Source: Roseibium litorale
GTDB taxonomy: Bacteria; Pseudomonadota; Alphaproteobacteria; Rhizobiales; Stappiaceae
DNA: 64,000 nt
Reading direction: 5' to 3'
NCBI RefSeq assembly: GCF_014842915.1
Contig: NZ_JACYXI010000006.1
Span: forward strand, 1-64,000
The notes below the pieces were generated by a model that worked only from the letters and a program-made list of their open reading frames with translations, ran no database searches and had not been told where the DNA came from. Below are positions 1-64,000 of the stretch, one piece after another (position 1 is the stretch's first letter; each line of letters opens with the position of its first letter). Position numbers and translations under genes: made by a program.

Positions 1-266
1 GCTTCCTTGTCTTAAAGATCAGCGTACCTGCGTAACTCTTACTCCAAACCCCAACCTTCCGGTCAGAGCCTCGCAAGAACAACGCCGTCCACGCTTCCCT
101 TCCTTCAAATCCTAATTGTCAAAGAACATTCGCCAGTGGCGAATTCGCTGCCTTGGCAGCAAAAACCGAAACGAAACCCGTTGCCCGAGAGGGGCACCAA
201 CGTCTCTGGTGTCCGGTAGAACCGACAGTGTCTGGCGCCGTGTTGTCCGCAGCGCCGCCGTCGATG
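1..266 (-). other. rRNA operon leader (transcribed leftward out of the window)
   Basis: This non-coding stretch lies downstream, on the minus strand, of a strong promoter and contains an antitermination boxA at 117-128. Both features are typical of the transcribed leader before 16S rRNA in alphaproteobacteria. No mature 16S sequence is visible, so the rRNA gene itself should begin to the left of base 1. The assignment as a leader rather than an internal spacer rests on the promoter and on the absence of any tRNA or rRNA to its right. Confidence 0.6.
117..128 (-). promoter_or_regulatory. boxA antitermination element of the rRNA leader
   Basis: Read on the minus strand the site is TGTTCTTTGACA, close to the E. 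coli rrn boxA TGCTCTTTAACA and to the form usual in alphaproteobacterial rRNA leaders. NusB/NusE bind boxA RNA to keep rRNA transcription processive. It sits about 140 bases downstream of the predicted start point. A boxA also occurs in 16S-23S spacers, but the nearby promoter favours the leader position. Confidence 0.65.
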
Positions 267-272
267 GAGCGG

Positions 273-301
273 TTTATACGCAGCACCCCTCGATGAGTCA
301 A
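273..301 (-). promoter_or_regulatory. sigma70-type rRNA promoter
   Basis: On the minus strand the -35 is TTGACT (296-301) and the -10 is TATAAA (273-278), separated by exactly 17 bases. Transcription should start near 266 and run leftward through the boxA. An A/T tract (CTTTTTTGA on the minus strand, around 311-319) lies just upstream and could act as an UP element. The near-consensus match and optimal spacing fit a strong stable-RNA promoter. Confidence 0.65.
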
Positions 302-329
302 CACGGTTCGTCAAAAAAGATTCACACAG

Positions 330-973
330 GCTGTTTCACCGCTAAAACCCTCAGTTTTTTGCGGTTTTTCGATCCCGGATTCGCTCTGAAAGAGCCTTTT
401 CCAGATCAAATCCGGGGTATTTTTCTCATTCTGAGCAAACTTTACGCGTGCCGTTTTTATTAGCTGCCGAATAACCCCTCAGCCTCTTTACCGGGCTTCC
501 CGGCAGAAACCCTGAGGTTTGACGCTCGGCTGCTCATTTGCCAGACCCTCAGAAGCCTGTCTTGCCCCTGTGAATTGTTCTGGCTGACCGCATTTCGCGC
601 TCAAAAGCCGTCTTCCCGCGCTTAGCCAGACCCACGCCATGAGCTAGTCTATAGACAACCTGCTTATGCTTGCTGCCCGCACACCACCAGCGCGTCGCAG
701 CTTTCGCCTTTTCATGGGACAGCCCCCTCTCCCGCCTGGACGCCCCGTGCCCGGCCAACCTGTGGGGCAATCTGTCTGGGCAATTCCCATCACATCTGCC
801 GGGTTAACCCGCCTTCGCCCCAATCTTGCCCGATTGGTTTCAGAAGGAGACGAAGGTAGTAAGGCGTTTCATCACGTCTCTGTCAGACCTTTCGTTTGAC
901 CTTTCGGACAACAGGCGGCATTTTCGGCCAGTCCTGTATAAAGTGGCGTATAAGATAAGGCAGTTCAGGCCTG
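330..973. other. Intergenic spacer without recognisable gene
   Basis: No open frame here has a plausible ribosome site and recognisable composition; the short frames overlap one another on both strands and look accidental. The sequence CCTCAG occurs three times (around 346, 477 and 547), and an imperfect inverted repeat lies at 477-517. It probably contains upstream regulatory sequence of the leftward rRNA promoter and the promoter of the M23 peptidase gene, but I could not place a convincing -35/-10 pair for the latter. Confidence 0.4.
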
Positions 974-2944
974 ATGCATTTCGGTCCATTCCACACGCAT
1001 GCACATCAAACAGTCGATCTGGGTGACGAAGCTCCGCTCGTCGTTCAGGACGGGCGCAATGCGTTGCCGGACCGGCGCAAGGTTTCTGTCCGCTGGCTAA
1101 CGGGAACTGTCCTGACCGGCATCACATCCGTCGTGCTCATGGGCGGGGCATTGATGGCTGCTTTGGATGGTCAATACAGCGTCACCGCGGCCACCCTGCC
1201 TGACCAGAACGACTTCAGCATTGGCATTGAAGGTGTTTCCGTTTCGGGCACAAAGGGCGACCGCATCGCCCGGGCCGCTGCGGAATATGCCAACAAGCAA
1301 ATCATCCCGGTCAATGTGGTCACCAAAAACGGCGACAAGGAGCTGATCAAGGTCCGCGCTTACTCTCTGGTCACATCAAGTCTTGCCACCCGCAAGAGCG
1401 CCGAGTTCAGCCAGGATATTCCGCCCTTCAATCCTCTGAACATGTTCTCTGACGTGCAGACCGTTCCCGCAGTGTCCAGCGCCGAGCCGGTTTTCTCCGA
1501 TTCCGTCTATGGCGCGAAGGTTGAAGGCGAAGTCAGCATCTCGCTGACCAGCTTCCCGGCTGATAGCGATCTGATCGATGCGTCGGCTACGCCGGATGAA
1601 CCGGTCATCGAGCGCCGCGTCCGGCAGGCCGCCCGGTTCCTGGCCGTAAACTCCGTCGATATGGCGGCCCGCACCATTGTCGACCCCGCCCGGTTCGACT
1701 TCAATCTGGCACGCCAGCCTGAATTCGCCCGCCTTGCCGTCCGGATTACCCCGGAAAACGTCTCCTTTGTCTCCAAGCAGGACGACGACACCCGTCACCT
1801 TGGGATGGATGAAAAGATCGTCCCCATTTCCGAGGAAAGCGATCTCTTCGATGTCTTGCGGGACAATGACGTTCCGGAGGAAGAGTCCGAGCAGATCCGG
1901 ACAGCCTTCCAGAAGACGGCAGGGGTCACGCTTCTCGAGCCAGGCTACCGTCTGCGCATTGCGTTCCAGCAATCCGCAGACGAAGACGGCCGCTCGCAGC
2001 CTGAACGGGTCAGTCTCTACGAGGACACAGATCACAAGGCGACGGTCGCCCGTACGGATACCGGCAGCTATGTCCAGGCCAAGGCTCCGGCAAACTTCCT
2101 GCCCGACGCCTTTGCCGAGGCGGACCGGGTTTCCTATGGCGGGCAGACACCTGCTCTTTACGACAGCATCTACCAGACTGCGCTCGAGCAGGACATCAGC
2201 AAGCCGGTTATCGAAGAGCTGATCCGCGTTTTCTCCTTCGACGTCGACTTCAACTCCCGCGTCCAGCCGGGCGACTCCCTGGAAGTGCTCTATGCGGATG
2301 ACGCAGGCTCTGCGAGCGGTGAAGTGCTCTATGCCGCCCTGAACACCGGTTCCAGCACGCGGCGGTTTTACCGCTTCCGCACCCCGGACGATGGCACCAT
2401 CGACTATTATGACGCCAACGGACAGAGCGCGAAAAAATTCCTGATGCGCAAACCGCTCTCCGGCGGACGTTTCCGCTCGGGCTTCGGCATGCGCCGCCAT
2501 CCCATCCACAAATATGCCAAGATGCACACCGGCGTTGACTGGGCAGCCCCCCGTGGAACGCCGGTCATGGCAGCAGGCAATGGCACGGTCATCAAGGCGG
2601 GCTGGTCTTCAGGCTATGGCCAGCGCATCGAAGTGCGCCATGCCAATGGCTACACCACCACCTACAATCACCTGTCCGGCTTTGCACAAGGTCTGGCCGC
2701 AGGCCAGAGCGTTCATCAGGGGCAGATCATCGGATACATCGGCTCCACCGGCCTCTCCACCGGCCCGCACCTGCACTATGAGGTCATGGTCAACGACCGC
2801 TATGTGGACCCGATGCGCATCCGGCTTCCCCGTGGCCGGGTTCTGGACGGGCAGATGCTGGCAACGTTCGAGACCGAGCGCCAGCGGATCGACAGCCTGT
2901 TGGACAAGGCACGCCGCCCGGCTCGGGTTGCCTCGGCTCAATAA
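974..2944 (+). CDS. M23-family metallopeptidase (cell-wall endopeptidase)
   Basis: A 656-residue membrane-anchored protein predicted to act on periplasmic peptidoglycan. A short cytoplasmic N-terminus is followed by one transmembrane segment near residues 42-64 (around TGTVLTGITSVVLMGGALMA). A long middle region includes a possible LysM/OapA-like stretch near residues 285-325. The C-terminal M23 domain has both zinc motifs, HTGVDWA and GPHLHYE, after the typical entry GFGMRRHPI. The HxxxD and HxH ligands are present, so the enzyme is probably active, unlike degenerate EnvC-type activators. The N-terminus resembles M23 proteins found beside clpB in other Rhizobiales. It is convergent with clpB and ends at a shared terminator. 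The precise bond cleaved cannot be read from the sequence. Confidence 0.85.
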   Translation: MHFGPFHTHAHQTVDLGDEAPLVVQDGRNALPDRRKVSVRWLTGTVLTGITSVVLMGGALMAALDGQYSVTAATLPDQNDFSIGIEGVSVSGTKGDRIARAAAEYANKQIIPVNVVTKNGDKELIKVRAYSLVTSSLATRKSAEFSQDIPPFNPLNMFSDVQTVPAVSSAEPVFSDSVYGAKVEGEVSISLTSFPADSDLIDASATPDEPVIERRVRQAARFLAVNSVDMAARTIVDPARFDFNLARQPEFARLAVRITPENVSFVSKQDDDTRHLGMDEKIVPISEESDLFDVLRDNDVPEEESEQIRTAFQKTAGVTLLEPGYRLRIAFQQSADEDGRSQPERVSLYEDTDHKATVARTDTGSYVQAKAPANFLPDAFAEADRVSYGGQTPALYDSIYQTALEQDISKPVIEELIRVFSFDVDFNSRVQPGDSLEVLYADDAGSASGEVLYAALNTGSSTRRFYRFRTPDDGTIDYYDANGQSAKKFLMRKPLSGGRFRSGFGMRRHPIHKYAKMHTGVDWAAPRGTPVMAAGNGTVIKAGWSSGYGQRIEVRHANGYTTTYNHLSGFAQGLAAGQSVHQGQIIGYIGSTGLSTGPHLHYEVMVNDRYVDPMRIRLPRGRVLDGQMLATFETERQRIDSLLDKARRPARVASAQ

Positions 2945-2974
2945 GCCAGCAGAAAACGAAACCTCCCGAAACAG

Positions 2975-3006
2975 AAAAGCCCCGGAGCGACTGCCCCGGG
3001 GCTTTT
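2975..3006. terminator. Bidirectional terminator between M23 gene and clpB
   Basis: A perfect 11-bp inverted repeat (AAAAGCCCCGG ... CCGGGGCTTTT) with a 10-base loop lies between two convergent genes. T-runs flank the stem on both strands, so it can serve both. Confidence 0.85.
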
Positions 3007-3041
3007 GATTTTAAGCACGTCCACGGACTACGGTTCCGGGA

Positions 3042-5639
<2,598 letters not shown>

Positions 5640-5827
5640 AACTGACCTCCACTCCGCCCTTCCACCCGAAGCATGGAGAGCGTTCCGGATTCCGGGCCTT
5701 CTTGGCGTGAAGCACCCGGGCGGCCTTCTTGAGCGCCGCACTCCCGATATAGTGTTGCAAATTGAACACAAAAGGGGTCTGGAGAAAATTCCGGATTAAT
5801 CCGTAAACTCCCGCTCTACCGGACAGC

Positions 5828-5853
5828 AAAACGGCGCCACATGGGCGCCGTTT
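5828..5853. terminator. Terminator after the DUF4167 gene
   Basis: An inverted repeat (AAACGGCGCC ... GGCGCCGTTT) with a short loop lies just downstream of the DUF4167 stop on the minus strand and upstream of clpB. The T-run is only four bases on the minus strand, so termination may be moderate. Confidence 0.6.
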
Positions 5854-5888
5854 CGTCTCATTCATTTTTTAAGGAGCGCTACACGGCT

Positions 5889-6731
5889 TCATTCGCCTGC
5901 GGCAGCGACTTCCTTGGGAGCACCCTCTTCCGCTTTCGGCTTGCGCGGACGAGGCGTCCGGCGGGGCTTCGGCTTTGCGGGCGCATCCTCATCTGCGGCA
6001 ACGGCCTCAACCTGCTCCACGGGAGCAGCGGCTTCCGCCGCGGCTGTTGCGCCATCCTCGGCATCGTTACGGCGGACACCACGGCCGCGGGTTCCACGCG
6101 GACGGCGGCGCGGCTTGTCATCCTCACCGCTTTCGTCGCCAGCGCGGGCCGCATGGCCATTGACCTGCCCGGAGGCATCGATCAGCGGCATGTCGTCGAT
6201 AAACGGCTGAGGACTGTCCTCACCAACCATATCCGGTTGAGTGAAGCGTTCGCCTGAATCCCCACGGTCATGCCGCGGCTGACGCTCTGCACGCTCAACC
6301 CGTTCTGGACGATCGGGACGTTCACGCCGCTCCTGCCGCTCTGCGCGTTCGGGACGGTCACCACCATTCCGATCGAACCGCTCGGGCCGTTCAAAGCGCT
6401 CACGGTTCTCGGACACGGTCTGGGCCGGATAGTCCTGCCCGTCCTCATCCTCACCGAGGCTGGACTGCAGCACCGGCTGCATGTTCCCCTGGGCGGCAGC
6501 AACAATGCGCAGATAGTGCTCAGCGTGCTGGAAATAGTTCTCGGACATGATCCTGTCACCGGATGCTTGCGCATCCCGGGCGAGCTGCTGATACTTCTCC
6601 GCGACGTGCAGGGCTGTACCACGGATTTTCACATCCGGACCGTTGGATTCATAGGTCCTGCTCAGCGGATTAGGACCCTTCCGGCTCCGTCCGCGCATGC
6701 GCTGCTGTTTGCTCTGATTACCTGGTCTCAT
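5889..6731 (-). CDS. DUF4167 domain protein
   Basis: A 280-residue basic, low-complexity protein of unknown function. The N-terminal 80 residues form the conserved DUF4167 block (start MRPGNQSKQQRMRGRSR, then SNGPDVKIRGTA and QHAEHYLRI), which is widespread in Rhizobiales. The rest is highly charged, rich in R, E, D and P, with repeated RPERxER-like units around residues 105-150 and an A/P/K-rich tail, and is probably disordered. The composition suggests RNA or nucleoprotein binding, but that is inference. It sits between clpB and prmC, on the same strand as both, as in related genomes. Confidence 0.85.
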   Translation of the reverse strand: MRPGNQSKQQRMRGRSRKGPNPLSRTYESNGPDVKIRGTALHVAEKYQQLARDAQASGDRIMSENYFQHAEHYLRIVAAAQGNMQPVLQSSLGEDEDGQDYPAQTVSENRERFERPERFDRNGGDRPERAERQERRERPDRPERVERAERQPRHDRGDSGERFTQPDMVGEDSPQPFIDDMPLIDASGQVNGHAARAGDESGEDDKPRRRPRGTRGRGVRRNDAEDGATAAAEAAAPVEQVEAVAADEDAPAKPKPRRTPRPRKPKAEEGAPKEVAAAGE

Positions 6732-7087
6732 CCTGCCGTTTTCTCTTAAGGAACGGCGACCAGCTTAACGCTGGCCCAAAATCGGAATTACCTAATACCG
6801 ACACGAAAACTGCCGAAACCAACCGTGAAGGTCAGCGGCTGTCGACCGTACTGGGTTGTTCGAAATACATCGGGCCGTTCTCCAGCCGATGCAATCGCCA
6901 TGTTCTGCGACAGTCCGAAAGTCCGGATGGTCCGTCTTAACAACGGTTTCCAAAACGCGCTTGAAGCGTTTGTCCCCACGTTGCCGGAAAGGCATGCCCC
7001 GCTAAACGCTGATCACATTACTCCGGTCTCGGCGAGGTGAACCTAACCGGTTCGGCTTGGTTTTCCAAGCGATTTTTCACGTCAAGC
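6732..7087. other. Intergenic region upstream of the DUF4167 gene
   Basis: About 355 bases between prmC and the DUF4167 gene. It should hold the DUF4167 promoter. I see no convincing small gene, RNA structure or repeat in it; short frames on both strands lack ribosome sites. Confidence 0.4.
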
Positions 7088-7945
7088 TTAAATCGGCCCG
7101 TTCAAGGGCCAACGGCCCAGCACAACCCGGTCTTTGGCGCCAAGATCCTGAATGATTTCAATGTCCAAAAAACCAGCAGAGGACAGAAGATCACACACTT
7201 CCCGCCCCTGGTCATAGCCGATTTCAAAGCCGATTCGGCCTCCCGGCTTAAGTAGATCAGCTGCTTGGCGGGTCAGGATCCGGTAGGCTCTCAGGCCATC
7301 CTCCCCCCCATCCAGCGCCAGCACCGGATCGTGATCGCGCACATCCCGATCGAGGCCGGCGATAACGCTGGAGCGGATATAAGGAGGATTACTTATCAGC
7401 CAATCCAGTCCACCGGAGAGCATGCTGGCATAGTCCGCACAGACCGGATGGAACCGGTCCGAAACCCCGTGCCGGGCAGCATTTGCAGCCGCGCAATTCA
7501 GCGCTTCCTGGGACAAGTCCACAGCGTCGCACACCGCCTGCGGCAATTCCTTCAGCAACGAAACGGCAATCGCACCGGTTCCCGTTCCAATATCCGCCAT
7601 CCGCAGAGGCTGATAGGACGGCGAGCGGGCAAGCACCGCCTCAACCAGAATTTCCGTATCCGGCCGGGGCTCCAGCGTTGCCTCGTTCAGGTCAAAACGC
7701 AGCCCCCAGAACTCCCGCCAGCCGAGCAGCCGGCCCACAGGCACGCCCTCAGCCCTCCGATCGGCAAGGGCAAGAACCTGCGCCGCTGTCTCCAGCTGAA
7801 CGTCCTCATCCGCCTTCAGAATGACATCAGAAACCGACAGGTCCAGAACCCCCGACACAAGAAGCCGGGCCTCCAGATCAGCCAGCTCATTGCCAGCTGC
7901 CCGCAACTTACCCCGCGCTTCGCGCAAGAGGTCACCAAGCCGCAT
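7088..7945 (-). CDS. prmC: Release factor glutamine methyltransferase PrmC
   Basis: A 285-residue SAM-dependent methyltransferase that N5-methylates the glutamine of the GGQ motif in release factors, raising termination efficiency. It has the N-terminal helical domain, the linker motif LEPRPDTEILVE, the SAM-binding motif DIGTGTGAIAVSL, and the substrate glutamine-binding NPPY motif (ISNPPYIRSS) that defines this family. It follows prfA with a 3-base gap on the same strand, so enzyme and substrate RF1 are encoded together. ATG 7945 gives the expected length. Confidence 0.96.
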   Translation of the reverse strand: MRLGDLLREARGKLRAAGNELADLEARLLVSGVLDLSVSDVILKADEDVQLETAAQVLALADRRAEGVPVGRLLGWREFWGLRFDLNEATLEPRPDTEILVEAVLARSPSYQPLRMADIGTGTGAIAVSLLKELPQAVCDAVDLSQEALNCAAANAARHGVSDRFHPVCADYASMLSGGLDWLISNPPYIRSSVIAGLDRDVRDHDPVLALDGGEDGLRAYRILTRQAADLLKPGGRIGFEIGYDQGREVCDLLSSAGFLDIEIIQDLGAKDRVVLGRWPLNGPI

Positions 7946-7948
7946 GGC

Positions 7949-9022
7949 TTACGCCTCTTCCGCCGCCAGCAGTGCTGCCTGATAATCCATGATCAGCGCC
8001 TCGATCACCTCGTGCAGCGCCTCCCCGGACAAGATCTGCTCCAGCTTGTAGAGGGTCAGCCCAATCCGGTGATCAGTCACCCGCCCTTGAGGGAAATTAT
8101 AGGTCCGGATGCGCTCAGACCGGTCACCCGAGCCGACCTGAAGACGGCGGGCCTCTGTCCGTTCGCTCGCCGCGCGCTCACGCTCTGCGTCATAAATACG
8201 GGCTCTGAGCAGCTGCATGGCCCTGGCCTTGTTCTTGTGCTGGGAGCGCTCGTCCTGAACCGCAACCACAATCCCGGTCGGCAAGTGGGTGATCCGGACG
8301 GCGGAGTCCGTGGTGTTGACGTGCTGCCCGCCTGCGCCGGAGGCACGGTAGGTATCGATCCTCAGATCGCCGTCATTGATGTCAATATCCACGTCTTCGG
8401 CCTGCGGCAACACGGCAACAGTCGCCGCAGAGGTGTGAATACGCCCGCCAGATTCCGTCGCAGGAACACGCTGTACCCGGTGAACGCCGGATTCGAATTT
8501 CATGCGCGCAAAGACGTTCTCACCTGATACAGAAGCGATGATTTCCTTATAGCCGCCCACTTCCCCTTCGCTGGCGGAAAGCACTTCGACTTTCCATCCC
8601 TGCAATTCGGCGAAGCGCTGGTACATGCGGAAGAGATCGCCGGCAAAGAGCGCGGCTTCGTCCCCGCCCGTTCCGGCACGCACTTCCAGAATGGCATCAT
8701 TGGCATCCGCAGCGTCCTTGGGCAGAAGGCCGATACGGACTTCCTGGCTGAGAGCTTCAAGCCGCTCCTCAAGCTCCTCTACCTCGGCTTCTGCCAATTC
8801 ACGCATGTCCCGGTCGGTCTTAGAATCCGCCAGGAGCATCTTCGCCTCGGCCAGGTCGTCCTGCGCCTTCAGCAGCTCACGCACCTTGAGGATGAAAGGC
8901 TCCAGAGAGGCATATTCCCGGGACAGTTTCACATAGGTGCCCGGGTCCGGGTTGGCCGACATCCGGTGCTCGATTTCGGAAAACCGGGCAAGCAACGTGT
9001 CAAGCTTGTTACGCGCCAGCAT
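7949..9022 (-). CDS. prfA: Peptide chain release factor 1
   Basis: A 357-residue RF1 that recognises UAA and UAG stop codons and triggers peptide release on the ribosome. It carries the catalytic GGQ within [16 protein letters not shown], and the downstream sequence [13 protein letters not shown] is typical of RF1. The frame extends 14 codons further upstream, but ATG 9022 ([11 protein letters not shown]) follows an AGGAG ribosome site at correct distance and gives standard family length. It is the second gene of ptsP-prfA-prmC, with a gap of 47 bases to ptsP. Confidence 0.97.
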
Positions 9023-9069
9023 AAGCGCAGTCTCCTTCTGCCTGCGATCAGGCAAACCTGTCATATGAG

Positions 9070-11337
9070 CTAAAGCGCAACGTCCATTTCAGCGGCGAAG
9101 CGCTTCAGGAAATCACGGATGTCGCCTTCCGGATGCCCCGGTTCAAGACGCGGCAAAAGACGCGCAGTCAGACGACCCGCATCCAGTGTTCTCAGCATGG
9201 CTTTCACAGGGCCGAGTGAAGCAGGCGACATGGAAAGATCGCGGAAGCCCAGGCCAATCAGAGCCATGGCTTCAAGCGGCTTGCCCGCAAGCTCACCGCA
9301 CAAGGTAACAGGCACATGGGCAGCCCCGGCCTTGTCGACAATCCGCTTGAGCGCCCGCAGGAACGCGAGGCTCAAGGGGTCGAACCGGTCGGCAACACGG
9401 GTATTGCCCCGGTCGACGGCACAGAAGAACTGGAACAGATCGTTGGAGCCGACGGAAATGAAGTCTACCTCGTGCATCAGTTCGTCCAACTGAAACAGCA
9501 AGGAGGGAACTTCGACCATGACACCAAGCCGGATCTTGTCCGGTACGCCATGGCCGTGACGACGCAAATGCTTGAGTTCCTTTTCCACCAGACCGCGGGC
9601 GAGAAGAAACTCGTCGACCTCGGCGACCATCGGGAACATCAGCTTCAGATCGCGTCCGGCAGCCGCCATCAGCAACGCGCGGATCTGTGTGCGCAGCAAT
9701 CCCGGACGGTCCAGCCCGAGCCGCAGGGCCCGCCAGCCCATCGCCGGGTTCTCTTCCTGAATGGAACGCAGATAGGGCAGCACCTTGTCGCCGCCAATGT
9801 CCAGCGAGCGGAAAGTGACCGGCTTGCCGTCGGCAGCCGCCAGCACCTGCTCATATTGCGCCCTTTGTTCCTTCATCCGCGGAAAGGAAGACGCCAGCAT
9901 GAACTGCAATTCGGTCCTGAACAAACCGACGCCTGCCGCACCTGCTTCCACCAGATGAGGAAGATCGACCAGCAGACCGGCATTCATCTGCAAGGAAATC
10001 TCGACGCCGTCCTTGGTCACGGACGGCTTGTTGCGAAGCCGGCGGTACTGAGCCTGCCTGCGGGCCCGGAACCGGACCTTCTCGGCAAAAGCGTTCTGCA
10101 CATCCTGCGCCGGGCGCAGATAAACTTCCCCGGCATCACCATCAACGATGACGGCGTCTCCGGCGTCGGCCAGACTGACGATGTCATGGAGCTGCCCGAC
10201 CATCGGGATGCCCAGAGCCCGGCTGACGATGGTGATGTGGCTGGTCGGCCCGCCTTCTTCCAGAACCAGCCCGCGGATCTTGTCCCGCTCGTAGTCCAGA
10301 AGTTCAGCAGCACCCATGTTGCGCGCAACGATGATCGCATCCTGCGGCAGATCGGATGCCGCGGATCCGTGATCGCGGCCCATCAGCTCGCGGATCAGCC
10401 GGTGCGCCAGATCGTCAAGGTCATGCAGGCGTTCCCGCAGGTAAGGATCGGTCTGGCGAAGCATGCGCGCCCGCATGTCGCTCTGGACCTTTTCCACTGC
10501 CGCTTCCGCGGTCAGGCCGTTCCGGATCGCTTCTTCAATCTTGCGGATCCAGCCCTGATCGTAGGCGAACATGCGATAGGCTTCGAGCACCTCACGGTGC
10601 TCGCCCACCGCCGCAATGTCGCCGCTGGCAAGAAGATCATCGATGGACAGGCGCAGGCGGTTGATTGCTGCATGCAGACGGCTTTGCTCAGCGTCCGTAT
10701 CCTCAGCAATCAGATTGGTGACAACCACACGCGGCTCATGCAGAACCACATGACCCAGACCGACGCCTTCGGCCAAGGCAACGCCCTGCGCATGAATCGG
10801 TCGGGACAGGTCAAGGCCCGTTCCCTTCTGGGAGATGGCTTCCAGCTCTCCCGCAGCGACCATTTCGGCAATCACCATTGCCGTGGTCTGAAGGGCTTCG
10901 ACTTCGTCTTCCAGATAGGTCCGGTGTGACTGGTTCTGGACGACGAGAACACCCAGCGTCCGCCCGGCACGCAAGATCGGCACACCCAGGAAGGAATTGT
11001 AGGCGTCTTCGCCCGTTTCCGGCAGATAGGCAAAGGCCGGATGAGCGCGGGCGTTGGGAAGATTGAGAGGCCGCGCTTCGGCAGCGATCAAGCCGACAAG
11101 GCCCTGGCCAACGCGCAACGAGGCCCGGTGCACGGCTTCGCGCTTCAGGCCTTCGGTGGCGTAGAGCTCAAGAACACCGTCCGCGCGCAGTATATAAACC
11201 GAGCAAACCTCGGCCACCACGTTGGCCGCGATCAGGACCACGATCTTGTCGAGTCGCTCCTGCGCCTTGATCGGCTCCGCCATGACTTCGCGAAGCCGGC
11301 GGAGCAACAGGCGCGGACCGGCCAGGTTGCTGCGCAT
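9070..11337 (-). CDS. ptsP: PTS enzyme I-Ntr (GAF-EI fusion) PtsP
   Basis: A 755-residue phosphoenolpyruvate-protein phosphotransferase of the nitrogen PTS, passing phosphate from PEP to NPr and then EIIA-Ntr for regulatory purposes rather than sugar uptake. The N-terminal 165 residues are a GAF sensory domain. They are followed by the EI N-terminal domain, the phospho-histidine segment [15 protein letters not shown], and the PEP-binding barrel with [11 protein letters not shown] and the catalytic-cysteine motif [11 protein letters not shown]. In enterobacteria this GAF domain binds glutamine; I assume a similar input here. Position after lysC and before prfA is usual for Rhizobiales. Confidence 0.95.
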
Positions 11338-11408
11338 CGCCTACCCCGTCATGTCCCTGGAACCGGCTGCAGACGGTTTTCGCAACCCTCTGCAGCGAGT
11401 CGGGTCAC

Positions 11409-12659
11409 TTACCCGTCCAATCCGTATAGCGAATGGAGAGTCCGGACCGCAAGTTCCGTGTAAGCGGAATCGATCAGCACGGAAATCTTGATCTCAGATG
11501 TGGTGATCGCACGGATGTTGATGCCCTTGGCTGCCAGGCCCCGGAAACAGTCGGCCGCGATGCCCGCATGAGAGCGCATGCCGATACCGATAACCGACAC
11601 CTTCACGACGTCGGTTGCGCCTTCCAGATTCTGGAACCCGATCGCTTCACGGTTGTCTTCCAGCACCTTGATGGCGCGCTGGTAGTCCGTTTCAGGCACC
11701 GTGAAGGTAATGTCGGTGGTCTTGCCATCCGGCGAAATGTTCTGGACGATCATGTCCACATTGATGTTCGCGTCCGCCAGCGGCCCGAACACAGAATGGG
11801 CAACGCCGGGCTTGTCGGCCACATCGCGAATCGAGATCTGGGCTTCGTCCTTCGCAAAGGCGATGCCGGTAACAACTTGCTGTTCCACGAGTTCATCCTC
11901 GTCGCAAATGAGAGTACCAGGGGGGAGATCACCAGCGCCGACCTGCGGCGCATCCGGATCGTCAAAACTGGAGCGCACAAAAGTGCGGACGCCATGGACC
12001 ATGGCCATCTCGACAGAGCGCACCTGAAGCACCTTCGCGCCAAGCGATGCCATTTCCAGCATTTCCTCGAAGGAAACACGGTCGAGACGCTTGGCCTTGG
12101 GAACGATACGCGGATCGGTCGTGTAGACCCCATCCACATCCGTGTAGATATCGCAGCGGTCAGCCTTGATCGCAGCAGCGATGGCCACCGCGCTGGTGTC
12201 CGAACCGCCACGGCCAAGCGTCGAGATGCGGTTGTCCGGGGCGATGCCCTGGAACCCTGCGATCACCGCGACCTGGCCACCGGAAATGCGCTCGATCAGG
12301 AAATCGGCATCGATTTCCTTGATCCGCGCAGCACCGTGGCTCTCGTCCGTCTTCAGCGGGATCTGCCATCCTTGCCAGGAACGGGCATTCACGCCCATAT
12401 CCTGCAGCACGATAGCCAGGAGACCGGAGGTCACCTGCTCGCCAGAAGCGACCACTGCATCATATTCACGGGCATCATGGAGGGTGGATGCCTGACGGCA
12501 CCAGTCGACCAGTTTGTTGGTCTGCCCCGCCATTGCCGACACCACGACGGCCACTTCGTTGCCGGCATCGACTTCCCGCTTCACGTGGCGTGCCACGTTG
12601 CGGATACGGTCGAGGTCGGCCACGGACGTGCCACCGAATTTCAAAACCAGTCGAGCCAT
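11409..12659 (-). CDS. lysC: Aspartate kinase
   Basis: A 416-residue aspartokinase phosphorylating aspartate in the first step of lysine, threonine and methionine synthesis. The N-terminal kinase signature KFGGTSVADLDRI is followed by the amino-acid kinase fold (GRGGSDTSAVAIAAA) and two C-terminal ACT regulatory domains (from about residue 265), which usually bind lysine and threonine for feedback inhibition. The frame is open for 99 extra codons upstream, but that stretch is not aspartokinase-like and overlaps the divergent ubiG region. ATG 12659 (MARLVLKFGGTS) is the conserved start, though its ribosome site is weak. Confidence 0.96.
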   Translation of the reverse strand: MARLVLKFGGTSVADLDRIRNVARHVKREVDAGNEVAVVVSAMAGQTNKLVDWCRQASTLHDAREYDAVVASGEQVTSGLLAIVLQDMGVNARSWQGWQIPLKTDESHGAARIKEIDADFLIERISGGQVAVIAGFQGIAPDNRISTLGRGGSDTSAVAIAAAIKADRCDIYTDVDGVYTTDPRIVPKAKRLDRVSFEEMLEMASLGAKVLQVRSVEMAMVHGVRTFVRSSFDDPDAPQVGAGDLPPGTLICDEDELVEQQVVTGIAFAKDEAQISIRDVADKPGVAHSVFGPLADANINVDMIVQNISPDGKTTDITFTVPETDYQRAIKVLEDNREAIGFQNLEGATDVVKVSVIGIGMRSHAGIAADCFRGLAAKGINIRAITTSEIKISVLIDSAYTELAVRTLHSLYGLDG

Positions 12660-12842
12660 TGCTGTCGTATTCTTTTCATCGAGTAACGAGGGCGCCTGCG
12701 CACCCGCCGGATCGGGCGTCACACATACATGCACTGTGCAATTGCCGCAACTGCGTGCCTTGACAAAAGACACACGACCTTGAAGGACACAGAGACAGAT
12801 GGCAGCGGACAGAGTGACGGCGGCAGAGGAAAGGAACCTGCG

Positions 12843-13601
12843 ATGAGCGAAGCGGGAAAAAAGACAGCAGGCACGGTTGACGACGCCGAAGTTGCACGCT
12901 TTTCGGCAATGGCGGCAGAATGGTGGGATCCGACCGGCAAATTCCGGCCCCTGCACAAGTTCAGCCCTGTCCGCCTTGGCTATATCAAGGAGAAAGTCAG
13001 CGCCCGGTTTGGCCGCGACCCGAATGCGGCAAACGCGTTCGAAGGCCTGCGGTTCCTGGACATCGGCTGCGGCGGCGGGCTCTTGAGCGAACCCATGGCC
13101 CGGCTCGGCGCAAATGTGGTCGGAGCCGATCCTTCAACGGTCAACATCGAGATTGCCCGTCTTCATGCCAAATCCTCCGGGCTCGACATCGATTACCGGG
13201 CCGAAACAGCCGAGGAACTCGCTGCCGCAGGCGAGACGTTCGACGTGGTTTTCAACATGGAAGTTGTCGAACATGTGGCTGACGTTCCGTTGTTCCTCAG
13301 CGAAACGGCCCGCATGGTCCGCCCCGGCGGCCTGATGTTCGTCGCGACCATCAACCGTACTCTTAAGGCCTACGCACTTGCCATCGTCGGGGCGGAATAC
13401 GTCCTGCGCTGGCTGCCCAAGGGCACCCACACCTATGAAAAGCTGGTTCGCCCGCAGGAAATCGAAACGCCGCTGGCCAAGGCAGGCATGAGCGTGATCG
13501 ACCGCTGCGGCGTCACCTTCAATCCGCTGACAGACACCTGGAACCGGGCCCGGGACATGGATGTGAACTATATGCTCCTTGCCGAGCGCCCGAAGTCGTG
13601 A
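12843..13601 (+). CDS. ubiG: Ubiquinone biosynthesis O-methyltransferase UbiG
   Basis: A 252-residue SAM-dependent methyltransferase performing both O-methylations in ubiquinone synthesis. The family-specific N-terminus [20 protein letters not shown] is present, followed by SAM motif [19 protein letters not shown] and the [11 protein letters not shown] region. Start 12843 has a purine-rich ribosome site (GGAAAGGAAC) and removes a 38-codon unlikely extension. It is divergent from lysC with 183 bases between starts, the arrangement seen in other Rhizobiales. Confidence 0.96.
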
Positions 13602-13615
13602 GTGGAGTGAACCAG

Positions 13616-14305
13616 ATGGAGCCAATTGTCTTTGTACCGGGCCTTCTGTGCACGGAAACCCTCTATGCACCGCAGATCGTCGCCTTCGCCGATCGCCCGA
13701 TCATGGTCGCCGACCACCGGCAGCACAGCACCATTCCGGAGATCGCCGCTGATATCCTGTCCAAGGCGCCTGAGCGTTTCGCGCTCGCAGGCCTATCCAT
13801 GGGCGGCTATATCAGCATGGAAATCATGCGCCAGGCACCCGAGCGCGTGTCCCGGCTTGCCCTTCTCGACACGAACCCGCGAGCCGACACGCCGGAGCAG
13901 ACCGAACGGCGTCAGTTTCTGATCAAACTGACCCGCGAGAAGGGGTTCACGAAGGTTCCGCACCTGCTCTATCCAGGCTTCGTCCATGAAAAACGGCTGG
14001 AAGACGAGGATCTGAAGGCAACCGTCGTGGAAATGGCCAATGACACCGGACCGGATGCCTTCATACGGCAGATGGAAGCGATCATGGCCCGGGACGACGC
14101 GCGTCCCTTCCTGCCTTCCATTTCGTGTCCGACGCTGGTCGTGGTCGGCGATGGTGACACCCTCACCCCGCCCTCTCTGGCCCAGGAAATCCATGAGCTT
14201 ATTCCAGACAGCGAGCTGGTGACCATTGCAGGCAGCGGGCATCTGTCGACACTTGAGGCACCCGATGAGGTCATTGCTGCACTCTCGGCCTGGCTCACCC
14301 GCTGA
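13616..14305 (+). CDS. Alpha/beta-fold hydrolase
   Basis: A 229-residue small alpha/beta hydrolase. The oxyanion region VFVPGLLC comes first, followed by the nucleophile elbow GLSMGGYIS (Ser), an Asp in VVGDGDTLTPP and the His in GSGHLSTLE, so the catalytic triad is complete. Substrate unknown; the compact form without a large cap resembles esterases or 2-succinyl-type hydrolases. It directly follows ubiG. A GTG at 13598 overlapping the ubiG stop is possible, but ATG 13616 has a GGAG site at good distance. Confidence 0.8.
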   Translation: MEPIVFVPGLLCTETLYAPQIVAFADRPIMVADHRQHSTIPEIAADILSKAPERFALAGLSMGGYISMEIMRQAPERVSRLALLDTNPRADTPEQTERRQFLIKLTREKGFTKVPHLLYPGFVHEKRLEDEDLKATVVEMANDTGPDAFIRQMEAIMARDDARPFLPSISCPTLVVVGDGDTLTPPSLAQEIHELIPDSELVTIAGSGHLSTLEAPDEVIAALSAWLTR

Positions 14306-14330
14306 AGGATAGCGCTCGAACGAGCTTATG

Positions 14331-16193
14331 TCAGGGCATCAGGACATAGGTACCAGGGGCATTGCCGAGAACCGGGTATCCCTTGCTTGCATTACCAAGC
14401 GGGGGAACCGGAACCGTTGCCGTTGAATGGCTCTCCAGCCAGCCTGTCCAGGCTTCCCACCAGGAGCCTTCCTTCAAAGGCGCTTCGGCTTGCCAGCTTT
14501 TCGGGTCGAGATAGCCGTCGCCCGCCGAGCTGGCCCGGATGCGGTAGTGGCGGTGCGGATGCCCCGGCTCACTGACAATGCCCGCATTATGCCCGCCGGA
14601 GGTCAGCGCGAACGTCACTTCCTGCTCCGCCAGATGGCAGATCTTGAAGACCGAGCGCCAGGGCGCGACGTGATCCTGCTCCGTTCCAACAGCAAAGACC
14701 GGGGCCTTGATGTCTTCCACAGCCACCGGTGCACCGTCCACCTTGTAACGGCCCTCGGCAAAGTCATTGTGCAGGAACAGGCTCGTCAGATACTCCGCAT
14801 GCATCCGGTAGGGCATGCGCGTGCCGTCGGCATTCCAGGCCATCAAGTCAAACATCGGCGCCCGCTCGCCCATAAGATACTCACGCACGCCCTTGGACCA
14901 GATCATGTCGTTTGAACGAAGCAACTGGAACGCGCCAGCCATCTGGGATGTATCCAGCCCGCCGCTTTCCCACATCATGTCTTCCAGGAAGGAAACCGCG
15001 CTCTCGTCGATGAACAGCGTGAGTTCACCTGCGTCCGTGAAATCCACCTGGGCTGCAAAGAGCGACAGGCTTGCCAGCCGGTCATCCCCCCGGTGCGCCA
15101 TCCCCGCTGCCGCGATGGACAGCAGCGTACCGCCAAGGCAATAGCCCGCGGCGTGGGCCTTGCGCGCCCCCGTTATGGCCAGCGCCGCATCAAGTGCCGC
15201 ATCCACGCCGAGCTTGCGGTAATCCTCCATACCCAGCTCCCGGTCTTCCGGACCCGGATTGCGCCAGGACACCATGAAGACCGTGTAGCCTTGGGATACG
15301 AGATATTTCACAAGGGAATTCTGTGGCGACAGATCGAGAATGTAATATTTCATGATCCAGGCTGGAATGATCAGAACCGGTTCGGATTTCACCTCAGGCG
15401 TCTGCGGCTCATACTGGATCAATTCGATCAGATGATTGCGGAAGACGACCTTGCCTGGTGTGACGCCAACCGTCTCGCCCACCCTGTAGTTTTCAGCACC
15501 CGGCGGCGGCAGGCGGCGCATCTGGCGCTCGACGTCTTCCCAGAGATGCTGCAGACCACGAACGAGGTTCTGGCCGCCTTCGGCCTGCGTCTTCTGAAGC
15601 ACTTCCGGATTGGTCAGCAGATAGTTAGAAGGCGAAAAGACATCCAGCAACTGACGGGTGGTGAAGTCGACGACCTTTTCATGGTGGGCGCTGACACCGC
15701 GCACCCCGGTCATCGCATTAGACCACCATTGCTGAGTAAGCAGGAAGTTCTGGGCATAGAGATTGAACGGAAACTGCTTCCATCCCTCGTGGTCGAACCG
15801 CCTGTCCTGTGGCAGCGGCTGAATGCAGGAATGATCTCCCTGGAGCCCGCAAAACGCAGAGAACCGCGCCAGCCGCATCAGTTTGGTCGCTGCCTTTTCG
15901 GCCAGCTTGCCCTGTTTGCCTGGCGAAATGGCCAGGTGAAGGAACCAATCAAGATAGGCGTTCCACAGCGCGACCGGCGAGATGCCCAGGCTCGCACGGG
16001 CGAGAGTTGCACGGGCCACACGGTCCAAGGTCTCGGCAAAGACAGTCGAACCCGGCGTGTCGGGCTCTAACCCGCCGCCAAATCCCGCAGGCACGTCGAA
16101 GGATGGGAAAAACCGCTGGCCGGGAGCCTCAGCAAGATGCCCCACCTCCTGCCCTTTGCGCCGATTTTCCGCCTGCATGAGATCGTCTGCCAT
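14331..16193 (-). CDS. phaC: Poly(3-hydroxyalkanoate) synthase
   Basis: A 620-residue PHA polymerase that joins hydroxyacyl-CoA units, mainly 3-hydroxybutyryl-CoA in this group, on the surface of storage granules. The lipase-like box is AAGYCLGGTLL with the catalytic cysteine, and the N-terminal region (WWSNAMTGVRGVSAHHE) and VFMVSWRNPG are hallmarks of PhaC. The Asp and His of the triad are in the C-terminal third (AVGTEQDHVAPW and SGGHNAG). ATG 16193 is preceded by GGGAG. It is divergent from a phasin gene, giving a PHA storage pair around a shared 215-base regulatory region. Confidence 0.93.
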   Translation of the reverse strand: MADDLMQAENRRKGQEVGHLAEAPGQRFFPSFDVPAGFGGGLEPDTPGSTVFAETLDRVARATLARASLGISPVALWNAYLDWFLHLAISPGKQGKLAEKAATKLMRLARFSAFCGLQGDHSCIQPLPQDRRFDHEGWKQFPFNLYAQNFLLTQQWWSNAMTGVRGVSAHHEKVVDFTTRQLLDVFSPSNYLLTNPEVLQKTQAEGGQNLVRGLQHLWEDVERQMRRLPPPGAENYRVGETVGVTPGKVVFRNHLIELIQYEPQTPEVKSEPVLIIPAWIMKYYILDLSPQNSLVKYLVSQGYTVFMVSWRNPGPEDRELGMEDYRKLGVDAALDAALAITGARKAHAAGYCLGGTLLSIAAAGMAHRGDDRLASLSLFAAQVDFTDAGELTLFIDESAVSFLEDMMWESGGLDTSQMAGAFQLLRSNDMIWSKGVREYLMGERAPMFDLMAWNADGTRMPYRMHAEYLTSLFLHNDFAEGRYKVDGAPVAVEDIKAPVFAVGTEQDHVAPWRSVFKICHLAEQEVTFALTSGGHNAGIVSEPGHPHRHYRIRASSAGDGYLDPKSWQAEAPLKEGSWWEAWTGWLESHSTATVPVPPLGNASKGYPVLGNAPGTYVLMP

Positions 16194-16408
16194 GGGGAAC
16201 TCCCACTTTAAGCCTCGCATCTTGCACCGCCGGAGCCTTGTCACATGTTTTGATGAACGCAATGAGGCAGATCAAAATTCTGACATCTAATTGGTGTTAT
16301 CGTTGGGTAAGGAAAAATCCAGAATTGAACCGGGATCCCTGCCGCCATGAGCCGTGGCCTCACATGGTCAATCCGCCCGGCCATCAGCTGCAGGAAGAGG
16401 AGGATGAA

Positions 16409-16912
16409 ATGTCAGACAAGCAGACGAGCTCACCCTTTGACTTGATGAATGTCTTCACGACCCCCTGGCAGTTTCCAAACCTGTCGGCCTGGTCTTTCGC
16501 GGAAACGGAAGACAAGCTGGAGGAACGGGCTTTTTCCAATCTTCAGCGCATCAACCGTACCCTCTGGGATCAGACGGAAAGGGCCCTGGAAGATCACATG
16601 GCCTTTGCCACCCAGCGCCTGCACGAAGATTTCGAATGCGCCAAGTCTCTGACGGCCTGCCGCATGCCGGACGAGATAATGGGCACCTTGCAGGCCTTCT
16701 ACACCCGCATGGCCGAGGACTATCAGACCCATGGCCGCAAGCAGATGGAAATGCTGCAGGCGGGCTTCAGCGAAGGTCTCGCCAATGCGGAAGAACTGGG
16801 GGAAGCGGCATTGGAAGCGGCCTCCGAACTAACGAAGGTTGCCGAAGAAACCATGCACGAGCCGGCGGTTCAGCTTCAGACCCGCCGCACGCCGAAGGCA
16901 AGCGCGGCCTGA
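16409..16912 (+). CDS. Phasin-family protein (PHA granule-associated)
   Basis: A 167-residue, mostly alpha-helical, acidic and amphipathic protein divergent from phaC. Phasins coat PHA granules and set their size and number. The helical composition (long A/E/L/Q-rich stretches, e.g. AEDYQTHGRKQMEMLQAGF) and the location support the call, though phasins are too divergent for a motif-level proof. ATG 16409 follows AGGAGG. The frame is open 57 codons further upstream, but that part runs through the phaC promoter region and looks non-coding. Confidence 0.75.
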   Translation: MSDKQTSSPFDLMNVFTTPWQFPNLSAWSFAETEDKLEERAFSNLQRINRTLWDQTERALEDHMAFATQRLHEDFECAKSLTACRMPDEIMGTLQAFYTRMAEDYQTHGRKQMEMLQAGFSEGLANAEELGEAALEAASELTKVAEETMHEPAVQLQTRRTPKASAA

Positions 16913-16979
16913 TCGGCCAAAGAGCAGCATTCGACGCCGGAGCTCGCCTCAACGAGACGGCTCCGGCGCATGGCTTCAT

Positions 16980-17516
16980 TCAATTCTTGTCTTCAGGAAG
17001 GTCCGGCAACGGCAGCACCGCGATGCCTTCGTCGAGCAATTCTCGGGCATCCTGTGGCGATGTCTGGCCGTAAATATTGCGCTCTTCCGCCTCGCCGTAG
17101 TGGATCTTGCGCGCCTCTTCGGCGAAGTTCGGCCCAACGTTCTCAGAACTCTCGATGACTTTGCGGCGGATCGTCTTCAACCCCTCCAGCATTTCCCGAT
17201 AGGCAGGGTTCGCGGCCAGCAACGCACTGGCCTGCTGAACTGCAGCGGCAGCCTCGACTGAGACCACTGGCGCAGGGGACGGGGCAGATTCAGCAGGCAC
17301 CGCTTCTGGAGCCTGCACGGCCGCTTCCTGCCGCCGCGTTTCCTTCGACCGGCTGGTCGACACAGACGGGGCCATCAGCCGCTTATGGATGTCGCCAGAC
17401 CCGCAATGGGGACAGGTCACAAGCCGCAAGGCACATTGCTTGTCGAAGTCATCGGAATTCCGGAACCAGCCTTCAAACTCATGGGCCAGTTCGCACATCA
17501 GGGAATAACGGATCAC
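16980..17516 (-). CDS. DUF1178 family protein
   Basis: A 178-residue protein of unknown function starting MIRYSLMCELAHEFEGWF, the characteristic DUF1178 opening. CPHCGSGDIHKRLMAP looks like half of a zinc ribbon or knuckle, completed by the N-terminal Cys/His. The middle is P/A-rich and probably flexible; the C-terminus (EEARKIHYGEAEERNIYGQ) is conserved in the family. It overlaps the upstream nitrilase-family gene by 4 bases, so the two are translationally coupled, as in related genomes. Confidence 0.88.
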   Translation of the reverse strand: MIRYSLMCELAHEFEGWFRNSDDFDKQCALRLVTCPHCGSGDIHKRLMAPSVSTSRSKETRRQEAAVQAPEAVPAESAPSPAPVVSVEAAAAVQQASALLAANPAYREMLEGLKTIRRKVIESSENVGPNFAEEARKIHYGEAEERNIYGQTSPQDARELLDEGIAVLPLPDLPEDKN

Positions 17517-18373
17517 GCCTGCGCCTCCGCACCGGCTGCATCCTGTGCCAGGGAAATAGCAAACGCGCGCTCATTCGCGATGGCCGGGATCCGCTGACGG
17601 GCCTTGAGCACCTGTTCCGGATCGATCTTCGCCGTTACAAAGCCAGGGACAGCTTCCTGCTGCTCGGCAATCACGGTGCCCCAGGGATCAACGATCAGGC
17701 TGTGCCCGTAGGTCTCACGCCCGTCCTCATGCTTGCCGCCCTGCGCCGCACTGACAACATAAGCGCCGTTCTCGATCGCACGGGCGCGCTGAAGCACATG
17801 CCAATGCGCTTCCCCTGTCTGCCGGGTAAAGGCAGCAGGCATGGTCAGGAGCCCAGCACCCTCACGGGCCTGGGTCCGGAAAATCGCAGGGAAACGCACG
17901 TCATAGCAAACCGCCATTCCCATCCGGATCCAGGGAAGATCGAACACGGTCGAGGTCTCTCCCGGTTGATAGGTTGCAGATTCACGCCAGCTTTCCCCGT
18001 TTGGCAAATCGACATCGAACATATGGATCTTGTCATAGCGGGCAGCGATGCGGCCATCCGGGGCAATCAGGAACGCCCTGTTGGCCACCTTGCCATCCCC
18101 ACGAGGAATGGCGAGCGAGCCCACATGGATCCAGACGTCCAATTCCATCGCGAGAGACCGGAAGCTGGCCAGCGTCGGATCCTGCTCCTCAGGCCGGATG
18201 CGTTCCAGCAGCTCATCCCGGCTGCGGACAAGCACATTGGTCATCTCAGGTGTCTGGATGAACTGCGCGCCTGCAGCAGCGGCCTGGCGGATCAGATCTG
18301 TGCTGACCTCAAGGTTCGCCAGAACATCCTTGCTGCTGCGAAGCTGAACACAGGCTGCGGTAAACTCGGTCAT
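17513..18373 (-). CDS. Carbon-nitrogen hydrolase (Nit/omega-amidase type)
   Basis: A 286-residue nitrilase-superfamily amidase. The Glu-Lys-Cys triad is visible in order: TPEMTN (Glu), RYDKIHMFDV (Lys) and MAVCYDVRFP (Cys). Within the superfamily it looks closest to Nit1/Nit2-like enzymes, which clean up deaminated glutathione or hydrolyse omega-amides; the exact substrate is inference. It precedes and overlaps the DUF1178 gene and follows grxC, linking a possible glutathione-repair enzyme with a glutaredoxin. Confidence 0.9.
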   Translation of the reverse strand: MTEFTAACVQLRSSKDVLANLEVSTDLIRQAAAAGAQFIQTPEMTNVLVRSRDELLERIRPEEQDPTLASFRSLAMELDVWIHVGSLAIPRGDGKVANRAFLIAPDGRIAARYDKIHMFDVDLPNGESWRESATYQPGETSTVFDLPWIRMGMAVCYDVRFPAIFRTQAREGAGLLTMPAAFTRQTGEAHWHVLQRARAIENGAYVVSAAQGGKHEDGRETYGHSLIVDPWGTVIAEQQEAVPGFVTAKIDPEQVLKARQRIPAIANERAFAISLAQDAAGAEAQA

Positions 18374-18405
18374 TCGGGGCTCCTGGACGGTCTCTCAAAC
18401 AGGCA

Positions 18406-18663
18406 TCATGCGCCCAGCAGCGCATCCAGCTTTCCGGAGCGGTCAAGCTCATGAAGGTCATCACAGCCGCCGACGTGCCTGCCGCCAATAAAGACCTGCG
18501 GGAAGGTCGAACGGCCATTCGCCTTCTGGATCATCTGCTTGCGCAGATTTTGATCAAAGGTCGCGTCATGCTCGGTGTAGGAAACACCCTTCTTGTCCAG
18601 AAGACGTTTCGCCGCCGTGCAATAACCGCAGAGCTGGCGGGTATAAATAATAACTTCGGCCAT
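18406..18663 (-). CDS. grxC: Glutaredoxin 3 family protein
   Basis: An 85-residue glutaredoxin that uses glutathione to reduce protein disulfides. The active site is CGYC rather than the classical CPYC, within IIYTRQLCGYCTAAKRLL. The cis-proline and glutathione-binding features STFPQVFIGGRHVGGCDDL are intact. ATG 18663 has an AGAGGA ribosome site; the 13-codon upstream extension is not family-like. It lies between comF and the nitrilase gene on the same strand. Confidence 0.93.
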   Translation of the reverse strand: MAEVIIYTRQLCGYCTAAKRLLDKKGVSYTEHDATFDQNLRKQMIQKANGRSTFPQVFIGGRHVGGCDDLHELDRSGKLDALLGA

Positions 18664-18810
18664 GCGACATCCTCTTTCAGCCTGGAGAAAACGGGCTCTC
18701 ACCGGCGGATAGCGGAGGAGAACGACGCCCTGATTTGATCCAATCTATATGTGGCTAATGACCAGAAACGCAAGATTTTGCAAGAGCCGGTTCCCGATCC
18801 TGATCCCGTC

Positions 18811-19608
18811 TCAGGCTTCTTCAGGAACGGCCAGGGCGAAGGTCAAGACATCGACGCGCGACGCACCTGCCTTCTTGAGCACGCGGGCACAGGCCGAGGC
18901 GGTCGACCCTGTGGTCATCACGTCATCGACCAGAACGACAGCCCGGCCGAAAACATCGGTCACGTATCCCGCCCGGATAGCAAATGCGCCTCGCACGTTT
19001 TTCTGCCGGGACGCGGCATCCAGACCGACTTGCTGCCGGGTACGGCGTGTCCTGGCCAGCAACATGGGCTCGTGCGTGCACCCCGCCGCCCGGGCGACTG
19101 CCGCCGCGAGGTCGGCGGACTGATTGAACCGGCGGCACAAAAGCCGCCACCGGTGCAGGGGAACAGGAAGGACCAGGCTTTCCGGAGACAGAAGCTCCTG
19201 ACCCGCGCGGGCCATCCACTCCCCCATCGGCTTGCCAAGGTCCCTGTGACGGGCGAACTTCAGCGCCAGGACCATCTGACGGGCAGGCCCCTCGTATCTG
19301 GCCACGGAGCGGGACCGGTCAAAGACCGGCGGATCCATAATGGCCCGTGCGCTCAACGCCCCCTCCCCCATGTCGTGCGGTAAGGGAGTGCCATAGCGCT
19401 CGCACACCGGGTTTTCCAGAAAAGGCATATCCATCCAGCAAGAGGGGCAGAGCCCCCCTGTGTGCCCGGTCCTGCAACCGCAGGCCAGACAGCGCGGCGG
19501 CAGAAGAAGGTCCAGCACCGCAGAGGCACAAATCCTTCCCGCCTTTAAAGAACGGCTTCCCGACATCCTCCGCCCCCCAGGTCCCAAACGCTGGCAACAG
19601 TCTATCAT
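18811..19608 (-). CDS. comF: ComF family protein (phosphoribosyltransferase fold)
   Basis: A 265-residue protein with an N-terminal zinc-binding segment (PPRCLACGCRTG and CPSCW) and a C-terminal PRTase domain with the PRPP loop AVVLVDDVMTTGSTASAC. ComF proteins assist uptake of DNA in competent species; in most alphaproteobacteria the role is uncertain. The open frame continues far upstream across the divergent methyltransferase gene and cannot all be real. ATG 19608 is chosen, but 19566 (MSGSRSLKAG) is also possible and neither has an ideal ribosome site. Confidence 0.88.
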   Translation of the reverse strand: MIDCCQRLGPGGRRMSGSRSLKAGRICASAVLDLLLPPRCLACGCRTGHTGGLCPSCWMDMPFLENPVCERYGTPLPHDMGEGALSARAIMDPPVFDRSRSVARYEGPARQMVLALKFARHRDLGKPMGEWMARAGQELLSPESLVLPVPLHRWRLLCRRFNQSADLAAAVARAAGCTHEPMLLARTRRTRQQVGLDAASRQKNVRGAFAIRAGYVTDVFGRAVVLVDDVMTTGSTASACARVLKKAGASRVDVLTFALAVPEEA

Positions 19609-19669
19609 GTTTTGACGCGCCAGCCTGAAAGACGCATATGTGTCGGCAATATCAGGACCCGATACCCAA

Positions 19670-20566
19670 ATGACCCAGCCTCTTCTCTTCGACCGCACGC
19701 TCTTGAAGGCCCGGCGCCTGCGCGCATTGCAAACCGCGAAACAAGGGTCAGACTTTCTGCTCGAGATGGTCGCAGAGGATCTCGCCGAGCGTTTGACTGC
19801 CATCAGCCGCGCCTTTCCGCTGGCGCTCGACCTCGGTGGACACACCGGGCGCATCGCCGCAGTCCTGAGGGCAAGCGGCAAGGCGGGAACGGTACTGCGC
19901 GGAGATCTCCTTGTTGCAGATCCGAACCTGCCGCCTCCCGATCTGGTGCTGGATGATGAACTGCCCCCGCTTGCGCAAGGCCAGTTCGACCTGATTGCCT
20001 CCGGCCTCAGCCTGCAATGGGCCAATGACTTGCCGGGCGCCCTGATCCAGATCCGTCAAGCGCTCAAACCGGATGGCCTGTTCCTCGGCGTTCTGCTGGG
20101 CGGCGACACCTTGCATGAATTGCGCGATGTCCTGATGCGGGCGGAACTGGAACTGACGGGAGGAGCAGCCCCCCGGGTTTCGCCATTCGCGGACACGCGC
20201 GATCTTGGGGGTTTGCTGCAGCGGGCAGGCTTTGCCCTGCCTGTCACCGACATGGACCGGCTGACCGTACGCTACAGCTCTCTCTTTGCCCTGATGGCGG
20301 ATCTCCGGGCCATGGGCGGCACATCCATTCTGGCCGAACGAAGCCGTAAGCCGCTGACCCGGGCCATTTTCCTGCGCGCCGCCGAGCTCTATGCCGAAGA
20401 TTACGCTGATCCGGACGGGCGCATCCGGGCCACCTTCACGCTGATGTCCCTCTCAGGCTGGTCACCACATGAAAGCCAGCAGAAGCCATTACGTCCGGGC
20501 TCAGCCAAAACAAGCCTCGCCGATGCGCTCGGCGCACGCAAACCACCGGTTTCAGATCAGCCATAA
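19670..20566 (+). CDS. SAM-dependent methyltransferase (BioC/NDUFAF5-like)
   Basis: A 298-residue class I methyltransferase. The SAM site is degenerate at ALDLGGHTGRIAAVL, with a later SGLSLQWANDLPGALIQI block like that of BioC and the mitochondrial complex I assembly factor NDUFAF5. In alphaproteobacteria this family sits in front of comF as here. The substrate is unproven: it could be protein arginine hydroxylation/methylation for complex I or another target. ATG 19670 is chosen; GTG 19640 would add ten residues. Confidence 0.82.
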   Translation: MTQPLLFDRTLLKARRLRALQTAKQGSDFLLEMVAEDLAERLTAISRAFPLALDLGGHTGRIAAVLRASGKAGTVLRGDLLVADPNLPPPDLVLDDELPPLAQGQFDLIASGLSLQWANDLPGALIQIRQALKPDGLFLGVLLGGDTLHELRDVLMRAELELTGGAAPRVSPFADTRDLGGLLQRAGFALPVTDMDRLTVRYSSLFALMADLRAMGGTSILAERSRKPLTRAIFLRAAELYAEDYADPDGRIRATFTLMSLSGWSPHESQQKPLRPGSAKTSLADALGARKPPVSDQP

Positions 20567-20574
20567 ACGAAAAA

Positions 20575-20599
20575 GGGCAGCTAGAAGCCGCCCATTTTT
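20575..20599. terminator. Terminator between methyltransferase gene and flp pilin gene
   Basis: A 7-bp stem with one mismatch (GGGCAGC / GCCGCCC) and a 5-base loop is followed by five T on the plus strand and flanked by a run of A upstream. It can act in both directions between two convergent genes. Confidence 0.65.
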
Positions 20600-20623
20600 C
20601 TGAAACCAATTGGATTTAAAGCA

Positions 20624-20845
20624 TCAGGTCCCGGCGTTATTGAAAGCATTGACAATAACGGTGAACACATCATCGCGGATTGCCTGCCCGATAGCCATCA
20701 GCGTTCCTGTGATTGCGACGCTGATCATGGCAACGATCAGGCCGTATTCAACCATGGTGGCGCCACTTTCGCATTCGCCGAAGCGCCGGAGGAATGCGGA
20801 AACGTTCCGAGTCATTTTCCGCGTGGAATGACCATTGAACGGCAT
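20624..20845 (-). CDS. Flp-family type IVb pilin
   Basis: A 73-residue pilin precursor. After a basic leader it has the prepilin-peptidase site with processing after Gly, followed by the Flp signature GATMVEYGLIVAMISVAITG and a single hydrophobic helix. Flp pilins form tight-adherence (Tad) fibres. ATG 20845 follows AAGGAAGAG at good spacing. No cpa/tad assembly genes are nearby, so it is an orphan that would rely on a Tad system elsewhere. It lies 31 bases downstream of mutT on the same strand. Confidence 0.88.
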   Translation of the reverse strand: MPFNGHSTRKMTRNVSAFLRRFGECESGATMVEYGLIVAMISVAITGTLMAIGQAIRDDVFTVIVNAFNNAGT

Positions 20846-20876
20846 CGCTCTTCCTTTCCGGCTCTCTTTGACGCAT

Positions 20877-21284
20877 CTACCCTGGAACAAGTTCCATCAG
20901 GAACGGGATCAGAGGCTCATCAGCCGGCGGCATCGGATAATCGCGCAACCGGACTGGCCTGACCCATTTGAGGACCTGTCCTTCTTGTCCGGCCGGGTTT
21001 CCTTCCCAGCGTCGGCAGACGTAAAGTGGCATCAAGAGGTGAAAATCCTGGTAAGCGTAGCTCGCAAAGGTAAGGGGTGCGAGGCACGCTTCGTTAACTT
21101 TGATGCCCAGTTCCTCGTCCAGTTCGCGGATCAAAGTTTCCTCGGGACGCTCGCCTTCCTCGACTTTTCCACCCGGAAACTCCCACAAACCCGCCAAAGA
21201 TTTCCCCTCCGGCCTTTGGGCAAGCAGGATCCGGCCATCGGTGTCTACAAGAGCACAGGCGGCAACCAGGACAATTCGGCTCAT
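20877..21284 (-). CDS. mutT: (Deoxy)nucleoside triphosphate pyrophosphohydrolase MutT
   Basis: A 135-residue Nudix hydrolase, probably removing 8-oxo-dGTP from the nucleotide pool. The Nudix box is complete: GGKVEEGERPEETLIRELDE followed by ELGI, matching GX5EX7REUXEEXGU. The surrounding sequence LAQRPEGKSLAGLWEFPGG is typical of true MutT rather than other Nudix subfamilies. It lies just downstream of argJ on the same strand, as in many Rhizobiales. Confidence 0.93.
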   Translation of the reverse strand: MSRIVLVAACALVDTDGRILLAQRPEGKSLAGLWEFPGGKVEEGERPEETLIRELDEELGIKVNEACLAPLTFASYAYQDFHLLMPLYVCRRWEGNPAGQEGQVLKWVRPVRLRDYPMPPADEPLIPFLMELVPG

Positions 21285-21391
21285 TTTGGGTGTTCCAGTG
21301 TCAGACAGGGTGAATACGGCTGATTAACCGTATTCGGAAGGAGAGGTTCAGGAATACGTTGGCGGCGGGGTTTTGCCCCGCCGCATCCAGA

Positions 21392-22633
21392 TCAGCTCCG
21401 GTAGTCGCCGTTGATGGCGACGTATTCCTTGGTCAGATCGCAGGTCCAGACGGAGGCCTCGCCAGATCCGAGGCCAAGCTCGACACGGATGACAATGTCT
21501 TCCTGCTCCATGACAGCGGTCGTCGCCGCCTCGTCGTAATCCGGATCCCGCTCACCTTCGACGGCGACACGGATGTCCCCGAACCAGATGGCAAGACGGT
21601 CACGGTCGGCCGGCTCCCCCGCCTTGCCGACAGCCATGACGACGCGGCCCCAATTCGCATCTTCCCCAGCAATCGCGGTCTTCACCAGCGGCGAATTTGC
21701 AATGGACAAGGCGATACGCTTTGCAGAGGCATCGCTTTCCGCGCCTTCCACGCGGACTTCAACGAATTTGGTCGCGCCTTCCCCGTCGCGCACGATCTGG
21801 TGCGACAAAGACTGCATCAGATCACCAAGGGCGGCCCGGATCGTCTCATACCGCGGGTCGTCATTGCTTTCGACCGGCGCGATGCCACGCTTGGCAGCAG
21901 AACCGGTTGCGAACAGAAGAACCGTGTCGGACGTGGACGTATCGCTGTCGACGGTAATGGCGTTGAAGCTGCCGTCCGTCTGGCTGGACAGCATGGACTG
22001 CAACACATCTGCGGAGATCGCAGCATCGGTAAAGATGAAAGACAGCATGGTCGCCATGTCCGGCGCGATCATGCCGGCGCCCTTCGCCATGCCATTGATG
22101 GTGATGGTTTCCCCGTCCAGCTCAACGGTTGCCGTGGCCACCTTCGGATAGGTGTCCGTGGTCATGATGGCCTTGGCCGCCTCAATCCAGCTGGCCGGAT
22201 TTTCAAACGTCGCAAGACCGTCGATCACGTCAGCAAATTTTTCAGCCGGAAGCGGTTCCCCGATGACGCCCGTGGAGGCAAGGAAGACTTCATCCACGCC
22301 GCAGTCGAGCGCCTTGGACGCGATCTGGGCGGAAAGTTCCACCGCAGCCTGCCCCTTGCGGCCGGTGAAAGCGTTGGCATTGCCCGAGTTCACCATAAGA
22401 CCACGGGCCGTGCCGCGCTTCAGGATGGACTTGCACCAGTCCACCGGCGCGGACGAGCATTTGGAGCGGGTAAAAACACCGGCAACCGTTGTTCCGGGAT
22501 CGACCACAGCCAGCAGCACATCGGTGCGCCCCTTGTATTTGATCCCGGCCGATGCAGTGGCGAAGCGGACCCCTTCAAGGTCCGGCATGTCGGGATAGGA
22601 TTTCGGAGCAAGAGGCGAAATCGTAGCGGCCAT
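21392..22633 (-). CDS. argJ: Bifunctional ornithine acetyltransferase / N-acetylglutamate synthase
   Basis: A 413-residue ArgJ that transfers the acetyl group from N-acetylornithine to glutamate, recycling it in arginine synthesis, and may also use acetyl-CoA. [10 protein letters not shown] is present. The self-cleavage site is recognisable as [18 protein letters not shown], where the Ala-Thr bond is cut and the Thr becomes the nucleophile. Start 22633 has an AGGAG site eight bases upstream. It is in the ppiC-argJ-mutT group on one strand. Confidence 0.96.
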
Positions 22634-22739
22634 CAGCCAGTCTCCTGTTAAGCAGCAAGCGGATACAAAACCGCTCCGGACGGGCTTTTATGCCCATTCC
22701 GGAGCGGGTGCGTAAAGCAAAATACCCTTTGGATCAGGC

Positions 22740-23591
22740 TTATTTTGCCTTCTCGGCCTTGGCGAGATCCTCATCCAGGATCTCCACCGTATTCTCGGCC
22801 TTCAGCTTGGTCATGGCCGCTTCATAACGGTCACGGATCAGCTTCTGACGCAGGTTCGCCGACACGGCTTCAAGCGTCGGCTTTTCCTGACGGCGCTTTT
22901 CCTCCAGAAGAATGACGTGCCAGCCGAACTGGGTCTGAACCGGCTCCTTCGTATACTGGCCAGGCTCAAGAGCTGCGGTAGCCTCTTCAAACGGCTTTAC
23001 CATCTGTCCCTTGGTGAAGAAGCCAAGGTCGCCGCCGTTCGGGCCGGACGGGCCGGTCGACTTTTCACGCGCAAGTTCGGCAAAATCCGCCCCGCCATCA
23101 AGCTCCTTGATGATGGCTTCGGCTTCAGCCTTGTCCTTTACCAGAATGTGCCGTGCCTTCATTTCCTCTTCACCTTCGAAATTGGCGAATTCGGCATCGT
23201 AGGCAGCCTTCACATCCTCATCGGTGATCTTGTCGTTGATCTCCTTGGCCAGATAGGCATTGCGCAGGGCGCGCATGCTAAGGAAGTCGATCTGCTTCTT
23301 GTAGTCCTCGCTCTGATCAAGACCTTCCTTCTTGGCGGCATCGGCCAGAATGTTCATGTCGATGAGAACATCAAGCAGGATCGAGCGCCACTGGGCCGGC
23401 GGGAAACGCTGCAGCTCCTGGCCCAAATCCTGAGCGGCGAATGCAAGGTCCGCCTCGGTGATTTCAGTGTTACCGACCTTGGCGACCACATCGCCCGGCT
23501 CGGCCGCAAAAGCGTGAGTACCCGCGATCGTCAGGGCCAGAGCCGGAACGATGAGCGCGCGGATCTGACGACGCATGGAATAACGGAACAT
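22740..23591 (-). CDS. Periplasmic parvulin-type peptidylprolyl isomerase
   Basis: A 283-residue secreted PpiC/SurA-like foldase. A signal peptide (ALIVPALALTIAGTHAFA) is followed by a SurA-like N-terminal helical domain and a rotamase domain from about residue 145 (MKARHILVKDKAEAEAII, then SGPNGGDLGFFTKGQMVKPF and TQFGWHVILLEE). It is expected to assist folding of exported proteins in the periplasm, and is divergent from secA, the export motor. ATG 23591 is selected because it places the signal peptide at the N-terminus; the upstream 38 codons are not family-like. Confidence 0.92.
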   Translation of the reverse strand: MFRYSMRRQIRALIVPALALTIAGTHAFAAEPGDVVAKVGNTEITEADLAFAAQDLGQELQRFPPAQWRSILLDVLIDMNILADAAKKEGLDQSEDYKKQIDFLSMRALRNAYLAKEINDKITDEDVKAAYDAEFANFEGEEEMKARHILVKDKAEAEAIIKELDGGADFAELAREKSTGPSGPNGGDLGFFTKGQMVKPFEEATAALEPGQYTKEPVQTQFGWHVILLEEKRRQEKPTLEAVSANLRQKLIRDRYEAAMTKLKAENTVEILDEDLAKAEKAK

Positions 23592-23855
23592 TCGGTGTCC
23601 TTTGCACTTGGAACTGAAAACGCAGAGCGCGTTTCGGCGCAGAGCGTTGTTACATTGCTGAAACCTGCGGCGTTGACAAGCATTGGACCCCCTCTTATCT
23701 GTCAATCGCCGTGTTTAAGGACAGGGCTACATCTTTGCCCCGCATTTCTGCTGCCCTGCCGCAGTTGAGAAGCGTGGACATCAATTGAGACGATTTCATG
23801 GGCAGGCAGCCGGCAGTCAAATGCGGGCGCCGCCCAGCAAGGGAAGGACCGCCAG

Positions 23856-26627
23856 ATGGCCGGCCTTGGCGCAATAGCACGTAAGATTTTTGGCTCCGCC
23901 AACGACCGCAAGGTCAAAACGTTCAGGGCAAAAGTAGCGCTCATCAATGCGCTTGAGCCCGAAATACAGAATCTGACGGATGATCAGCTGCGCGCCAAAA
24001 CAGTTGAATTCCGCGAGAAGCTCGCCAATGGCGCAACGCTGGACGACATTCTGGTCGAAGCCTTCGCGGTCGTTCGCGAAGCGTCGCTCAGAACACTCGG
24101 TCAGCGTCACTATGACGTGCAGCTGATCGGTGGTCTGGTTCTGCACTCCGGCCAGATTGCCGAAATGCGGACCGGTGAAGGCAAGACCCTCGTCGCGACC
24201 GCGCCGGTCTATCTCAACGCTTTGACCGGAAAGGGCGTTCACGTCGTGACCGTCAACGACTATCTGGCACAGCGCGACAGCGGCTGGATGAGCCAGGTCT
24301 ACCGGTTCCTCGGGCTGACCACAGGCTGCATTGTCCACGGTCTTTCCGACGAACAGCGCCGTGATGCCTATGCTGCAGATGTCACCTATGGCACGAACAA
24401 TGAGTTCGGCTTCGACTATCTGCGCGACAACATGAAGCATGAGCGCGGCGCCATGGTTCAGCGCGAGCATGCCTTTGCAATTGTCGATGAAGTCGATTCG
24501 ATCCTGATCGACGAGGCCCGGACCCCGTTGATCATCTCCGGCCCGCTCGAAGACCGCTCAGACTTTTACAACACGATCGACACATTCATTCCGCAGCTCA
24601 CGGAAGAAGACTACGAGCTGGATGAGAAGCAACGTTCGGCGAGCTTCACCGAAGCAGGTAACGAAAAGCTCGAAGGCCTTCTCGGCGCAGCCGGACTGCT
24701 CAAGGGCGGCTCGCTCTATGATGTCGAAAACGTTTCCGTCGTTCACCACTTGCAGCAGGCCCTGAAGGCCCACAAACTGTTCCAGCGCGACAAGGACTAC
24801 ATCGTCCGCAATGATGAAGTCGTGATCATTGACGAATTTACGGGCCGCATGATGCCGGGCCGCCGCTTCTCCGAAGGCCTGCATCAGGCCCTTGAAGCGC
24901 GTGAGCATGTCCGCATTCAGCCGGAAAACCAGACGCTCGCGTCCATCACCTTCCAGAACTACTTCCGTATGTACGGCAAGCTGGCAGGCATGACCGGTAC
25001 GGCAGCGACGGAAGCCGACGAATTCGCAGACATCTATAATCTCGAAGTGGTCGACATCCCGACGAACCTGGCGGTCAAGCGTATCGACGACGACGACGAG
25101 GTCTACCGGACGGTTCAGGACAAGTTCAACGCCATCGTCAAGCTGATTGACGACTGCAAGGAACGCGGCCAGCCGATCCTCGTCGGCACCACGTCCATCG
25201 AGAAATCAGAATACCTGGCCGAAATGCTGAAGCAGCATGGCTACAAGCAGATTGACGTGACCGACGCTGCCGGCTTTACCGCTGCGCAGAAGTCTGAAGG
25301 CGGCAAGGCAAAGGTCTTTGCGGTTCTGAACGCCCGTTACCACGAGCAGGAAGCGCTGATCATCAGCCAGGCCGGTCTGCCGGGTGCCGTGACCATCGCC
25401 ACCAACATGGCCGGCCGCGGTACCGACATCCAGCTTGGCGGCAACGCCGAAATGCGCATCGACTTCGAACTTGGCGGCATGCCGGAAGGCCCTGAACGCG
25501 ACCTTGCAGAAGCCGCCATCAAGGCGGAAATCAGCGAACTGAAGCAGAAGGCGCTGGCAGCCGGCGGTCTCTATGTGATCGGCACCGAGCGCCACGAAAG
25601 CCGCCGGATCGACAATCAGCTGCGTGGCCGTTCCGGCCGTCAGGGCGACCCGGGACACTCCAAGTTCTTCCTGTCCCTGCAAGACGACCTGATGCGTATC
25701 TTCGGGTCCGACCGCATGGATTCCATGCTGCAGAAACTCGGCCTGGAAGAGGGCGAAGCCATCATCCACCCGTGGATCAACAAGGCGCTTGAAAAGGCGC
25801 AGCAGAAGGTCGAAGCCCGTAACTTCGACATCCGCAAGAACCTGCTCAAGTTCGACGACGTGATGAACGACCAGCGCAAGGTGGTGTTCGAGCAGCGTAT
25901 CGACCTGATGGATGGTGAAAACATTCAGGAAGCTGTCGAGGACATGCGCCACGATGTTATCGAGGACATCGTCTCACGCCACATTCCGGAACGCGCCTAT
26001 CCGGAGCAGTGGGATACGGACGGCCTCCTCCAGGAAGTCCGCACGCTTTTGAACATCGACGCTCCGGTCAAGGAATGGGCCGCCGAAGAAGGCATCGCGG
26101 ACGAAGAGGTCAAGGAACGGCTTCGCAAGGCTGCCGACGAGGTGATGAACGCCAAGTCGGAACGCTATGGCGATCCGATCATGCGTCAGGTGGAGAAGGC
26201 CATCCTGCTGCAAACGCTCGACAACTTGTGGCGCGAGCATCTGGCCAATCTGGATCATCTGCGCTCAGTCGTCGGCTTCCGCGGCTATGCCCAGCGCGAT
26301 CCGCTGCAGGAATACAAGACCGAAGCCTTCACGCTGTTCGAGACCATGCTGTCCCAGCTCCGCCAGATCACGACGGCCCAGCTGATGCGCATCGAACTGG
26401 TTCAGCAGCAGCCAGAGCCCGAGCGGGAACAACTGCCGGAAATGCATGCCCATCACATCGACCCCCTGACGGGCGAAGATGAACTGGCGCTTGCAGATGC
26501 CCGCCTGGAAGAAGCCGCAAACCGTGATCCGGACAATCCCGCCACATGGGGCAAGGTTGGCCGGAACGAGGCCTGCCCCTGCGGTTCCGGCAAGAAGTTC
26601 AAGCACTGCCACGGCGCATTTGCCTGA
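23856..26627 (+). CDS. secA: Preprotein translocase ATPase SecA
   Basis: A 923-residue motor that drives unfolded preproteins through SecYEG. It has Walker A ([20 protein letters not shown]), DEAD-like Walker B ([18 protein letters not shown]), the second nucleotide domain with [15 protein letters not shown], and the C-terminal SEC-C zinc/SecB-binding motif [14 protein letters not shown]. The length is standard. ATG 23856 follows GGAAGGA. It is transcribed alone and ends at a strong terminator. Confidence 0.98.
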
Positions 26628-26669
26628 CGCGAACCTTATTGAGGTCTGACCCGGACCTTCGAAAAACCA

Positions 26670-26710
26670 TCGCCCGCAAAGCTCTCAAGCTTTGCGGGCG
26701 TTTCTTTTTT
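26670..26710 (+). terminator. Rho-independent terminator of secA
   Basis: A 13-bp perfect stem (CGCCCGCAAAGCT / AGCTTTGCGGGCG) with a 4-base loop is followed by TTTCTTTTTT. It is one of the clearest terminators in the window. Confidence 0.92.
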
Positions 26711-26800
26711 AGGCTTCGCCCTCTGGTAGAAAAGCTTGTAATCACACAAAGTAAAATGCAAATTTCGACTCATTGACCTTACGGTCACTGGAGGACTAAT

Positions 26801-27448
26801 TTGAAGAAATTTCTTAAGAAGATTCAATTTATCAAATCAACGTTCGCGTATGGCGATCATTTTCTCGAGTGGCAGTTACGTCATTTTTCCGAACAATCCC
26901 CCCAATTCATCAAGCAGAGTGTTTTTCTGAAATACGGCATTCCCGGATCAACCTGGATCGAAACTGGAACCTATCTCGGCACCACGACGGATTTCCTGCG
27001 GCGGCATTTTCCGCAGGTCATTTCCATTGAACCAGCCAAAGAGCTCTACGAGCAGGCCTGCAAGCGTTTCAAAGGACAGAATGTCACGCTGCACAACGCA
27101 CCAAGTGAGCAGGTCCTGAGCGATATTCTCAAGGACATGACCGGCGACGTCAGCTTCTGGCTCGATGGCCACTATTCCGCAGGTTTCACATATCAGGGCG
27201 ATATCGAGTGCCCCATACGACATGAGCTTGCGGCTATCGAAGAAAACCTGCTGCATATGGGCAAGGTCGTGATCCTAATCGACGATATCCGCTGCTTTCT
27301 CGAGGAAGCCGGACTCAAGGACTACCCTCCCGTCGGAGAGCTTGTTTCCTGGGCCGACACAAACGGCTTCCACTGGCGCATCGAGCACGACATCTTCATC
27401 ATGTACAACCGCAGCCAGGGCGTTCCGAAGATCCGGGAAACAACATAG
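26801..27448 (+). CDS. Putative SAM-dependent methyltransferase, TTG start
   Basis: A 215-residue protein resembling class I methyltransferases of the type found near glycan clusters. WIETGTYLGTTTDFLRRHF is a SAM-site-like motif, VISIEPAKELYEQACKRF is the acidic ribose-binding strand, and FWLDGHYSAGFTYQGD plus VILIDDIRCF follow. The start is TTG 26801, six bases downstream of a GGAGG ribosome site; no ATG fits better. The first 30 codons and the upstream region are visibly richer in A+T than the neighbours, which hints at acquisition. Function and substrate are unknown. Confidence 0.7.
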   Translation: MKKFLKKIQFIKSTFAYGDHFLEWQLRHFSEQSPQFIKQSVFLKYGIPGSTWIETGTYLGTTTDFLRRHFPQVISIEPAKELYEQACKRFKGQNVTLHNAPSEQVLSDILKDMTGDVSFWLDGHYSAGFTYQGDIECPIRHELAAIEENLLHMGKVVILIDDIRCFLEEAGLKDYPPVGELVSWADTNGFHWRIEHDIFIMYNRSQGVPKIRETT

Positions 27449-27519
27449 CTTGAACGAACTGCAGTTGAGCTCTTGAAGCTGGCATTTTCCGGTCAAATCC
27501 GGCAGGGTGCGGCCTCAAG

Positions 27520-28584
27520 ATGCCAGACGGACCTCCAATGCAGAACGACAAGACTCCCGTGATCTACCGCACCCGGCGCGCAGCCAGCCGGCCAGAAACT
27601 CCGCTAATCAGCATTGTCGTTCCCGCTTACAACGAGGCGGAGGTCCTGGATCATTTCATCACGGACACCCAGGCGATCCTCGCCTCTCTGGGGTGCCATT
27701 ATGAATATGTCTTCATCGATGACGGCAGCCGGGACAAAACCGCGGACCTGATCGCCGGCCATCTGCGGAAGGGCTTGCCTGGACGCTTGATCGGCCTGTC
27801 ACGCAACTTCGGCAAGGAAGCCGCCTTGAGTGCTGGTCTGGCCCATGCCCGGGGCGATGCCGTTGTCATTATCGATGCGGATCTGCAAGATCCGCCCGCG
27901 CTGATCCCGCAAATGCTGGAAGGCTGGCGTGCAGGCTATGATGTCGTTTACGGCGTGCGGGTGGACCGGTCGTCGGACACTTTGATGAAGCGGTCCACAG
28001 CAGACCTGTTCTACAGGATTTTCAACCGGCTGGCCCATATCGATATGCCTGCGAATGCCGGAGACTTCCGCCTGATCGACAGGACCGTCGTCAATGCCCT
28101 GCTTCAGTTGCCTGAGCGGAACAGGTTCATGAAGGGCCTTTTCGCCTGGGTCGGCTTCCCGTCCATGGCTCTGCCTTATGAGCGCCCGGAACGCCGGGCC
28201 GGAACGGGGAAATGGAACTACTGGAAGCTCTGGAACTTTGCCATAGACGGATTCACCAGCTTCACAACCCTTCCGCTCAGGATCTGGCTCTATTGCGGCA
28301 GCGTGGTCGCGGCGCTCGCCTTTGCCTATGCACTTTACCTGATCATACGTGTGCTGGCCTTTGGCGTCGATGTTCCCGGCTATGCGTCGCTCATGGTAGG
28401 TCTTCTGTTCTTCTCCGGTGTGCAACTGCTGTCCATCGGCATGATCGGCGAATATGTCTCGCGTCTCTTCAGTGAGACAAAGCAGCGCCCGGTCTATCTC
28501 GTTCAGGATATCATTGAAGGAACTGCCGCCACTCCCACAGAGGAACCGATGCGTTCCGCTGGCAGCAGGGACCAGGACGCGTGA
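27520..28584 (+). CDS. GT2 polyprenyl-phosphate glycosyltransferase (GtrB-like)
   Basis: A 354-residue membrane glycosyltransferase that loads a sugar from a nucleotide donor onto undecaprenyl phosphate. The GT2 domain has SIVVPAYNEAE, FIDDGSRDKT and the DADLQDPP metal/donor motif, then two C-terminal transmembrane helices (about residues 252-305). It overlaps gtrA by 4 bases and precedes a GT39 enzyme, the GtrA-GtrB-Gtr arrangement used to decorate surface glycans from the periplasmic side. ATG 27538 is an alternative start. Confidence 0.88.
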   Translation: MPDGPPMQNDKTPVIYRTRRAASRPETPLISIVVPAYNEAEVLDHFITDTQAILASLGCHYEYVFIDDGSRDKTADLIAGHLRKGLPGRLIGLSRNFGKEAALSAGLAHARGDAVVIIDADLQDPPALIPQMLEGWRAGYDVVYGVRVDRSSDTLMKRSTADLFYRIFNRLAHIDMPANAGDFRLIDRTVVNALLQLPERNRFMKGLFAWVGFPSMALPYERPERRAGTGKWNYWKLWNFAIDGFTSFTTLPLRIWLYCGSVVAALAFAYALYLIIRVLAFGVDVPGYASLMVGLLFFSGVQLLSIGMIGEYVSRLFSETKQRPVYLVQDIIEGTAATPTEEPMRSAGSRDQDA

Positions 28585-29024
28585 CGGCACCGCAGCCAAC
28601 ACTTCTAAGCCGCGCCCGTGGCGAAGCTGTTATGGCGTTCCGCTTCGCCCTCGTCGGCATCGCTGCAACGCTGACCCATTCTGCTGTCGCTCTTGGTCTT
28701 CACGGCGCAGGCCTTCTTCCAGCTCTGGCAGCCAATGTCGCGGGATTTCTGACGGCCTTCGGCGTCTCCTTTACCGGACATCACTTCTGGAGCTTTGCGG
28801 CCTTGCGGGGAACCAGCGGAACAGCGGCCCGCATGCGGAAGTTCTTCCTGCTGGCCCTGGCCGGCTTCCTGATCAACTCGGGAACGCTCCTTGGCTGGCT
28901 CCGTCTTACCGATTGGCCGGAAAGCCTCGGTATTCTTGTGTCCATTGCCATCGTTCCGGCGCTGAGCTTTCTCGGAGCGCGGTTTTGGGCCTTCAGGGCA
29001 CACCCCTCGTCTCCAGCTAGCTGA
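28581..29024 (+). CDS. GtrA-family membrane protein
   Basis: A 147-residue protein with four predicted transmembrane helices. It shows the GtrA pattern MAFRFALVGIAATLTHSAV, the central HHFWSF motif and the final ARFWAFR. GtrA proteins are thought to flip polyprenyl-phosphate-linked sugar across the inner membrane. The start is GTG 28581, overlapping the GtrB stop in GTGA, so translation is coupled. It is followed 9 bases later by a GT39 gene. Confidence 0.88.
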   Translation: MTAPQPTLLSRARGEAVMAFRFALVGIAATLTHSAVALGLHGAGLLPALAANVAGFLTAFGVSFTGHHFWSFAALRGTSGTAARMRKFFLLALAGFLINSGTLLGWLRLTDWPESLGILVSIAIVPALSFLGARFWAFRAHPSSPAS

Positions 29025-29033
29025 CAAAACCCC

Positions 29034-30551
29034 ATGCTGACCACACGCACCGCAATTCTCTACACCTGCGCAGTCTGCCTGGTCTGGGCGTTGCTGCCGA
29101 GCCTGCTTTTTCCCAACCCGCCGCTGGATGTGGTGGAAGGCTATGCCTGGGGCCGCAGCCTCGCCCTTGGCTACACCAAGCATCCACCGATGCAGGCCTG
29201 GCTTCTGGAGGCCAGCTACTGGCTGACCGGAGGGGGCACCTATGGCGCTTACTGGCTGAGCCAGATCTCCCTTGGACTTGGCTATCTGTGCATATGGCAG
29301 CTTGGCCGCCGCATGGGGCTCAACGCCGCCGAGGCCTGTCTTTCCGTGCTGCTGACGAGCGTAACATTCTACTTCACGCTGCCTGCTCCGGAGTTCAATC
29401 CGAACATCCTGCAGATCCCGGTCTGGGCTGGGATGATCCTTGTGTTCCACCGGGCACTGGACAAAGGCCGTCTTGCAGATTGGAGCCTGCTCGGCATCCT
29501 CTCCGCCTTCGGTCTCTATACCAAGTATTTTGCTGCCCTTCTGATCGGCACGATTGGCCTATACGCCCTCGCCGTTCCTCACGCGCGGCGCCACATTGCC
29601 GCAATTGGCCCCTGGGTTGCGATGGCGGTCTGCCTTGTGCTGTTCACTCCACATCTCATCTGGCTCCGGGAAACTGACTTTCTGACGCTAACCTACGCTG
29701 CGAACCGCAGCCAGGCGGCATCGGGCCTTGCCGACCACCTAGCCAACCCGCTCAATTTCCTCGCTGGCCAGCTTCTCAATCATGCCGGTCTTGTTCTGGT
29801 TCTGTTGACCGGGTTCGGAGCGAATACCGTCAAGGTCCTGCACGGCCTGAAGTCAGCTCCCGCAGAGCAAGGCAACTCCAGCACCAGTCAGGAAACCCGG
29901 CAAGACAGGCTCTTCCTGCTCTGGTTTGCCTTCCTGCCGCTCGCCGTCGTTCTGCTGGCGTCAGCAGTCACCGGCAATGCCTTCAAACAGATGTGGGGCA
30001 CACCGATGTTCGTGCTCTCCGGCCTCATTGCTGTCTGGTTCCTGCGCCCTGCACTCTCTCTGCTCTCAGAACGCCGGGCGCTTTATGCCGCGATTGCTGT
30101 TCAGGCAATCTTCCTGGGCATTGCCGCCGGTCAGGCAGTGCTTGAACCGCTCTGGAAGACAAAGGCCACCCGCATCCATTACCCGGGAAAAGAGATCGCT
30201 CAGTTCCTCGAAAGCGAATGGCAATCCCGGATGGGAACGCCCCTTGCCTATGTTGCTGGCGAAATGTGGAGCACGGCAAACATCACCTTGCATGGCGTAG
30301 ACCGGCCAGAAATGCTACTGGACGGCGATCCCGCCCTGTCTCCCTGGATAAACGTTCAAGATCTGCGCAAGCGTGGCCTGATGCTCGTCTGGACCGGCAG
30401 GGATAGCTTGAAAGCTCCCGGGCATCTCGCCCGTTTCTACCCGGACGCGGAGGCCGATGGCAGCCAGGACTTTTCCTTTGGCCGCTCGGCGGCCATTCCT
30501 CCGGTCACTCTGAACTGGAAGATTGTTCCCCCGGATCAGGTTTCTGAATAA
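29034..30551 (+). CDS. GT39/ArnT-like membrane glycosyltransferase
   Basis: A 505-residue polytopic membrane protein of the PMT/ArnT fold, which transfers sugar from polyprenyl phosphate to an acceptor at the periplasmic face. The first periplasmic loop carries the acidic catalytic motif in PPLDVVEGYAWGRSLALGYT followed by KHPPMQAW; ten or so further hydrophobic segments follow, with a small C-terminal periplasmic domain. As the third gene of the GtrB-GtrA-GT39 set it is the probable transferase that attaches the lipid-carried sugar. The acceptor (LPS, glycan or protein) cannot be read from the sequence. Confidence 0.85.
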   Translation: MLTTRTAILYTCAVCLVWALLPSLLFPNPPLDVVEGYAWGRSLALGYTKHPPMQAWLLEASYWLTGGGTYGAYWLSQISLGLGYLCIWQLGRRMGLNAAEACLSVLLTSVTFYFTLPAPEFNPNILQIPVWAGMILVFHRALDKGRLADWSLLGILSAFGLYTKYFAALLIGTIGLYALAVPHARRHIAAIGPWVAMAVCLVLFTPHLIWLRETDFLTLTYAANRSQAASGLADHLANPLNFLAGQLLNHAGLVLVLLTGFGANTVKVLHGLKSAPAEQGNSSTSQETRQDRLFLLWFAFLPLAVVLLASAVTGNAFKQMWGTPMFVLSGLIAVWFLRPALSLLSERRALYAAIAVQAIFLGIAAGQAVLEPLWKTKATRIHYPGKEIAQFLESEWQSRMGTPLAYVAGEMWSTANITLHGVDRPEMLLDGDPALSPWINVQDLRKRGLMLVWTGRDSLKAPGHLARFYPDAEADGSQDFSFGRSAAIPPVTLNWKIVPPDQVSE

Positions 30552-30608
30552 GATCCCCTTATGCGGGCAACCATCCGCAGCCTCAGGAACCTGCCAAAGG
30601 CTTTCCAA

Positions 30609-31835
30609 ATGATCGATATGGCGGACATTGATGCAGTGGAAGGCTGGCTGGTCAATCAGGCTCTGATGTCTGCCCGTGTCCCGGACATGTTTGGCGATTT
30701 ATGCATCCGCCTCAGAGAAACCGGCGTTGAAATCGACCGCGCGCTCCTGGCCTGGACGACACTCCATCCGCTGTTTGATGCCGAAACGGCCTTCTGGAAA
30801 ACAGGCGAAGCCGTTCAGCACGCCCGTTTCGAGCATGCACGCGAAGGTGAGGAAGAAAATGAGGTTTGGCTCTCAAGTCCGATGCGGGCGGTGCAGCTGG
30901 AGCGGCTTCCCCGTCTGCGCCGCTATCTGGAAGGGGCAAACGCCGAGTTCGACTTCCCCCTATGCGCCGAACTCTGCGCTGAAGGCTATACGGACTACTT
31001 CGTTCTGGTGACCAACTTCCAGATGCCCGCCTTGCAGGAAATGCGCGGCCAGACGGGCATCATGATCAGCTGGGCGACAAAGCAGTCCGGCGGTTTCCGG
31101 GAGGATCAGATCCAGGCCATTGAATATATCCAGCCGCGCCTTGCCCTGGCCGCCAAGGCCAATCTGGAGTCCGAGATTGCCCGCACCATCGCAGAAACCT
31201 ATTTGGGCCGCTCGGCGGGAACCCGCGTTCTGAATGGCCAGATCCGGCATGGGGACGGCGAGAAGATCAATGCAGTCATCTTTTACTGCGATATGCGCAA
31301 TTCCACCCGCATTGCCGAAGCACTCGGGCCGGATCCCTACTTGCGCTGGCTGAACGGCTATTTCTCCGCCACAGCGGGCGCGGTTATGGCCGAGGGCGGC
31401 GAAGTCCTTGATTTCATCGGCGATGCGGTCCTGGCGGTCTTCCCGATTGGCGAAACAGGTCTCCAGGGCGCTGTTCAACACGCCATTGCCGCTGCAGATA
31501 AGTCACTTCAGAATGTCGAGCGTATCAACACTCAACCCGGAAAAGCAGCAAGCCAGCCGGTGCTGGAAATCGGCATTGCCCTATCCGTGGGCGAGGTCAT
31601 GTTCGGCAACATAGGTGTTCCGGAACGCATGACGTTTTCCGTTATTGGCCAGACGGTTCACGCCGCTGCCCGTATCGAGACACTGACAAAGGCCGTTCAA
31701 AAGCACACGCTGATGACCGGTGAGATCGCCCAGTTTGTGCCGGAGCGCGCAGAGGCTGCCGGCGACTTTGAACTCAACGGCTTTGAAGAACCCGAACCCC
31801 TCTTCGCCCTGCGCCCTGCCGCTAAAGTCAAATAA
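30609..31835 (+). CDS. Class III adenylate/guanylate cyclase
   Basis: A 408-residue soluble protein with a C-terminal class III cyclase domain from about residue 215. INAVIFYCDMRNSTRIAEAL supplies the first metal Asp, and GGEVLDFIGDAVLAVFP the second Asp. GIALSVGEVMFGNIGVPERM and VIGQTVHAAARIE complete the fold. The N-terminal 200 residues have no recognised sensor domain but resemble the conserved front half of many rhizobial CyaC-like cyclases. The product is probably cAMP. ATG 30609 (MIDMADIDAVEGW) has an AAAGG site; ATG 30561 is possible. Confidence 0.87.
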   Translation: MIDMADIDAVEGWLVNQALMSARVPDMFGDLCIRLRETGVEIDRALLAWTTLHPLFDAETAFWKTGEAVQHARFEHAREGEEENEVWLSSPMRAVQLERLPRLRRYLEGANAEFDFPLCAELCAEGYTDYFVLVTNFQMPALQEMRGQTGIMISWATKQSGGFREDQIQAIEYIQPRLALAAKANLESEIARTIAETYLGRSAGTRVLNGQIRHGDGEKINAVIFYCDMRNSTRIAEALGPDPYLRWLNGYFSATAGAVMAEGGEVLDFIGDAVLAVFPIGETGLQGAVQHAIAAADKSLQNVERINTQPGKAASQPVLEIGIALSVGEVMFGNIGVPERMTFSVIGQTVHAAARIETLTKAVQKHTLMTGEIAQFVPERAEAAGDFELNGFEEPEPLFALRPAAKVK

Positions 31836-31862
31836 AAAGGGCCACCGCACCGGCAGCCCTTT
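31836..31862. terminator. Bidirectional terminator between cyclase and L,D-transpeptidase genes
   Basis: An inverted repeat AAAGGGC ... GCCCTTT with an inner CCG/CGG pair lies between the convergent genes. T-runs are short on the plus strand and five long on the minus strand. Confidence 0.6.
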
Positions 31863-31885
31863 CATCAGTTATCTGCAGGCGAGGC

Positions 31886-32485
31886 TCAGAGAACCTTGAC
31901 CTTCGTTCCGACCTTGACCTGCTCGTAGAGATATTCCACGTCACTGTTCAGCATGCGGATGCAGCCGGAAGACACAGCCTGACCGATGCTCCAGTCTTCG
32001 TTGGTGCCGTGAATACGGTAGATCGTGTTGCCGAGATACATGGCGCGGGCCCCGAGCGGGTTTTTCGGGCCACCGGGCATATGAGACGGCAGCTTGCGGC
32101 CCTTCTTGCGTTCGCGCACGATCATTTCTGGCGGCGGGGTCCAACCTGGCCATTCCGCCTTGCGGGTGATCTTTTCCGTACCATTCCAGGTGAAGCCGTC
32201 CTTGCCGACACCAATGCCGTAGCGCATGGCCTTGCCATTGCCCTGCACGTGATAGAGCCAGCGCGCATCGGTATCGATCACGATCGTGCCGGGCTCTTCA
32301 GGACCGGAATAGCTGACAAGCTTGCGCTTGTATTTCTTGCGCGCAATCTGACCGGCCAGTTCAGGCGTCAGCTTGAGGGAGACCCAGGTTTTGCTGTTCG
32401 GGTCAAAAAAACGGTTGTCTGCATGAGCCGGGCCAGCGGCCACCAGCATGCTCAATGCTAGAGCAGATAGAACAAGGCGGTGCAT
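31886..32485 (-). CDS. L,D-transpeptidase (YkuD/ErfK type)
   Basis: A 199-residue secreted enzyme forming 3-3 peptidoglycan crosslinks or anchoring proteins to the wall. The signal peptide HRLVLSALALSMLVAAGPAHA is followed by a YkuD domain with YRIHGTNEDWSIGQAVSSG then CIRMLN, giving the catalytic HGTN and SxGCIRM Cys motifs. ATG 32485 is chosen because it starts the signal peptide; the longer frame upstream is not signal-like. Alphaproteobacteria of this order often encode many such paralogues. Confidence 0.93.
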   Translation of the reverse strand: MHRLVLSALALSMLVAAGPAHADNRFFDPNSKTWVSLKLTPELAGQIARKKYKRKLVSYSGPEEPGTIVIDTDARWLYHVQGNGKAMRYGIGVGKDGFTWNGTEKITRKAEWPGWTPPPEMIVRERKKGRKLPSHMPGGPKNPLGARAMYLGNTIYRIHGTNEDWSIGQAVSSGCIRMLNSDVEYLYEQVKVGTKVKVL

Positions 32486-32723
32486 GAATGCATCTCTCGG
32501 ACAAAACGCGGGCAGGCCGCAGGGAATCGGATATCGACTGGGTAGCATGAAGCCACACCCCTATCATGCCATTTATGATTAATTTTCTCTGACCAAGCCT
32601 GATCCTTCAACCGGGAAATCCCTACTTTCACGGCGGAGCTTCCCAAAGGGCATTCTTGCGCAGCCATGGACGGCCCGGATAGATGGTTGAACAACAAACA
32701 TGAAATCAGTCCTGGGAGTGAAC

Positions 32724-33521
32724 ATGACAAGCCTTGCACCGGCGGCGGTCCGCGCCTTGCCCTTGAACGACCTGCCCGCGGTGGACGGCAGCACATCGGC
32801 CCCTGTCATGCTGGTGCATGGTTTCGGCGGCGACCGGCAGACCTGGGTCAACATCCAAACCGCTCTTGCGCCCACCCGCCGCTCCATCGCGGTCGATCTT
32901 CCAGGCCATGGCCAGGCCATCGGCTGGCCGCGCATTGGCAACGCCGGTGTTGCGGCCAAGGCTGTGTTTCAAACTGTCGAAGCGCTGGAACTGGAGCAGG
33001 TACACCTTGTTGGTCACTCCATGGGCGGAGCCGTGGCGGCTCTCGTTGCAATGCGTGCACCGGAGCGGATTGCCAGCCTGACCCTGCTGGCACCGGGCGG
33101 CTTCGGTCCTGAAATCAATCACAAGCTCCTGCGCCGCTACGCGGCAGCGACCGATCCGGCTGAGATGGAAGCCTTGCTGGAGCAGTTCTTCGGATGGAGT
33201 TTCAAGCTGCCGAAGTTTCTGGCGCGCAGTGCTGCCGAAAGCCGCTCCAGGCCCGGCGCTGTTGAAACCCTGAAGGCCATTGCGGACGAAATCATCGATG
33301 GCGATGTTCAAAAGACCCTGCCGCTGTCCGACCTTGCGGAACTGCCCTGCCCGATCAAGGTTGTCTGGGGCACTCAGGACCGGGTGCTGCCTACACGCCA
33401 GGCCCACAAACTGCCCGGAATGATCGCGGCCCATGTCTTTGATGGGGTTGGCCACATGCCTCACCTTGAAATTCCCCGGGAAGTCACACGCCTCATTCTT
33501 CAAAATGCGGCCCGTGCGTAA
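32724..33521 (+). CDS. Alpha/beta hydrolase
   Basis: A 265-residue hydrolase with the oxyanion motif LVHGFGGDRQTW, nucleophile elbow VGHSMGGAVAALVA, Asp in VVWGTQDRVLP and His in FDGVGHMPHLE. It resembles the hydrolase-like C-terminal domain of acetoin dehydrogenase E2 (AcoC) and general esterases, but no lipoyl domain is present. ATG 32724 follows GGGAGTGAAC; ATG 32700 upstream lacks a site. It is a single gene between ldt and the chemoreceptor. Substrate unknown. Confidence 0.8.
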   Translation: MTSLAPAAVRALPLNDLPAVDGSTSAPVMLVHGFGGDRQTWVNIQTALAPTRRSIAVDLPGHGQAIGWPRIGNAGVAAKAVFQTVEALELEQVHLVGHSMGGAVAALVAMRAPERIASLTLLAPGGFGPEINHKLLRRYAAATDPAEMEALLEQFFGWSFKLPKFLARSAAESRSRPGAVETLKAIADEIIDGDVQKTLPLSDLAELPCPIKVVWGTQDRVLPTRQAHKLPGMIAAHVFDGVGHMPHLEIPREVTRLILQNAARA

Positions 33522-33547
33522 CGCAGAAATCGGGCTCCTGAACGAAA

Positions 33548-33578
33548 AAGACGCCACGCGGGATCCGCGTGGCGTCTT
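33548..33578. terminator. Terminator serving the chemoreceptor gene
   Basis: A long stem (AAGACGCCACGCGG ... CCGCGTGGCGTCTT) ends in five T on the minus strand, downstream of the chemoreceptor gene. On the plus strand no T-run follows, so it is a weaker stop for the hydrolase gene. Confidence 0.75.
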
Positions 33579-33601
33579 GCATTTCCATCTGTCTGTTCTG
33601 A

Positions 33602-35608
33602 TCAGGCAGCGCGAACCCCGGTCAGGAAGCTCGAGATCTCCCGGCGGATGAGCGCAGCCTGTTCGGCCAGGGACTTGGCAAGGCGCTCCACCTCTGCACC
33701 AGTTGCCCTTGCATGATCGGTCGCTCCGGCAACCGCTCCCATACGGGTTGCGCCTTCATCCGACCGGCTGGACGCATCTGACACGTTGCGTGCAATCGAC
33801 TGGACCGCAGCATCCTGCTGAACCACTGCGGAAGCAACCGCGGAGGCGAGGCCTTCCATTTCCGTGATGATGTCACTGACTTCGCTGATCGCGGAGAGCG
33901 CCTGAGAAGAGGACCCCTGGATCGCTTCCACCTGATTGGCGATGTCCTCAGTCGCCCTGGATGTCTGATCAGCGAGCTGCTTCACTTCAGCCGCAACAAC
34001 AGCGAAGCCCTTGCCCGCCTCGCCGGCACGAGCCGCTTCGATGGTCGCATTCAGCGCCAGAAGATTGGTCTGATTGGCGATGTCACGGATCAGGCCCATG
34101 ACCTCGCCAATATGATCTGCAGCGCTTGAAAGCTTGTCCATTGTGCGGGAGGTTTCGAGGGCGCTTGTCACCGCCTTCTTCGCCACGTCTGTGGATTTGG
34201 AGGCCTGGCTGGCAATCTCGTTGATGGACGCCGCCAGCTCCTCCGTCGCCGAAGCGGCAGAGTTGACGTTCTCCGCCGCAATGCGGACGGCATTGCCCGC
34301 TTCCGAGGCCTGACCGGCCACATCATCTGCGGCAGCTTCCACAGCGGCTGACGTCTGAACCAGTTCATCCGTTGCGTGATCAAGACTCTGCAGGGCCCGG
34401 TCCACCATGCCTTCAAAGCTGGAGATCAGATCTTCCAGCCGGGCCACGCGGGCATCGCGCTGCGCGTTCTCTGCTTCTGAGGCCAGGGTCAGGCTCTGCC
34501 GCTCAACCGCGTTGTCGCGGAATACGGAAACGGTCGCCGCCATCGCAGCAATCTCGCGGCTGCCCTTCACTTCAGGCAGCTTGATGTCGGTCTTGCCGCT
34601 GGCCAGCTCCTCCATGGCAGAGCTGAGCCGCCCAAGAGGAACAGCGATCGAGCGGCCGATCACGACAGCTGCTGCGGACAAGCCGATCAACAATCCGAAG
34701 ATGACGAAAAGAACCACGCCGGAAGAAAAGCCCCTTATCGTTTCCAGCGCGGCCTGAGCCGACAACTCTGACTGCCGGGCTGCCTCATTGAGCACCTGAA
34801 GGCGCGGCGGCAGTAAGTCGAACAGATTTTCAAGAAGCTCGGCGGACTTGCCCTTTTCAATGTCGGCTGCCGTGAAGGAATCGAAGGCTTCACGGTACAA
34901 AACCATGTTCTTGGCGATTTCGTCTTTGATTTCGTTCGGCAGGTAGGCCTTCTTGATCAGCCGCTCGTAGCGTCCGAAGGCAACTTCGAAATTGCCAAGG
35001 GCGACATCGTTCCTGTTGATCGTATATTCGCGTTCGGCAAGCTGGATTTCCAGGATGGCGCGGAAGAGCTTTTCAGTATCCGGATTCCCCCCGAAATTCA
35101 TTTCCTTCTTCAGCCGGGCCTGAACCGCGCCTGCGGTCTGGACCAAGGTCCCGCGCAAGCCGCCTTCGGAGTCAAACCCGATCGTCGACTGTATGGAATT
35201 CAAGGTTCCAAATGCGCCTCCGACACCATCCAGCGTGTCACGCACATCCGCCAGCTCGGCTTCAAATTGCGACGTGTCTCCACGAGAGGCGATCGCCTGA
35301 AGCGATTGTTCCGCCGCAGTCAACTGCTCCTGAAAGCTGGTGAAACTCAAATCGTCCGGTTTGGCCAGATATCCCTTTTCGATATTCTGCATCCGGTCGA
35401 CAATCTGCGCCAGATCGCCGAGTTCCCGGGACAGGCTCGCACTGCCGGCAAGCTCATTAAAGGAAGACGCAACCCTGTTCTGGCTCCACCAGAACACACC
35501 GCCCAAAATCAGAAGGCCAATGGCGGTGATCAAGCTGAGAGAGAGGATACGCACACGGACAGAGAGCCCTGATACTCTGTTCGTCGCTAACTTCCGGTTG
35601 GCATTCAT
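33602..35608 (-). CDS. Methyl-accepting chemotaxis protein
   Basis: A 668-residue transmembrane chemoreceptor. TM1 is near residues 22-45. A large helical periplasmic sensor of about 250 residues looks like a helical bimodular (HBM-type) domain with repeated coiled segments. TM2 is near residues 298-322 ([20 protein letters not shown]), followed by a HAMP domain and a cytoplasmic coiled-coil. The signalling tip [20 protein letters not shown] is intact. No CheR-binding pentapeptide is visible at the C-terminus. The ligand is unknown. It is a lone gene without che neighbours. Confidence 0.94.
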
Positions 35609-35784
35609 AGCGGCGGTGCCCCTAAAAAGTTATAGTTTTGCCCTTTGCTCCAGAAAGACCGCCAAAAGTAAAAAAACAGGCAATATCCGCGGGTGGTGCA
35701 TTGCAGGAAATGCTGATATTGCAGGCATTCTTGTCTGTATTTTAGTCAAAGCTCCTCCCCCGCAGAGCGACAGGGCACGCAATC

Positions 35785-36675
35785 GTGAGTTCCTTCCTAA
35801 AAGCCATGATTCCTGGAACATTTGTTCTTCTTTGGTCGACAGGTTTTATTGGCGCCAAAATGGGAGCTCCCTACGCGGATCCCATGGTCTTTCTCAGCTG
35901 GCGTTTCGCGCTGGTGCTCCCCCTTCTTCTGGCCATCAGCCTTGTGACGCACCCCAAATGGCCCGTGAATGCAACCCAGATCGCCCATTGCGTCATAACC
36001 GGTGTGATGATCCACGGCTGTTACCTCGGAGCCACTTTCTGGGCGGTTGACCGGGGAATGCCGGCTGGCGCAACGGCCATCGTCGTTGGCTTGCAGCCGG
36101 TTTTCAGCACATTGGCAGCAGCATTGCTTCTGGGCGAAAAAATCCAGACGAAGCACTGGGCCGGTCTGGCCATCGGTGGAACGGGCCTGGCGCTGGTTCT
36201 TGTTCCCAAACTGGGTCTCGCGGGATCGGGCATCGAACCGGTCAACATCGCCGCGGTGTTCTTCGGAGTGCTGAGCATCAGCATCGGCACGGTCTACCAG
36301 AAGCGCTTCGTACCCCAGACGGACCATCTAGCAGGCACGTTCTGGCAGTATATTGGCGCCCTTCTGGTGACAGTTCCCCTGTCTCTAACGGAAAGCTGGA
36401 CGGTCGTCTGGTCCGGAGAGTTCATCTTCGCACTGGCCTGGCTGACCCTCGTCCTTTCCATCGGTGCGATCACGCTCTTGATGATTCTGATCCGCCAGGG
36501 CGCGGTTTCCGAAGTGGCGTCCCTGTTTTATCTGGTCCCCGTCGCGGCCTCGGTGGAAAGCTACCTGCTTTTCGGAGAGCGTCTGTCCCTGGTTCAGATC
36601 TGTGGAATGGCTCTCGTGATCTGCGCGGTTCTGATTATACGCAGACGCAGCCAGCCGGTTCAGCAGCCTGTCTAA
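35785..36675 (+). CDS. EamA/DMT-family transporter
   Basis: A 296-residue inner-membrane protein with about ten hydrophobic helices arranged as two EamA repeats (TFVLLWSTGFIGAKMGAPYA in the first; GVLSISIGTVYQKRF at the second). Family members export amino acids, metabolites or drugs; the substrate cannot be inferred. The start is GTG 35785, and an inner ATG at 35806 is less likely. It is convergent with the YihY gene. Confidence 0.88.
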   Translation: MSSFLKAMIPGTFVLLWSTGFIGAKMGAPYADPMVFLSWRFALVLPLLLAISLVTHPKWPVNATQIAHCVITGVMIHGCYLGATFWAVDRGMPAGATAIVVGLQPVFSTLAAALLLGEKIQTKHWAGLAIGGTGLALVLVPKLGLAGSGIEPVNIAAVFFGVLSISIGTVYQKRFVPQTDHLAGTFWQYIGALLVTVPLSLTESWTVVWSGEFIFALAWLTLVLSIGAITLLMILIRQGAVSEVASLFYLVPVAASVESYLLFGERLSLVQICGMALVICAVLIIRRRSQPVQQPV

Positions 36676-36705
36676 GATGAACCAGCTGCTCTGCCAGCCT
36701 ATTCT

Positions 36706-37596
36706 CTAGCCGCCCGCTCCTGCGGGCGGCTGACTGCGGGCCCGCGCGCTCCGGATAAGTCCCTTCTGACGGATCAGCGCCGCATTCAACTCTCCCCCAA
36801 GAATGAATGCGAGCGAGCAGATGTAGAGAAAGACCAGCGCGGACATGATGCCCGCCAGCCCGCCATAGGTCGAAACATAATTTGCGAAGCGGGCCAGATA
36901 GGCGCCGAATGCCGCCCCGCAGATCATCCAGAGTACCATGGTGGCGAGAACGCCGGGCAACAGGTCGACCACCTTGCGCTCACCCGCAGGAAGCAGCCAG
37001 TGAGCAGCCAAAAGCCCGATACCCACCAGCAAGCCCGCAAAAACAAGCCGCACAAGGTCCAGGGAGCGTATCTGCTCCTCCAGCCCGGGAACCCAGGTGA
37101 CGACCGCCTCGATCACTAGCGGCCCGAGCACCACAAGAAAGGTGAAGGCAATCATGATCACCGCGGCGGCAACAACAAGACCCAGGGACTGGAGACGCAG
37201 AATGATGAAAGACCGGGTTTCACGCGTCCGGTAAGCCCGGTTCAGAGCCGTCCGCAGCGCTTCCAGACCGTTGGAGGCAAACCAGAGCGATGCGACCACA
37301 CCGAACGTCAGGATATCTCCGCGCGGAACGGTCAAAACCTGATGGATCTCACGCACCACGGGATCGGCAACAGACTGCGGCCAGGCATCGAAAATCAAAT
37401 CCGAAACACTGTTTGCAGCTCCCTCAAGTCCGAAGAAACCCGCGAGTGCCGCGATAAAAATCAGCAGCGGAAACACAGCCAGAAGAACGGACAAGGCAAC
37501 GTGACTGGCCATCGCAAAGCCATCGTCCCGGCTGAAATGACCGTAAATGTCTCGAATAATTGCGAAAGCGGAAAATATAAAAGTTATGCCTGTCAT
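36706..37596 (-). CDS. YihY/virulence factor BrkB family membrane protein
   Basis: A 296-residue protein with six transmembrane helices, of the family once misnamed ribonuclease BN. It has the family's N-terminal DDGFAMASHVALSVLLAVFP and the C-terminal GGLAGIMSALVFLYICSLAF followed by LGGELNAALI. A transport or envelope role is assumed for the family but unproven. ATG 37596 is preferred to TTG 37632, since the extra 12 residues are not membrane-like; neither has a strong ribosome site. Confidence 0.88.
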   Translation of the reverse strand: MTGITFIFSAFAIIRDIYGHFSRDDGFAMASHVALSVLLAVFPLLIFIAALAGFFGLEGAANSVSDLIFDAWPQSVADPVVREIHQVLTVPRGDILTFGVVASLWFASNGLEALRTALNRAYRTRETRSFIILRLQSLGLVVAAAVIMIAFTFLVVLGPLVIEAVVTWVPGLEEQIRSLDLVRLVFAGLLVGIGLLAAHWLLPAGERKVVDLLPGVLATMVLWMICGAAFGAYLARFANYVSTYGGLAGIMSALVFLYICSLAFILGGELNAALIRQKGLIRSARARSQPPAGAGG

Positions 37597-37760
37597 ATCT
37601 AATAAGGTGTCCCGGCAGCCGGTTAAGGTCAAGCAGCTGAGACGGAATCCGTCTCAGCCGAAAGACTGAGAATTCAACACTCGACAAAACACCTGCTGCA
37701 GCGCAACATAGCTGCGGAAGAAACGCCTCTAAAGTAATAATCGAAAACGGAGACGTGTGA

Positions 37761-39446
37761 ATGTCGACCGCTACTGCTTCAGCGCCAGCCAGTTCCACTC
37801 TGACGGATCAGACCGCCGGCGCGATTGCGCTGCTTGACAGACTCCTGGACGCGGCGACGCGCGCTGTCCGCCACAAGGTGAGCGACAACGGAAAGATCTC
37901 TTCTGAAGCGATGGAACGGGAGCAGCGGGCCGCCCACGGACTGGCTTGGCTTGCGACCTATGTGGAGGCCCTGCGGCAGCTGGACGCCTACGCAATACGG
38001 CTGATCACCGACAAGAGGTTCGGGAAGCTGGAAGAGCTGATCGTCCGGATAGGATTTTCCGAGTATCTAGCCCAGATTCTGGGCGGCATACCGATGAATC
38101 AGGGCGAATTCGTCCGCCTCGCCGATCTCGGATTGACCGATGATCAGATCCGGGCCGTCCGGACCTCCGACATTCTGGAGCTGATTTCGGCAGGCAACAG
38201 CCCCGAGCTTCGGGTTGAGCTCGTCGAGTGTATCCGGCGGCAGGCCGGCCAGTCGACCTTCGGAGATTGCGGGCTGGAAGAAACCTATGACCAGATCCGC
38301 AACGAAATGCGCCGGTTCGCGGAAGACAACGTCACACCCTATGCCCACGAATGGCACCTGAAAAACGACTATATTCCTCTTGAGGTGATCAGCCAGATGG
38401 CTGAACTCGGGGTCTTCGGCCTGACGATCCCTGAAGAATACGGCGGGATGGGCCTTGGCAAAGAATCCATGTGCGTGGTCTCCGAGGAGCTATCGCGCGC
38501 CTATATCGGTGTCGGCTCCCTGGGCACGCGCTCCGAGATCGCGGCTGAACTGATCCTTTGCGGCGGCACGGAAGAGCAAAAGCAGAAATGGCTTCCGTTG
38601 ATTGCTTCAGGTGAAATCCTGCCGACGGCTGTCTTCACGGAGCCGAACACCGGGTCGGACCTTGCCTCGCTCAAAACCCGGGCGGTCAAGGAAGGTGACA
38701 TCTGGAAGGTCTATGGCAACAAGACCTGGATCACTCATCCGGTGCGCGCCGATGTGATGACGCTCCTCACCCGCACCAATCCGAATGAACCCGGCTACAA
38801 GGGCATGTCCATGTTCCTGGCAGAAAAGCCGCGCGGAACAGACGAGAATCCTTTCCCGGCGGAAGGCATGACCGGCGGCGAAATCGAGGTTCTCGGCTAC
38901 CGGGGCATGAAGGAATATGAAATCGCCTTTGACGGATTTGAGGTCAAGGCAGAGAACCTTCTTGGCGGCGAAGAAGGCCAGGGCTTCAAGCAGCTCATGC
39001 AGACCTTCGAAGGCGCCCGTATCCAGACGGCGGCCCGCGCGCTTGGTGTTGCCCAATGTGCTCTGGATCTTGGTCTTCGCTATGCTGAGGAGCGGATCCA
39101 GTTCGGCAAGCCGCTGATCGCCTTCCCCCGCGTCTCCGACAAGCTGGCGATGATGACAACCGAGGTCATGATCGCCCGGCAGCTGACCTATTACTCTGCC
39201 TGGCAGAAGGATTCCGGGCGCCGCTGCGATCTGGAAGCCGGAATGGCGAAGCTTCTGGGCGCCCGTATCGCCTGGGCTGCGGCGGACAATGCCCTGCAGA
39301 TCCATGGCGGCAACGGGTTCGCTCTCGAGTATCAGATCTCCCGCGTCCTGTGCGACGCCCGCATCCTGAACATCTTCGAAGGGGCAGGCGAAATCCAGGC
39401 GCAGGTAATCGCCCGGCGCATTCTGGAAACCCGGGGTCTCAACTGA
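37761..39446 (+). CDS. mcd: Acyl-CoA dehydrogenase, probably (2S)-methylsuccinyl-CoA dehydrogenase
   Basis: A 561-residue flavoprotein with a canonical acyl-CoA dehydrogenase core in residues 170-561 (FTEPNTGSDLASLKTRA, YAEERIQFGKPL, QIHGGNGFALEYQISR, and the catalytic-Glu region NIFEGAGEIQAQ) and an unusual N-terminal helical extension of about 165 residues. That extension is the hallmark of methylsuccinyl-CoA dehydrogenase, which oxidises (2S)-methylsuccinyl-CoA to mesaconyl-CoA in the ethylmalonyl-CoA pathway of acetate assimilation. The co-occurring PHA genes fit, since both routes share 3-hydroxybutyryl-CoA/crotonyl-CoA. The specific substrate is inferred from architecture. Confidence 0.82.
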   Translation: MSTATASAPASSTLTDQTAGAIALLDRLLDAATRAVRHKVSDNGKISSEAMEREQRAAHGLAWLATYVEALRQLDAYAIRLITDKRFGKLEELIVRIGFSEYLAQILGGIPMNQGEFVRLADLGLTDDQIRAVRTSDILELISAGNSPELRVELVECIRRQAGQSTFGDCGLEETYDQIRNEMRRFAEDNVTPYAHEWHLKNDYIPLEVISQMAELGVFGLTIPEEYGGMGLGKESMCVVSEELSRAYIGVGSLGTRSEIAAELILCGGTEEQKQKWLPLIASGEILPTAVFTEPNTGSDLASLKTRAVKEGDIWKVYGNKTWITHPVRADVMTLLTRTNPNEPGYKGMSMFLAEKPRGTDENPFPAEGMTGGEIEVLGYRGMKEYEIAFDGFEVKAENLLGGEEGQGFKQLMQTFEGARIQTAARALGVAQCALDLGLRYAEERIQFGKPLIAFPRVSDKLAMMTTEVMIARQLTYYSAWQKDSGRRCDLEAGMAKLLGARIAWAAADNALQIHGGNGFALEYQISRVLCDARILNIFEGAGEIQAQVIARRILETRGLN

Positions 39447-39511
39447 TCGCCCTTATGGTTTGTTTCTCACTTGATGGCCGGGATTGAATTTCCCGGCCAC
39501 GACCCCACTTC

Positions 39512-39919
39512 ATGGCCATGGCGGCACCGTTCGACACAATTGACTTTGATGAGAGCAAACTGGGGCCGGAAGAATCCCAGTGGCGCAGCTTGCGAAACCG
39601 TCTCCTGAAAACGGTCCGGCGGGCGGCGCGCCAGGTGCCTTTCATGGAAGACGTCGTCGCGGCCTATTATTGTGCGCTCGATCCGGCAACCCCGCGCAAG
39701 GTACGCCTGACCTTGCTTGCCGCCCTTGCCTATTTCGTCATGCCGCTTGATGCCGTGCCCGATTTCCTCATCGGCATTGGCTTTGGCGATGATGCAACCG
39801 TTCTGCTGGCCGCCTTGAACATGCTGCGCGTTCATATCCGTGACGTGCATCGTGATGCCGCCCGGGACAGCCTGCAGGATGGCGTTCTCTACGAACCGTC
39901 GGACAAGGAGCCGTTTTAA
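39512..39919 (+). CDS. YkvA family protein (DUF1232)
   Basis: A 135-residue protein with the DUF1232 core YCALDPATPRKVRLTLLAAL followed by AYFVMPLDAVPDF and GFGDDATVL, which forms a short hydrophobic hairpin. The family is widespread and poorly characterised, and is presumably membrane-associated. Its stop codon overlaps by 4 bases the stop of the convergent membrane-protein gene. The N-terminal start has two candidates (39512 and 39518) without a strong ribosome site. Confidence 0.85.
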   Translation: MAMAAPFDTIDFDESKLGPEESQWRSLRNRLLKTVRRAARQVPFMEDVVAAYYCALDPATPRKVRLTLLAALAYFVMPLDAVPDFLIGIGFGDDATVLLAALNMLRVHIRDVHRDAARDSLQDGVLYEPSDKEPF

Positions 39920-40359
39920 GCCACAGGCCCCGGCGTCTGCCGCCAGCAGCCGGAACTGCGCCCGGCGATGATCCAGTAAACCAGCCCCGCCATGAAGCCG
40001 GCAGCCAGGACGACGGTGGTTCCGGGACGAAGCCCATACTCCGCAGAGGCTCCAAGGGACCAGAGCCCAAAGGCGATGAGCCCCGCACCGCCGGCGTGAA
40101 AAATCACGCTGCGGACCGAAAGAAGCTCCGCTGCGAGAATGGCGCAGAAAACCGGCGCTCCCGCGAGACCGCCCAAGACGCTGGCTGTCACCAGCCCGCT
40201 CCCGGTCATCGCCGCAAAGCCGACCGGATCCATTGATGGGTCTCCGGCACGGAAGTACCCCCAGGCGAGAAACAGTCCCGCAGTCAGAACGGCCGCGCAA
40301 AATCCGATGGAAATGCGGATCAGCTGCCAGATGAGTTTGCTGCCATTCACTGCGGTCAT
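39916..40359 (-). CDS. Hypothetical membrane protein
   Basis: A 147-residue protein with four predicted transmembrane helices (around residues 8-30, 45-65, 75-100 and 115-135). I do not recognise a family. ATG 40359 (MTAVNGSKLIWQL) follows a CAGGGA ribosome site; the 67-codon extension upstream is cysteine- and arginine-rich and not convincing. It is convergent with the DUF1232 gene and overlaps it at the stops, and diverges from infC. Confidence 0.65.
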   Translation of the reverse strand: MTAVNGSKLIWQLIRISIGFCAAVLTAGLFLAWGYFRAGDPSMDPVGFAAMTGSGLVTASVLGGLAGAPVFCAILAAELLSVRSVIFHAGGAGLIAFGLWSLGASAEYGLRPGTTVVLAAGFMAGLVYWIIAGRSSGCWRQTPGPVA

Positions 40360-40751
40360 ATCCCTGTTCAAGTTCCAGCGCAGCCTACCGTGAAGATGTG
40401 CCGGAATGAAGGCTCGGGAAGAGAAAAGACTGCAGCAGCAACCTCTTGAGATCCCTGAACGCGGGCCCCATATCCTTTGGCCAGGTGTTTGAGTGCACAC
40501 TCCCAAAACCCCGGACTGGTCCGTGGCTTCGTTGAGTTGCAGCAATTTAGCCTGTTTCACATACGCCGAAATGCCTATTCCAGACCGTTCGGTATTGTTT
40601 CTTGTTGACTTTGGGCCTGATTCACCGGATTTTTCCTGTGTTCCTTGGCTGAGAAGTCAATGCGCCCTAGATGCTCACATCCGGGGTGCTTTGTGCATCC
40701 GGCACATCAGGAAGCCAAATCGAGAGTACAACAACACAGGAGATTGCGACC
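40360..40751. other. Divergent intergenic region and infC leader
   Basis: About 390 bases between a hypothetical membrane gene and infC. It should contain the infC promoter: a TTGACT at about 40604-40609 is a -35 candidate, but no good -10 follows at 17 bases. No additional gene or clear riboswitch structure was found. Confidence 0.4.
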
Positions 40752-41291
40752 ATTCGCCGTCCATTCCGCGCTCCGCCTCCGACGAAGGAAGGCCCGCGCA
40801 CAAACAATGAAATTCGCGTCCGCGAAGTCCAGCTGATTGATCACGAAGGTAACAACCGCGGGATCATTCTCACCGATGAAGCTATGGACATCGCAGTAGA
40901 AGCCGGTCTTGATCTCGTTGAGATCCAGCCGAATGCTCAGCCGCCTGTTTGCAAGATTCTGGATTACGGCCGGTTCAAGTACCAGTCCCAGAAGAAGGCT
41001 GCCGAAGCGCGAAAGAAGCAGAAAACCGTCGAGATCAAAGAGATCAAGATGCGCCCGAACATCGACACCCATGATTATGAGGTGAAGATGAAGAGCATGC
41101 TTCGGTTCTTCAGCGAAGGCGACAAGGTCAAGGTCACTCTCCGTTTCCGCGGCCGTGAAATGGCGCACCAGGATCTGGGCATGAAACTGCTCGATCAGGT
41201 TCGCGAAGAAACCGCCGAGATCGCGAAGGTTGAATCCTCGCCGCGCCTCGAAGGCCGCCAGATGGTGATGATCCTTGCGCCGCTGAAGTAA
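40752..41291 (+). CDS. infC: Translation initiation factor IF-3, ATT start codon
   Basis: A 179-residue IF-3, which keeps 30S subunits free and checks start-codon pairing. The N-domain motif [20 protein letters not shown] and C-domain [19 protein letters not shown] are typical. The start is taken as ATT 40752, ten bases after AGGAG, because the alphaproteobacterial N-terminus (M)RRPFRAPPP begins exactly there and no ATG/GTG/TTG lies suitably nearby. ATT starts in infC are known from E. coli, where IF-3 represses its own synthesis by rejecting non-canonical starts, so the same autoregulation is likely. Confidence 0.94.
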
Positions 41292-41321
41292 GCGCGCTGC
41301 AGACCGCACCTGAAAGACATT

Positions 41322-41356
41322 AAAAAACCCCGCCAATCAAATTGGCGGGGTTTTTT
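41322..41356. terminator. Bidirectional terminator between infC and the oxidoreductase gene
   Basis: A perfect 16-bp inverted repeat (AAAAAACCCCGCCAAT / ATTGGCGGGGTTTTTT) with a 3-base loop has six T on either strand. It separates convergent genes. Confidence 0.93.
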
Positions 41357-41377
41357 GTTTTCAAACCTCGAACCTGG

Positions 41378-42391
41378 TCAGGAGATTTCCGCCCAGGCAC
41401 CGGTCTTTTCAGATTCGAACAGAGCATCCAGGGTCTTCATGTTCTGCACGGCATCCGCCGGACCGTAAGGCGGGTCGATCTCACCCAGGATGGACCGGGC
41501 AAAGACATCGGCCAGTTCCGCATACTGGTCGCTGGGTGCAAGGGTCTCCGTTACAGAAGCTGCGTCGGCAAACTTCGAACCGTCATCAAGGCGCAACACC
41601 ATGCCTTCATTGCCAGGAGCGTTGTAGGGGATCAGGATCTCCAGACGCTTCTTGGTCCCGACCAGCTGAATGCGCTGATATGGAGCCAGCTGTGTTGCCA
41701 CCGTGAAGTCGAGGCGGCGGCCGCCGCCAAAGTCGATCAGGGCGCTGGCCACGCGGTCGGTGCCGAACTCCGGATCGCGGTCGATCAGCGAAATGGCCCG
41801 TTTCGGCTCCGCTTCAAAGAAGTAGCGGCCCGCCACGATCGGATAGCAGCCGATATCCATCAGGCCGCCGCCACCGATGCCTGCCATGTTGCGGATGTTC
41901 GATGGATCGGCATTGAAATAACTGAAAAAGGACTGGATGGCCTTCAGCTCTCCCAGAGCGCCGGAGCGGACAATCTCCCGCGCCCGGATCCACTGCGGAT
42001 GCGCCCGGACCATGAAGCCTTCGGCCACCAGGCGGTCCTTCGGCAGGTGCATAAGCTGGCGGGCCTCTTCCGCATTCAGCGCAACCGGCTTCTCACACAA
42101 CACATGCTTGCCAGCTTCCACCGCCTGCAAGGTCAGCGGAACATGGAGATGGTTGGGCAGCGGATTGTAGATGGCATCGATGTCCGGATCGGCCAGCAGC
42201 TCCTCATAGGAGCCATAGGCCTTCTCAATTCCCAATGCGCCTGCGGTTTCCCGGGCTCTGACCAAATCCCGCGAAGCGATCGCGGCAACGGTCCCGTATT
42301 TGGAACTCTGGATCCCTGGAATGACTTTCTCCCGGCCAATTTTGGCGGTCGACAGAATGCCCCAGCGGATCGGCTTTCCGGCCTTGCCCAT
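41378..42391 (-). CDS. Gfo/Idh/MocA-family oxidoreductase
   Basis: A 337-residue NAD(P)-dependent dehydrogenase. The N-terminal Rossmann segment WGILSTAKIGREKVIPGIQ, the signature CEKPVALN with the catalytic Lys, and the GGGLMDIGCYPI region of the C-terminal domain are all present. Members oxidise or reduce sugars and dihydrodiols; the motif pattern is closest to glucose-fructose oxidoreductase/trans-dihydrodiol dehydrogenase relatives. The substrate is unknown and the neighbours give no hint. Confidence 0.88.
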   Translation of the reverse strand: MGKAGKPIRWGILSTAKIGREKVIPGIQSSKYGTVAAIASRDLVRARETAGALGIEKAYGSYEELLADPDIDAIYNPLPNHLHVPLTLQAVEAGKHVLCEKPVALNAEEARQLMHLPKDRLVAEGFMVRAHPQWIRAREIVRSGALGELKAIQSFFSYFNADPSNIRNMAGIGGGGLMDIGCYPIVAGRYFFEAEPKRAISLIDRDPEFGTDRVASALIDFGGGRRLDFTVATQLAPYQRIQLVGTKKRLEILIPYNAPGNEGMVLRLDDGSKFADAASVTETLAPSDQYAELADVFARSILGEIDPPYGPADAVQNMKTLDALFESEKTGAWAEIS

Positions 42392-42497
42392 GATGTACGT
42401 CCCTCACAGTTTGGATCAGTTGACGCGTTTTACCCCGCGCACCTGCCGGTCCGCAACTGCGGCAACGGTTCCCCAATAGGAACCGCTGCCCGGATGA

Positions 42498-43424
42498 TCA
42501 ATATTTCTCTGGGACGTAAAGCTCGTCGGGGAGAACCTTCCGCTCATAATCCGGGTTGAACACGCGGTCGGGCAGGTGGATCGGCTCGTGCGGGATTTCC
42601 TCGTAAGGCATCATGGACAGAAGGTGGCTGATGCAATTGAGGCGCGCCTGCTTCTTGTCATTGCCTTCCACGATGAACCAGGGCGCTTCCGGAATGTTGG
42701 TGCGCTCAAAGGTCTCTTCCTTGGCCTTGGTATAGGCTTCCCAGCGCTTGCGGGATTCCAGATCCATCGGGCTAAGCTTCCACTGCTTCAGCGGATCGTG
42801 GATCCGCATCAGAAAGCGCAGCTGCTGCTCCTGGTCCGTGATCGAGAACCAGTATTTCACCACACGGATGCCAGAGCGGACGAGCATGCGTTCAAATTCC
42901 GGCACGTCGTTGAAAAACTGCTCCACCTGCTCCTCAGAAGCAAAGCCCATCACCCGCTCGACACCCGAGCGGTTGTACCAGGAGCGGTCAAACAGAACCA
43001 TTTCGCCCGCCGCCGGCAGATGCGGGACATAGCGCTGGAAGTACCACTGGCTCTTTTCCCGTTCCGTTGGCGCAGGCAGCGCCACGACGCGGGCCACGCG
43101 CGGGTTCAAGCGCTGGGTGATCCGCTTGATCACGCCGCCCTTGCCTGCCGCGTCCCGGCCCTCAAAGATTACGACGAGCTTTTCGCCGGTGTGCTGGATC
43201 CAGTCCTGCAACTTCACCAGCTCGGCCTGAAGCCTCAGCAGCTCATGGAAATAGGTCTTGCGGTCAATGTTCGACGTGTGCCGCAGATCTGAGATGAATT
43301 TCATCTCTCTGGCGATCAGGAGATCATCAATCTCCATCTCCAGCTCTTCATCCAGACTGTCTTCCCATTCCGCTTCCACCCAGCTGCGGGCGCTTGTCTC
43401 ATCCATGGTTCCGTCTCCAGCCAT
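42498..43424 (-). CDS. ppk2: Polyphosphate kinase 2 (PPK2)
   Basis: A 308-residue PPK2 that phosphorylates nucleotides from polyphosphate or runs in reverse. Walker A is FEGRDAAGKGGVIKRI and Walker B is VLFDRSWYNRSGVERVMGF; the lid helix with KLSPMDLESRKRWEAYTKA follows. A single PPK2 domain with the GKGG and DRSWYNR signatures points to class I, which usually acts on nucleoside diphosphates. ATG 43424 has an exceptionally strong ribosome site (AGGAGGAG). It is divergent from the liu regulator. Confidence 0.95.
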   Translation of the reverse strand: MAGDGTMDETSARSWVEAEWEDSLDEELEMEIDDLLIAREMKFISDLRHTSNIDRKTYFHELLRLQAELVKLQDWIQHTGEKLVVIFEGRDAAGKGGVIKRITQRLNPRVARVVALPAPTEREKSQWYFQRYVPHLPAAGEMVLFDRSWYNRSGVERVMGFASEEQVEQFFNDVPEFERMLVRSGIRVVKYWFSITDQEQQLRFLMRIHDPLKQWKLSPMDLESRKRWEAYTKAKEETFERTNIPEAPWFIVEGNDKKQARLNCISHLLSMMPYEEIPHEPIHLPDRVFNPDYERKVLPDELYVPEKY

Positions 43425-43530
43425 TTCTCCTCCTCTGTGAACGCCTGCACTGTTACCGTTTTTTGACAATCCCTCCCAAGATAGGGACTCAACTCCGCAT
43501 GCGCACAGGTCCCTGCGTTTTTGTGATTGA

Positions 43531-43550
43531 AAATGAATGATCGTTCATTT
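43531..43550 (+). promoter_or_regulatory. Palindromic operator for the TetR regulator
   Basis: A 20-base inverted repeat with 10-base arms (AAATGAATGA / TCGTTCATTT) and a single mismatch lies 23 bases upstream of the tetR start, in the 148-base space between ppk2 and tetR. The size and dyad suit a TetR dimer. It probably mediates autoregulation and control of the liu operon. ppk2 could also be affected. Confidence 0.6.
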
Positions 43551-43572
43551 ATTTTTTCAGATGGAGGACAGC

Positions 43573-44256
43573 ATGGATCATTCCGGCAAGCGGCAGGCAG
43601 GCACTCTGGGAGGAGCAGCAGGCAAGCCATCAGCATCTGATGACACGCGCAGCACCAAGGGCGGGCAAACCGCTGCCCGGGTGTGCAAGGCTGCGCTGCA
43701 TCTTTTTGCCCGGCACGGCTATGCAGCCGTTTCCATGCGCCAGATCGCGTCTGAGGTCGGCGTTCAACCCGGCGCCCTCTACAATCATTTCGCCACCAAG
43801 CAGGATATCCTCAAGGCCTTGATGCTGGAGCACATGGGTGCGCTTCTTCAGGCTTGGGAAGCGTGCAGAGGCACGGTGCCTGAGGGCACAGACCTGCTGG
43901 AGGTCTTTGTCCGGTTCCACATCCGCTATCATCTCAGCCGTTCTGAAGAGGTGTTCATCTCCTACATGGAGCTGCGCAATCTTGAGCCGGAGAACTTCGC
44001 TGCGGTCGAGCGTCTACGGCAAATCTATGAGGCCATTCTCACAGGCATTCTGGAAGACGGCATGAGCCAGGGCCGTTACCGCATTGAGGAACCGCGTGTC
44101 GCGACCCGCGCCATCATCGCCATGCTGACAGGCATACCCGCCTGGTACCGGGAAACCGGCAGCCTGACCGCCGGCCGCATTGAAACAATTTATCTGGACA
44201 TGGTGCGCGGCAGCCTTGGCGCCGCGCCCGCCTTCACCGCAGGGGAGAGCGGCTGA
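43573..44256 (+). CDS. TetR-family regulator of the liu operon
   Basis: A 227-residue repressor. The N-terminal helix-turn-helix [20 protein letters not shown] followed by [17 protein letters not shown] is canonical TetR; the C-terminal ligand domain shows the pattern of TetR_C regulators of acyl-CoA metabolism. The stop is one base before mccB, so it is the first gene of the leucine/isovalerate degradation operon and the likely CoA-thioester sensor. ATG 43573 follows GGAGG; the earlier ATG at 43537 falls inside the operator and is rejected. Confidence 0.92.
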
Positions 44257-44257
44257 C

Positions 44258-45865
44258 ATGACAATCCTGAAATCCAATCTTTCGGCCCGCAGCGAAGGCT
44301 TTGCAGCCAACCGGAGTGCCCACGAAGCGGCCATGTCGCAAGTGCGCGACGCGGCCCAAAAGGCCTTTGACGGCGGCGGCGGGACCGCCCGCGAACGTCA
44401 CACATCCCGCGGCAAGATCCTGCCGCGGGAACGCGTCTCCCGGCTGCTTGATCCCGGCTCACCCTTCCTGGAAGTCGGCACCCTGGCCGCGCACGGCCTC
44501 TATGGCGATGCCGCCCCGTCGGCGGGCATCATCACCGGCATTGGCCGGGTCGAAGGCCAGGAAGTGATGGTCATTGCCAATGACGCGACGGTCAAGGGCG
44601 GCACCTACTATCCGATGACCGTGAAGAAGCATCTGCGCGCGCAGGAAATCGCTGCAGAAAACAACCTGCCTTGCGTCTATCTGGTGGATTCGGGCGGCGC
44701 CAACCTGCCGAATCAGGACGAGGTCTTTCCCGACCGGGATCACTTCGGCCGCATCTTCTTCAACCAGGCCAACATGTCGGCCAAGGGCATTGCCCAGATT
44801 GCCGTCGTCATGGGCTCCTGCACGGCGGGCGGCGCCTATGTGCCTGCCATGTCGGACGAAACGATCATCGTCCGCAATCAGGGCACCATCTTCCTGGCAG
44901 GCCCCCCGCTGGTGAAGGCGGCAACCGGCGAGGAGGTGAGCGCGGAGGACTTGGGCGGCGGCGATGTGCATACGCGCCTTTCCGGCGTGGCCGACCATCT
45001 GGCCCGGGACGACGCCCATGCGCTTGCCCTTGCCCGCCGCTCCGTCGCCAGCCTCAACCGCACCAAGCGTTCCCAGGTCGCGCTGCAGACACCGGAAGAT
45101 CCGCTTTATGATCCGGACGAGATCCTCGGCGTCGTTCCGGCGGATCTGCGCACGCCTTATGACATCCGCGAGGTGATCGCGCGCGTGGTGGACGGCTCGC
45201 GGTTTGACGAGTTCAAGGCCCGCTACGGCACCACACTTGTCTGCGGCTTTGCCCATATTCACGGCATGCCCGTCGGCATCATCGCCAACAATGGCGTGCT
45301 CTTTTCCGAAAGCGCCGTGAAGGGCGCCCATTTCGTCGAGCTCTGCTCCCAGCGCAAGGTACCGCTGGTGTTCCTGCAGAACATCACCGGCTTCATGGTC
45401 GGGCGCAAATATGAAAGCGGCGGCATCGCCAAGGACGGCGCGAAGCTGGTGACGGCTGTCGCCACCACCTCCGTTCCGAAGATCACCATGCTGGTCGGTG
45501 GTTCCTTTGGCGCGGGCAACTACGGCATGTGCGGCCGGGCCTTCAACCCGCGCTTCCTCTGGACCTGGCCGAACTCCCGCATTTCGGTCATGGGCGGCGA
45601 GCAGGCAGCTGGCGTTCTTGCCACCGTCCGGCGCGACGGCATCGAACGCAAGGGCGGCAGCTGGTCTGCGGAAGAAGAAAAGGCCTTCAAGCAGCCGGTC
45701 ATCGACCAGTTCGAGGAACAGGGCCATCCGCTCTACGCCTCCGCCCGCCTGTGGGACGACGGCATCGTGGACCCGCGCAAGACCCGCGACATTCTGGGCC
45801 TATCCCTCTCCGCCGCCCTCAACGCCCCCATCGAAGACACGCGATTCGGCCTGTTCCGGATGTGA
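44258..45865 (+). CDS. mccB: Methylcrotonyl-CoA carboxylase beta (carboxyltransferase) subunit
   Basis: A 535-residue carboxyltransferase that moves carboxyl from biotin to 3-methylcrotonyl-CoA in leucine breakdown (LiuB). It has [20 protein letters not shown], typical of MCC beta, the acyl-CoA/biotin pocket [17 protein letters not shown], and [20 protein letters not shown]. The C-terminal end is [15 protein letters not shown]. The last 42 bases are partly repeated at 46423-46464. ATG 44258 has a GGGGAG site. The alpha subunit, normally adjacent, begins 1318 bases downstream. Confidence 0.96.
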
Positions 45866-45868
45866 GCC

Positions 45869-46297
45869 ATGACCCAGACACTTGATGACCTGAAAGCAAA
45901 ATACCCCGGCGCAGAGAGCTTTAACTTCGGAGACAGCGCAGAGTTGTCCGGGGAACTGATTGCCCTCGTGCGCAGCGGCAAAAAGACCGGCACCTGCGGC
46001 GCCTTGCGCGACTTCACCGAGGGAGGAGACGCCCTCCCCGTCGTAGGACGAAAGGACATCGCTCTGGATTGGGACGGAAAGCCCGCTCTGGTGATTGAAA
46101 CCCTTTCGGTCACCATCTGCCGCTTCTGCGATGTCGATACCAAATTTGCCCTGAGCGAAGGCGAGAACGACGATCTGGCGGGATGGCAGCGCGACCACCA
46201 GGCCTACTTTGAGCGCAATGGCGGCTTTTCACCGGAAATGGAACTGGTCTGTGAGCGGTTCCGCCTCGTGGAGGATCTCGCCGGGGAGGCACAGTGA
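45869..46297 (+). CDS. ASCH-domain protein, first cargo between mccB and mccA
   Basis: A 142-residue protein with an ASCH fold: [20 protein letters not shown] is the family's RNA/nucleotide-binding entry, and [20 protein letters not shown] plus a C-terminal [14 protein letters not shown] follow. ASCH proteins (YqfB/YhfF-like) include amidohydrolases of acetylated nucleosides and RNA-binding regulators. It has no known part in leucine breakdown. It starts 4 bases after the mccB stop and ends in TGATG, overlapping the start of a truncated mccA copy, so it is co-translated with the operon. G+C and codon use match the host. Confidence 0.85.
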
Positions 46298-46464
46298 TGT
46301 TCAAGAAAATTCTCATTGCCAATCGCGGCGAAATTGCCTGCCGGGTGATCAAGACAGCCAGACGGCTCGGCATACGGACAGTTGCAGTCTATTCGGACGC
46401 GGATGCCGGAGCCATGTATGCGGCCTCGATTGAAGACACCCGCTTCGGCCCGTTCCGTATGTAA
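46297..46464 (+). pseudogene. Hybrid mccA 5'-end / mccB 3'-end remnant
   Basis: A 55-codon open frame made of the first 40 codons of mccA (46297-46419, ending DADAGAM) joined in frame to the last codons of mccB (46423-46464, [12 protein letters not shown] and stop). The mccA part matches 47184-47303 with six differences in 120 bases, all at third codon positions and silent. The mccB part differs from 45824-45865 at eight of 42 bases. The order (mccA start before mccB end) is the reverse of the operon and is the novel joint of a tandem duplication or allele merger. A functional peptide is unlikely but translation is possible. Confidence 0.85.
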
Positions 46465-46475
46465 GGAGAAAAGCC

Positions 46476-47184
46476 GTGGATTTTCTTGACAGCATTAAGA
46501 ATAAGATCCCAGCGATAGGGTTTATTTCCCTATTGCTCTCGGCGACTTACCACGCAGGCCTCCTGAATGCCGCAGCAAGTATAGATATAATATCATCGCT
46601 ATCATATCAGGACATTATAATAGCATCTTTATACATATTTCCAATACTTTTATCTTCATTTTACGCAATATCTGCAATTAAAGACATTATATATCTTGAG
46701 GGGAAATTCGATAAGTGGTGGAAGTATGGAATATTATTCTTAATATTCACACTTGGGCTTGCTTCATTTTATTTGGAGGGAAATCAGCCAAGTTCATTTA
46801 CTTGGATATTGTTGATATTCTCTGCGTCACCACTAATTTATAAAATAATAAAGAAACTTAATAAAAAATCTTGAAAAAGAGCAAATTGCGATAATAACAA
46901 TTATTCTAACAGTATTCATAGTCGCATACAGCTCTGGATACGGCGCATATCACAAGTCACAGTGCCAAGATCTGACATATATAAGTACAGATAAATGCAA
47001 AGATTGCATTCTTGTAAAAATATATTCAAATATCATTATTCTCAAACAAAAAGACTCCAGATCAATTTATGTCGAAAAGAACGAGAACAATTACGAACTG
47101 CGGATCGATGCCGAAGAAAGATTAAAAGCAACCCAATCGTCATATTGCAATCCAATTAAGACTTGGCTGGAGGGAAGAAAGTGA
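46476..47184 (+). pseudogene. A+T-rich membrane-protein gene split by frameshift, second cargo
   Basis: The first frame (GTG 46476 to TGA 46874, 132 residues) encodes about four transmembrane helices and follows AAGGAG. It stops just after a run of six A (46863-46868). In another frame (one base skipped, open from 46852 to TGA 47184) the sequence continues as ...LEKEQIAIITIILTVFIVAY, a fifth helix, and a soluble tail with four Cys (SQCQDL, DKCKDCILV, SSYCNP); that part has no ATG/GTG/TTG start of its own. Removing one A gives a single 235-residue protein. The DNA is strikingly A+T-rich with ATA-rich codon use, unlike all neighbours, so it is foreign. It ends overlapping mccA in TGATG. Family not recognised. 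Confidence 0.7.
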
Positions 47185-49178
47185 TGTTCAAGAAAATCCT
47201 CATTGCCAATCGCGGCGAAATTGCCTGCCGGGTGATCAAGACCGCCAGACGGCTCGGCATCCGGACGGTTGCGGTCTATTCGGACGCGGATGCCGGGGCC
47301 ATGCATGTGGCGCTCGCCGACGAGGCTTACCGGATCGGTCCCGCACCCGTGGCGGACAGCTATCTGCGCATTGATGCCATCATCGGCGCCTGCAAGAAGA
47401 GCGGTGCGGAAGCGGTTCACCCGGGCTATGGTTTCCTGTCGGAAAACCCAGGCTTCGTTGACGCGCTGGATGCGGCGGGCATCGCCTTCATCGGTCCAAG
47501 AGCCCGTTCCATCCGGGCCATGGGCCTGAAGGACGCGGCCAAGGCCCTGATGGTGGAGGCAGGCGTACCGGTGGTGCCGGGCTATCACGGCGAATCCCAG
47601 GATCCGGAGTTTCTGAAGGCGCAGGCGGACGAGATCGGCTACCCGGTCCTGATCAAGGCCCGCGCGGGCGGCGGCGGCAAGGGCATGCGCCGGGTGGACG
47701 ATCCGAAGGACTTCCTGTCCGCTCTCGCAGGCGCCCAGCGCGAGGGGCAGGCGAGCTTTGGCGACCCCCGTGTCCTGATCGAGAAATATCTGACCAAGCC
47801 GCGCCATATCGAAATTCAGGTCTTCGGCGACAGCCACGGCAACGCGGTGCATCTGTTCGAGCGGGACTGCTCGCTCCAGCGGCGGCACCAGAAGGTGATC
47901 GAGGAAGCCCCGGCCCCCGGCATGCCGGAAGAGATGCGCCGGGCGATGGGCGAGGCCGCCGTAAAGGCCGCCAAGGCCATCGACTATTCCGGCGCAGGCA
48001 CCATCGAGTTCATTGCCGATGTGTCAGAGGGCCTGAAGGCGGACCGGTTCTATTTCATGGAAATGAACACCCGGCTCCAGGTCGAGCATCCGGTGACAGA
48101 GATGATCACCGGCGAGGATCTGGTGGAGTGGCAGCTGCGCGTTGCCTCTGGCGAACCTCTGCCCAAGCGCCAGGACGAGCTCACTTTCTCGGGCTGGGCC
48201 TTCGAGGCCCGGCTTTATGCGGAAGATGCGCCCAAGGGCTTCCTGCCTGCCATCGGCACGCTCACCCACCTGCATCTGCCGGATACACTCGCCCGCATCG
48301 ACAGCGGTGTGCGCAGCGGCGATGCCATCACGCCTTACTATGATCCGATGATCGCCAAGATCATCGTTCATGGCCCAACCCGTGAGGCAGCTCTCGGCAA
48401 ACTGCTGACGACACTTGAAGACACCCAGGTCGCGGGCTGTGTGACCAATGCCGGCTTTCTTGCCAGCCTCTGCCGCCATGAAGGCTTTGCCAAAGGGGAT
48501 GTGGATACGGGCCTGATCGACCGGGATCTGCAAAGCCTCATCAGCGAGCCGGAAATACCTGAAGATGCAATCGCCCTTGCGGCTCTCGCAGCTCTGGGCC
48601 TTACCAAGGAACCGGCGGAAAGCGATCCATGGGATCGGCTGAAGGGCTGGCGCATGTGGAGCGCGTCGCGCCAGTTCGCCCTGCTCGACATTTCCGGCGA
48701 GCGCCGGGACGTGGAAGTGCATGCCCTCGGGCACAAAGCCTTCTCGGTTCTGACGAATGGCAGTCCCCAGACCTACGAAATCGTCTCGGTCAGCGGCTCC
48801 ACGATCACCTTCGAGCGGAACGGGGTCCGGCAGACCGCAGCCCTGGCGGAAGAGACGGGATCGATCACCATCTTCATGGGTGGCCACGCCTATCGTGTCG
48901 GTCTTGCTGATCACCTGTCTGACAACGAAGAAACCGGCAGTGCCAGCGACCAGATCATCGCGCCCATGCCGGGTCTGGTGAAGGTGCTCAGCGCCAAACC
49001 GGGCGACACGGTCTCTGCCGGTCAGGCCCTCGTGGTTCTGGAAGCCATGAAAATGGAGCACACGCTGAAAGCCCCGCGGGATGGCGTTGTCGCCAACGTT
49101 CTGGCAGCAGAAGGCGAACAAGTGCAGGACGGAGCCATTCTTCTGGCTCTTGAGGAGGAGGCATCGGATGCTGCCTGA
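47184..49178 (+). CDS. mccA: Methylcrotonyl-CoA carboxylase alpha (biotin carboxylase/BCCP) subunit
   Basis: A 664-residue biotin-dependent subunit (LiuD) carboxylating its own biotin with bicarbonate and ATP. The biotin carboxylase domain has [20 protein letters not shown], the ATP-grasp GGGGKGMRRVD and FMEMNTRLQVEHPVTE. A middle linker domain and the C-terminal biotinyl domain with the biotin-lysine in VLEAMKMEHTLKAP follow. ATG 47184 is chosen: it starts [11 protein letters not shown] and overlaps the TGA of the preceding cargo in TGATG. A TTG seven codons upstream is not needed. The first 40 codons recur at 46297. Confidence 0.97.
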   Translation: MFKKILIANRGEIACRVIKTARRLGIRTVAVYSDADAGAMHVALADEAYRIGPAPVADSYLRIDAIIGACKKSGAEAVHPGYGFLSENPGFVDALDAAGIAFIGPRARSIRAMGLKDAAKALMVEAGVPVVPGYHGESQDPEFLKAQADEIGYPVLIKARAGGGGKGMRRVDDPKDFLSALAGAQREGQASFGDPRVLIEKYLTKPRHIEIQVFGDSHGNAVHLFERDCSLQRRHQKVIEEAPAPGMPEEMRRAMGEAAVKAAKAIDYSGAGTIEFIADVSEGLKADRFYFMEMNTRLQVEHPVTEMITGEDLVEWQLRVASGEPLPKRQDELTFSGWAFEARLYAEDAPKGFLPAIGTLTHLHLPDTLARIDSGVRSGDAITPYYDPMIAKIIVHGPTREAALGKLLTTLEDTQVAGCVTNAGFLASLCRHEGFAKGDVDTGLIDRDLQSLISEPEIPEDAIALAALAALGLTKEPAESDPWDRLKGWRMWSASRQFALLDISGERRDVEVHALGHKAFSVLTNGSPQTYEIVSVSGSTITFERNGVRQTAALAEETGSITIFMGGHAYRVGLADHLSDNEETGSASDQIIAPMPGLVKVLSAKPGDTVSAGQALVVLEAMKMEHTLKAPRDGVVANVLAAEGEQVQDGAILLALEEEASDAA

Positions 49179-50793
49179 GGCCTCCAGCTATGACGAGCTG
49201 ATCAGCCGTTTCACCTGGACCATTCCGGACACTTTCAACATCGGCGCAGCCATCTGCGATGAATGGGCTGCGAAAGAGCCGGACCGGGAAGCGCTGGTCT
49301 ATGTTCAGGAGGACGGGGACACCCGGTCCTACAGCTATGGTGACCTGAAGCGTCTGTCGAACCAGCTCGCCTGCCTGCTTGCGAGCGAACATGTCCAGCC
49401 TGGCGACCGGGTTGCCGTGCTCCTGCCCCAGATGCCGGAGACTGCGATTGCCCATATCGCTGCCCTGAAGCTCGGCGCGATCACCATTCCTCTCTTCACG
49501 CTCTTTGGCGAGGAAGCACTCAGCTACCGGCTTGCCAATTCCGGCGCAAAGTTGGTGGTGACGGATGCAGCCGGAGCCGGAAAGATCGCCGCGATCCGCC
49601 ATGAGCTGCCTGACCTGAAGACCGTCTTCTGCACGGATGGTGACCTGCACGGTGCCCGGGATCTCGCCACCGCCATGGCAAATCAGCCGGAACGCTTCGC
49701 ACCTCTCGCCACCCGTCCGGAAGACCCGGCCATCATCATCTACACCTCCGGCACCACAGGCCAGCCCAAGGGTGCCCTGCACGGTCACCGGGTGCTGCTC
49801 GGCCATTTGCCGGGTGTTGAAATGAGCCACGACTTTCTGGGCCAGCCCGGCGACCGGATCTGGACCCCAGCCGACTGGGCGTGGATCGGTGGGCTTCTCG
49901 ACGTGTTGATGCCCGCGCTTTACCTTGGCGTGCCTGTCGTTGCCTGCCGGTTCAAGAAATTTACTCCGGAAGCAGCCTTCGCCCTCATCGAAGCGCAAAA
50001 GGTCCGCAACGCTTTCCTGCCCCCAACGGCTCTCAAGCTGATGCGGCAGGTCGAAGCGCCGGAAACCCGGTGGACGCTCAACATGCGCTCCATCGCTTCG
50101 GGTGGCGAGACGCTCGGAACCGAACTGATCGAATGGGGACGCAAGACCTTCGGGCTGACCATCAACGAATTCTATGGCCAGACCGAATGCAACATGATTG
50201 TCTCCAGCTGCTCGGCCATCATGGAGGCACGCCCCGGCATCATGGGCAGACCTGCCGCCGGACACCGGGTCGATGTGGTCGATGCCAACGGCAACACTGT
50301 TGCAGATCATGAGCTGGGCAACATTGCCGTCAAAAGCCCCGACCCGGTCATGTTCCTTGGCTACTGGAACAATCCGGAGGCCACGGCCGCCAAGTTCGCG
50401 GGTGGCTGGATGCTGACCGGCGATACCGGCGAGCGGGACGAGCAAGGCTGGATCCGTTTTGTTGGCCGGGACGATGATGTCATCACCTCGTCCGGCTACC
50501 GCATCGGACCGGGGGAAATCGAAGACTGCCTGATCCGCCATCCCGCCGTCGCTCTGGCCGGCGTGGTGGGAAAACCGGACGCCCAGCGCACCGAGATCGT
50601 GAAGGCCTACATCGTCCTCAAACAGGGCGTCGAACCGAATGATAAGCTGGCAAAGGAAATAGCAGAGTTCGTCAAGACCCGCCTTGCCGCCCACGAATAT
50701 CCGCGGGAAGTCGCCTTTGTGGACGCCCTGCCCATGACCACCACGGGCAAGGTGATCCGCCGTGAATTGCGCGCCCGCGCTGCCGATGAATAG
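49168..50793 (+). CDS. AMP-dependent acyl-CoA synthetase/ligase
   Basis: A 541-residue adenylate-forming ligase activating a carboxylic acid as its CoA thioester. It has the P-loop IIYTSGTTGQPKGALHGH, motif A5 INEFYGQTECNMIVSS, motif A8 MLTGDTGERDEQGWIRFVGR followed by DDDVITSSGYRIGPGEIED, and the catalytic Lys in TTTGKVIRREL. In this operon the likely substrate is a branched or short-chain acid such as isovalerate, methylcrotonate or acetoacetate; this is inference. ATG 49168 follows GAGGAGGAGG and overlaps the end of mccA by 11 bases, so it is translationally coupled. Confidence 0.9.
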   Translation: MLPEASSYDELISRFTWTIPDTFNIGAAICDEWAAKEPDREALVYVQEDGDTRSYSYGDLKRLSNQLACLLASEHVQPGDRVAVLLPQMPETAIAHIAALKLGAITIPLFTLFGEEALSYRLANSGAKLVVTDAAGAGKIAAIRHELPDLKTVFCTDGDLHGARDLATAMANQPERFAPLATRPEDPAIIIYTSGTTGQPKGALHGHRVLLGHLPGVEMSHDFLGQPGDRIWTPADWAWIGGLLDVLMPALYLGVPVVACRFKKFTPEAAFALIEAQKVRNAFLPPTALKLMRQVEAPETRWTLNMRSIASGGETLGTELIEWGRKTFGLTINEFYGQTECNMIVSSCSAIMEARPGIMGRPAAGHRVDVVDANGNTVADHELGNIAVKSPDPVMFLGYWNNPEATAAKFAGGWMLTGDTGERDEQGWIRFVGRDDDVITSSGYRIGPGEIEDCLIRHPAVALAGVVGKPDAQRTEIVKAYIVLKQGVEPNDKLAKEIAEFVKTRLAAHEYPREVAFVDALPMTTTGKVIRRELRARAADE

Positions 50794-50802
50794 GAAAGCA
50801 GG

Positions 50803-51663
50803 ATGAGCGACTTCGTCACCATCTTCGAAATGGGTCCGCGCGACGGGCTGCAGAACGAAAAGACCTTCGTGCCGACCGCTGACAAGATCCGGCTGGTCGA
50901 CATGCTGACCGAATGCGGCTTCCGCAAGATCGAGGTTACCAGCTTCGTCAGCCCGAAATGGGTGCCCCAGATGGCCGATGCCACTGAGGTGATGGAAGGC
51001 ATCTACCGCCATCCTGCGGTCTGCTACACCGCCCTGACCCCGAACGCCACCGGCTATGCCGCTGCCAAGCGCGTGTCCGCCGACGAGATCGCCGTCTTCG
51101 GCTCCGCCTCGGAAGGCTTCTCAAAGAAGAACATCAATTGCTCCGTGGCGGAGAGTATCGAGCGGTTCAAGCCAGTGATCGAGAAGGCCCACAAGGACCA
51201 TATCCCGGTGCGCGGCTATATCTCCTGCGTGACCGACTGTCCCTACGATGGCCCCACCCCGCCGGAGGCCGTTGCCAAGGTGGCTAAGATCCTGTTCGAC
51301 CTGGGCTGCTATGAAATCTCCCTCGGCGATACCATTGGTGCGGGTACACCCGAGACCATAGGACGGATGCTGGACGCGGTGCTGGCCGAGGTTCCGGCAA
51401 AGCATGTTGCCGGGCATTATCACGACACCAAGGGTCAGGCGCTTGCCAACATCGAAGTGAGCCTCGACAAGGGCCTGCGCACGTTCGATGCCGCCATCGG
51501 CGGTCTGGGTGGCTGCCCCTATGCTCCCGGCGCGAAGGGGAATGTGGCGACGGAAGCGGTCGCCCGTCTGCTGACTGCCAAGGGATATGAGACCGGCCTG
51601 AACATGGAGAAGCTTGCCGCTGCCGCCAGCTTCGCCTTGTCGCTTAGGAGCGCTGACGCATGA
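50803..51663 (+). CDS. mvaB: Hydroxymethylglutaryl-CoA lyase
   Basis: A 286-residue TIM-barrel lyase (LiuE) that splits HMG-CoA into acetyl-CoA and acetoacetate, the last step of leucine degradation. The N-terminal EMGPRDGLQNEKTFVPT, the metal ligands in AGHYHDTKGQALANIEVSL, and the signature GLGGCPYAPGAKGNVATE with the catalytic Cys are intact. Nine bases separate it from the ligase gene, and its stop overlaps the next start in ATGA. Confidence 0.96.
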   Translation: MSDFVTIFEMGPRDGLQNEKTFVPTADKIRLVDMLTECGFRKIEVTSFVSPKWVPQMADATEVMEGIYRHPAVCYTALTPNATGYAAAKRVSADEIAVFGSASEGFSKKNINCSVAESIERFKPVIEKAHKDHIPVRGYISCVTDCPYDGPTPPEAVAKVAKILFDLGCYEISLGDTIGAGTPETIGRMLDAVLAEVPAKHVAGHYHDTKGQALANIEVSLDKGLRTFDAAIGGLGGCPYAPGAKGNVATEAVARLLTAKGYETGLNMEKLAAAASFALSLRSADA

Positions 51664-52442
51664 CCTACGAGACGATTTCCATTGCCACGGATGCGCGCGG
51701 CGTTGCGACCCTCACTCTTAACCGTCCTGACAAGCACAATTCCCTGTCCGCACGGATGATCGATGAGCTGACCCATGCTGCCGCGGAGCTGGGCAGCGAT
51801 CCGGCCGTGCGCGTGGTGGTTCTAACCGGTGCAGGCGCCAGCTTCTGCGCGGGCGGTGACCTTGGCTGGATGCGGGAACAGTTTGATGCGGACCGTCAGA
51901 CCCGCATGGTGGAGGCACAGAAGCTGGCGCATATGCTGCGCGACCTGAACGAGCTGCCGAAGCCTCTGATTGGCCGGGTCCAGGGGCAGGCCTTTGGCGG
52001 CGGCATCGGCATGATGAGCGTCTGCGACACGGTGATTGCCGTTGAGACGGCCAAGTTCGGCCTGACGGAAACCCGACTCGGGCTGATCCCCGCCACCATC
52101 AGCCCCTATGTCCTTGCCCGCATGGGCGAAGGCAAGGCGCGGCGCGTGTTCATGTCCGCAAGGCTCTTCGGAGCAGAAGAAGCGCGGGACCTGGACCTCG
52201 TGGCAAGGGTCGTCTCCGAAGCAGATCTGGATGCAGCGGTGGAAGCCGAAGTGAAGCCCTATCTCTCCGCTGCCCCCGCCGCAGTGGCGGCCTCCAAGGC
52301 TCTGGCCAGATCGCTTGGCCCGGCGATTTCGGTCGATGTGATTGAGGACACGATACGCCGTCTTGCAGATACCTGGGAGACCCCGGAAGCGCAGGAAGGC
52401 ATTCAGGCCTTCTTTGAGAAACGCAAGCCTTCCTGGGCTTGA
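51660..52442 (+). CDS. liuC: Enoyl-CoA hydratase, probably methylglutaconyl-CoA hydratase
   Basis: A 260-residue crotonase-fold enzyme. The oxyanion-hole segments are GAGASFCAGGDLGWM and GQAFGGGIGMMSVCDTVIA, followed by FGLTETRLGLIPATISPYVL, which carries the catalytic glutamates. With MCC and HMG-CoA lyase alongside it most likely hydrates 3-methylglutaconyl-CoA to HMG-CoA (LiuC). It is coupled to mvaB by an ATGA overlap and closes the operon. No isovaleryl-CoA dehydrogenase (liuA) is in this window. Confidence 0.9.
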   Translation: MTYETISIATDARGVATLTLNRPDKHNSLSARMIDELTHAAAELGSDPAVRVVVLTGAGASFCAGGDLGWMREQFDADRQTRMVEAQKLAHMLRDLNELPKPLIGRVQGQAFGGGIGMMSVCDTVIAVETAKFGLTETRLGLIPATISPYVLARMGEGKARRVFMSARLFGAEEARDLDLVARVVSEADLDAAVEAEVKPYLSAAPAAVAASKALARSLGPAISVDVIEDTIRRLADTWETPEAQEGIQAFFEKRKPSWA

Positions 52443-52469
52443 GGCCGCCTCTGCACCCGGAGCCTTGGT

Positions 52470-53294
52470 CTAACGGCGCTGCCTGTTCCGGCGTTCATGG
52501 AACAGCCGCACGGTGTTGGCAATCCGGGCAACATCCAGCTGTTCCGTATTCGTCCCCTCCGGCTTGCCATAAAGGCGCTCCCGGGTCCGGCGAATCTTTT
52601 CCCTCTGCCGGTCGCTGAGGTTCTGGGGCAGGTCCACCCCTGCACGGTCGAGACCGATCAACACCCGTTGCAGATCCGGAATCATTTCGGATGAGAACGC
52701 GAATTGCGTACCGCCGCGCGTGACGAAATTCAGCGTCGTCGTCTCATGTGCATTGGCCAGCATCTCGATCCGCCGCCGGTCATGGATGAACATGGCTGAC
52801 AGCATACCGGCCAGACCGCTGCGGGTGCGCACTTCGCGCAAGCGCACGGCTCCCAGATCCTCATACCTGATCCGGATCTTCATCCCCAGTTGGGTCACCT
52901 CAAAGCCGTTGCCGAAGAACCGCACCCATGAGGTTTCCTGCCGGATTGCGACCATGAAGACAAAGAAGCTCAGGCAGGCGGGAATCAGAAGCACCAGCAT
53001 GACCGCCGCGCCGCCTCCTCCCAATGCCGCACCAAGAAACCCCAGGCAAAATAGCGGAACGCCGACCAGAAAACCCGCCAGATCGATCATGGGTGTAGGC
53101 AGCAGCTGTCCGGGTCTCAATGCGCCGGCAGGCACCTTGGGCCTGGGCATCGCCGCATAGACGCCGACAGCCGCCATCACGCACAAAAGCGCGCTTATCG
53201 GCGAAAGAAAGGTAAAGCCGCCAGTGATCCCAAGGACGAGAAGAGCCATGGGGACCATCCGGCGGAGCAGTTCCAGTCTTGCTGTCTTGCCCAT
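52470..53294 (-). CDS. Conserved hypothetical membrane protein
   Basis: A 274-residue protein with four hydrophobic helices in the first half (two near residues 15-50 and two near 75-125), then a soluble part of about 140 residues. The stretch WVRFFGNGFEVTQLGMKIRI followed by RYEDLGAVRLREV looks like a bacterial PH-like domain; a basic R/K-rich tail ends in RRNRQRR. I do not recognise a named family. ATG 53294 has a perfect GGAGG site. It is convergent with the liu operon, whose last gene ends 27 bases away. Confidence 0.65.
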   Translation of the reverse strand: MGKTARLELLRRMVPMALLVLGITGGFTFLSPISALLCVMAAVGVYAAMPRPKVPAGALRPGQLLPTPMIDLAGFLVGVPLFCLGFLGAALGGGGAAVMLVLLIPACLSFFVFMVAIRQETSWVRFFGNGFEVTQLGMKIRIRYEDLGAVRLREVRTRSGLAGMLSAMFIHDRRRIEMLANAHETTTLNFVTRGGTQFAFSSEMIPDLQRVLIGLDRAGVDLPQNLSDRQREKIRRTRERLYGKPEGTNTEQLDVARIANTVRLFHERRNRQRR

Positions 53295-53520
53295 GTTTCC
53301 TCCGGGTTCAAGCCAACCCGCGTGATTCGCGATGACTTGCGAATTTTGAAACCACTGCAACCAGCCGGTCAAGCTGTCCCGCCGCTACAGTCATAGAGGT
53401 CTATCAGGCAAGACCAGCGTAAGGCGGAAGCCGGCGCAGCCGGGAAGCAAAGAAGTCTATCATGGCACCCTGGGCATCCGGTATCAGTGTCCGCATCAAG
53501 GCCGAAGGAAAGACGCACGC

Positions 53521-54225
53521 ATGCCGATCAGAAACTATTGCTTGTTGAAGGGAAAGGCTTCTGATTTGACCCTGGACGATGACGACATTCCTCACATTGA
53601 AATCCGTGTAGAAGCTGGCTGGACCAGCTATCGCATCGCCGTCAACATCCGATCGCAGCAGCCGCCGCATGATCTGCTATTTGCCGTCAACCGGGATTTC
53701 CAGCATCCCATGTTGCCGGTCTTGCTCGCTCTTCCGGAGGGAATGACGGACATTGCAGAGGACAACCCGCAGCTGGCGCTGGACTATGTGCGCGGAGGCT
53801 TCCTGACGCGGGAAGACATGCAGGTCGCCCCCTGCCAGCGGTCAGGCCCCGGGAATGATCTGCGTGACGTTCTGGAGTCCCTCACCCGCCAGGCCATCGA
53901 CGAAGACCATCACCTCACCTTTTATGCCTTTGGGGAAAGCTGGGGACCGGAGCGTGGCAAGCCGGATCTTTATTTCGGCTTTTCACCCGGCAACGGGCTG
54001 CACAACATCCATATGAACCAGGGCTCCACTGGCAAGCACCTGAAGGACAATGGCCCCAACCAGGATGGCGGGCTTCTGATCCATTCAGAAGAAACCGGAA
54101 AATGGACCGGCATCTTTCTGGCCTTCCAATCCCAAAGCTGGGTGACGGATCCGGAAACAGGAAACCCGCCGCATCACCGCCGGGTTTCCAAGGCTAGGGC
54201 CGAAGATGAGATCCGGAATAGCTGA
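53521..54225 (+). CDS. DUF2278 (YukJ-like) family protein
   Basis: A 234-residue protein. It opens MPIRNYCLLKGKASD, then LLFAVNRDFQHPML, and near the C-terminus GNGLHNIHMNQGS and NQDGGLLIHSEETGKWTGIF, the conserved blocks of DUF2278. The family has no firm function and occurs sporadically in bacteria and fungi. It stands alone; the gene on its 3' side (zinT) is convergent. Confidence 0.75.
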   Translation: MPIRNYCLLKGKASDLTLDDDDIPHIEIRVEAGWTSYRIAVNIRSQQPPHDLLFAVNRDFQHPMLPVLLALPEGMTDIAEDNPQLALDYVRGGFLTREDMQVAPCQRSGPGNDLRDVLESLTRQAIDEDHHLTFYAFGESWGPERGKPDLYFGFSPGNGLHNIHMNQGSTGKHLKDNGPNQDGGLLIHSEETGKWTGIFLAFQSQSWVTDPETGNPPHHRRVSKARAEDEIRNS

Positions 54226-54234
54226 CCTTCAAAG

Positions 54235-54906
54235 TCAATGCGCCAGCATCTCCTGAACGATCTCGCTGCCATTCAGGGACGACGGGTAGTAGGTCGGCCA
54301 GTTGGTCACTTCCTCCAGAAGCGCAGCCCGGTCGTCTCCCCAATAAAGGTGGTAATGATCGGCAGTCTCCGGGGCAATCTTGTGATCGCTGAACTGGATG
54401 AATTCCGGCGCGGCCTCATCGCCACCCGTCTTCTTAAAGACATAACGGACACCGCGGTTTCCGGCCTTGTAGGTCAGGATCTCATAGCCGTCCGGAACAT
54501 AGTCGCCTTTGAGAACCTCGTTTCCCCTGAAGAAACTCACCGAGCCGTCCTTGATCACGATGCGGTCGACGTCCGTCTTGTAGCCAATCTGGTAATATTG
54601 ACGGTATTCCTCTGCGGTCTTTCCCCCATGTTCGGCCTTGTGCGCCATGACCGGGTCAAGCGTGCCTTCGAGAAGGTAGGGATAGACGGACTGCCAGTCA
54701 TTTTCCCAATCGGAAAGCGGCCGCTCCTGGATCTGGCTATCCTCGAAATAGCCCTTGTAGACCTTGTCTGACCCATGAGCTTGGGAATGGCTGTGCGAAT
54801 GATCGTGATCCTTGGACTTGCTGTCCTGAGCAAGTGCTTGCGTTCCGCAAAGAAGCAGGGACGTGAGTGCGAGTGCGCCAATGTGTCTGGTGATCGCGAA
54901 AGGCAT
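54235..54906 (-). CDS. zinT: Zinc-binding periplasmic protein ZinT
   Basis: A 223-residue periplasmic zinc chaperone that supports high-affinity uptake by ZnuABC under zinc starvation. A signal peptide (ALALTSLLLCGTQALA) is followed by a His-rich stretch HDHSHSHSQAH and the lipocalin-like ZinT domain (SDWENDWQSVYPYLLEG, YKTDVDRIVIKD, and the His ligands in ADHYHLYWGD). A near-perfect Zur-type palindrome sits 43 bases upstream of the start, so expression should rise when zinc is low. No znuABC genes are adjacent. Confidence 0.93.
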   Translation of the reverse strand: MPFAITRHIGALALTSLLLCGTQALAQDSKSKDHDHSHSHSQAHGSDKVYKGYFEDSQIQERPLSDWENDWQSVYPYLLEGTLDPVMAHKAEHGGKTAEEYRQYYQIGYKTDVDRIVIKDGSVSFFRGNEVLKGDYVPDGYEILTYKAGNRGVRYVFKKTGGDEAAPEFIQFSDHKIAPETADHYHLYWGDDRAALLEEVTNWPTYYPSSLNGSEIVQEMLAH

Positions 54907-54948
54907 GTCTGGAACCTCAACTGGTTGCCGGTGAGCGGGATTTAGTTA

Positions 54949-54963
54949 CGTTATTACATAACG
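54949..54963 (-). promoter_or_regulatory. Zur box upstream of zinT
   Basis: A 15-base palindrome, CGTTAT-TAC-ATAACG, with perfect 6-base arms. It matches the GTTATnnnATAAC-type sites bound by Zur in alphaproteobacteria and lies at promoter distance from zinT, a known Zur target. Confidence 0.8.
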
Positions 54964-55046
54964 CATTCGATCTAGCTCATCACTCCCGGGCTGGCAACAG
55001 GTCTCCGAAGATTCTGGCGGGATAAATTTGACCGCCCGAAACCAAA

Positions 55047-55070
55047 AAGCCGCCGGGGAACCGGCGGCTT
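55047..55070. terminator. Terminator of the PHP-hydrolase gene
   Basis: A 10-bp perfect stem (AAGCCGCCGG / CCGGCGGCTT) with a 4-base loop is followed by five T on the minus strand, about 80 bases after the PHP-domain gene stop. Confidence 0.85.
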
Positions 55071-55149
55071 GATAGGGATGGAATCCAGGTAGGGTCAACT
55101 GTCCTCGGGATCTGGAGCAAGGCGCCAGGATCGGGGGCCAGCCTCCCCC

Positions 55150-56292
55150 TCAAAACTCCGGGTCGTAGTTGAAATAGATCGGGTTGGAGAGGCCGATCAT
55201 GTTCTGGCTGAGCGCCATGGAATTGGGGACCTCCGGATAGGTGGATTGCGGCCCCTCCACCTCGACGCGGTAGTAGCTTCTTCCGTCGGGAGACGGCGTA
55301 TCGCTGAAACGGACGGTCTGGGTTTCCGGATCGGTCAGCAAGGTCACGAAGTCCTGGCGGTTCTTCACCACCTTGACCCGGTAGACAGCGCCTTTGATGC
55401 CCCCGCCGACAAGCCGGACCTCAAAAGTGATGGCAGCGCCCGTCGGCTTGGCATTGTCGCCCATCATCATGTCCATCCGGCCATCGCCATCCAGATCCGC
55501 ATAGAGCTCGACCCGCGGGTTGAACGGATTGGCGCTGACCGTTGCCCGGCCTTGCACCAGAGCCTCAAGAATGGCGTCCTTGGTCCTCTCTCGGGCAAAG
55601 ATCCAGGTCGTTGGCGTGCCGACATAATTCGCGGTCGCTTCCGGCGTGTTGGGTGTCGTCAGCTCCGGCCTGTCGGGAACACCATGGTGCGCGTCGCTGC
55701 CACCGCGCGCGCCCAGCATGCGCCCGGACAACAGCATGTCGTCCCAGATGCGCACCCCCGGAATGTTCTTGGGCCAGGTGGAACCGTTCCATATCTCAAC
55801 CGAATCGGCCAGGTCGAAGGAATAGCCGTAATGGTTCTTCGTGCTGGGGTGATTGGCCGACATGTGAATGCCGAGCTCTTTCTTGAGCGCCAGCAGGTTC
55901 CAGTCGCGCGCATCCCGGGCGTCGAACACCCGCTGATGATCATAGGGCTCGGCAGACAGGATATTGATATGCCCGCGCGCGGCGGTCAGCTCACCGCCGT
56001 AGAACAGCAGAAGCTTTTCAGACGTGTATTCCGGATCGGCCCAGGTGTGGTTCGCCACATCTCCCTGCACATGCACGTCGTGATCGGTGATCACGAGATA
56101 ATCAAAACCGTGCCGCTCCGCGAAGCCGATGATCTTGCCAACGGAATTGTTGGTCGAATCCGTGCTGTGACAGCAATGAAGATGCCAATCCCCCTTAACC
56201 CAGACGCCCTGCTCGAAACCTGCAACAGGATCAAGAGACGCCGGAATCTTGGGCGCATAGTCAGGTCTTGCTGCCACGCCGGTCTCACTCAT
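55150..56292 (-). CDS. CehA/McbA-type PHP-domain metallohydrolase
   Basis: A 380-residue metal-dependent phosphoesterase-fold enzyme. The first metal motif is KGDWHLHCCHSTDST, the second YLVITDHDVH, and GGELTAARGHINIL and SANHPST plus GGSDAHHG complete the PHP ligand set. The C-terminal third is beta-rich. CehA and McbA hydrolyse carbaryl, but most members of this family have no known substrate. ATG 56292 follows GGGAG; the frame is open 91 codons upstream, where the sequence is not family-like. No signal peptide is seen from this start. Confidence 0.8.
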   Translation of the reverse strand: MSETGVAARPDYAPKIPASLDPVAGFEQGVWVKGDWHLHCCHSTDSTNNSVGKIIGFAERHGFDYLVITDHDVHVQGDVANHTWADPEYTSEKLLLFYGGELTAARGHINILSAEPYDHQRVFDARDARDWNLLALKKELGIHMSANHPSTKNHYGYSFDLADSVEIWNGSTWPKNIPGVRIWDDMLLSGRMLGARGGSDAHHGVPDRPELTTPNTPEATANYVGTPTTWIFARERTKDAILEALVQGRATVSANPFNPRVELYADLDGDGRMDMMMGDNAKPTGAAITFEVRLVGGGIKGAVYRVKVVKNRQDFVTLLTDPETQTVRFSDTPSPDGRSYYRVEVEGPQSTYPEVPNSMALSQNMIGLSNPIYFNYDPEF

Positions 56293-56549
56293 TCTCGCAC
56301 TCCCGCTTTCAGTCAGATCGCTGGAAGCCATTCCGGAAGCCTTTATCCCGGTTCGCTTTCCAGCCCAGATCAAATTTGCCACCGCATAGCATTCCAAGCG
56401 TTTTTTGGGAAATGCGGCCTCTCCTCGTCCCCTCAAAATCGCGATGAACGGCACCTGAACACCAGGTTCAGGCAGGGTTCCGGACGCCGTTGCTAGGTTC
56501 ATCCTGTCTTCAACACAGCGACCCCGCTGACCCAGACAGGAGAATTGAA

Positions 56550-56984
56550 ATGACCCGCAAGGCACTCATCGGAACCGTTGCCGCTCTCGTTATCGGCATT
56601 GCATCTGCTCCCGCCATGGCAGGCGGCATCCACATCGAACAGTTCGGCTACGGCCATTCGGCTGGCGGCAACCAGTCCGGTTTCAACAACCTGATCGGCA
56701 TGTATCAGTCCGGCCACTGGAACAATGCCATCAGCCACCAGTATGGCGGCAACAACACCGCAGCCACCGGTCAGGAAGGCTCTCATCATGCCTCCACCAC
56801 CTGGCAGAACGGATACGGCAATGCCGCTGGCGTTGGTCAGTTCGGGACCGGTCACACCTCCATCCTGACACAGGACGGCAACGGCAATATTGCCGCCGGC
56901 GTTCAGGTCGGCAGCGGCTGCAGCGCCAACGTGTCCCAGAACGGCAGCGGCAATGTCGCAGCCTTCGTCCAGACCTGCCCGTGA
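56550..56984 (+). CDS. Curlin-repeat protein (CsgA-like major subunit)
   Basis: A 144-residue secreted amyloid-type protein. A signal peptide (residues 1-24, ending APAMA) is followed by ten consecutive 11-residue units of the form Q-x-G-x2-N/H-x5 covering residues 31-140 without a gap, then QTCP. In E. coli CsgA each 22-residue repeat holds two such strands, so this corresponds to five curlin repeats. Two Cys, one in unit 9 and one at the C-terminus, are unusual and could form a disulfide. ATG 56550 has an AGGAG site. It is the first gene of a three-gene curli-like set. Confidence 0.88.
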   Translation: MTRKALIGTVAALVIGIASAPAMAGGIHIEQFGYGHSAGGNQSGFNNLIGMYQSGHWNNAISHQYGGNNTAATGQEGSHHASTTWQNGYGNAAGVGQFGTGHTSILTQDGNGNIAAGVQVGSGCSANVSQNGSGNVAAFVQTCP

Positions 56985-57087
56985 CCGCTCACAGGCCCTT
57001 TGCGTGAAGCTGGCGGCACAGGCTGCCGCCGCCACACGCAACCCGGCATAGCTTCCGCCTGAAAGGCTTCAGACAAGGAAACAGATC

Positions 57088-57498
57088 ATGCGTATCGCCC
57101 CTCTCACAATCGCAGCTGGCCTTACCGGCACACTCGCGCTCTTCGCTGCGGGCGGATTGTCAGCAGCCACCCCGGTTTCCGGCACACAAAGCAGCCCGGC
57201 TGCCTGCACCCTGGAGACCAGCACCGAAGGCGGAGTGATCCATGTCACCGCCTATGCAAAACTGCCCGGCGGCGCCAAAGGCCCGCAGACAGCCTCATAC
57301 CGCCTGTCCGTCACGGGCGGCGCGGGAAGCAACAAGACGGATATCTCGCAGGGCGGAGAAGCCAACATTCCGGCCACAGGCCGCGCTCCGCTCGGCCAGC
57401 TCATGCTCTCGCGGGACGGCATCTACGACGCCCGTCTTCAGGTCACCATCGGCACCGTCAACTACCACTGCAACGAAACCATCGGCGGCCGGATCTGA
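57088..57498 (+). CDS. csgH: CsgH-like curli chaperone
   Basis: A 136-residue secreted protein. A signal peptide (around residues 1-26) precedes a beta-rich domain with two Cys (SPAACTLET and NYHCNETIG) likely forming a disulfide, and SYRLSVTGGAGSNKTDISQG. This matches the alphaproteobacterial CsgH family, which binds CsgA in the periplasm and prevents premature amyloid formation. Location between two curlin genes strongly supports this. ATG 57088 is preceded by AAGGAAAC. Confidence 0.82.
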   Translation: MRIAPLTIAAGLTGTLALFAAGGLSAATPVSGTQSSPAACTLETSTEGGVIHVTAYAKLPGGAKGPQTASYRLSVTGGAGSNKTDISQGGEANIPATGRAPLGQLMLSRDGIYDARLQVTIGTVNYHCNETIGGRI

Positions 57499-57548
57499 TC
57501 CCAGATCTGATCCCGGTTCAGATCCGAAGATCACAAGGAGATAGTCCT

Positions 57549-57950
57549 ATGAAAACCCTCACGATGCGCACCCTCGCCCTTGCGGCAATCGCTCTGCCCC
57601 TGGCGGCAGGCAACGCCAATGCCGGCGGAACCTTCTCGATCAGCATCGCACCCCAGTCGGCCGAGCAGGAGCAGGTCATGCGCGCCGGGCTGATGGTCTA
57701 TGGGCTCGTCAATGAAATTCAGGGCAGCGGCATCCGCCAGCGCGGCACGGGCAACTCGGCAGGCTTGCGCCAGCTTGGGTCCGGCAATGCCGGCATCGTT
57801 CATCAGGAAGGCTCCGGCCACAACGGCACGGTCAGCCAGTCCGGCAACAACAATGCCTATGGCCTGTTCCAGTTTGGGCGGAACACCAATGCCCAAGTTT
57901 CCCAGTCCGGCAACGGCGCCACGGGAACAACCTTTCAGTTCGGCTGGTAA
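57549..57950 (+). CDS. Curlin-repeat protein (CsgB-like minor subunit)
   Basis: A 133-residue secreted protein with a signal peptide ending near AGNANA, a 38-residue linker (IAPQSAEQEQVMRAGLMVYG), and then six gap-free 11-residue curlin units (residues 64-129) ending QFGW. The longer N-terminal linker and fewer repeats suggest a nucleator or minor subunit rather than the main fibre protein; this is inference. ATG 57549 follows AAGGAG. It closes the curlin-CsgH-curlin set; no CsgG/E/F genes are in the window. Confidence 0.85.
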   Translation: MKTLTMRTLALAAIALPLAAGNANAGGTFSISIAPQSAEQEQVMRAGLMVYGLVNEIQGSGIRQRGTGNSAGLRQLGSGNAGIVHQEGSGHNGTVSQSGNNNAYGLFQFGRNTNAQVSQSGNGATGTTFQFGW

Positions 57951-58021
57951 GCCTTAATCCGGAACCAGCAAGGCAGGCGCAATCGCCTGCTCCTCCGCAT
58001 TCTGTCAAAAACGGAGAAATC

Positions 58022-58849
58022 TCAGGACCCAGTCTTCAACCGTTCCCGCTCCAGGAAGCTGAAGACATCCCGCACCTTCCCGAAGCGCGGATCGTCCAGC
58101 CCCAGCAGCTTGTGCATCAGGGCGTCAATGTCGCCCGCATTGAAGGGCTTCTTCAAAAATCCATCGATGCCGATAAAAGCCGCCGACCGCTCCAGATAGG
58201 TCGTGTCATTGGTCGACATCATGTAGATGGCGATCTTGCTGGACAGCTCGCGGATAGAGCCCGCCAATTCCAGACCATCAGCCCCAGGCATATTGAAGTC
58301 CGTAATCACCATTCTGAACTTGCCAGTCTTGATGGCCAGCAAGGCCGTCTCCGCGCTGTCCGCCTCCGAGATCTCGAAATCGAACCGGCTTGTCTCAAGG
58401 ATCTTGCGGGTCAATTTCCGCATGGTTGCGGAATCATCGACGATCAGAACCGGATAGCATTCATTCATGGTGATGTAGCTGGAAATGATCTCCGCCACAT
58501 TTTCCGCCCTGAACGGCTTCTGCAGAAAGTGATAGGCGCCGAATTCCTTCAGAACCGATTCCACCCGCGCATTCAAGCTGGAAGACATGACCACTGACGT
58601 GCAGCCCTTGGATTGTGTCTGCTGCATCGCAGCAACAACTTCCGGCCCGCTGGCCCCGGGCATGTTCACATCGACAAACGCAATATCAACAGGCTTGCTC
58701 TGTAAAATGTTCAGCGCCTGCTGGCCGTTTTCGGCGATGGTCACATCGAAATATCTTTTGGAGCCGAGCAGCTTGATACCGTCTTTGACGACTTCCCGCG
58801 CCACGGCGCTGTCATCGGCGACAAGCGCGCGAATCATTTTGTGTAGCAT
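58022..58849 (-). CDS. Double-receiver response regulator
   Basis: A 275-residue protein made of two CheY-like receiver domains and no DNA-binding or enzymatic output. Domain 1 has VADDSAVAREVV, the phospho-Asp in AFVDVNMPGASG and Lys in FLQKPF. Domain 2 has IVDDSATMRKL, Asp in VITDFNMPGADG and Lys in FLKKPF. Both are therefore expected to accept phosphate. It may work as a phosphate relay or sink, or as a chemotaxis-like adaptor. No histidine kinase is adjacent. Confidence 0.92.
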   Translation of the reverse strand: MLHKMIRALVADDSAVAREVVKDGIKLLGSKRYFDVTIAENGQQALNILQSKPVDIAFVDVNMPGASGPEVVAAMQQTQSKGCTSVVMSSSLNARVESVLKEFGAYHFLQKPFRAENVAEIISSYITMNECYPVLIVDDSATMRKLTRKILETSRFDFEISEADSAETALLAIKTGKFRMVITDFNMPGADGLELAGSIRELSSKIAIYMMSTNDTTYLERSAAFIGIDGFLKKPFNAGDIDALMHKLLGLDDPRFGKVRDVFSFLERERLKTGS

Positions 58850-59196
58850 TGTCTGGGTCCCTGCAGTTCCTCACCTCTTTCCCCGAAAACCACTCCAGGT
58901 AAAGAACAACACTGATAAAAAACACAATTTATAAAATAACCATTTATGGAGGATGAATCGTTTCTTTACGGAAGACGATCAACCCAGAAAGGAATTAAGT
59001 AAGAAAATACATTTAATACAGCCACATAAGCCTGATACAACAGAGCAGTGCGAGAGCGTTTGTTCGTTGGGTATGGCGGTCTCTTTTCCTCCAAGTGAGG
59101 CAAAGATGGAATCAGCGCCGCTGAGAGGTTAGCTATAAAAATGACAGCTGGCCTGGCGCCAGACGGATAATGGAAAAACGACGGGGAAACCCTATA
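58850..59196. other. A+T-rich intergenic region
   Basis: About 347 bases between a leftward response regulator and a rightward secreted-protein gene, noticeably A+T-rich around 58905-59030. It should hold the divergent promoters. I see no convincing small gene; a short frame beginning near a GGAGG at 58949 is not convincing. Confidence 0.4.
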
Positions 59197-59775
59197 ATGA
59201 ATTTTTCGAAAATCGTTTTTGCGCTCATAATCGTTCTGTCCTTCGGCTTGAGCGCTCCCACGCAAGTTGACGCGTCTTACTTGACGGCCGGTTACTTGAC
59301 GGCCGGAGAGGTAACCGGCGCCGCCACAGGCAACGAAGAATCAATTGTTGCGCAACGCTATCTGCCCCGGCGCTGCCGCGACATTATTGATGATATGAAG
59401 GACGATACTTATGCCCTTCTCTATATAGCCTCCTACTCAGATCTCGCCAAGGCATTCGGTAGAAACCCAGCACGGGGGCGGAAGCACTTTGAGGAATATG
59501 GCTGCGACGAGGGCCGGGATATCACCTTTGACGGGTTGGTTTACGTAGCTGGATACGGCGATCTCATTCGGGCGATTAGCATGGATGAACGGAAAGCTTT
59601 GGACCATTTCTTGTTGCACGGTGCAAAGGAAGGCCGGTCCAATGCAAAGTTCAACGCCGCAGCATATGCGAATCGGTACAGCGATCTCAGAGCCAAGTTC
59701 GGCAATAACAGGCGAAAGCTCGCTCAGCACTGTATCCGGTACGGATACCGGGAGCACCGGGAATTCTGCGGCTGA
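59197..59775 (+). CDS. Small secreted three-repeat protein
   Basis: A 192-residue exported protein of unknown function. A signal peptide (FSKIVFALIIVLSFGLSAPT) is followed by three tandem units of about 40 residues (roughly residues 70-110, 111-151 and 152-190), each with the core Y-x3-Y-x-DL-x2-A/F ... H-(F/C)-x2-(Y/H)G-x2-E-(G/H)R. Similar units occur in large alphaproteobacterial RTX/calcium-binding secreted proteins, here in a minimal form. Near the N-terminus a 15-bp tandem repeat encodes YLTAG twice. ATG 59197 is chosen; ATG 59170 would add nine charged residues ahead of the signal peptide. Confidence 0.7.
   Translation: MNFSKIVFALIIVLSFGLSAPTQVDASYLTAGYLTAGEVTGAATGNEESIVAQRYLPRRCRDIIDDMKDDTYALLYIASYSDLAKAFGRNPARGRKHFEEYGCDEGRDITFDGLVYVAGYGDLIRAISMDERKALDHFLLHGAKEGRSNAKFNAAAYANRYSDLRAKFGNNRRKLAQHCIRYGYREHREFCG
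59278..59307 (+). repeat. 15-bp tandem repeat within the secreted-protein gene
   Basis: Two adjacent copies of TACTTGACGGCCGGT/A, differing only at the last base, encode the doubled peptide YLTAG YLTAG just after the signal peptide. It is a whole number of codons, so copy-number change would keep the frame. Confidence 0.85.
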
Positions 59776-60063
59776 TTGCCAGCTATCGTTCTTGATTTCA
59801 CTTCGCAAGGCATCTGGTTTCCGGGGCAGAAATCCGGTTTCCAGATGTGCCAGATGCGAATTTGACCGGACGTCCAGCGGACTTTGGACGACATCCCGGA
59901 TCCAGCAACGTACCGCTGAATTTCTCACGATGCGCCCAGATCTAAGCGTGTTAGGCATTTCCTGACAGGCGTACTGACCGACGTCGCTTTGATCCGGGCT
60001 GACCGGGATACATATAATTGATTATCCAAAACGAGCTGATAAGCTGGACTCAGCGCCCGAAAG
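59776..60063. other. Intergenic region beside tRNA-Thr
   Basis: About 290 bases between the secreted-protein gene and the tRNA 3' end. I looked for an integrase remnant or a repeat of the tRNA 3' end, as expected at an integration site, and found none. No gene is evident. Confidence 0.4.
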
Positions 60064-60139
60064 TGGTGCCGCTGATAGGACTCGAACCTACGACCCCATC
60101 ATTACGAATGACGTGCTCTACCAACTGAGCTACAGCGGC
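60064..60139 (-). tRNA. tRNA-Thr (anticodon CGT)
   Basis: On the minus strand the sequence folds as a 76-base cloverleaf. The acceptor GCCGCTG pairs with CAGCGGC, the D-arm is GCTCAGTTGGTAGAGC, and the anticodon stem-loop CGTCA-TTCGTAA-TGATG places CGT at positions 34-36. The T-loop is GGTTCGAGTCC and the CCA end is encoded (60064-60066). It reads the ACG codon. It is a single-copy stand-alone tRNA here, upstream of hemY's 3' end on the same strand. Confidence 0.97.
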
Positions 60140-60337
60140 TAATCGGACTTTGGTGTCCGGCCGGGTGCCAAGGCGGCAACCGGTCCCCGGCGCGGCGAAG
60201 CGTCAGAGTGGGGGCTAGATAGCGGAGCAAGCCGCCTTATGCAAGAGCCTTCTCGCTCGCGCTGTTGAAGAACCTTCTCAGGCGCTTCAAAAGTCAGAAG
60301 GGAACGGGCACATAACCTGCACCCGCCCCTTGCAAGA

Positions 60338-62173
60338 TCAGTTGAAGAAGCGCGGCTTCGGCACGGCCTCCGGCTCTTCCTCTTCGTCCAGGCCCGGATC
60401 ATCCGGCATGCGCCCCAGAGGAAACGCGATCGGCTTATCCAGCTCTTCCTTAGCCTCTGTTGCCTTGGCCGCCGGCTTTTTTGCAGCAGCCTCAGGCGTC
60501 TTTTCCTTGGGCGTTGCCGCAGGCTTTGCATCAGTTGACGGCGCGGCTGGCGGAGAAGTCAGATCCTGAGGACGTTTCATGAACTTCACGTCGTCAGTCG
60601 TGCCCTCGTAGCCCTCAGGCTCAGGCAAATCCTCGGCAACGGTTTTCGCGGCCTCAGGTTTCTCTGCAATAGCCGCGTCAGAGACAGATGGCTCGCCCGG
60701 CTTGGTGCTGACAACGTCAATCACCTCAGCCCCGGCAGGCGTATCCTTCTTCGCGGAGGAAGGCTTTTCCGCATCCGGCTCCACACGCGGCCCATCGGAC
60801 TTGCCCACCGGCACCGTGACCACTTGCGCCTTCAAAAGCGCGGGCGCTTCAAACAAGGCCTCTTCCAGAACAGGACCGCCATTGGCTTCTTCCAGTCCTG
60901 CCGGAACCTGCCAGACGAAGGCATCAAGCCGCCCGGTGACGGGAGACACCGCCTGCCACTCGCGCGAGACAATGCCATCGGCAACCCAGGCCGGATCCTG
61001 CGGAGCACGGACCGCGCGGGCCAGCCACTCCTGCATGCGGCCACGGTCACCGGTCTCTGCATCTTCCAGTTCGGCCATCAGCAGGAAGGCCTGCCGGGAT
61101 GGCTCAGCCTGCAGCACAGTCTTCAACTGCTCACGGGCGTCAGCGAATTCGCGGGCCTCAAGCGCAGCCTTGGCCACGGCCAGAGCCCCGGTCATGGTGT
61201 TGGCCCGCATGGCATCAAGTGCCTTGACCCGCTTGAACCGGTCGGCAGCGGAATCCCCCGTGCGCACGTGGGCATAGGCTTCGGCAAGGTCCGGATGCGG
61301 CGAGACCTTCCAGGAGGTTTCGATGATCTTGGCAGCCTTGCGGATTTCATTTTTGCGGGTGGCAAGACGGGCGGCGACCACGGCAGCAGGCACCAGATCA
61401 GGCGCGAGGCTGTGCGCTTCCTTGGCGAGTGCAAAGGCGCGGTCAGGCTCACCATCTTCCAGAGACTGGGCAAGCGCGGTCAGGACGACGGCCTTGTGCC
61501 GCCGGTAGGTCTTCTTGCCGATCAGCTTGGAGGTGTAGTTTCGCTCAAGCGTCTGAAGGGCGTCTTCCCAGCGCAGCGCAATCGCCTGATAGCCGAGCAC
61601 GGCCTTCCCGGCCCACTCCAGCTTCGGCGCTTCCTTCACCGCTTCCTGAGCATAGTGAAGGGCTGCCACCGGCTCGTTCTGCCGCTCAGCCTCGACGAAG
61701 AGGCCGTGGAGGCCCAGCGCACGGGTCTGCGGATTGTCGAGCATCGCCTCGAACCGGGCCCGTGCCTCATCATCCTTGCCCGACAACTGGGCGGTTTGCG
61801 CCAGAAGCAGCTGGGCCGCAGGCTCATGCCGCAGTAGCTTTTCCGCTTCCTGGCCAAATTTCCGCGCCTGCTTCACATCGCCTGCGCCAAGCGCGATCAG
61901 GCCCTTGGACAGAGCCGTGTAGCCCCGGTCCTTGCGGCGGCGGCGGAAGAAGCGCGAGGCAATCTTCGGCGAACGCAGAATGCTCAGGATCAGCCAGACA
62001 ACCAGCAGGAAGGCGATCAGCACGATGGCCAGAAGTAGGGCCGCCACCACGGGCGGACGCTCCCAGACATAGCCAGCCCAGCTGATGGTGACGACGCCGG
62101 GCAAATCCGCCATCCAGGCAAACCCCGCCGCAACAACGAAGAGGAGACCAAAAAAGATCAGGACGCGGACCAT
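60338..62173 (-). CDS. hemY: HemY-like TPR membrane protein
   Basis: A 611-residue protein with two N-terminal transmembrane helices (residues 3-22 and 42-66), the HemY_N signature YVWERPPVVAALLLAIVLIA, and a series of tetratricopeptide repeats to about residue 400 (e.g. LEWAGKAVLGYQAIALRWED). A low-complexity A/P/K/E-rich tail follows. HemY is encoded in hem operons, but its role in haem synthesis is indirect or unproven. It lies 77 bases downstream of the mitofilin-like gene, an arrangement common in Rhizobiales. Confidence 0.9.
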   Translation of the reverse strand: MVRVLIFFGLLFVVAAGFAWMADLPGVVTISWAGYVWERPPVVAALLLAIVLIAFLLVVWLILSILRSPKIASRFFRRRRKDRGYTALSKGLIALGAGDVKQARKFGQEAEKLLRHEPAAQLLLAQTAQLSGKDDEARARFEAMLDNPQTRALGLHGLFVEAERQNEPVAALHYAQEAVKEAPKLEWAGKAVLGYQAIALRWEDALQTLERNYTSKLIGKKTYRRHKAVVLTALAQSLEDGEPDRAFALAKEAHSLAPDLVPAAVVAARLATRKNEIRKAAKIIETSWKVSPHPDLAEAYAHVRTGDSAADRFKRVKALDAMRANTMTGALAVAKAALEAREFADAREQLKTVLQAEPSRQAFLLMAELEDAETGDRGRMQEWLARAVRAPQDPAWVADGIVSREWQAVSPVTGRLDAFVWQVPAGLEEANGGPVLEEALFEAPALLKAQVVTVPVGKSDGPRVEPDAEKPSSAKKDTPAGAEVIDVVSTKPGEPSVSDAAIAEKPEAAKTVAEDLPEPEGYEGTTDDVKFMKRPQDLTSPPAAPSTDAKPAATPKEKTPEAAAKKPAAKATEAKEELDKPIAFPLGRMPDDPGLDEEEEPEAVPKPRFFN

Positions 62174-62250
62174 GTTTCTCGCTCCCAGGTCAACCGGCGC
62201 TCAACGCCGGACAGAAAACAGCCGCCGGCAAGATGCCGGCGGAATTGAAA

Positions 62251-64000
62251 TCAGTTGCTCTTCTTGCCGAGTGCGGAAAGGAGCTCTTGGGTGGCTTCCG
62301 CCGTCAGCTTGTCGGCAGCGATGCGCGCCTTGGTCTTGCTGACCCAGGGCTCACCGATGGTTCTTGCCGCCTCCGGAAGAGACGGAAACTCCGCGACAGC
62401 GGCTTCCAGATCGCCCTTGGCAACGGCATCTTCCATCCGCCGCAACACGGCCTCCGGACCAGTGCCATCCGCATCTCCCGGCCCACGGACCGCGATCAGC
62501 GACTTGGCACCCGAGAGCAGGTTGTCCAGCATATCGCCAGAGCGCTCCGGCGCACTGAACGCGTCAAACATACGGCGGGCAACACCCGGGAATTCCGCGA
62601 TCAGGGCAGTCCGCGATTCAAGCCCCTTTGCCGCATAAGCATCAAGTGCGGAGAGGTCCGTTCCCTCCGGCAGACCTGCCTTCACTGCTGCCAGTTCCGT
62701 TTCGAACGGCTGGCCGGAGTCCACAGCAGACCGGAGCGCGGAAACGGAGAGCGCCCGCGCGGCCACTTCCCGCGCCGTAGCATCCCCCATGGTCTTTTCG
62801 ACAGCTGCAACCCGGGCGCTCAGCGCTTCGATTTCGCCCTTGAGACCGGAGAGAGCTGAATTCTGTTCATCCGAGGACGACTTCAGGCTGGCGGAAAGAC
62901 CGGACACTGTCTCACCAAGCTTGGCCTGGCTGTCGGCAATGGCCTTTGTGGCCGCATCCGAGGAGGCAACAGCCGCCTGGGCTGCCTTTGCAAGCGTCTC
63001 GACACTGGCAATGCGGCTTTCAAGAGCCGAAAGATCGGCTGCGGGCGCGCTTGCCGTCTCTGCAGGCTGCGCAGCGCCAGCTTCCTGCGGTGCCAATGCC
63101 TGAGCTTCACCACCCGCCTGGCTAATGCTGCTGCGCAGCTCGCCAAGTGCGCTTTCAAGACCGGACACGGCGCCACGGCTGGCGTTGTCGACGGTTTCAA
63201 TCTTTTCCTGAAGCTGATCCAGCTTCTTTGCATTTTCGCTGACTGCCGCACCAGTGGTCTCGAGACCCTGAACCTTTTCTTCAAGCCCGGCGACGCGCGA
63301 CAGAACCGCATCGACACGCTCGTCCGCGCCGCTGCCAAACTTCAGAACACCGGCGGAATGAAGCCCATAGGCACCAGCCAAAACGACAAGACCGCCGAAC
63401 AGACCGGCAGAGATCATCGCCACAACGCTACTGCCCTGCTCACCGGTAGAGGCAGTGGCCACAGACGGTTTGGTGGCTGAACCCGAAGAAGCAGACGATC
63501 CGCTACCAGAGCTGCTACCGCTGCTGCTGGACGACGCCCCGGAGGAGGCGGATGCCGTTGAAGAAGACGCACTGGTGCCCTTGCCTGCCTCACCTGCAAC
63601 GGCAGCAGCGAGTTTCTCGCCTGCCACAGTCTTTTCCGGCTCCGTAGCGGCGGCCTTGGGGGCACCTGCGCTCTTGTCGCCGGAGGTTGGCGGAACAGAT
63701 GTCATCGCTGCGCCGGGGGCCGCGGGCTTGGCAGCCGAAGAGGGGGAAGAGGAAGTGGTTGCCTGAGCCTTTGCACCCGCCGTAGCGGCTCCCTGCCCCG
63801 TCGCAGAGGTCTGCGAACCGGCAGCAGCCTTGCCGCCAGCGACAGCTTCTGCCTTCAGGTCGATTGTCACCGGGCGCTTGCCTGCAGAGGCCGCGCTTGA
63901 AGTCGAAGATGCCGTCCCCGCAGACTTGGTGGCTGCGGGCTTCTCAGTTCCGGAAGCCTTGGGTCCGGTTCCGGTGCCTGCCGCGTCCTTGTCCGTTGCC
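62251..64000 (-). CDS. Mitofilin-like inner-membrane protein (COG4223), truncated by window edge
   Basis: At least 582 residues remain; the frame is open to base 64000 and the true start lies outside. An A/S/T/G-rich N-terminal part contains PVTIDLKAEAV, typical of the family opening. One transmembrane helix (around VVAMISAGLFGGLVVLAGAY) is followed by a long coiled-coil (SRVAGLEEKVQGLE ... LDQLQEKIETVD) and a C-terminal conserved domain (RRMFDAFSAPERSGDMLDNL). Alphaproteobacterial mitofilin homologues shape intracytoplasmic or inner membranes and relate to mitochondrial Mic60. hemD and hemC would be expected further upstream. Confidence 0.85.
   Translation of the reverse strand, partial: ATDKDAAGTGTGPKASGTEKPAATKSAGTASSTSSAASAGKRPVTIDLKAEAVAGGKAAAGSQTSATGQGAATAGAKAQATTSSSPSSAAKPAAPGAAMTSVPPTSGDKSAGAPKAAATEPEKTVAGEKLAAAVAGEAGKGTSASSSTASASSGASSSSSGSSSGSGSSASSGSATKPSVATASTGEQGSSVVAMISAGLFGGLVVLAGAYGLHSAGVLKFGSGADERVDAVLSRVAGLEEKVQGLETTGAAVSENAKKLDQLQEKIETVDNASRGAVSGLESALGELRSSISQAGGEAQALAPQEAGAAQPAETASAPAADLSALESRIASVETLAKAAQAAVASSDAATKAIADSQAKLGETVSGLSASLKSSSDEQNSALSGLKGEIEALSARVAAVEKTMGDATAREVAARALSVSALRSAVDSGQPFETELAAVKAGLPEGTDLSALDAYAAKGLESRTALIAEFPGVARRMFDAFSAPERSGDMLDNLLSGAKSLIAVRGPGDADGTGPEAVLRRMEDAVAKGDLEAAVAEFPSLPEAARTIGEPWVSKTKARIAADKLTAEATQELLSALGKKSN

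Follow-up and report, generated by a model that had tools for sequence, protein, structure and literature searches.

Variable Cargo and Merge Scars at the mccB-mccA Junction of a Leucine Operon in Roseibium and Its Relatives

Described Systems with Variable Cargo

Integron cassette arrays carry variable cargo at a fixed place behind a resident promoter. The junction between mccB and mccA, which encode the two subunits of methylcrotonyl-CoA carboxylase, is similar in that variable cargo occupies a fixed place where a resident promoter may serve it, but it differs in that its scars lack an attachment repeat of fixed length and the scanned cargo includes no recombinase.

Small variable segments and dimorphic loci within a conserved backbone have been described from aligned strains of three species (PMC2884548). 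These loci resemble the mcc slot in that one site holds different short contents with no known mobile element involved, and the proposed cause, homology-assisted illegitimate recombination, is the one deduced here for the mcc slot. The mcc slot differs in that it is a single junction within an operon of core catabolism, that the comparison runs between species of a genus, and that it bears merge scars. In Vibrio cholerae, addition of type VI secretion effector-immunity modules and arrays of orphan immunity genes are reported (PMC5361080). There, as may also be the case at the mcc slot, homologous replacement is accompanied by rarer, homology-facilitated illegitimate addition that stacks modules. 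The V. cholerae cargo consists of effector-immunity genes, whereas no such pairing is recognised at the mcc slot, which is flanked by genes for metabolic enzymes. An experimental system has been used to follow homology-facilitated illegitimate recombination (PMC3240628), a process with one homologous and one illegitimate end, as the mcc joints require; here the process is deduced from scars.

Literature searches for methylcrotonyl-CoA carboxylase with macrodomain or with operon and ASCH, and for insertions between conserved genes, returned no description of an mccB-mccA slot; the match for macrodomain with methylcrotonyl-CoA carboxylase concerns pathogen sirtuins. Variable segments and recombination of this kind are already described; what is new is the in-operon setting with repeated merge scars. 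The slot displays readable intermediates of a foreign gene joining a conserved operon: empty, carrying one cargo, merged, and pruned. Because its flanks are highly conserved enzyme genes, it could be tracked in strain collections to measure how often genes are gained, swapped, and stacked when no mobile element is at work. We consider it probable that a core leucine operon here contains an accessory-gene slot at the mccB-mccA junction, with no recombinase in sight, that occasionally gains cargo by homology-anchored illegitimate addition.

The Leucine Operon and Its Slot in Roseibium litorale

The window is the stretch of 64,000 nucleotides that begins contig NZ_JACYXI010000006.1 of Roseibium litorale. 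Its leucine operon lies on the plus strand throughout, in the order TetR-family regulator, mccB, slot, mccA, acyl-CoA synthetase, HMG-CoA lyase, and enoyl-CoA hydratase. The regulator gene (43537..44256; Pfam TetR_N, E = 7.8e-17; TetR_C_24, E = 6.4e-26) is immediately 5' of mccB, with 1 nt from its end to the mccB start. The carboxyltransferase gene mccB (44258..45865; Carboxyl_trans, E = 8.8e-154) forms the left border of the slot with its 3' end, and the biotin carboxylase gene mccA (47184..49178, assigned by Pfam) forms the right border. Downstream are an AMP-binding acyl-CoA synthetase gene (49171..50793, assigned by Pfam) that starts within the end of mccA with an 8-nt overlap, an HMG-CoA lyase gene (50803..51663; Pfam HMGL-like, NF004283 above cut-off), and an enoyl-CoA hydratase family gene (51660..52442; ECH_1, NF005675 above cut-off).

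With mccB ending at 45865 and mccA starting at 47184, the slot (45866-47183) has the 1318 bases given by an earlier, sequence-only reading of this DNA. The order proposed there, mccB, ASCH gene, mccA-mccB hybrid, membrane gene, mccA, also stands, but in this assembly the membrane gene does not form a single uninterrupted ORF. The first cargo is an ASCH-domain gene of 142 aa (45869..46297, plus strand; Pfam PF04266, E = 1.7e-17). It is followed by a scar, found by local alignment and likewise on the plus strand, whose left half copies the mccA 5' end (46297..46428) and whose right half copies the mccB 3' end including the stop codon (46423..46464). A hybrid ORF of 55 residues (46297..46464, plus strand) spans the joint in a single open frame.

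The second cargo is AT-rich, with a G+C content of 0.30-0.36 in 200-base windows from 46500 to 47199 versus 0.585-0.72 in mccB windows. It is split into two overlapping plus-strand frames that meet at a six-A run (46855-46875). The first is a membrane-like ORF of 132 aa with a GTG start (46476..46874); the second, shifted at the six-A run, has 109 codons (46855..47184) and no ATG, GTG, or TTG start ahead of it. The frame break may be a mutation, a sequencing or assembly error, or a site of frameshifting. The two frames were searched separately, and the first has no match in Pfam, PADLOC, or PHROGs and no plasmid match. The gene is present in 1 of 87 family genomes, the window's own, and an allele with the membrane gene between mccB and mccA in the absence of ASCH was not found among the genomes examined, one per species.

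The cargo may be expressed from the catabolic promoter and read together with the operon, as its orientation along the operon suggests. Seed matches in the slots of the same genus and of another genus, g28, are all on the operon strand, the seeds themselves being plus-strand ORFs. Promoter-like patterns number 6 versus 1.8 expected, 4 of them on the minus strand within the AT-rich cargo, and terminator-like patterns number 7 versus 4.3 expected, 1 of them on the plus strand within the AT-rich cargo. These patterns neither demonstrate nor rule out that the cargo rides on the operon promoter. The junction may tolerate cargo because mccA would have its own ribosome-binding site there.

Slot Content across Relatives

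An mccB match at the limit used is present in 83 of 87 family genomes (the window's included), and of the remaining 82 genomes, 79 supplied intervals, for a total of 80 loci because one genome contributed two. A further 80 named loci provided a measurable gap in 71 cases. The detailed set holds 47 genomes, one per species: 41 of the same genus (window included), 5 of g28, and 1 of g29. The tree counts omit G001, for which no rpoB match is listed, and therefore cover 46 genomes (40 of the same genus and 6 from two others).

The proposal that the mccB-mccA gap is a variable slot is borne out by comparison at the species level, in which content varies while the flanking genes mccB and mccA are constant. 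The 46 genomes display 12 kinds of content, and 39 of the slots are occupied. The most frequent contents are ASCH with a macrodomain gene (9), ASCH (8), a macrodomain gene (7), and the empty slot (7), followed by ASCH-macrodomain-unknown (3), hydrolase-ASCH-macrodomain (3), hydrolase with a macrodomain remnant (3), and ASCH-hydrolase (2). The contents of the window, G003, G019, and G025 each occur in a single genome. On the rpoBC tree, at least 20 content changes are needed (at least 9 for ASCH alone, 6 for the macrodomain, and 5 for the hydrolase), and content differs in 5 of 16 sister pairs. The window's two-cargo layout is absent from the other 46 genomes of the detailed set, and its sister G022 has a macrodomain gene instead, so close relatives do not all carry the identical arrangement that a single old event would have left.

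Gap sizes, examined in 47 genomes, range from 10-11 bp in empty slots to 2267 bp, and exceed 200 bp in 38 of the 46 measured; G030, with Ns in its gap, is omitted from the measurement yet counted as ASCH-macrodomain in the content tally. The tight downstream junctions are nearly constant, at -8 to 7 for mccA-acs in 47 genomes and -4 to 7 for hmgL-ech in 46, and the acs-hmgL junction spans -4 to 271 in 47 genomes.

In G092 (L157), mccB is out of frame past approximately residue 449, which makes it a possible pseudogene or sequencing error, and its 25-bp gap is an artefact of this frameshift. A fusion of mccB with a macrodomain remnant was considered for this genome and rejected, because the frame is shifted and a macrodomain gene is present there; the content was relabelled as macrodomain. 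The earlier label gives 21 changes. The macrodomain remnants of G012, G011, and G021 (L128, L129, and L135) retain only the gene start and the last bases, and these last bases hold a ribosome-binding-like stretch ahead of mccA.

The Joint in the Window

The window contains a direct repeat of 132 nt at 94% identity (46293-46424 and 47180-47311). The mccA copy (gap positions 432-563; 46297-46428) has a local alignment score of 218 versus 22, the best of 40 gap shuffles, and the 40-nt mccB-tail copy (gap positions 558-597; 46423-46462) scores 45 versus 22, again the best of 40 gap shuffles. The joint fuses non-homologous sequences, an mccA head and an mccB tail. In the window the two alignments overlap by 6 nt, which may reflect microhomology.

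The sequence-only reading attributed the hybrid to a tandem merge of two interval versions through recombination in the conserved flanks. A merge is supported by mccB tails in the slots of three further genomes, but the proposed route falls short, because mccA 5' and mccB 3' sequences are not homologous and flank recombination alone cannot fuse them; one end must be illegitimate. One homologous and one illegitimate end fits the window joint, and the geometry of the pieces suggests that the other end may have been joined by homology. Incoming DNA with a second version of the interval would find a homology anchor in mccB or mccA and be joined illegitimately at its other end. The new cargo would thereby be set beside the resident cargo rather than replacing it, and the two would be separated by a short remnant of the mccB tail, accompanied in the window by an mccA head.

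The two mccA heads provide information on the source of the merged alleles. The scar copy is identical to the intact head at 120 of 128 positions, and at 7 of the 8 differing sites the sister G022 sides with the intact head. Most changes (7 of 8) are thus in the scar copy, as expected of a dead copy. Both heads are nearest to G022, with identities of 0.914 and 0.961 (next best 0.820 and 0.859), and so resemble alleles from a single lineage. The merge in the window would have joined one allele carrying ASCH to another carrying the AT-rich membrane gene, each with an mccA head from this local lineage, and the duplicated head would have been decaying since.

The same order of pieces would arise from plain tandem duplication of mccB 3' end, ASCH, and mccA 5' end, with the membrane gene then replacing the second ASCH, and the local origin of both mccA heads agrees with such a duplication. 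It requires an extra step, however, and the mccB tail in the scar scores higher against the mccB ends of G068 and G069 (64) than against its own (52), though over 40 nt only; we regard this history as distinctly unlikely. An assembly artefact might be suspected in a draft genome of 35 contigs whose membrane cargo is broken at a homopolymer. Given that 8 of 128 sites distinguish the two head copies and that mccB tails lie inside the slots of three other genomes, an artefact is extremely improbable.

Scars in Other Genomes

The three further genomes with copies of the mccB 3' end inside the slot are G003, G019, and G025. Their contents read unknown gene, mccB tail, hydrolase, ASCH, and macrodomain in G003; ASCH, macrodomain 5' remnant, mccB tail, hydrolase, and macrodomain in G019; and unknown gene, mccB tail, and macrodomain in G025. 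The G025 scar is identical over 34 nt to the junction of mccB end and macrodomain start in its sister G018, suggesting that the resident junction was retained and a new gene placed ahead of it.

In all four scars, the mccB tail is directly ahead of a cargo gene, which could indicate that small elements integrate site-specifically at the end of mccB (3'), the scar then being an attachment-site repeat. The scars do not share a fixed attachment repeat, however: their lengths are 23, 40, 85, and 86 nt, and their left partners vary among an mccA head, a macrodomain 5' part, and DNA without assignment. Furthermore, no recombinase was found among the representative cargo proteins scanned with Pfam, a scan confined to genes within the operon. 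Site-specific integration is accordingly highly improbable, and homology-anchored illegitimate addition is the reading we prefer for these scars.

Two non-alphaproteobacterial records, L056 and L067, have 35-nt matches to the mccA head inside the mcc gap. These are possibly further duplications or the result of a mis-set mccA start.

Exchange and Descent of the Cargo

The sequence-only reading also proposed that the gap is an exchangeable cargo slot, and one local replacement tract agrees with this proposal, whereas four of five other comparisons have no clear tract. The tract is in the close sisters G008 (ASCH-hydrolase) and G004 (ASCH). G008 resembles G004 throughout mccB and for ~320 nt into ASCH, is then like G028 at the ASCH 3' end, which also has the hydrolase, and returns to sister-like sequence within the first ~100 nt of mccA. 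The left edge is strong (9:3 versus 8:73 informative sites, p = 4.2e-6, best of six cuts) and the right edge weak (p = 0.0084, best of seven cuts). A cargo gene and its neighbouring sequence are thus like those of a third species, as in ordinary homologous replacement, with one strong edge. Either sister may be the recipient, because G004 and the distant G009, both with ASCH-only alleles, also have sites in common near the 3' end of ASCH (5:7 versus 5:81, p = 0.002). Flank scans of G017/G093, G025/G018, G035/G011, and G096/G030 found no clear replacement tract; the last 100 nt of mccB in G017 are slightly closer to G034 (91%) than to its sister (86%). Between G000 and G022, the first 100 nt of mccA are 98% identical versus 86-96% in the next eleven windows.

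The window ASCH is nearest to the slot ASCH of g28, with 82% protein identity, ~80% DNA identity, and support of 100/99. Because g28 is also the natural outgroup, this topology alone is nearly compatible with vertical descent. On the rpoBC tree, G009 and G027 are sisters to the pair that includes the window, yet their ASCH genes are placed elsewhere (94/86). The closeness of the ASCH sequences (z about 3) together with the placement of G009 and G027 suggests transfer.

Cargo identity correlates with rpoBC identity at r = 0.75 for ASCH (378 pairs), 0.76 for the macrodomain (253), and 0.96 for the hydrolase (36), as computed under the earlier label for G092, and the flanks correlate at 0.84 for mccB and 0.92 for mccA (1225 pairs). 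Cargo thus follows the species tree roughly as closely as mccB and mccA, and the pattern could largely be old presence with repeated loss. In its strongest form, an old block of ASCH, macrodomain, and hydrolase genes would have descended vertically with piecemeal loss and rare additions only, exchange being negligible. Such a history accords with the rpoBC correlation, with the macrodomain remnants of G011, G012, and G021, which resemble internal deletions, and with the slot macrodomains of the genus, which fall on one side of a branch (100/99). It does not account readily for gene orders that differ between hydrolase-ASCH-macrodomain, ASCH-hydrolase, and ASCH-scar-hydrolase-macrodomain, nor for the repeated changes of ASCH and hydrolase on the tree. 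Moreover, the scars record additions, the window ASCH is closer to another genus, and the membrane gene occurs in a single family genome. Loss from an old block is therefore an unlikely account of the slot as a whole. An accessory-gene slot with occasional addition remains our preferred reading, and exchange at it looks episodic.

Cargo Function and Mobility

The cargo is diverse (ASCH, macrodomain, alpha/beta hydrolases, and orphans), and no shared role was found. The macrodomain protein scores above the NCBI cut-off for O-acetyl-ADP-ribose deacetylase. Solved structures of ASCH relatives exist, without a stated function. A link of macrodomain and ASCH proteins to leucine catabolism via acyl-ADP-ribose is our speculation.

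Defence and phage cargo were considered and rejected. PADLOC returned 0 matches for five proteins, a set without the macrodomain, both hydrolases, and the orphan UNK107, and PHROGs returned weak matches only (E = 0.036 and above) for six proteins. The window's genome has three matches to TIGR02218, which we take to be a marker of gene-transfer-agent-like tails that prophages may carry too, and one match to the competence family PF03772, which also has matches in 10 of 14 control genomes. Neither the TIGR02218 nor the PF03772 matches demonstrate transfer.

Other Subunit Junctions and Wider Distribution

Two other operons were sampled as controls. The pccB-pccA gap ranges from 703 to 5082 bp across 20 same-genus genomes (L257-L276), and in 4 of 20 genomes, namely G018, G013, G020, and G033 (L279, L283, L287, and L289), sucC and sucD are separated by 347-545 bp of inserted DNA. 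Three of these inserts contain one long ORF each, and the fourth has two overlapping short ORFs. The test used for tail and head scars at mcc found them in 0 of 20 pccB-pccA gaps and 0 of 4 sucC-sucD inserts. Because these junctions vary too, subunit junctions here often contain additional DNA, and mcc is not necessarily exceptional. Relative to the two sampled operons, mcc is distinguished by high occupancy with tightly packed genes and by scars.

A broader and quite tentative reading, which we would not expect to hold in full, is that subunit junctions of core operons, in this genus at least, are standing integrase-free landing slots. Homology-anchored transfer, perhaps of genomic fragments in packaged form, could capture short genes there, stack them, and swap them, and the genes would come under the operon's expression at once; macrodomain and ASCH genes might recur at mcc by repairing acyl or ADP-ribose by-products of leucine breakdown.

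An ancient pairing of the macrodomain gene with mccB was considered and rejected. Among 142 genomes drawn evenly from the class, a listed macrodomain match is present in 34, mccB in 75, and both in 29, and in 0 of these 29 are the listed macrodomain and mccB matches within 10 kb, as judged from coordinates read by eye and within the limits of contig ends. The pair is therefore not a class-wide neighbourhood. ASCH has a match in 6 of the 142 class genomes, the window's own included. Placing all slot macrodomains (31 rows) in one clade versus 18 non-slot macrodomains gives a p-AU of 0.225.

In the 71 measurable named loci, the mcc gap has a macrodomain gene in 7 (Mesorhizobium, Pseudaminobacter, Paracoccus, and Aliiroseovarius) and ASCH in 3. 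By eye, a Rid-like ORF is present in Rhizobium mcc gaps, one of which was checked and scores 82.5 bits against TIGR00004, under the cut-off of 106.25. Also by eye, other named-locus gaps contain nuclease-like and oxygenase-like ORFs, and five non-Stappiaceae records have a crotonase-like ORF in the mcc gap. An oxygenase-like ORF, again recognised by eye, is open in the L071 slot and apparently decayed in that of L024. The L039 slot of Paracoccus is another stacked case, holding ASCH, an ankyrin-like ORF (by eye), and a macrodomain gene.
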